Below are positions 1 through 64,000 of a stretch of 64,000 nt of DNA, in pieces. The notes beneath the pieces were generated by a model. That model was not told where the DNA came from and made no database searches. It was given only the letters and a program-made list of their open reading frames with translations. The stretch covers positions 5,955,501 through 6,019,500 of the forward strand of contig NC_091096.1 of NCBI RefSeq assembly GCF_024713975.1, in the 5' to 3' direction. Source of the DNA: Paralichthys olivaceus. Its lineage: Eukaryota > Chordata > Actinopteri > Pleuronectiformes > Paralichthyidae. Both the position numbers and the translations under genes were made by a program. Positions within the stretch are counted from its first letter, which is position 1, and each line of letters begins with the position of its first letter.

Positions 1-473
1 TCAAATTATTTTTTGAAACATTGCACAGGGAAGCTGATAAAGAAAGAAGGATGTAAACTGTAAAACTGGTCCTTTTAATTCTTTCATGTTGAATGGATAG
101 GAAATCTGAGAAGGTTTTCCATCTTTAGTGGTAAACAAAAGAGCATTCTATGTGAGTAAGTGGCACCAACATGTGTCCTCTGGTTCATTTCAAGGCTTTT
201 TTCTGTAGCAAAGGTTTGACAGATCATAGCCTGTTTACAACAAAACCATTGGTCCCCCCTACAAGGAAGAGAAGGGATTAACAGTGGTGGGAGGCAGCTT
301 CACTCTAAACCAAATGGCCACAACACAGTAGTATGGACAGTGACAAGGTCCTTGCATGGTAGACAGATTCAGAAAATAGACAAACTGTTTCTACCCCGGG
401 TTCAATTTGAGTGTCCCAGGTGAAACCCTTATTACTTGGTAGTGGTTATTACCAGGATTTCATTTTCATAACG

Positions 474-600
474 CCTCCTTGGGGGGATTCCAGAAGTAAC
501 CTCTGACCAAGTTGATGGCCAAATGTTGCAGCAGCTGGGCATGGTCCACCATATCAAAGGCCTTGGACATGTCAGTAAGCATCCCCCTCACCATTGTTGG
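474..600 (-). mobile_element. LINE reverse-transcriptase fragment
   Basis: Read on the minus strand from 600 downward, one frame gives DMSKAFDMVDHAQLLQHL. This is the signature of a conserved motif in non-LTR (LINE) reverse transcriptases, usually DLSKAFDTVDHxxLL. The frame then runs to a stop near 470. Only about 40 residues are left, with no endonuclease or tail, so this is a short dead fragment inside a jak2 intron. The motif is shared by several clades, so I cannot name the family. Confidence 0.6.
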
Positions 601-1210
601 CTGTTTTATATTTATAGACACTAACTAGGAATGTGTGGCTTTAATCAATGTTGGCATCAGTTTATTTATGATGGATCTTTCCTCTGTTTGTCCCAAGCAT
701 AATGGGAATGAGATGAGCTTTAGTCTCCAGTAGGGCAGGGGTTGGAAGTATGGGTCTTGCAGCTGGAACTGTTTCCTGCGTGTAGTAAACGTTCACAACG
801 AGTAAGGATGGTGCTAGATCTTAAGCATGGTTGTTTAGCAGCCATGATAGTTGTCATTAGGGATGACATGGGTCCACATGGAGCAATAATTTGCCCAAGG
901 ATTACTCAGCAGGTCTATCTGTGTAGGACAGGAGGAACAAAATGCTCTGTGTGGCATCTGAGTGAACTAAAGGATTATGTGGAATTATGCCTGTGGAATC
1001 TGCCCCAGCGTCTCAGAGGAAAAGCCTGAAGGGGAGAAGGGTGTAGCACATTGTGTGTTTGCAGCCATTGAGCCAGTACACATGCTCACATTCGCTCCAG
1101 ACAGCTGTTTGGATGTTGTGTTCTGGTGATGTTGAATTCCTCACTGTGTAATCTAGAGCAGAGTCTCTGGGTTTGTGATAAGGAACGGCTATTGTGACTT
1201 GTAGGTGGAA

Positions 1211-1265
1211 GCAGTGTTTCCCACAGAATTTAATTCAATTTGTGGTGGTGGCTGGAAAAGGTGGT
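1211..1265 (+). repeat. interspersed repeat end, TGTTTCCCACAG family
   Basis: The stretch has TGTTTCCCACAG at 1215-1226 followed by a GTGGTGG-rich segment. The same 12-mer appears in the opposite orientation at 4973-4984, in a later jak2 intron, again beside GT/GG-rich sequence. I recall this motif as common at repeat ends in fish genomes but cannot name the family. Confidence 0.35.
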
Positions 1266-2295
1266 GGGTAATATATCATATATAGAATATTATAATCTGT
1301 GTATGAAGAGCTTTATCCTGCTCAGCCTCTGTTCCTGCTGTCAATCCCACCTGTTGCTTCTTCCCTAGCTGGCTCTGTCACAGCAGCATGATGGCTGCTG
1401 TCCTCCTCCTCTCCTACATTTCTCACATTATTAGCTGTAGTTATCCTTTCCTGACCCTCCCTTACTGCTTAGCTGTTACTGCAGCACTGGTTGAATTATT
1501 CCAAGCATAGGTGGTTAGCTTATTATACTGGTTGAACTGCTTAGCTTTCCCAAGTTCCTTTTTTTTGTTGCCAGGTACCAGTGCCAGTTTATCTCCCCAG
1601 CACTTTTAAATCTTTGAAAATATTTTTCTTGGGGATAAGGGAGCAAACCTTCAGCTTCAGAAAGAAAATAAAAGCGCTCATGTTACCATGTAGTTGTGAT
1701 CTGCTTAGTGTTCCTACTGATGTATTACAATAAAAACAAGAGCTGTAACCATGATGTCAAATGAAATGTCAGGGAGCTCATTCATTGGTCATTTGTTGTG
1801 AGCCGTCATCAGTACCATCAGTGCCACACGGACCTGCAGGGGAACATGAAAACAAAGTTTGTTCCTGTGACTGACAACGATTCATGTTTTATGAAACTTA
1901 TCTCTTAGCAGACATTTATCTTTTATTGTGATTGTGACAAGTTCAAAACGTTTATTGTCATATATATAGTCCTTTGATTTCCACTAAGAATACCGTGCTT
2001 TTAAGAGTTCATCAATATAAAATATGTATATATACTTCATATTTATCGTGAAACTTAATTGTGCAGTTTCCATTTGTGTTAACAGAAAGCAGCCTGAATG
2101 CACAATTACTTAAGTTTATCATCGACACCAGACTTTATTTAGAAGTTTATCAAGAATCAAATAACCTCGGGAAACATTGCCCAAATCTGAGTGGTATTTC
2201 ATATGAGCACAAGGTTGTGCACACATCCTACTTGCGTGCATGACAACGTAATACAAGTGACTGCTCCAACCAGTCCACACACACCTGAGTGCTGA

Positions 2296-11789
<9,494 letters not shown>

Positions 11790-12474
11790 AAATCACCCAA
11801 AGTGCCCTGCTCCTCTTCAGCCGCGTGGGCAAAGGGACAAAAGGCCAAAACGAGGTCCTTCTTGTGCTGAGTGCCAGAGCAGTTTGTGATTGGAAGAGTG
11901 ATGGTTCAAAACCAGGACCAATTCAAAAACGTCTGCCAAGGTGCCTTTATGCAAGGCATTCAACTCAGTTTCTCATTTTAGTTTTTTTCTGCTTAGTGGC
12001 CAGCAGAAACCAAACGGAGGCTTGGATGTGTGGAAGTGTTGAAGGCGATTCGCTCAAACATCCTTGATAAACTTTTTTAAGATGAGTTAATGTTTTTTGG
12101 GACTTTGAGTAGATTATTGCCAGCTCTGAAGCTAAAGATGCTTGTGTCAAACAAGGTCTGCGTGAGAGAGTGTGTGTGTGTGTCTCTGTGTGTGTGTGTG
12201 CGTGAGAGAGTGTCCGTACAAACAGCTAGCAGGGCTAGCTCTCGTCTTGAAGAGTAATGGACTGATAGAGCTGAGTGTTTTCTATGTGTGTACATACTGA
12301 CAGTATATTTGTGTACATATGTCCAGAAATTTTTATAATTTTTATAAAATGAAAATATCGTAAATACTACATTCGAGAACTGCCAGCAAGGTGTCAGTGT
12401 AAATGAAGCGCATACACAGGTGATTTAAAAATCCATGATTGTTTTATGTTTTTATCGTGAGAGGTGGTGTGAAA

Positions 12475-12480
12475 ATTAAA
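12475..12480 (+). terminator. jak2 poly(A) signal (ATTAAA)
   Basis: ATTAAA lies 686 bases after the jak2 stop and is followed by a T/GT-rich stretch, as expected for cleavage near 12,500. The 3' UTR before it holds a short TG/CA-rich stretch near 12,170-12,200. No other strong signal was seen nearer the stop. Confidence 0.5.
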
Positions 12481-12499
12481 GATGTTGAATTCAGTGTTA

Positions 12500-13600
12500 T
12501 CTGTTTCAATTTCTTGTGTTTTTAATGTGAAAATAATTTGTACTAATCATTATCTTATTATCTTAAACACCGTATGTTTATCTTTAACATCTTTAAAGGT
12601 ACAGTGTGGGTGTAAACTTTTATCTTATTACACTTGTTGGCTCATGTTTGGGTTTCTGCAAAAGGCAACGAACATAAAACGAACGGGAGTTAACGTCAGA
12701 TCGCAAACCTACATTTGCCTACACTGTGTTTATCTTTGTGGGCGTCGGTGTCTTGAGTTACTTCAAGAATGTGAAGTGAGTCGAACGTGAGGCTTTCACC
12801 AAGCATTTGATCTTTTAAGGTTTTGTAGAAATGATAAAGATAGAAACTACATCACACTGACACCAACAGCTCTGATTGGGCCTTGTTATGTAAATGCAGT
12901 AATGGAGAGCTGTGAGTGAGAGGAGGAGTTTCCACCAACTATCTTAACTTCACTTTACAAAAGAGCTTTCATGCCCTAGAGGGGCAAAAAGTAATCAAGT
13001 GATTTAGGTACAAGATAAATATAGTAATTAATATAACATGAAAGGTTGAAAGACAGTAGAAAGCAATTTTGAGGAATTTGTAATCTCGACAAAACTAAAT
13101 ATGATTGTTTTCTACTTTTGGACTCATTTCTACCGAATAAAAACAAGATCAGAGGTTTCGTGCAAAATGATGCACGTCAATTATTCTGAAATCATAGCTG
13201 ATCATTTTATTATGTTAAGAAAAAATCATGAGATTTATCCAAATATTCATTTTCCACATGAACAGTTGTAAGTAATAAATAACAACCTAAACGTAATAAT
13301 GAATATTCTAGATATGATGTGAAAATATGCTTTTTTTTAGGTGATTACAAATCCTGTAAAAAAAAAAAAAAAAACACATTGGAAATGATCCTTTCTTCAA
13401 TCGCACATTCACAACAAGTCGCAATTTGGCTCATGCAACAGAAAATTGCAAAGAAAAACCTGTCACTCATTTAAAAACCACAATCATCCCGAAGCAAACA
13501 CACCTTCAGCGGCTCAGTTCAAATAAAACTCTTTGGCTCTTCATGTGCCCTGCAGGTCTGAACCGCACGCTGACGCTTTATTTTGAAATCCGGATGCAGC
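12500..13600. other. jak2 - slc16 intergenic spacer
   Basis: AT-rich spacer between the jak2 poly(A) site and the 5' exon of the transporter gene. It has an A-run near 13,359-13,375. I saw no convincing exon, RNA gene or element; the short open frames here have no recognisable product. Confidence 0.5.
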
Positions 13601-13627
13601 TTCGGTGAAGGTAGATGTTGTGCTCGA

Positions 13628-13632
13628 CCAAT
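13628..13632 (+). promoter_or_regulatory. CCAAT box of the slc16-like gene
   Basis: CCAATCAG sits in a locally CpG-richer stretch about 230 bases before a GTGAGT donor at 13861. This fits a promoter followed by a noncoding first exon. Confidence 0.35.
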
Positions 13633-13689
13633 CAGCGCGGACTTCGTTAAAGGTTTTAATGAGTCGCAGCTGCTTGAAGAACTTCAGCT

Positions 13690-13860
13690 TGTTGTCGATC
13701 GTTCATTGAAAAATGAAGAAAACGTGAAGCAGCATCAGAGACGAGCAGGAGACCGATGGTTCCCAACCAGAGGCAGTTTGAATCTTCTGACAGTTTCTCT
13801 GCAGCAGGTGAAGAATCATGTTTGTTCCGGGACTTCAGGTCGAGTAACAACACACAACAC
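13690..13860 (+). other. candidate noncoding first exon of the slc16-like gene
   Basis: The stretch ends in a consensus donor GTGAGT at 13861. The next acceptor, TTGACTGCAG, ends at 14533, and the coding ATG at 14565 follows it closely. The 5' edge is a guess from the CCAAT box. Fragments resembling a common fish repeat (tracts like CTTCAGTAAAAGTA) lie in the following intron near 13,975-14,060. Confidence 0.4.
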
Positions 13861-14564
13861 GTGAGTCAGGTTCTTATTGTTGTTTTGATTCGGTTGACGG
13901 GAATTGTTCAAGCTGCTGCATTTTAATTTGGAGGAGAAACAGTTTAAAGGTCTCACCGGAGACTTCACATCCTGTACTTCAGTAAAAGTATTAACATGAT
14001 GCTAAAAACACGATGGTACAAGTATAAGTACTGCTTTTAAAATTCCAATTTAATAAAAGCACTTATATAATAATTATTATTATTATCCTAATTTAAAGCA
14101 CTCATTGGACTGAGAGAGCTGCACCCTCTACTGGTGAGCTGCTGTAACTTCAAGGCAAAAAAATACTAAATGACTCAAAATTGTTAATTAGATAAACTTA
14201 ACGTAGATAAGTTACGGACTCTTGGTTCTACCCAAGAAAAGTTTCTCTCTAATGATATCTGTAAATGATTCTGTTAAAGTTCAAAGCTGATTATTTTTTA
14301 GTTCCAGACAGAATCAGAAAACTAAAAGAATCTGTATTTAATTTGTTGTTTCCTGGCGAAAGTTCGTTCAGTTCTTCAGAGTCGAGCTACAGCAACAGTT
14401 CAGCAGCAGGTTTTAAAAAAAGGTTTTAATTGACCTTTTTTTGTCTGTGCCTGAAGCTGCTGCTTCAGTAGCTCCTGTGTCTGTGCAGTTTGCATGCTCA
14501 TATCATGACGGTTGCTCTGTCAGTTGACTGCAGGACAGGAGCGCGGCCTGCAGAGGAACTGAAG

Positions 14565-16597
14565 ATGACGTCAAGGAGAGCCGGACCCCCTGATGGTGGC
14601 TACGGCTGGGTGGTGGTCACGTCCGCCTTTTTCATCATGGGCCTCACTGCGGCTGTCCTCAAGAACTTCGGCGTCTTCTTCTTGGACATCCAGAGGCACT
14701 TTGGCGTCCTGAGCAGCACGGCCTCCTGGGTCACCTCCACCACCATTGCCATGTTTCACCTCGGAGGTAAAGATGTGGTTTCAGCTTGATGATCTCGCTT
14801 GTTTTCTTAACTCTGGATGTTTTTTAGTTTTTTTATAGTTTTGTGTTCCATCCTTTCCGCAGCCCCAGCAGCCAGTGTGCTGACCTTGAAGTTTTCTCAG
14901 AGGGTTGTCATCATAGTCGGGGGTCTGCTGACGGCCTCTGGGATGCTGCTGGCGTCTCTGGACCTCGGTCTTCCCTGGCTTTATCTCACCATGGGCGCCT
15001 TGCAAGGTGATGCACACTGAGGATGAACTATTGTTTTCTGACATTTTAAAATTCAAACAATCCCCGTTAATCTATTGTTGCATTGTCTGTTTCCAGGAAC
15101 GGGCATTTCCTTCTCTTGGATTCCTGCCAACAGCATAGTGAGCCACTACTTCATACGATGGCGTCCCATCGCCTACGCCATCGCCAGCTCAGGGGAGTGC
15201 GTCTTCGCCTTCATCTTCAGTCCCTTCTTCCACTGGCTCATCGAGATGTACAGCTGGCAGGGCGCCCTGCTCATTGTTGGAGGTCTTCAGCTCAACCTGT
15301 GTGTCTGCGGCGCCCTCATGAGGCCTCTGGAGACGACTCGGGGCTCAAGCCAAGAAACCAAAGACGCTCCAGAAGGAAATGCTGCTGCATCCATCTTCCA
15401 GGGCTCGTTGCTGAGAAAGCCTGAATTTATCCTCTATATCCTGTTTGCCATCTTTGCAGCGGCAGGTTTTTTCATCCCACCTCTCTTTCTAGTGCCCTTT
15501 GCCAACAGCGTGGGGATGGATAAATACTGGCCGGCCTCCCTCCTCTCGGTCCTGGCGCTGGCGGACCTGGCTGGAAGGCTGGTCTGTGGGTGGGTCGCCA
15601 ACATGAGGCTGCTGAGGAACCTGCAGCTGCTCACCATGGTGGTCACTCTCGTCGGGGTCGTGCTCCTGCTGCTGCCGATCAGCCACAACTACTGGGCTAT
15701 CGTATTCTTCACCTCGCTCTACGGCTTCCTGTTCGGCTGCATGGTGGCCATCCACATCACCGCCATCGTGGACATTGTAACGCTGGAGGGATTCGACAGC
15801 AGCCTGGGGATGTTGATGCTCTTCAGGAGCGTCGGCGGCTTCATCGGTCCACCAGCTGCAGGTGAGACTGTGGAGCCGCATGTGAATGAGTCATGAATTG
15901 TTTTGCCTTGTGAACGCAACATCTCAGGAAAATCTCCACGGCATCCTTTCAAATTTGGTGCAAAGGTTCACGTGGACGCGCAGATGAAATTATTACAAAG
16001 CAAAAACATCGAGAGAATTTCTTCAGGTTCGGTACAAACTGTCACTTGGACTCAAAAATGAGCTGATTAGATTTTGGTGGTTCAAAGGTCACGGTGACCT
16101 GCTGTGGTTGTGAATGTGATGAATCAGGAACGCACAGGAAGAGGATTTCATTAGATCTGTCACAAACATTCACGTGGACTCAAGGATGAGCTGATTATCT
16201 TTACAACGCCCCAAGAGAAACTGGATTCAGATGTTCAGACTAAGTGATTAGATCTGGTTTGTCAAAGGTCAAAGGTCACGGTCGTCTCACAGAAATGTTT
16301 CTGGCACAAACGTCTCTGCAGGGAACAAAAAACCTGATCGTTCATTCGGCAGCTCTGGCCTCTTGTGTAAACGAGTGTTTTTTCATTGCAGGCTGGCTGG
16401 TGGATGAGACCAGTGACTACAGCGTTGCCTTCTACCTCTCCGGCCTGTGTCTCATTTCATCGTCGGTGTTTGTCGTCCTCGTCGACCGCCTGCTTCAGAG
16501 GAGAAAACCTGCGGAGGCGGAAGTGCACCAGGCGGACAGTTCGCTGGAGAGCTGGGACGCAAAGAAAAGGTCAAGTGAGAGTTTTATAGAATTCTAA
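14565..16597 (+). CDS. monocarboxylate transporter-like protein (SLC16 family)
   Basis: Twelve-helix MFS carrier of the MCT/SLC16 family, expected in the plasma membrane. Exons: 14565-14766, 14863-15006, 15097-15861, 16392-16597, all phase-consistent, 438 aa. The N-terminus has PPDGGYGWVVV, the family signature before TM1. It is followed by hydrophobic helices, a short loop of about 40 residues between TM6 and TM7, GRLVCGW in the second half, and a charged C-tail. I chose ATG 14565 because the in-frame ATG at 14490 precedes a probable acceptor ending at 14533. From memory the TM4-5 part (ASSGEC...LQLN) looks closest to SLC16A6 (MCT7), while the short loop recalls SLC16A13, so I leave the member open. 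The substrate is unknown; proven members carry lactate, ketone bodies or other small acids. Tail-to-tail with gldc. Confidence 0.88.
15900..16290 (+). repeat. teleost interspersed repeat rich in AGGTCA half-sites
   Basis: The last slc16-like intron is mostly imperfect units of the type CACGTGGACTCAAGGATGAG, then TGATTAGATTTTGGTGG and TCAAAGGTCA. They recur at about 120-bp spacing. A copy of the same family is in an mfsd10 intron (60,420-60,650). I recognise it as a very common fish repeat but cannot give its class. Confidence 0.55.
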
Positions 16598-18542
16598 CAC
16601 GAGACATTTTTACCTGAATGAACTTGAACAACCGGTTGAGTTCCTTTTTGTATTTAACTGAAGTCAAATCTCCAAGAACAGCAGCATGTGTGTTTATTAT
16701 CGTTCTGAAAATTATTCAAGCTCTTTATGTTTTTAATAGCTTCTTAACAGTGGAGCTGTGAGAGAGGAATGTTTCTGTCAGATACTAAAAAAATGACAAG
16801 ATGTTGGATTTGATCTTTTCACGGGATTTGTTGACTCGTCATAGTAATTATTTATCCTTGGCTATTTTTTTGCAGTATCACTACAGATTAATACTGAGCG
16901 AATCGTTCAGGCATATTTATCTTTTTCATTAGATTAGATATGAGTTCAGATGACATAATGAATTTAATAATAATTCAAACAGGTGTGTCCGAGTTCTGTT
17001 GAAGCTAAATATGAAAATAACTGAATACGATTTTAGGAAAAACCAACAGTATCACTTTTGTTTTTAGCTGTATATGAACAAGGCTGCTAGCCACATGTGT
17101 ATAACTCAGGTTTCTCTGTTGGTTTTCTGTGTTACTGGTGTTGGCACTTTGAAGATTATCTTAAGCTTTTATAATTAATATCCAAAATGTTGTTCAATCA
17201 GTTGAACAGAAGCTTCATGATCTTTGAACGATCATTCTTTTACTGTAAAACTCTGGTCGCCGTGCGCACAATTTTCCACTGCACTGTTTTCTAAGTTGAT
17301 ATTTAAAGCCATGTCAGGGAATTGGTTTTAACAAATGGTTTCAGGTTTACATTTGCACATCTTATATTTTAACTTTGTTTCTCTATATATCGGGTTAAAA
17401 AAAATAACATTTTAAGAATTAAATCGCTGCGCTGAAGGTTTAAAACGTCTCTTCTGTGTGACTCTTCCTGCTCCATCTATATTATTTGTTTGCCCACTGC
17501 TACTGAAACTGAAACCAGTATGAGGATATTTATGTATTTTAAGAATCTGTGGTATGTACATAAGTTCACTTATGTAACTAAATTCTTAAATTAGGTGCAG
17601 CTGGTTTCACGTGGTTAAAAATAGTTGAAATTTAACCTGCAGCATCTTTTACACTGATTTTTAATTATCGTCTCAAATAACACGATTACACTGGTTCCAG
17701 CTTCTCAGTGTGAATTTGAAAGTTTCAGACTGTTGATCAAAAGCCCTTTAAACGTGAACTTGTTTATTGTTATTAGTTTTATTTTCTATTGCGTGTAAGG
17801 TTAAGTAAAGAGATGTAAATATCTCTCCAGTCACCACTGGGTGGCAGTGTTGCCTAAAATGAAAAATTGCATCTCCTCTTCACACACACACTTAAAGACA
17901 AAAGTTTAATACAGATTTTTTTTCTACAGACAAAACATTTAGATTAGAAAATAATTCCTTTTTAAAATTAACATTAAGACTTCTATCTTCTATGTGGCGA
18001 GCAAATGTCACAACATACATTAAACGTTTTCATACTACAGATACATATTAACAAGAAAACTAATGGGGAACGTGAAGGCAGCTATTTTACACAACAGAAT
18101 CGAGGCACCAAGGGCGTTTTTTCCTTTAAAGTTAACTTTACTCGGTGTTTCAGAGGTGTGTTACGGAGCGGCCTCAGAAGTTGCACCTTTGGTCCATTAA
18201 AGTTCGAGTAGGGTAAACTCCATGACCCCAATAAAAGAGGGCGTAATCATACAAAGTCCAGTCCCAATGTCCAGCTCACACATTGAAAGCCACGTATGAA
18301 AAGTAGAAGAAGAATCAGGGCTGTTACAGTTTGTAGGAAAGTGCTTGAGAGCTCGTCTAGACGTTTAGCTGCTGCTGACTCTGTTTGATTTAACAATTCA
18401 CACGGCAATAAAAATGAAAACTCTGACATCGTGAAAAACTAAGAAAATAGACTTTTGTTGTTCCATGAAGAGCCTGACAGAATTGATCTATTTTTACCTA
18501 ATTTGATCAAACATCTATATCAAGATTATTTGTATTTAAATT
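16598..18542. other. slc16-like 3' UTR and convergent spacer with gldc
   Basis: AT-rich sequence between two convergent genes. Possible + strand signals are ATTAAA at 17418-17423 and AATAAA at 18230-18235. The second would bring the transporter 3' end within 320 bases of the gldc poly(A) signal. I saw no exon here. Confidence 0.45.
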
Positions 18543-18548
18543 TTTATT
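18543..18548 (-). terminator. gldc poly(A) signal (AATAAA on minus)
   Basis: TTTATT on the plus strand is AATAAA for gldc, about 180 bases past its stop codon (18730-18732). It would give a short 3' UTR of about 200 nt. Confidence 0.45.
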
Positions 18549-18729
18549 AAACTCCATCTGAAATATTAGCCTCATACTCAGCAACAGAAATTCTTCTACC
18601 GCAGCTAACATGACTTCACACGTAGCGTTTTTAGCCCGAACCCTCCCCTCTCACATCTTCACAAATGATTCTATGTCTGAGTTCTTTGAGCTTTGGCTGA
18701 GACATTGGGAACTGGACCACAGGGAGCGT

Positions 18730-33427
<14,698 letters not shown>

Positions 33428-33599
33428 CTCTAAATCACTCTGCGGGACAAGTGTGCAGGGAACTGGTGAAGCCTTTAGTGCTCTTCTTCTTCTTCTTCTT
33501 CCTCCCCTCGCTCGGCAGAGTTTCCCCCCAACTGAGACTGATGCGATCCCTCTGCCAACTCCTTCAAACTGCAGAGTTTATACAACTGCACAGTTGCAC

Positions 33600-33615
33600 A
33601 GGGGCGGACCAATCA
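33600..33615 (-). promoter_or_regulatory. gldc promoter: CCAAT box beside a GC box
   Basis: GGGGCGG followed by CCAATCAG lies about 180 bases upstream of the gldc ATG, in a CpG-rich stretch (33,150-33,690) with no TATA box in the usual place. This looks like a housekeeping promoter. Confidence 0.4.
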
Positions 33616-33699
33616 GGGAGCAGGACGCTGCGTGACGCGGTGACGAGCCCCGGTCAAACAGCTGCTAAACTTTCTCACGTGCACGCCGTCCAGTGGCCA

Positions 33700-36600
33700 G
33701 GAGCAGATACAAACACAGGAGGTTACTCAAGTCACCACAACACCACTGACCCCCCCCCACACAGACACTTTCCACTGACTCACTGGTCATGTGTGAGGCT
33801 GAACCTGAGACATGGTACATTGAGACATGTGTGACCGTTCACAAGCAGCAATGAAAAAATTTCAGGCCTGGACTCTGCGGGTCATCTTCACGCAAACCAC
33901 GAGACTCTTATTTCTAAAGTGGTTATAAATGAATATCTGCTCACCTGAGTCCAAAGATGACAAAGTCAAACAGAGTGTAACTGATTCATTCTGAACTTTG
34001 GATTTGGTTAATGCGTTTCTCTTCTATTTCAGTGTGGGATCATGTGTGTATTATATATTTATAGCTGTTTTCATCTGCTTTCTTTTCTGTAATACAGTAA
34101 AGTGACTTTGAGCATTATTATGGTTATTATAGCTATTTGAGGTTCTTAAAGCAGAAGCTTGACGCTACCACAACATGAAACAACATACAGTAAAGGGAAG
34201 TGAAGTTTTCCAGTGGTTTCTCTTTCTCTTTCTGTCTCACTGATGGAGGGTTATTATAAATCACCTGACCGTTTCTGGAAACAACAGCTGAGTGTTCCCA
34301 CTGCTCATCAAACATGGAGGATTATTATTATTATTACTGAGGGGGTGTGGTTTGAACACAAGCCTGTTCTCTCACGTATCCTGCTTTTTATATCTTTGCT
34401 GTTCTGGTTAGTGTTTCATGTCCGACCAAAACAACCCTCAGGCCACCAGGAGAAGTCCCAGTGCTCCTGAATGAATGACACCACTGACTTGTGTGGATTG
34501 ATGGCAATATAATAAATCATAATTATCATTTTCATACACATTAAACCCCTCATGTCTCAGGTTTCTCCTGACATTCGTCCTTTATTATCTCCTCCTGTTT
34601 CACAGCCGCATTACTTGCCCTGAAAACATCCAGATTATGACACCATGGGCCTCCAGGCACAGCCATGAAAGAGCCCTCCTACATTCTCTCTTCTGTGTGG
34701 GAGCAACACCCCCGGCTGAAGCAGACACAGGACGTAAACAAACAACGCAGCCATGTGTCTGCTGAAGATTTCTCTGTGATTATTCTGCATCTATTTATGG
34801 TCACGGTGGCTCAGACCCAGGACCCCCACGACAAATAAACCCTCAATAAGGACACTCAAACTGCTTTGTTCACCAGCTAGCATGTCAGAGAGACCAAACA
34901 CGGGCCCAATAGAAACACGTTAAAGGCTTCTATTGATGCCCAGGTTTGTCTTACATATCTCCATATTTAGCTTTTTTCTTAATTAATTTTGTCTATGCCA
35001 CGATAAGCATTTTAATCATGTAAACTGTTATATAAAAAATGAGTTTCTTGGCAAACTTGAAATGTTTATTGTAAGTACTGAGCCACAACATCCTGTAACA
35101 TGATCTTATAGCAATTTGTACCTTGGTGCATCTGACACTCCTGGGTTACATAAGTCTTGGCTGCAGATGAATCACTTCTCTCCAGACACATGTCACCAAC
35201 AACATCTTGGGTGTGTTTTTGATGCCCTAGTTTATTCTTCATGTTTTGTCTTCCACCTAAAAACTCCTGCACCCATATCCCTCACACATGCTCACCATAC
35301 ACACCACTGACTTTATCCCATGCTCAACACCTTTAATGTGGTTCAATACAAATATCCTTTATTAATCATTACCATTGGTGCTTCTCCCTTTTGTTCAGGC
35401 CACTTGAGCCAGGTCACACAGCTATGCAGCTATACTGCCATCTACTGACTATCAGAATAAGCATTCTCCATATATGACAGTGAAGAACAAATATTTCTAT
35501 TTATATAGATTTATGCATATTTAACAATTCTGACCAGAGGTTTAACTACCCAATGTGTTTTAATGGCGAGCTCACTGGGAACCACATTCATACTCAGATT
35601 TCAGGAAGGACTGTGTCCAAAGATTGAATGGCTGCAGAAGGAACGCAAATGCATTCATGGCTACAGAGAAAGAACATGTAAACACTTGTAGTATGATTTT
35701 ATTAATCCTATACAAGCAACAAACAGTATTACTATAAGCACATAAATAAATCTGTGAAGATTCTCAGTCATTCACATAAAGAGCTGTTTGCATTCCTCTT
35801 GTGTTTTCTTGTGCGTTGGCAGTTTAACTAAAAACAAATTAATAGTTGAAACATGTGAAAATCATCTTGATACCAGATGTTTACAACAGTTTATTCATTA
35901 TATATCAGGCCAAGACTGGATTTCTCTTTGTGTTTTACTGACGGAGTAACATTTCTGTTCCTCTTGAAAAATAATAGAACCAGCATGTCCTCTGTGCCTG
36001 AAGAAGTCGTTCATGGAGAACATATTCAGCAGCTCCAGGCAAGGGCTCTGGGTGCCATGGCCAAGTCCCAAAGGCCACAGCAGACATTATCTGTAGTGGG
36101 ATGAGACACAGCAAGCCTCCACCCAGTGAATAGAACGTTTCTTTCATCAGAGCTGGAGAGAAACCAACATCAGCTGCCAGAACCAGAACCTTCTCTGGCC
36201 TGCAAGCAACAGCACAAGACTGCTGTGACCTTACAGCTGACCTGGGGAGGAAGTTTCCAGAATCGAATGCCACAATAACACAGAGGCCAGACATGAAGCA
36301 CGTCCTGGAAACTTGCAAGCGGATCATTTTCTAGAACTCAAAGTTCCGAGGACTGTGCCAATGAGGTCAATGAGAGGACGGGGGAAAAGCATGGTAAGCT
36401 TGTGCCTTAGAATCAGGTGATGAGGGATGTGTGAACCCAATGAGATGAGATGCAGTGGGTTTGTCTGTCAGAGAAAAATCCCCAAATCCATGTGTGCAAA
36501 GCTTGTCGGGTCATAACCAATAGAACTGTAGATGTAATCACTCTCAAAGGTCCTGAAAGTATGTGTTCGCTCTGTCATTATGGGAAACTGGGTGGAGATT

Positions 36601-38018
36601 GATAGGGAAAACTATTTGAAGATAGTTTACCACACTTTATAAGATCTATTTGGGGGAATATAAAGAAAATATTGATTAGAGCAAAGAAAGGAACCGAGAT
36701 AAAATATTGTGTTTCTACACAAATTCAGAAAATATAATAATATAAAATCATTGACAGACAATGCAAATCAATAAAGACACATCATCTTAATTTGATGCAT
36801 GAAAGTATTTAAGAAATACGGTAAAATGCTGAGAATTCATGACAGCTATAATTTTTCCATACTGCTTTGATGGTTTGATAAAAAATTTGGCAGCCTTGAT
36901 ATTCATTTTTTCAGTGTTTGTCATATAGATCCCAGAATTTCTGCCTGTACCCATGTTGATGACTCAACAGTTTAATTAGTGATAACAGAATAACACAGCT
37001 GTTATTGTGTTGTCAGCCCTTTCTCTCTCTGGGAGTTTGTTCAGTCAGTAACTTAAGATGTGATTTGCTGTTGGCAGTTATTGCTTCGCAGCAGCTTTTA
37101 AACATGAGTCAGTCGTGAGGCAATCAGGTCAGGAGCAAAACATGTTTATCCTAAAAGAACTTTGAGAACTTTGAGGACATCATTAAATTTGTCTATAAGT
37201 AAATACACATTCTTTTTGCATTATGATTTTCTTAAAACTATTCTGGTGATTTAAAAAAAAAATCTTATTATTAATACAAGAAATTACTAAAATAAACTAT
37301 AGGTTATTTTCTGTGTTTGGACTTTTGGTACCACTCGGCTCGAGCTCGTTACCAAAGAGGTCAGCCAGCTCACCTTTGACATTTTATCTAAATGAGGGCA
37401 GCTCAAAATATCCTGCTGTACCCCATACACAAAAAAACACTCCAGGGTAAAATTCAGTGAAACCTTTATCTAAAATAACAAGCTGTCTTATAAATGTTGT
37501 GCAGTAGCAAATATAATTATATAATTTTCCTCTAAAATGTAATGCAGTCAGTCACAGCATTAAAGTACTTTGAGTAAACGCACATTATTATTGCTATTTT
37601 TCAACCCTGGGAATTAATGCTGTCACTTTGCACATACTGTAAATCCTCCATGAGACAGGATTTAAAGTCTTTAAAATATGAGACAGACTAATAAACATGC
37701 CGACGTGGCAGTCAAATAATTAAATGTCCATAATGTGTAGAGAGTATGTAAATCAGACTAGTTTTAGTTGCTACAGTTTTTGAAATATGAATTCACAAAA
37801 AGCTTCCTAGTACTGATAAAGTGAACCGTTATCAGGGTTGTGTGATGACGGCAAACAAACGATTAACTTTAATGCAACACAGAGGTGGAATGGAAAAGAC
37901 AGTCGTCCAGGTACATCAAGTATTTCACCTCTTTATTAGGACGGTCATCACAGAACGCCTCCTTTCAGTTTGTTCTTTAGTCTGTGAAATATTCAACTTG
38001 TTATTCAGATATTCAGAT
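33700..38018. other. gldc - mboat4 intergenic region
   Basis: About 4.3 kb between two genes that point away from each other. It is AT-rich past 34 kb. The only recognised content is a LINE tail at 36130-36408. An in-frame open stretch (37821-38018) runs into the mboat4 start but has no family similarity. Confidence 0.5.
36130..36408 (+). mobile_element. degraded LINE ORF tail (R2/HERO-like C-terminal domain)
   Basis: Plus-strand frames give GLQATAQDC, then DLTADLGRKFPES, TITQRPDM, LELKVP and NERTGEKHGKLV. From memory these align in order with the C-terminal part of restriction-endonuclease-type LINEs in fish (ATAQDW, VDLGK.FP, RPDM, LELTVPWE, NERK..KY.ELV). The frame shifts at least once between the blocks, so the copy is dead. 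The family assignment is inference. Confidence 0.5.
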
Positions 38019-40206
38019 ATGGGTCTAATCAGCCGACTGATGGAACAACATCAGTTTTTACTGCACCAATGTTTTTCACTGCCTTTCGCATTTTTGTTTT
38101 ATTTTTTTGCTAAACGTGGATATCTGTCCTTGAGGTACAGGTATGTAATCACAAATACAAATGATTCATTCAACATATAAGTAAATCATCAGTGTGCGAT
38201 GGAGAATTATTATTCTGTGCACCTTTTTAATAGATCACATATTTCAGTCAACACATTATGTGATATATATTTGGATAAAGTTTCTAAAAGGTTCAATAAG
38301 ATTGGTTTGTATAATTACTCCAACTGAAATGTGCTGCCCACTGTTTTTACATTTACTGATATTCATTATTTTTTTTAATGTGCTCTTGATGAATCTGAAT
38401 CTCTAATCGTGACACATTTTCTGTTGTTCTGTCTACAGGTACGTCTTTGTTACTGTTGGAGGATGTGTCCTGGCAGTCGCCACGATGGGGATCTACAGTT
38501 CTCTTCTGTTTGTGTCCACCTTTGTCTTTATTCTGCTCATTGGCTCGGTGGATCCCAGCAACATCCACATCTGGGCGTTTGGTATCCAGATGCTGTGGCA
38601 AACCTTCTGGCACCTGCTTATACAGTACGGTGAATGTTACCTGAATGAGCCTGTCAGCGTGAGGTATTAATCTACTGGTTAAAAAGTCTGTCCAGTGACG
38701 CCTTCATGTTTTGCCAACATATCCAGCATCCGTTATGAATAATAAAGTTATTGGTCTGGATAATTATTAATGCATTTAAAAGTTAAACGAAAATAATGCA
38801 CAATTTACCACTCTTCTGGTAATATTTGATTTAAACTACAATACCCAGGTGTTTTCATCCCACAGACTATGAAATAAAGGAGCCACTGGAAATGTATTTT
38901 CTATAATTCTGTTATTAGACAGATTGTTTTCCACCGACTGGAAAAGTTTTTTATTTCTGGATTTCACAAAACAAAGTGTCCTTGAGCTTGAACCACATTA
39001 CAGTGTTCTCATTAGAGGTCCAAGCTTTCCATGAGCTCTTCCAGGACATCTCATCCATTATGACTAATGTGATCAAGAGCTCCAGAACAGCTGCTAAATG
39101 GACTGAACTGTTAGTGTGGAGGAGGAACTTTCAACACCGGTGTCTGGACACTTCTAATCTGGATATCTGGATACAAACATGAAGGCCACAGGTTTTTAAA
39201 ATGTATTTCTCTTTCTTATAAAGAATAAATTACCTCTTGTACTTTCAGGTTGTTTTTGGCGGTGTCCTCTTTGATGCTGCTCACTCAGAGAATCACCTCG
39301 GTGTCCATGGATGTTCACGAGAAACAACTTGTGTTCACATTTAAAGCATCGTCCCTAAAGACGAGTTGTGTCCTGCTTCTCCCTCTCGTCAGCTACTTCC
39401 TCAGTGTCACCACGCTGCTCGGTGGCCCTCTGGGCTCCTACAGACAGTTTGTGTCCCACATGGAGGAAATCAGCCTCGGCCCTTCACCCAGTCCACTGGG
39501 CGTGGTGTTCCAGAAGTTGATGCAGGTGTTATTGTTGGAGTTGGTAAGGTTTTGTCTTGTCCACTTTCTAAAACAAAACATCTATGATCCCAGTAGCTCT
39601 GCTTCTGTTTGTGGCTTCCTTTGGGTTTGGGCTCTTGCGTTGGTTTTGAGGATCAGGTATTACTCTCACTGGAAGATCAGTGAATGCCTCAATAATGCAG
39701 CTGGGTTTGGAAATTGCAAAAATTCATCAGGAGACTCCCAAGAGTGGAGCGACTTATCTGATGGAGATTTCTGGACCGCTGAGGCGTCGAGCCGCATGTC
39801 ACAGTTTGCACGTCGATGGAACGTCACCACGGCTTTGTGGCTGCGTAGAATGGTTTATACGAGAAGCAAACATTTCCCCTTGTTCATGACTTTCGGTTTT
39901 TCAATGTGGTGGCATGGTTTGCACTTAGGTCACTTTGTGGGGTTTATGACTTGGGCATCAGCAGTGAAAGCAGACTACCATATACACAGGTACTTACACC
40001 CAAAGCTTTCTTCAACATGGAGGAGGCTGCTGTATACGTGTGTAGGCTGGGTAAACACGCAAATGATCATTACGTGTGTCGTTGTTGCTGTAGAATTAAG
40101 AAATATGTCCGGCTTGAGACTTTTGTCTGTTACATTTGTAGGTCTGTTTCCTCTTTGTAATATGATTCTACTTATTATCTTATTCAAACTCAATACAGTG
40201 AGGTAG
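38019..40206 (+). CDS. mboat4: ghrelin O-acyltransferase (GOAT)
   Basis: ER multi-pass MBOAT enzyme that octanoylates Ser3 of proghrelin using acyl-CoA. Exons: 38019-38134, 38439-38663, 39249-40206. Phases agree and the product has 432 aa (human 435, also three exons). It aligns with human GOAT throughout: FSLPFAFLF at the N-terminus, RYVFVTVGG, QMLWQTFWHLL, SSLMLLTQRITS, YYSHW, AAGFG, and FSMWWHGLHLG. The MBOAT catalytic pair is present: Asn in RRWNVTTALWLRR (human N307) and His in WWHGLH (human H338). ATG 38019 matches the human start; a probable acceptor ends at 38009. The last exon carries 318 residues. Found between gldc and coq2, with no visible operon-like link. mboat2 and porcn are relatives but lack this overall match. 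Confidence 0.95.
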
Positions 40207-40725
40207 ACCACTAAAGCAGCCATGTTAACAAACCACCACACCTACTTGTCCTATAACAGCTCCACTACAATATCAAAAGCTTGTTTGTTCATTAAAATCC
40301 ATGAATGGCCTTTATGTTACCCTCAATATGGGGATTCTGTAATTGTGTAACTTCATTCTATTTTTGCTCTTTGTTGTCGTTTGTGCTGTTAAACAGTTTT
40401 GTTGCATTGGGAGGAGGGAGCAGAGGTTGTGGAAGTGAGAGTAATTATACAATCTAAATACTTATTATTGTGTTTGTTCTTGTCGGTTTTCTATATTTAA
40501 TTGTTTATGTTCCCTGCGGGTCTGTGGGTGGGAAATGAGGGGTGGAGTGGGAAAACTGGTTAGTGAGCAGATAAGGGAAAATACAGGGTGAACAGGAAGC
40601 ATCAATGACTCTGAAGCATAACACTAATGACTGAACTGTGGGGGTTGGAGGAGCAATATCAAGAGGAAGAAAATATTTCCTGCTCCATATGTTCTGGTGA
40701 AGAATGTAATATATGAAAGGAATTC

Positions 40726-40731
40726 AATAAA
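40726..40731 (+). terminator. mboat4 poly(A) signal (AATAAA)
   Basis: AATAAA lies 520 bases after the mboat4 stop, the first good signal in that stretch. The expected cleavage is near 40,745. Confidence 0.5.
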
Positions 40732-40770
40732 AAAATAGGTTTGGGAAATATATGAAAAATCAAGAGCACT

Positions 40771-40776
40771 TTTATT
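40771..40776 (-). terminator. candidate coq2 poly(A) signal (AATAAA on minus)
   Basis: TTTATT on the plus strand. Its cleavage point would be near 40,750, facing that of mboat4. A second candidate is at 40888-40893, nearer to coq2. Confidence 0.35.
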
Positions 40777-41331
40777 CAAATTATTATTAGTGAAATGAAT
40801 AGGATGTAACTGGAATTCATACAATACATTATTACTACGTCTCACTACTGCTAAATGAACTGGATTTCAGGGATGAAAGTTATAATTTTTATTTTTTTCT
40901 ATTTCTGCATAAATTAAAGGGTGAGATGATTCTTATCACACCCTCATAAAAACACTGTTCTCTGCTAAACAAGCTGAGACAAGTTGAGTTGTTTAAACCA
41001 GAGACTTTCAGAACATTTGTTAGGTGAATCATACTGCCCCCTGGTGTTCAAAAATGTATGCAGGTTCAAGGTATTCATAAGATCAGTAACAAGACGTTAC
41101 ATTTTTTGTACCATAACAACCAATCATCCAGAGTTATCTGAGTAATAAAGCTCAACAACTATAAATTAATAAAAAACATTTTCTGACGATGAAGTTCACT
41201 GTGTGAGTTAATCTTATAAAACATGATCAGCCATGGAGCTTTGTAAAAATGCAAAAAAGACACTGCACATATGTAGTACTGCATGTGAAGTACTCTAAAT
41301 TTAATAAAATATACTGTGCATTGATTGTCAT

Positions 41332-43674
<2,343 letters not shown>

Positions 43675-43713
43675 GGTGACTCCCTGAGGTCACACTGACA
43701 TTGTCCTGCAGAC
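43675..43713 (-). other. coq2 5' UTR segment with splice acceptor and short uORF
   Basis: On the minus strand a pyrimidine-rich stretch and TTTTCAG end just before 43713, so the coding exon has 39 nt of leader and a further noncoding exon lies upstream. The leader contains ATG TCA GTG TGA, a three-codon upstream open frame. Confidence 0.45.
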
Positions 43714-43846
43714 CTGAAAACACAAACAGGTCCACACACAATGGTGTCACGGTGGCTTTGTTTTATGATTTGCTTGAACGTGAATTCTTTTGTGTTGCAC
43801 TGAATCAGCCGCACAAAGACTGAGGTGTTCGTGTGTCAGAGGAGAG

Positions 43847-43847
<1 letters not shown>

Positions 43848-43886
<39 letters not shown>
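43848..43886. repeat. (TG) microsatellite
   Basis: 39 bases of TG in the 5' intron of coq2. Confidence 0.95.
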
Positions 43887-43887
<1 letters not shown>

Positions 43888-44259
43888 TTAATCAATGTGA
43901 TCCTTGTCGGTGTAGTTATTGGGAGAAGTTAAAAAACGCACATGCTCATATTATAACCATGTAATGCACTGAAGGTGAAATGAATTCTTCAACGCGTCTG
44001 AGACAGAAACAAAGGCTGATTTATAAACTTACACTGACGGTTACAGAAGACACAATATTTAATGGTTCCTCTTCTATTTTTGTTTAATGGTTTTTAACCA
44101 GAATAAGGAGTTTTTCGAGGACAGAGGCGACGAATCAGCTGCCGGTCTACTGCTGCGATTTCCTGTTATCGTACGCCCACTGTTGTTCCGTAGGAAACAA
44201 CGTTCGTACCCGGAACCAATGACAACCGAGAGGGCGTTTGAAATCTGAAGAAAACACAA

Positions 44260-44880
44260 TAAACTGATGTATATTGATTATTGATAATAATAAAAACCAT
44301 CATTATGATAATCCTGAAAAAATATTATCATGAAAAGAACTAAAGAATAGAAGAGAAACAAAATCGATATTTTATAAAACAGAAATCGTCTTGATTCTAT
44401 ACTATTGCATTTATCATACTTGCAATTATTTTTATTTACAAAATGAATTTCTATTAGACTGATGATGAATGAATGAGATTTTTAAAAGATTTGATAAATG
44501 AAATAAACTCAAAGGTGGGAACTTCCGGTTAAAGCTTCCTCCGATTTCACAATAAATATACTAGTGTGTTTTTTTTTTTTATTATAATCCAATATTGTTA
44601 AAACTATTAGATGCTCAATTAATCAAATGATTATCAACACGATATCTGGATAATATTATATTATCGCTTTTTCCTTTCACTACAAGATATAGGGTTTTAT
44701 TTTAAAAAAAATTGTTTTGTTGTTTTTATGAAATCCTTTTAAATTTTTAAATTTTTCATTAGTTTGAATTCATTGTTACTATGAACTGAAACTTTTTCAA
44801 CAGTTTCAAAATCATTTTTTTTAATTGTATTTTATTTCACCATGCACAGCACTGTGCAAGCGCCTACTCTTGGTTTTATT
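44260..44880. other. AT-rich spacer between coq2 and znf462
   Basis: Strongly AT-rich, with T- and A-runs. No exon or named element was seen. It separates two divergent 5' ends. Confidence 0.5.
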
Positions 44881-44942
44881 TTGAAGAGCGGCTGACTGTG
44901 GGCGGAAGTGCAGTTGCAGGACATTGAGGATTCGTTGCAGCC

Positions 44943-44982
44943 CCGGAAGTGGGTAGAGCGCTAGTCGCGGGAAAAATGGCGG
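44943..44982 (+). promoter_or_regulatory. znf462 promoter: ETS and YY1-like motifs
   Basis: CCGGAAGT (ETS, 44943-44950) and AAAATGGCGG (YY1-like, to 44982) sit close together in a GC-richer stretch with no TATA box. They are upstream of a noncoding exon that ends with GTAAGT at 45299. This is typical of a TATA-less housekeeping start. Confidence 0.45.
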
Positions 44983-45428
44983 AAACGTGTGGTGTCTTCA
45001 TGTCTCCAACACCAGCGGCTGTAGAAATCACATCTTAAACCTCAGCCTGTGTGTGTCCGTCTGCGTGAGGGGGCACGGTGTGTAGCGTCGGTGGGTTGTG
45101 AGCCCGTTGGCTCTTTTATTTCCACTGGCTCGCGTCGTTTCGAGTCTCTTCTCCTGTTGGTTTCCTGTTGAACTTTCACTGGTTGCAAGTTCCCGACGTC
45201 CTCAGTTGTCTCCATCATAGTTGTTTCTGTTGTTCATCGGAATTTCCTGAAATACTTGACAAGAAAAGTGCATTCGTTCACGTCAGCGTCTGATTTCCGT
45301 AAGTATCTGCAGAAAGTGTGTTTCTGAACATTCAGTAGTAACTTATGATAAAACACACGTATTATTTTAAACCGCAGGAGCGACACAGCTGTTTATAGAG
45401 AATGGTCTGGGTGTAGGAGGGATGCAAG

Positions 45429-48400
45429 ATGCCAGAAGGTATTTATCACTGTCAGTTTTGTTATTGAGTGTTGATTCAGTGCAGTGATTTAAATCAAGTG
45501 AAGTGTTCAGTGTTGTCTTTTGCTTCCTCCTCAGATTCCATGATCTTTTCCGTCTCTGGCCACATGATGCACAGGAAACCTGCCCCCGAAGAATCCTCCG
45601 TCAAGTCTTTCTGCTGCAGCCACTGCTCGCTCGTCTTCACCTCCAAGATCTCCCTTTTTCAGCATGTGACCTTCGAGCATGGCTCGGAGTCCAACGAAGA
45701 AGAAGCTGACGACGAAAGCAACAATGCGGGAAGTATTTATCTATGTCACCACTGTGCTTTTATAGCTCTTAGCCGGGATGAGTTAAACGAACATGAGAAA
45801 CAGTGTGCTAAGAAGCCAGAGAATCAAGATCAGACCAGGAGTCCTATTGTTTCTGAAAACCATGAGAGTGAAATAGGTGCAGTCATGTCTACCTCAAAAT
45901 CTTCATGCATCCTTAACTCGTCAAAAGATCTGAAAACTTACAAGGGGCCGCTGCAAATGCAAACCATCACTAAATTCTTAACAGCAGCATCTCGATCACC
46001 CTCAGTGAAGTCCGCCGAGCGCCCAGTGTCTCCGAGCAGCACCAAAGGAACGCTGCTCCTGCAACAATCTCCCTCAGACCCCAAACCAAGCAGCAGTGGT
46101 GTGTTTAAAGTCACCGCAAAGTCCATGATTGATTTGAATGCAACCCCAACTACCCACTTTCTGCTAGATAACAACATTTTACCCTCAGAGATGAAGCCCA
46201 AGGAACAATGCAAAGACTCAGATTATGAAATCTACAAGAAGAGGAGCAGCCGGGAGTGCCCGGAGAGTTGCCCTGCTAAAAAAACAAAGTCGGACAAAGG
46301 GGAGTTGAAGCTCCCGGAGAAAGAGAACGCAAGTAAACAACCGTCCAGCAGCACTGACTTTTCATTTGAATTTAGCGACGATGAAGACGAAAAGAAGGTT
46401 AATCTCCTAAATAGAGATGCGGAAAACCCAACCATTTATTTTTGCAAGCACTGTGACTACAGTGATGCTGTCATGAGACGCATGTCCTTCCACTACCAGA
46501 GCGACCACCCTTATATAAGATGTAGCGCCGTGTACATTCAGGATCCCAGTGATCAGAGCGTCACCTTTCGCTGCCTGGAGTGTCCCATTGAGTTTTTATC
46601 TGAAACCGAACTGAAGAGACACTACACAGAAAATCATCCAGACGCCCCAAAGGTATTCATGATGCATTCCTGTGAGCTGGTTTACAAATGTTTTGTGTGT
46701 AGGTTCATTAGCAATGAATTGAAAGCCCTGACAGAACATTACAAAGAAAAGCACCCAAAACATAAAGCGGATAATTCCTTGTTCTACTGCAAATATACAG
46801 TGACTGGATGCCAAGATGGATCGTCACAGTTGAAAACATGTGGGAAAACGCACAGCCCAGAAACATCAGAGGGGATTTCTCCCAAAAACGCAGATGCACA
46901 ACCTGAGGAATTAAAAAATGCCCCCTCGCCCCTACACTCTACCTCCAGAGGAGAGCGTGTGGTTTTGTATCATTGCAGCAGCTGTAATTTTAGTCATAAG
47001 TCAGCTGTCGGTATGCACGTCCACTATCAGAAAAAACATCCAGATGAAACAATAACGATCAACAAAATCAAACAGTCGGCTTCTGTCGTATCACAAACCA
47101 CCTCCCAGACGACACTTGAGAATTCATCGAATGTAACGGAGAACTCTACACCTCAGAAGGACGTCTCCAGTTCTTCCAAAATGGAAAAAAGCAAAGCTGA
47201 GGAGTCTCAGCAGAAGTTTTCACCGTCTTTAATGACTCTGAAGAACACAACAGACACGCCTAAGACTCGTTCAGAATCTAGCAAAACAGAGTTAGTTAAA
47301 TCTGCAGCGGGCAAAAAGAGAACAAAGACACCTAGCAAATGGAACAGGCAGCTGTCTGTGGGAATCGACGGTTCATCCTCCAGCTCACTCGATAAAGTGT
47401 TTTACTGCCAGTTCTGCACCTTTTCAAATGCCAACATCAGAAGCGTCGTTGCTCATCATAACATGAAACACGCTGATCTCGGACTAACGGGTACTGAGGA
47501 GGTCTGGTGGTATAATAACAAGTTGCAAAAAAAGAAACTGCAACGTGAAGCCGAGACCTCAACAAGTGCTGCGTCTTCTAATTCTAAATCTAGTGAAAGA
47601 GTTGAGGTGTGGAAGGAAAGAAAACGGCAGAATGAAGAAGCTAACACAGCGGCTGCCTCCAAGACGGAAGTTAATCCCTATGAATGTGTAGAAAACTTGT
47701 TTTACTGCCAAAAGTGCAACTTTGGAAATGTAAGTTTAAAAGGAATTATGAACCATCAAGCCAAAGTTCACCTGGACCTGAATGCAAACCATGAATCTAT
47801 TCTTAGACACACAGAGCTGATTTGTGCAAAAATTAAAACGTCTCACTCAAAGGACTCATCCACATCTTTTCGTCTACCTCTCCCGCTCATGAATGAAGGC
47901 GACAGAGAATGTTTTTTCTGCCACTTTTGCAACTACAGACATAATTGCGTGAGCCAAGTATTGAGGCATTACATCAGCAGACATCCTGGGTTTGTGGTTA
48001 AGAACCAAGAAATCCAACAATATACTTACACGCTTCTCAAGCAGATGGAGGAATCGCCTCCGGAAACGTCTGCAAGCCAAGAAGATAGCGCATCCCCTCT
48101 GGAAAAAGTGGACAGGAAGAAAAAAGTAAAAACACTGGCTCAATGCTCGTCTGTGTCAGCGTCGTCCTCAGTGGCGGCCACGAAGACACAGAGGACCCTC
48201 AAGTGTTATAGATGCACATACAGCACTCAGTACTTGAATCTGTTGAGGAGGCACATGTTGAAGATTCACAGGACAAATCGCAGGACAACTGATATTTTGA
48301 GAGTGTGTTATAGACAAGGGATGTTGGAGTCAGGGTATCACTGTGACAGGTGTGTCTTCTCCCACAATAATGCAGCAGCATTGTTTCAGCACAGCCAGGA

Positions 48401-51400
48401 ACAACATCCAAAACGTAAAGTCAGCCTCGAGTACATTTCCACCAGGTTATATGTCGGTCCCGATTCATTAGTTCCTAAAAAGAGAAAAAAGCCTAAAACG
48501 ACACACACGGGTGACGTGAGTGATGGTGATGGAAGATTGGGACAAAATGACACTAAGACGTATTCGTGCAGAGCGTGTTCGTTTGAAGGAAGCTCAATGT
48601 CAAGTGTCACACGCCACTGCCGGGCTGTGCATCCCTGGTCTGTGAAAGAAGACGGCTCCGTCCTGAACGTCATCACAACCAAGAAGTCAAGTCCACACAT
48701 TGTGGAAGACCAGACTGAAATGCCAGAACCATTCGACACCTACCAAGTTCCTCTCGGACACAGTGACTCACCTGGTTCATCTCATGAAGCTGCAGATACT
48801 TCAAAAAGGCTCAAGTGCAGATATTGCCCTGCAGTGTTTCGCACCTGGCACGGCCTCAGCACTCACACTGGAATGAAACACCCACATGCTGAAATTGATG
48901 CTCCAGCAAGCATGCATGTATTCAGTTGTCCGCATTGTACTTACATCAACACCAGCTATCATGGAGTTTTAACTCACTGCCAGATGAGGCATCCTGACTC
49001 TGAGTCCAGGGCAGACAGTCATTACATGGATGAAATGCATCTACGCAGGTGGAACTTCTGTTTAACAAAAAAAGGCTCAGGGGACACCTCAAGATTCAGC
49101 GGCTACTTGTGTGAAACCTGCCCTCAAATCTGTGCAACTCTGGAGAAGCTGAACAAGCACTGTGAGGGAGAGCATAACAAGACCGATCCGAACACTGTGC
49201 CAAACAGCGTGCTCAAACCGTCAGCTGTAAGAAAACTACACCAACCCATCACCTACAGCTCTCTGGGATCAGTGTCAAAGGCTTCCTTCTTGCATAAGAA
49301 AAAATATCCAGTGCTGAAGTGCCAGCTGTGCAGTTATACTTGCAGCACAAAAATTGGGCTCAGTCGCCACTTGCGTGTTAACCACAGGAATTCATCTTAT
49401 TCACAGTTTAAGGATTGTGTATACAAGTGTGCCTTGTGTCCGAAGTCGTACTTCACCAAAAAGCATCTTGCACGCCATTATACTAATAAACACGGAAAGC
49501 GCTCCCTCTTGAAATACTTTGCACCCGTGTACCAGAACGTCAAAGCGCCAACGTCCTCTGACTGCCCTTCAACAGAGCAACCAGAAAACACTTCTGAGTC
49601 TAGTACAACAGGAGAAGACGGCAAGATATTAGTGTATAGGTGTCCGAGCTGTCCCTATGTTAACGCTAGCTACCATGGAACGCTCACTCACTGCCAAATG
49701 ATGCATCCTGCTCTCATAGTCAGAGCAGACGAACTTCAAACAGACAGAATATTCGAAACCGACATGGTCCAGTGTTGGACGGGTAAAGGTTCAAAGCATA
49801 AAGGCTTCATGTGTAAAAATTGTCCACAAATTCATGCATCGTTGATGCAGCTGAAAATCCATTGTGAGAGGAGCCACAAACGGGCCAAACCAGCAGCTTC
49901 TGAACTTTCAGCTGAAACTGAAAAACTGCCTGACGAAGGCTCCAGGAGCTCAACATCAGAGACTTCCTCTTTACAAATGAAATCTTCCCCAGTGAACACC
50001 ACAAAAAGGAACCTGAATCTACAGCTAGGCTCTCCTGAAAAACAGCAAGTGTCCAAACAAAACAATGAAATTATGTACAAGTGTGACATGTGTTCCTATG
50101 TAGGAATATGTAGAAAGTACCTGCACTGTCACTACAAAAACATGCACAAGTTGGATGCATTCCGCATATACAAGCAGCTGGAGAGGTATAACAAACGCAA
50201 ATACTACACGCCTAAAGCTCCATCCGAAGAAAGGGTTAGATGTAAGAAGTGTACAAACTTAGCATTTGACTCATATCAGCTGCTCATTGTCCATTACACC
50301 AACTTTCATAGCTCCAACTTTAAAATGGACTTTACAGTGTTAAAGCGAAGAACAATAAAGACCCCAGGAGTTTACAAGTGTGACCACTGCAGCAAACACA
50401 TAATTGGAATCAGGAAGCTGTGTTACCACCTGGAACACCATGAGGCAACTATGAAGACAACGGCAATGGATGCAAAGTCAACGGCATCAGTTGTCAGGAC
50501 GACAACACCAGAGGCCCCATCCAATGAAGTGAGTTAACTCTGCCCACATAAGCATTTTCATTCATCATCTTCTTTTCACCTACACTTGTAAGTTTTTAAT
50601 TTGCTGTGTTTAATTTTCAGATTCAACGAGATGAGTCGCCCATGTCAGAATCTGTGCAGGACCTGACTCATTGGAATGCGACGCCAGAGAAGACGTTAAC
50701 TCTGCAAACAGGTTCTCTGCCGTCGCCTTCAAGACTCACTGATACAGAGCTGCCAGAGGAATCGATCGAAGACAAACGCACTTGCCGACAGTGTCGACGG
50801 ACGTTCATGTCCCTGAAAGGTTTGCGCTCACATGAGCGCAGCCACGCGGCACTGGCAGCCATCAAGAAACTGGACAAACGGTCTACCTCACTATTGAAGA
50901 ACAAGTAAGAATTTTTTAAAAATTGGTCCATCATTTTATCTGCTTATGTAAAAAATGACTGCTCTTTTATTACACACTACTTACATGTGTTAGAGCCCCC
51001 CCGATGGTTTCACTGTACTTTACACACATTTCAATTGCTTTACAAAGCTAATTAAATTCTGTAATTAGTAATTAATACAATCAAATATAATCAATATGTT
51101 AACAGTTTCATTAATTTAGAATTGTTAGTATTCTCTTCAACAGTACAATATTAACATTTTACAAATGTGACTTCCTTTATGTCCAGAACTCTTCATGAGC
51201 TATTTGTGACCATCTGAATTATTTCTGTTCAATCTCTACAGCATTGATGAATACGTCGTCTACAAATCTGGGACCCTCAGGCCGTACCTCTGTAGTTTCT
51301 GTGCCTATCGGACGACCGTCTTTGGCCTGTGGAGGAGTCATTTCATCAGAAAACATCAAGGTGAGCATCCACGACGATGATTGATGTATCATTGATTCAT

Positions 51401-54400
51401 CAGGTGTCTTCACTTTCACCTGAGGAATTTATTAAAGTATTAATGAATTAGTCGTTGAAAGCATCAAAGGAAATGTTTGACATGTATGATATTGTTATTT
51501 CATATATATTTTATATATCATATAGATATTTTCATTTTACCCACTGTAAAGGTTTTACTATGTTGTGAAAATAAAGTGAAAAAGTTGTGGAGGTCATCTG
51601 GTTTATGTTTGAACACTCATTCTTGGCGTTAGCATTAAGTGTAGTTAGTTAATATAAATCCATCAGTCCTTTGCACAGATTACACAGCAGTTGCTTTGAG
51701 ATATTTCATCATGTGTTTTTGTCTTTCGTTCCCTGTCTATTGCTGCTGGATGTTTAGATGTGCTTATGGACGATGTGGAGACTTATAACGAAGATGAGGA
51801 GAACTCACAGAGAAACAACCAGGAGCCTCCTCAACTATCAGAGGAAAACAACAATTCGCCTGAACCTGAAGAAGAAGTTGAAATGATTGAAAGCAAGTCA
51901 TCCCACTTATATAAACCACATATCTGTCGAAATGGATATAAAATGCACACGTGTGGCTTTGGCTGCCGCACTGACAGTCTGTGGTTTGTTATTGTGTGAC
52001 AGGATCACTGTACCTGGAGCCTCCAGATGTGCAGCGGCAGCTGAACCACTACAGCTTGATGGCGCAGACTCGTGGTGTCTCCAAAGCCAAGGTGCAAGAA
52101 ACCAATTTACCCGAGAGCTGTTTGCTCCACTGTGAGTTCTGCAGTTTCAGCACTGGACACCTTTCCAGTGTGCGACGACATTACTTAAACCGCCACGGGA
52201 AGAAGATCCTCAGGTGTAAGGACTGTGAATTTTTCACTGGATTAAGGTGAGTTACCTCCACAATGAGGAATTCTCTTTATGTAAAAATCCTTCTCATTGA
52301 TGTGTTTGAAATCCAAGATATTCTTCAAAAACGGAGCAAAATTAGTTAATGTCCCAGAGACACTGCAGACACTAAAATTGTTTTCCTCGTATTTTGTTTT
52401 TCAGGGAGTGCCATAAAGTCCAGACGCTTAAATATAATAAAGTAAATATAGTGAACTATAACGTGAACAGGTAGTTTAGGCATATTGTAGATGTAAATAT
52501 TGTAAATTGTAAAATTTCAAAACATTGAATCTGAATCTTGTGAGTTAAAAGGGAAACATAATTACGATGATTATGTCAACATAAACTTTGAGTTAACAGA
52601 TTCTCCGTCACTCTCTGACTCACATCCGCATCACCTGGTTGTTCTATCGTTTATCAGGAAAACCCTGGAGATGCACATGGAGGCTGGTCACTCTACATTT
52701 CAGTCAGAACCGACTCATCTGAGGGACCTCCGCTGCCCGCTCTGCCTCTACCAGACCAAGAACAAGAATAACATGATTGATCACATCGTCCTACATCGTG
52801 GTACGATAGACACTTGACAGGATCCATCATTCCCAGTCCACTGAAATCCTTATTTGACACGTTTGAGTGAATGTTTTCGTTTCTCTTGTTTTCAGAGGAG
52901 CGCGTTGTGCCGATAGAGGTGCGTCGCCCGAGGCTGTCCCGTTACCTCCAGGGCATCATCTTCCGCTGTCACAAATGCACTTTCTCCAGCGGTAGTGCTG
53001 CAAACCTGAGTTCGCACATGATGAAGCACGATGACGCCAAACCCTACAAGTGTCGGCTGTGCTACTTCGACTGCACTCTGCTGAGCGACTTAGAGGCACA
53101 CCTGAGCGATAAGCATCAGGTGAGGATTTGTCTCTAAACCTGCAGGAATTCCTTTGTGTCTGAAATGATACATTATCCACTTTGAATGTACAGGAATTTT
53201 AGAAATGAGAGGAAAACGTAGGCAGCTTCTTTGTTTCAGGAGCCATTCCACTGGACACGGGGCAAATCTGTTACGTAAAGCCAAATAAATGTGACCTGTT
53301 AAAATCTGGCAATAGTGATTTTCAACACTAACAGGTGCAGCAGAATCGACACTACTTAAATTCAATCATAAATGAAAACAATCTAAAAGTCTAAAAATAA
53401 TTCCAGGCCTTACAAAGTCTTCATATGTTAACATAATACGTACTAGGTCTTAAATATGTTCCGGTCAGTCTTATTGTAACGCTCACATAATGCTACTTCA
53501 GTTGCACTTTTTGTTTTTCAAGAGGGATGTGGTAGAAATGGGTAAATTAGTTCTTTTGTAAGTTTGATTTAAGTTGTTTGCTTTTCTTTTATACAGGTTG
53601 AGAGGAACCATGAGCTTGTGGGTCAGGTCAGCCTTGATCAGCTAGAGGCACAGGGTGGTAGAATACAAGAGGAAGAGGAAGAAGAAGAGGAGGAACTGTT
53701 ATCAAACTCTGAGCAGCACAACAGCAAGAGGGGGGATGTTAACATGGAGTTTGTCACAGGCTGTAATGAAGTTCCACATGAAACAGGAGTTGCAGATCCG
53801 GCAGAAAATAACATTGCTACTGGTTCATCTCATGAAGCCGCAGATACTTCAAAAAGGCTCAAGTGCAGATATTGCCCTGCAGGGTTTCGCACCTGGCACG
53901 GCCTCAGCACTCACACTGGAATGAAACACCCACATGCTGAAACGCTACAGTTGAAGGAAGCATGTCTGAAGCATGAGCAGGAGACTGCAAAGGGACAGAT
54001 GATCGAAGAGACGGTAGAAATAAATGTCGGCAAAGGAAACACCGCAGATGACCAGTCTGAGGAATGCGGCGGTTCAGAGAAAGAGAGGAACGTGAACCAA
54101 GCCCAACTCAAAGTGAGAGGCAGTGAGGAAAACAGTGCAATGTCCACACGCCAAAGAGAGAAGGCAGCCGAGAGGAGCTCAGCAACGTATGATGAGAGGA
54201 TTGGTAAAAAAGAGTCCAAGATAAGTTTTAAGACGCTGCAGCGCAGAACGTCAAACACTGAGTTGAGAGCAGAAGAAAAAATACTGCGTCACATCCTTGT
54301 GTTGGATGAGGATAGCAGCGTCCGCAAGATGCACAACAAGGCCGAGCAGGAGAGAACAGTCAAGAAAGAGCTGAACATGGAGACCAAGGTTCTAGATAAT

Positions 54401-55738
54401 GTTCTAAGTGAGCTGCTGGACGAAGATCGTAAAATCTCTTTGGCCCAAAAACTGACAATTAAATATGATTCAGAGGCAAAGAAAAGTCCCGTGCAGGGGA
54501 ATAACATCAGGAGCCAGGAGGATTTAAAATGTGAAAGTCCTTCACTAACGCCTCTTCCCACATGTGTCCAACTGAACACAAACCATGAGGAGAGCTCAGG
54601 ATTCTCATCAACACACTGCAAAGAGGAACGAGTGAGCCATAGGGAATATGGTGAGGAGCTATCGGACCTATATGGAGAAATGCCTGTGCTTGAGAATGAA
54701 TATCTGAAGGAGGCATCGTACCCGCAAGTCTGCTGCAAGGAGGAAGACGAGGATGAGCTTGGGGAGCAGCAGGACAAAGAAGATGAAGTGATGACTGAAG
54801 ACGGCGAGAGCGGATGCAAAGATCGGGATCATGAGGAGGGAGACAACATTGAGGAGTCCAACATTCCACGTGTGGACAAAAGTAAGAATTTAAATTAACC
54901 ACAATATATCTATTGAAGTCCAACACAAACTCATTGCTTTCTATGCAAAGGTGTCTTCAGACACTTCAGAAATCAGTCCCCTAAACCTGACAGATCCAAA
55001 AACGATTCCCTGGGAATTTAGTGGAAAATGTCAAACAATGTAAAAGAAAGTGTCACATGCTTCCAACAAGTTGCGTGGATATCTGTCCTGTAGTTTTTGC
55101 TTTATCCTGCTGACCAATAAACAACAAGAACTGGGGAGAGAACATAGCCACCTTACTGTTACACACAGATTGCATTCATAATTTTGCCTCAGTTTTGATG
55201 TTTACTAATGGCTTTGATTATTTAGACTTGATACCAGTCACCAGATAGTATGAACAATGTTTGAGAAAACCAGGACAATATGTGAGTGAACATTGTTCAA
55301 GTGAAAGCCCCTTTGTAGTTGGTAATAATTTAGTTATTTAAACTTTCCAGTAAAAATGCCAAACATTTGCAATTACAATTTTAGTTTTAACCTCTACTCT
55401 TCTCACCCTGTCCTATTAAACTTCATCTGTTACACCTCAAAGACTCTTAACCCCCTGAAAATCGTACAGTTTTCTGACCCCTTGATTAATTGTTTCATTA
55501 ATTCATTACTCATTATTTAATAAACTGTGTTGTAGCAGTTGTTGACTTGAAATGTGACATGACACCAGGCTAAACTCATCTCTCTTGTTTTTCAGGTGAG
55601 TTCACAGCTGCAGATGGAGCTTCTGAAGTCCTGTGTTCCTCAGTCGCACAAAATAAACTTTACACTTGTGAACTTTGTGGACGAAACCTCGTGAACGGCT
55701 CTGATTTGAAGCGTCACATTATGAGACATGGCATATAA
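45429..55738 (+). CDS. znf462: zinc finger protein 462 orthologue
   Basis: Very large nuclear C2H2 protein; human ZNF462 is a chromatin-linked developmental regulator. Exons: 45429-45438, 45535-50528, 50621-50904, 51242-51360, 51758-51892, 52003-52246, 52658-52800, 52896-53119, 53597-54881, 55596-55738, all in phase, 2,526 aa (human 2,506). The 4,994-bp exon carries most fingers, many with the pattern HYQKxHP or HCQMxHP. The C-terminal half identifies it: RYLQGIIFRCHKCTFSSGS, KPYKCRLCYFDC, then LVGQVSLDQLE, and the last finger CELCGRNLVNGSDLKRH all match human ZNF462 as I remember it. ATG 45429 (MPEDSMIFS) uses a 10-nt coding piece of exon 2; if that is wrong, ATG 45540 would be used. The intron after 51892 appears to be GC-AG. 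Exon 9 is Glu-rich and holds a finger almost identical to one in exon 3 (separate entry). Confidence 0.92.
48772..48894 (+). repeat. znf462 duplicated finger, copy A (large exon)
   Basis: A 123-bp in-frame block encoding CRYCPAVFRTWHGLSTHTGMKH plus a 14-residue lead-in. It matches 53820-53942 at 121 of 123 positions. Similarity stops abruptly at both ends. Confidence 0.97.
53820..53942 (+). repeat. znf462 duplicated finger, copy B (penultimate exon)
   Basis: Same frame and length as copy A. It differs by one silent change (GCT to GCC) and one replacement (Val GTG to Gly GGG). The flanks are unrelated to those of copy A: acidic, low-complexity sequence. C2H2 spacing is intact, so the finger should fold. 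Confidence 0.97.
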
Positions 55739-55950
55739 CCAAGACTCTGTGTCCACTGTAGATTTTTGATTGGGGAGACTAAACTTTGTTACTGTTAACT
55801 GTCTCCTACCTTATTTACTTTACTATGTATTTGTAAACAACTTGTTAACAGTTCATTTTTCATGTTTTGTAGATTTTTAAACTTTTTTAATGACATGGTT
55901 TTATTCTACAACTGTTATAAGTAGGATTGATTTGTTGTTTTGTCCTATTC

Positions 55951-55956
55951 AATAAA
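55951..55956 (+). terminator. znf462 poly(A) signal (AATAAA)
   Basis: AATAAA 213 bases after the stop codon, in a T-rich setting; a short 3' UTR is expected. Confidence 0.6.
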
Positions 55957-56195
55957 TACATCTTCAGAAATAAAGTGGTGACGAATAATGTGATACAGTT
56001 AAATCCTTCTCATTATAGGATACACATAAATAACCACCATGCACAGATCCTCAGTTAAATGATAGGAGATATTAAATCATATGTTACAACTGTAAAACCT
56101 CCAAAATCTTTATACTGTGAACTGTTGTTACAAATAAACTTTATGTCATCCTTGTCTGTGATGGATTAAAAAAATTCTTGAATCACAACACACAA

Positions 56196-56350
56196 ATCCA
56201 TCCATTATCAATACCAGTTCATTCAATTGTCCTGTTTATGGTTGCAAAGGGGTTGGAGCCATCCCAGCTGATTGGACGAGAGGTGAGGTACACAGTGGAC
56301 AGGTCACCAGTACATCACAGGACGGACATGAGACAATCAACAATCCATCA
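56196..56350 (+). repeat. common teleost repeat (GAGAGGTGAGGTACAC type)
   Basis: Contains CAGCTGATTGGACGAGAGG, then GGTACACAGTGGACAGGTCA and CATCACAGGACGGACATGAG. I know this as a degenerate copy of a very widespread fish repeat, usually reading GGCGGGGTACACCCTGGACA. The class is not named here. Confidence 0.6.
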
Positions 56351-56519
56351 TGACCATTAACATCTTGGTAGACATCAGTCGATATCGATAACCATCACCA
56401 CAACTGCTCCTGAGTAAAGGTGGTTTTAAACATTTCTTCATGAGCAGAGGATAAACAGCAAAACATTTTTCAGATCTGAGGTGGATCCGTAATGTGTCCC
56501 ACCTCCTCGCTGTGCTTCA

Positions 56520-56845
56520 TCTGTGTTTGTCTGTGAGCAGGATTACCTCGGGACATGGGCCAGAGAAGATTTCATTATATCTTGGTCCTGATCCAGGATT
56601 AATTGGCAGATCTGGGGAATTTTTTTCTTTCACTTTGTTTAGCATTGTGAAATATGGCATTTTTTACAAACATTGATTTCATTAGAGAATCATTCATCGA
56701 TCTTGATGAAAACAAACAAATACGGAATATTTATAGGACTGGTATTCATGAGTGTGTGCGATTTGATCCAAATAAAAATCCGGACCTAGTGAATTTTTAA
56801 TTGTGGCTTCTGGTGGATGAATGTGCTCATCTAGTTTTTGATGCA
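56520..56845 (+). repeat. second teleost interspersed repeat, about 330 bp
   Basis: Blocks GTGAGCAGGATTAC, GACATGGGCCAGAGAAGA, GATCTTGATGAAAACAAAC, TGAGTGTGTGCGATTTG and AATAAAAATCCGGACCTAG come in the order known from a common fish repeat. It is degraded and noncoding. Confidence 0.6.
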
Positions 56846-56899
56846 TATGTCGATAATGAAGACCCCCGGAGGAGCGTGGAGTGTGTAAAATACGAGCTC

Positions 56900-57048
56900 A
56901 CTTGAACGCAGCTACGTGCGTTAGTTGCGTAAGTTACGACACTTCTTGTCTTCTGCGTGTAAGAGGACACCGCTTCCTGGTGTGGACCGATAATAATGAT
57001 CTGATGAGGGACGAAGACGCGGATCTGAACGAGTCGGAGGAAAAACCT
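56900..57048 (+). other. candidate noncoding first exon of mfsd10
   Basis: CpG-richer stretch ending in the donor GTGAGT at 57049. The matching acceptor, CCTCTGAACAG, would end at 58506, 36 bases before the mfsd10 ATG. It holds an ATG (57003) whose frame reads MRDEDADLNESEEKP. After splicing it would run EQSERRQH and stop, making a 23-codon upstream open frame. Confidence 0.4.
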
Positions 57049-57049
57049 G

Positions 57050-58506
57050 TGAGTTAAACGAGTTTCCCGTGTTTCTGATGGTCTGGTTGAAAATGTGCGG
57101 AGGAGAGAAGAGGAGGAGATGATGAAGAGTCTCAGTCTCTGGGTCGATATGAAACTCTTGAGACTTTTAAAGCATCAGTTCTCAACAACCAACTTCAGGT
57201 AGATCATGTTTTTACACGTGAGTCTATCAAAAAGTTTCTGCAGACGAAGTTTCCTCTTGAGTTTATTTCCAGGAACAGTTTCCTCATCTCCTCCCTGATG
57301 ACTCACTGTGAGAAGATGCAGTAAATGATAATAAAGCAACATGACTGGAATCCATCCACTGTTGTACACATGTATTTCTTTGCATCTGGCAGGTTGATGG
57401 TACTTTTAAACCAGTACTTTGACTGTAACAAGCAGAAATGCCATCGTAAAGAAATATTGCATTCAAGAGTTGAGGTACAAAAAAATGTCACGAGCAAACT
57501 GTAAGACTTGTTTGGCACTTTTTCTTTACTTTTGTCTCCAACTTTATATATTGTTGTATAGTTTAATAAAACTTCTATCATGTAGAAATTAAGTGGAATT
57601 TGAATTAAAAAAAAGTAGATCTAGCTGTCAGATAAATGTAATGAAGTAAAAACATTATTTTTTCCTTTTGCAATATTTTGGAATGTGATTATGTCGTGTT
57701 GACTAAAGTAAAATACCTTAGACATGTACTTAAGTATTTTCCACCACAACATTCACAGTCATGTAATTGAAATAACCTTTCCTCAAGTACTTCACTTAAG
57801 TTTGTCCATCAAATACTATTCTATTCTTCTACTTTACTTCATTCAGAAGCTAATTATTGTGTTTTATATTCTACTATATTTATGTGACAGATAGATAGAA
57901 TAAGAGTTATGGTGATAAACCTCTAAGATGCATCACAGTGCTAAACATTAAACCATCATCTCTCAGTCTTTTAGCTGATGACCAGTCACTGTAACCCACT
58001 GTCTGTTTGGAGCTGCTTCAGATGTCAGATAATATAATAGAAGAGAAAGAGCAGTAATGGCCTAAAACTAAATTAATGTAGTTTGCAGAACTTGGTTTTA
58101 CATTTTCATTTCACAGCCCCTCTGACTTATCTTGTGTTTTCACAGTTATTTGTAGGGAAATTGGAGACATTGTTGAGCTGAGCTGTTAATTATAATCACA
58201 ACCTGCAGCAAACAATTCAACAAACTCAGAGAAGAAAGTTGATAATAAAGGAGTACCAATGATTTCATATTTAGTGAATCTTTCATGTCAGTTTGAGAAA
58301 ATGGGAAAATGTTTGTGTTCTTGTCCTAGAATCTGTTCTGAATCATACCTTGTGTTCCAGGAAACTTTCAAAAAAATCATAAGGAAGTGAAACACCTGTA
58401 AAGTGAGGCTGTTGTTCTCTCAAGGCTTCACTTGTTCCTGTTGCTCGAGATAAGGAGTCAGGATTACTGGAGCTGCAACACATTTATGTTCATGTCCTCT
58501 GAACAG
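57050..58506 (+). other. mfsd10 first intron
   Basis: Noncoding, AT-rich. It includes a degraded copy (57,690-57,850) of a fish repeat recognised by CTTAAGTATTTTCCACC and TACTTTACTTCATTCAGAAG. I saw no exon; the overlapping minus-strand open frames at 57175-57581 have no recognisable product. Confidence 0.45.
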
Positions 58507-58542
58507 GAACAGTCTGAGAGAAGACAGCATTAGTTTGGAGGA

Positions 58543-61500
58543 ATGTCAGACGTAAACACACCTGGAGGGGATGGCGGCTCGTTCTCCTCAAAGATCATCA
58601 AAGTGGTGTTTTTCATCCTGCTGCTCGACCTGCTGGGATTCACACTGATTCTACCTCTTCTGCCGTCCATTTTGGATCATTATGCACAAACAGGGGTCAG
58701 TAGTCTTCATTTTCTTTTAAGAAATAACCTGTTCTCTGTTCTCTCTATAAGAGAAGTGTAGTGATTTAAAATACACATTAGTGCATTTACTCATTATTGT
58801 CAGAGCAGACATAATAATAACATACTGAAATTCCAAGTTTATACTAGTGTAATGTTTTTATCTGAAGGTCTGAGTTAGTCACACACATGTCCTCTGTGCA
58901 CCGTGTGTTTCTTCTGCTCACAGTAAATTCAAATGAGGATCATTCGGTGTATCATGTGATCTCCTAATTTTCATGACTGATTAGATATGCAGCATGGGGC
59001 TGATTGTGCTGAGTCACACTGAATCGACCTGTTTCCTGCTTTATTCATTTGTCCCTGTGTGTTGTCATGTTTGTGTGTTTTCTTTTTTTCGTGCAGGATG
59101 TTGTGTATCAGTCTCTGCAGAGCGTTGTGGACTGGTTCAGGGAGGTTGTTGGGATTCCTATGGAGAAGAAATATAACAGTGTCCTGTTCGGAGGTATATT
59201 TAACTCATCTCGGCCTTTCGTAGAATTATGATCAAGTAAAAATAAACTTTTGGATATTGTTTTTTATTTGCGTGCTGATTATGTTGCTCTGCAGGTCTGA
59301 TCGGATCACTGTTCTCGCTGCTGCAGTTCCTGTCATCGCCTATAACAGGCGCTCTGTCAGACCGCTATGGCAGACGACCCCTGCTCATTCTTACTACAGT
59401 GAGTATAACACCACTCCTATTTTTAATACACTCTGCGTGTTTTACATTAAATGTAATGACTTAAGAATATAAATCTCAGTATTCTTCAGTGTAAAAGTAT
59501 CAGTCAGTCACTGGAAAAATGGGTCTGACAGGGTGCTTTGTGTTCCTTGTGTTCCTTGTGTTTCCCAGTTGGGGCTGATGTCCTCCTATGCTGTGTGGGC
59601 AGTTTCGCGGAGCTTCAGCATGTTCCTTTTGTTCCGGGTAATTGGGGGAATCTGCAAGGGCAACGTCAGCCTCTGCACCGCCATCGTAGCCGACTTGCCT
59701 TGTCCCAAAGCACGAAATAGAGGAATGGTATGCATACATATTTGTGGCCTTTACAGAAAATGTTTTGTTGACAGAGAACATATTGAAATAATCTACATTT
59801 GTTTAAATTTGTTTCTCGGACCCTCACATTTCTTGGTGTTACCTCATGTTGCAGGTAACACGTTTATGTGAGAAAAACATTTATTTTCATTTTGTCGGGA
59901 ACAGGCCATGATTGGCGTCGCCTTCTCCTTGGGCTTCACCGTGGGGCCTCTGATGGGCGCCTACTTCGCCCTGAGGTCCAGAACAACAGGAGGTGTCTTC
60001 TACCAGGCTCCAGCTCTGCTCGCCTTGGCCTTCAGTGTTGCTGATTTGCTCTTTATCTGGCTCATGCTGCCCGAGACACTCACAAAGGATGTCAAGGTCG
60101 GCTGCAGAAAGATTCACACTGACTAAAAAAATCACAGACGGGTTTATTAAAGGAGCCGTTGTCTCTTTTTCGAAGGTTCTAGATTCTAGACAACTAGAAT
60201 CTAGAGTAGATGCTAATGGAAGAATAACAATAGGGAAGAGAATCTTGAGTGAGCATCTTTTATTTTTTTTAATTCGAGACTAAACTTCCGGAGGCATTAA
60301 AGGGATCCAAATAAAATATTCTGAAGAAGTCTTTTAGGAAGTGAAATCAACATTTTAAACTACTGAACCAATTCCTGTTCCACATTTTGATATTCTATAT
60401 ATTTGTATGCCAGTGACAGCCAGTGGTTGTCCTTCACAATATCTCAAGAAAGCCTTGAGGATATTTTTATACATTTGGTACAAACTCTGACATAAAGATG
60501 CACTGATTATATTTTGTTGGTCAAAGGTCAGAGTTGCTGTGATATCACAAAAGCAAAAATATCTCAGGTAATCCTCCAGGGAATTCTTTCTGATTTGCTA
60601 CAAACATATAGTATAGTATATTTTGGTGAACAAAAGTCAAAGGTTAAGAGTCGGGGGGTGTTAACAGTACAATTCTAGTTAATTTTGTACTCTAGTATTC
60701 TCTAGCCTCTCTTGTTGCCACATTTGTTTCTCGTGCAGCTTCTAATTTTTTGTTAAGCCAAAAGCTATTGTTTTTGTTTCACCCTACAGGCTTCGTCTTC
60801 AGGGTTCGAGAGCTCCAGGAACCTCCTGAACCCATTATCTTTGTTCCGTTTTTCAGCTGTTACCCAGACAAAAGATCCCCCTTCAAAAGAGAGTGAGTAC
60901 TGCACACACTGGATTCCTGTCTGAGGCAGGAGGCGTGCTCTCATTGGAACAGTTTTTGAAGCATGAATAAACCTTGGCACGCTGACAGAAGGTTGGATTG
61001 TCTCTCTGCAGGAATGCAGAGGCTTCGAGTGTTGGGCCTTGTTTACTTTTGCTACCTCTTCCTGTTCTCTGGTCTGGAGTTCACGCTGAGTTTTCTGACT
61101 CACCAACGCTTCCAGTTCACAAGGTGCAAACTCCACCATAAAGTTGTGTTCTCTCTCAGGGGAAGCGAATGCACCTGTGCAGTAACCTTGTGTTGTCTCT
61201 CTCCACAGTATGCAGCAGGGAAAGATGTTCTTCTTCATTGGTGTCATCATGGCTTTGATACAGGGGGGATACGCTCGCAGAATTAAACCTGGGCACCATA
61301 TCAAAGCAGTCCGTGTGGTAGGAGCCTTCAGGACATGTAAAACATACATGTGTTGATGAGTCATGAGGCTGCAGCACAAATGTCTCTGAACTGTATTTCT
61401 TGTTTTTAGGCGATCATCACACTAATTCCAGCTTTTATCCTAATCGGGTTATCATGGAATATGACAATGCTGTATGTCGGCTTGGCGTTATACTCGTTTG

Positions 61501-62176
61501 GTGAGTTGTGTTCACATTCACTCAGTTTGAATGGAAATGATTAGCAGTGCCGCCTCAATACCACACATGTGAATCACAGTTGTGCAGCAGGTTATTATCC
61601 ACAATGAAAGGTGTGAATGTTACTAAAGCTTGAAATGAATCTACATCTGAAGGATTTATTCATTTTTGTGAAATGGAAAATGTCACGTTTTAAATTTCTC
61701 CTGTTGCAGCGGCTGCGATAGTAGTTCCCTGCTTGTCCACTCTTGTGTCTGACCACGGTGAGCCTCTTGTTATTTCTAAATTATTTCAACTCACAAACCA
61801 TTATGGTTATGATATAAATGTGTTAATCACTGCTGTGGATGTAACTCCAGGCTCAGCCAGTCAGAAAGGCACAGTGATGGGGATCCTGCGTAGTTTGGGG
61901 GCCTTGGCCAGAGCTCTGGGACCAGTCGTGTCGTCGTCTGGTAAGAAAACTTGACAGATATGTTTATAAAACAATATTTTATTATTAAGTTCTAATTAAG
62001 TCTTCTTGTGATATCAATCAGTTGAATGAAACAGCACCATTTAAACTGTTTAAACTCGTGTTTGCTTCACAGTTTACTGGATATCTGGAGCTCAAACCTG
62101 TTTTCTCATCACATCGGCCTCTTTGATCGTCCCGCTCGCTCTCCTGAGCACAGCTGCGAGGCAGAAGGACGAGTGA
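58543..62176 (+). CDS. mfsd10: MFS transporter MFSD10 (TETRAN)
   Basis: Twelve-helix MFS protein; the human one is an organic-anion exporter also called TETRAN. Exons: 58543-58695, 59097-59193, 59295-59398, 59569-59727, 59905-60096, 60790-60892, 61012-61123, 61209-61317, 61410-61500, 61710-61757, 61851-61940, 62073-62176. They give 1,362 nt and 453 aa (human 455). It matches human MFSD10 along its length: VDWFREVVGIPMEKKYNSVL, LSDRYGRRP (MFS motif A), SYAVWAVSRSF, GGICKGNVSL, IGVAFSLGFTVGP (antiporter motif C), LGLVYF.YLFLFSGLE, FLTHQRFQF, QKGTVMGILRSLGALARALG. All junctions keep phase; the donor at 60097 (GTCGGC) is weak. The gene is followed by a possible next promoter at 63.4 kb. Confidence 0.96.
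60420..60650 (+). repeat. second copy of the AGGTCA-rich repeat
   Basis: In mfsd10 intron 5: TTTGGTACAAACTCTGACAT, then GATGCACTGATTAT, TTGGTCAAAGGTCAGAGTTG, then a second shorter unit. Same family as 15900-16290. Confidence 0.5.
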
Positions 62177-62535
62177 GAAGGACAAAGACTTGAACAGACT
62201 TTAAAAAGAAGTGACGGCAGAGACATCCTGATATTTTGCTGCCTAAACGAATGTAATGATGTTTACATCTGCTGGGAGATCAAGCACTAAGTTATTACTT
62301 CATGAGGAGATGTTCGGTACACCTGCTGCGCTGCTGCCTAAGAATCAGTTCATGAAACTCAATAATGCAAAAAGATGATGCACGAGCCAAAACCAAAGGG
62401 GGACCAGAGCGAGGGAGGTCGCTGTGTAACTGAGAAATGAATGGACGTCATGCTTTTTACTGTGCGTGCTCATGCGAATATTATGTGAATAATATGCACT
62501 GCTTGAGCCAGGGTGGGGTTACAAATAGTTTGTAA

Positions 62536-62541
62536 AATAAA
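62536..62541 (+). terminator. mfsd10 poly(A) signal (AATAAA)
   Basis: AATAAA 360 bases after the stop codon; plausible 3' end near 62,560. Confidence 0.5.
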
Positions 62542-62599
62542 TCATCATCATTTTATATAATACCAGATGATTGTATAAAAAGATTCTTGGTACTGTGAC

Positions 62600-62700
62600 T
62601 TAACTAAAGTGGCAGAAAGTAATTTAGTGCATTTACTCAAGTAAAAATGTTGATGTACTTTATTTTAGTATTTCCATTTTATAAAAAACATTTTCTACAT
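62600..62700 (+). repeat. fish repeat fragment with ACTCAAGTA tracts
   Basis: Reads AGTGCATTTACTCAAGTAAA, then GATGTACTTTATTTTAGTAT and TTCCATTTTAT. I recognise this as a widespread fish repeat (usually ACTTTACTTGAGTATTTCCA). A relative is at 57,690-57,850. Confidence 0.5.
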
Positions 62701-63330
62701 GTATATATATATTGTTCTTCACAACATGTTGAGTGCTAAAGTTTTTGAATGAAAGAATATGATCTAAAGAATAATGTGCCTTTTTTATTAGTGAATTCCA
62801 CCTCAACAGCTACAACATTAAACTTTAGTTAAACGAATGAATGGATTCATTTTCTTTTGATACTTTGAACATTTTACTTTATGTGACATCATTTTTTTTA
62901 AATGTGTGGCTTGATATATTTGGAAATATTGTATGCACAACTGATACTTATAATAATTTTTTTTTAAAATATATACTAAATAAAGAAACCCTTCTACGAG
63001 ACAGGACCACTACATTAGGCAGTTTTTTTTTTTTACAAAAAGTAAATTGATAAATTGGTTGTTTATTATTCTACCTGGTTCTTATTTAAATTATGGTAAT
63101 CCTAATTTGATTCAAGTAAACTTTATAATAATAATAACAATACTACTACTAATAATAATAATTGTGTTATATATATTATATACACATGGGTCACAAACAG
63201 AAATATGATTAAATAATAAAATATATAAAATGCAGATCAGAATCAAACAGTAAAATATAAAATCCGCATTATAATCACCCATTAAAAATAAAAACACTAA
63301 CACTGTCAGTCTGAGGCCTCTGTGGGGATT
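62701..63330. other. AT-rich spacer after mfsd10
   Basis: Strongly AT-rich with runs of ATA and AAT triplets; no gene or element was identified. Confidence 0.5.
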
Positions 63331-63339
63331 GAGGTGTAA

Positions 63340-63594
63340 AACGCAGTGAGGTCAGTAGGGGTCGCTGTGGGCTCTGCGCGTCTCACATTTCGTAAACATC
63401 AGCTGTTGCCTTCAGGCTCCAGGAGCTGCCTCCGTGCTAACAGGTTGTTAGCTGTTAGCCCGCTGCGCTAACACAATGTCGGCGCAGATAAACGCGGCCC
63501 CGTCGCTTCTGGGAGTTTGACAACACGTGGAAGATCCGGTGAACATGTGGAAACGTGACTGCGTTTAGAGAGAAATCTGAAAAAAATGGAAAAG
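63340..63594 (+). other. candidate promoter and first exon of the next gene
   Basis: The base composition changes to CpG-rich here. ATG GAA AAG at 63586-63594 is followed directly by the donor-like GTACGA. Only three codons would be in this exon, so the gene cannot be named. A purely noncoding exon is equally possible. Confidence 0.3.
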
Positions 63595-64000
63595 GTACGA
63601 AATGTAAACGTCACGTGTTTGGTTGTTGTTTTTTTTAGCAAGCTAGCCAGTGATGCTAACGTGCACCAATGCAAGTAGCTCACCCAAAGCTAACTTTCTT
63701 CTTTTTTTTAATTTAGCAAAGTTCAGCTGCTGTAAACTTGTGTAGACGATGCTTGTGAGGCCACAGCCGCTTCGAACGCACGGTCGAGCTGCGAGTGAAG
63801 ACACTTTATAAAACACCAGTTTTGACGGATCACTCTTAAAATCACGAAGACGTAGCTTTAGCTGGATGTTAAATCAACGCGCTAATAGTCAGCTAAGTTG
63901 TCTAATCAGAGCCTGAGCTTTGCACGTGTCACAAAACCTGGATAAAGTGATCGGATAGTGTGAATGAAGTATCCGAGGTTACGCACTGTTGAGCTCATTA

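Follow-up and report, generated by a model that had tools for sequence, protein, structure and literature searches.

How did two exons of one gene come to carry nearly the same zinc finger? The window, by which we mean the whole 64-kb stretch of DNA analysed, holds two copies of a 123-nt segment: copy A at 48772-48894, inside a large exon, and copy B at 53820-53942, at an offset of 5048 nt, both on the forward strand, with the open frame of each running in the same phase. A repeat search of the window and an alignment find 121 of 123 positions matching, at exactly the coordinates and in the shared frame that the initial annotation had given. Here, we propose that the finger of copy A was recently inserted, by duplication, into the penultimate coding exon of its own gene as a templated, non-homologous patch, an explanation that we consider likely. 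It is built on two sharply edged copies, an assembly search that turned up no further place, a reading frame that is kept, and a related gene in which the corresponding exon encodes no finger.

The two copies and the gene that holds them

Copy A comprises 14 residues ahead of the first Cys, the C2H2 finger CRYCPAVFRTWHGLSTHTGMKH and then 4 residues, and copy B is the same stretch with one silent and one replacing change. The silent difference is T/C at 48791/53839 (GCT/GCC, Ala) and the other is T/G at 48835/53883 (GTG/GGG), giving Val in A and Gly in B. Both changes had been described correctly, but the Val/Gly swap, earlier placed next to the finger, lies inside it (C-x2-C-P-A-[V/G]-F), directly ahead of the conserved Phe. 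Outside the copies, the flanks show no similarity above chance and are as unrelated as had been claimed: identity over 120 nt is 23% on the left and 26% on the right, and gapped local alignment scores were reached in 100 of 500 letter shuffles for the right 100 nt, in 269 for the left 100 nt, and in 384 and 469 for the right and left 300 nt, respectively. One 7-mer is common to each side, but with scores at chance level we reject flank homology hidden by gaps.

The pair also stands alone in its surroundings. In a self-blastn of the 64-kb window with the dust filter on, A/B is the sole dispersed pair at E<=1e-6 (E 1.5e-55); the same search of a 40-kb stretch of contig C18 gives one dispersed pair, of 63 nt at 79%. 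A DNA search of the 588-Mb, 25-contig assembly, in which only the best candidates were scored, finds two places, A and B, and with just these two found among the candidates scored, membership of a repeat family is unsupported. Among the 406 pairs formed by the gene's 29 fingers (defined by the regular expression C-x2-C-x12-H), A/B is an outlier at 98.8% DNA identity, against a median of 38%. The suggestion that all other fingers have strongly diverged is therefore right in setting A/B apart but not in implying equal distance, as the next two pairs share 65.5% and 61.9% of their bases.

Our model of the host gene, built on splice sites and phase, has nine coding exons on the + strand. Translation from the large frame's first ATG gives 2521 residues; an upstream exon beyond the model may hold the real start codon. 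The large exon spans 45540-50528, counted from that ATG, with an uncertain 5' limit (the frame is open from 45468). Splice sites and phase then place coding exons 2 (50621-50904), 3 (51242-51360), 5 (52003-52246), 6 (52658-52800) and 7 (52896-53119), and exon 4 (51758-51892) ends at a GCAAGT donor that implies a GC-AG intron; this intron, 51893-52002, begins with GCAAGT after an exonic AAA, and its removal joins coding exons 4 and 5 in frame. Copy B is hosted by coding exon 8 (53597-54881, GTAAGA donor), which apart from the copy encodes 387 residues with 24% Asp+Glu. This is the acidic exon of the initial annotation; it is, however, penultimate rather than C-terminal, being followed at 55596-55738 by a terminal coding exon, also on the + strand, that carries the last finger, YTCELCGRNLVNGSDLKRHIMRH, and the stop, and that matches a terminal finger in a paralogue on contig C18. 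Because the terminal finger is present in its own exon, we could rule out that copy A replaced an ancestral terminal finger. Elsewhere in the window, three of six open frames scanned have Pfam matches: MBOAT at 39229-40206 (+), UbiA prenyltransferase at 42815-43123 (-) and MFS_1 at 59473-59871 (+, sub-threshold). The gene content agrees with the initial annotation's view of the animal as a teleost.

The gene belongs to the ZNF462 family, as its large exon (45564-50528) matches two Pfam models named for ZNF462, PF23225 (E 1.4e-74, 13 stretches) and PF23075 (E 2.6e-45, 7 stretches). When 279 residues around A were searched against the assembly at the protein level, six matches came back. Three fall in the host gene (the query's own place, copy B and an internal repeat); of the others, two are on C18, namely a gene at 36% identity (E 9e-28) and a second, weak match, and one, also weak, is on C16. 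The C18 gene, within C18:9674001-9714000, resembles the host gene in finger order through much of the large exon and in several later exons (tblastn), and the two have in common a VxLDQLE motif, a terminal finger exon, and PF23225 and PF23075. It differs in having a shorter, fingerless counterpart of B's exon, and in matching PF23223, PF23077 and PF23224, the models of the N-terminal ZNF462 fingers, for which the host gene has no match in its scanned exons (the scan took in exons of the model, and the upstream 43.9-45.6 kb was only read in three frames). These further finger models point to the C18 gene as the fuller ZNF462 and to the host gene as a divergent paralogue, so that the name znf462, assigned earlier, fits the family and not the precise gene. 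To call the extra finger a change to a regulator that is otherwise conserved goes too far, since both this paralogue and B's exon diverge strongly from their C18 counterparts. An open frame in the same 40 kb of C18 may be rad23-like. We found no paper on a teleost ZNF462 paralogue and, judging by the titles listed, none on an intragenic duplication of this kind; no fish orthologue was present among 16 candidate stretches from a prokaryote collection and 5 from a viral collection, as expected of such collections.

Direction and age of the copying

Comparison with the C18 paralogue suggests which copy came first. In the large exon of that gene, A's place is taken by a finger at residue 1292 (TYQCTVCLSEYNSLHGLLTHYGKKHP), and this finger has the same downstream neighbour in both genes, VYKCRHCPYVNSRIHG... 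in C18 vs VFSCPHCTYINTSYHG... in the host gene. The C18 exon matching B's encodes RNFELMGRVNLDQLE... (VNLDQLE...) and acid-rich sequence in an open frame of 124 residues, with no finger encoded, and a looser pattern applied in three frames from that exon to the terminal finger found only the terminal finger. As C18 has a counterpart of finger A but no finger in its version of B's exon, we take copy A to be the old one, a donor still at the ancestral position, and copy B to be the new one, the pre-insertion state being read from one distant paralogue. Against 32 C18 finger candidates, B scores best with the C18 finger at A's place (64), and A has that finger second (64) after the adjacent C18 finger (66); it is on positional homology, and not on score alone, that we base the direction.

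The copies differ at 1 of 26.7 synonymous sites (dS 0.0375, 95% Poisson interval 0.001-0.21) and at 1 of 93.3 nonsynonymous sites (dN 0.0107), and their divergence over all sites is 0.016 (95% Poisson interval 0.002-0.059). If 2-8e-9 substitutions per site and year are assumed, all sites together give an age of about 1-4 million years (limits 0.1-15) and synonymous sites alone 2-9 million years (upper limit about 52). What is dated in this way is the last common state of the copies, whether set by insertion or by conversion, and because there is one synonymous difference in 26.7 sites, copy B is probably either young or recently homogenised. That a finger was added by a recent duplication has gained support, both from the fingerless C18 exon and from a synonymous divergence near 0.04, albeit with a wide interval.

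The initial annotation had left a choice between a young copy and one kept alike by gene conversion. Under the latter, A and B would stem from an older duplication, and they do sit in direct orientation, 5 kb from each other in a single gene, their two differences could post-date conversion, and the same gene holds an older internal duplication. Yet identity ends sharply on both sides without gapped similarity beyond, 123 bp is short for homologous conversion, and the exon of the C18 paralogue is without the finger. A young copy explains the likeness without long-term conversion, against which the abrupt ends and the short tract also speak, and we regard conversion as very unlikely.

Reading frame, junctions and mechanism

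The insertion that we favour would have left the exon's frame intact. The 123 nt (3 x 41) make 41 codons, and deleting exactly 53820-53942 leaves the exon frame open with no stop. Codon-usage scores were obtained by training on the large exon, copy A included, versus introns and 3' flank. They are highest in the same frame before B (0.167), in B (0.315) and after B (0.272); before B the next frame scores 0.108 and has one stop, and one intron and one 3' stretch, both within the training set, score negative. The 313-codon part after B was left open in none of 2000 letter shuffles.

On this proposal, the acidic penultimate exon received a duplicate of a 123-nt piece of the large exon, 5 kb upstream, where the original stayed intact. 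The most likely route is a templated, non-homologous insertion in which a double-strand break was repaired by a templated patch, or by template switching, without flank homology. Because donor and insert agree in orientation and phase, and the length is 3 x 41 nt, the frame, the splice sites and the terminal finger would all have been kept, and because it sits in frame within an acidic, poorly conserved stretch, it would probably have been tolerated. Before the insertion, the empty site would read AACATTGCTA joined directly, in frame, to CGCTACAG.

One feature of the junctions is not predicted by a simple patch: GCTAC stands flush with the insert on both sides, at 53816-53820, where its last base is shared with copy B, and again at 53944-53948, both on the + strand. 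Such a pair hints at a target-site duplication, and flush 5-bp repeats are found by chance at 16 of 1142 exon positions (about 1.4%), so an insertion of a transcript fragment by retrotransposon machinery, the class 1 of Onozawa and Aplan, has to be weighed. As marks of this LINE-1 type of insertion, their account (PMC5110952) gives a target duplication (5 bp or longer), a poly(A) signal, a TTTT/A site and 10-40 A residues. Of these, the insert as we read it has just the 5-bp repeat, with no A tract, signal or TTTT/A site. Removing one GCTAC along with the copy, moreover, makes the net gain 128 nt, and the older frame then stops 12 codons past the Asn codon at 53810, with 28 stops over the remainder of the exon, against a present frame that keeps its coding signal for 313 codons. 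If the GCTAC repeat predated the insertion, the empty site would read ATTGCTACGCTACAG. The frame and the missing poly(A) together rule out GCTAC as proof of retrotransposition, and we give this origin only a slight chance. Because a target-site duplication would put a stop in the older frame, we take the GCTAC pair provisionally as an older tandem or as chance.

Two further alternatives fare worse. Copy B could be absent from the animal, an artefact of assembly or phasing, as everything here comes from a single assembly; but a misjoin would not normally amount to exactly 41 in-frame codons with two substitutions in an exon that is otherwise intact and has its splice sites, and we find this highly improbable. 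That B is the original and A its copy is scarcely credible, for although the two A/B differences alone give no polarity, in the C18 paralogue a finger occupies A's place and the exon corresponding to B's is fingerless.

Predicted product and comparison with known insertions

Under the duplicative insertion that we favour, the predicted protein has one more complete C2H2 finger. Copy B matches the pattern C-x2-C-x12-H-x4-H with the conserved Phe and Leu and keeps the four zinc ligands, and Pfam scores in its exon fall under the curated cut-offs (PF13894, 16.9 of 27; PF00096, 14.4 of 25.2; PF23225, 18.7 of 27). AlphaFold without an alignment was uninformative, yielding a confident finger for neither copy (mean pLDDT 48.2 for B and 49.6 for A). 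Among solved structures, six sequences match at E<=0.1, with fingers of BCL11A and ZFP91 (best E 0.0056), and none of the six has copy A as its best stretch. We think that the extra finger is most likely tolerated with little effect; a new contact made by it is possible.

The same gene also holds an older duplication of a two-finger block, at 48918-49190 and 49632-49892 (model residues 1130+1191 and 1368+1425). The blocks share 45% protein identity over 91 columns, and both best match one C18 finger pair. A more speculative reading, which we think improbable, is that this paralogue grows by repeated internal copying, with the older two-finger block followed by the young finger in the acidic exon, so that in one lineage a chromatin-type regulator would be gaining a separately placed reader finger, possibly selected or polymorphic. 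If copy B is as young as it looks, whether it is neutral, polymorphic or selected can be asked in living populations.

C2H2 genes usually gain fingers by tandem duplication within one finger-array exon. Here too a finger is gained by internal duplication, but it is dispersed to another exon, outside the arrays, and is not in tandem. The case shows that C2H2 genes can gain fingers other than in tandem. It is a clean, apparently young, in-frame example of a domain copied between exons of one gene, with edges free of repeats or introns.

As to mechanism, A/B would be a young example of an insertion type already described. For class 2 TSIPs, the account of Onozawa and Aplan (PMC5110952) describes templated insertions of the break-repair type in human cells and populations, marked by end-joining junctions and no target-site duplication, and reports templated sequence insertions of 73-414 bp (median 191) from repair in cell culture. 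The features in common are these: a short piece, whose 123 nt fall within the experimental range, has been copied to an unrelated site between unrelated flanks, with an intact donor and no poly(A). The differences are that the donor here lies 5 kb away in the same gene and not at a distance, that both ends are in coding exons with the frame kept, and that GCTAC repeats stand flush with the insert.
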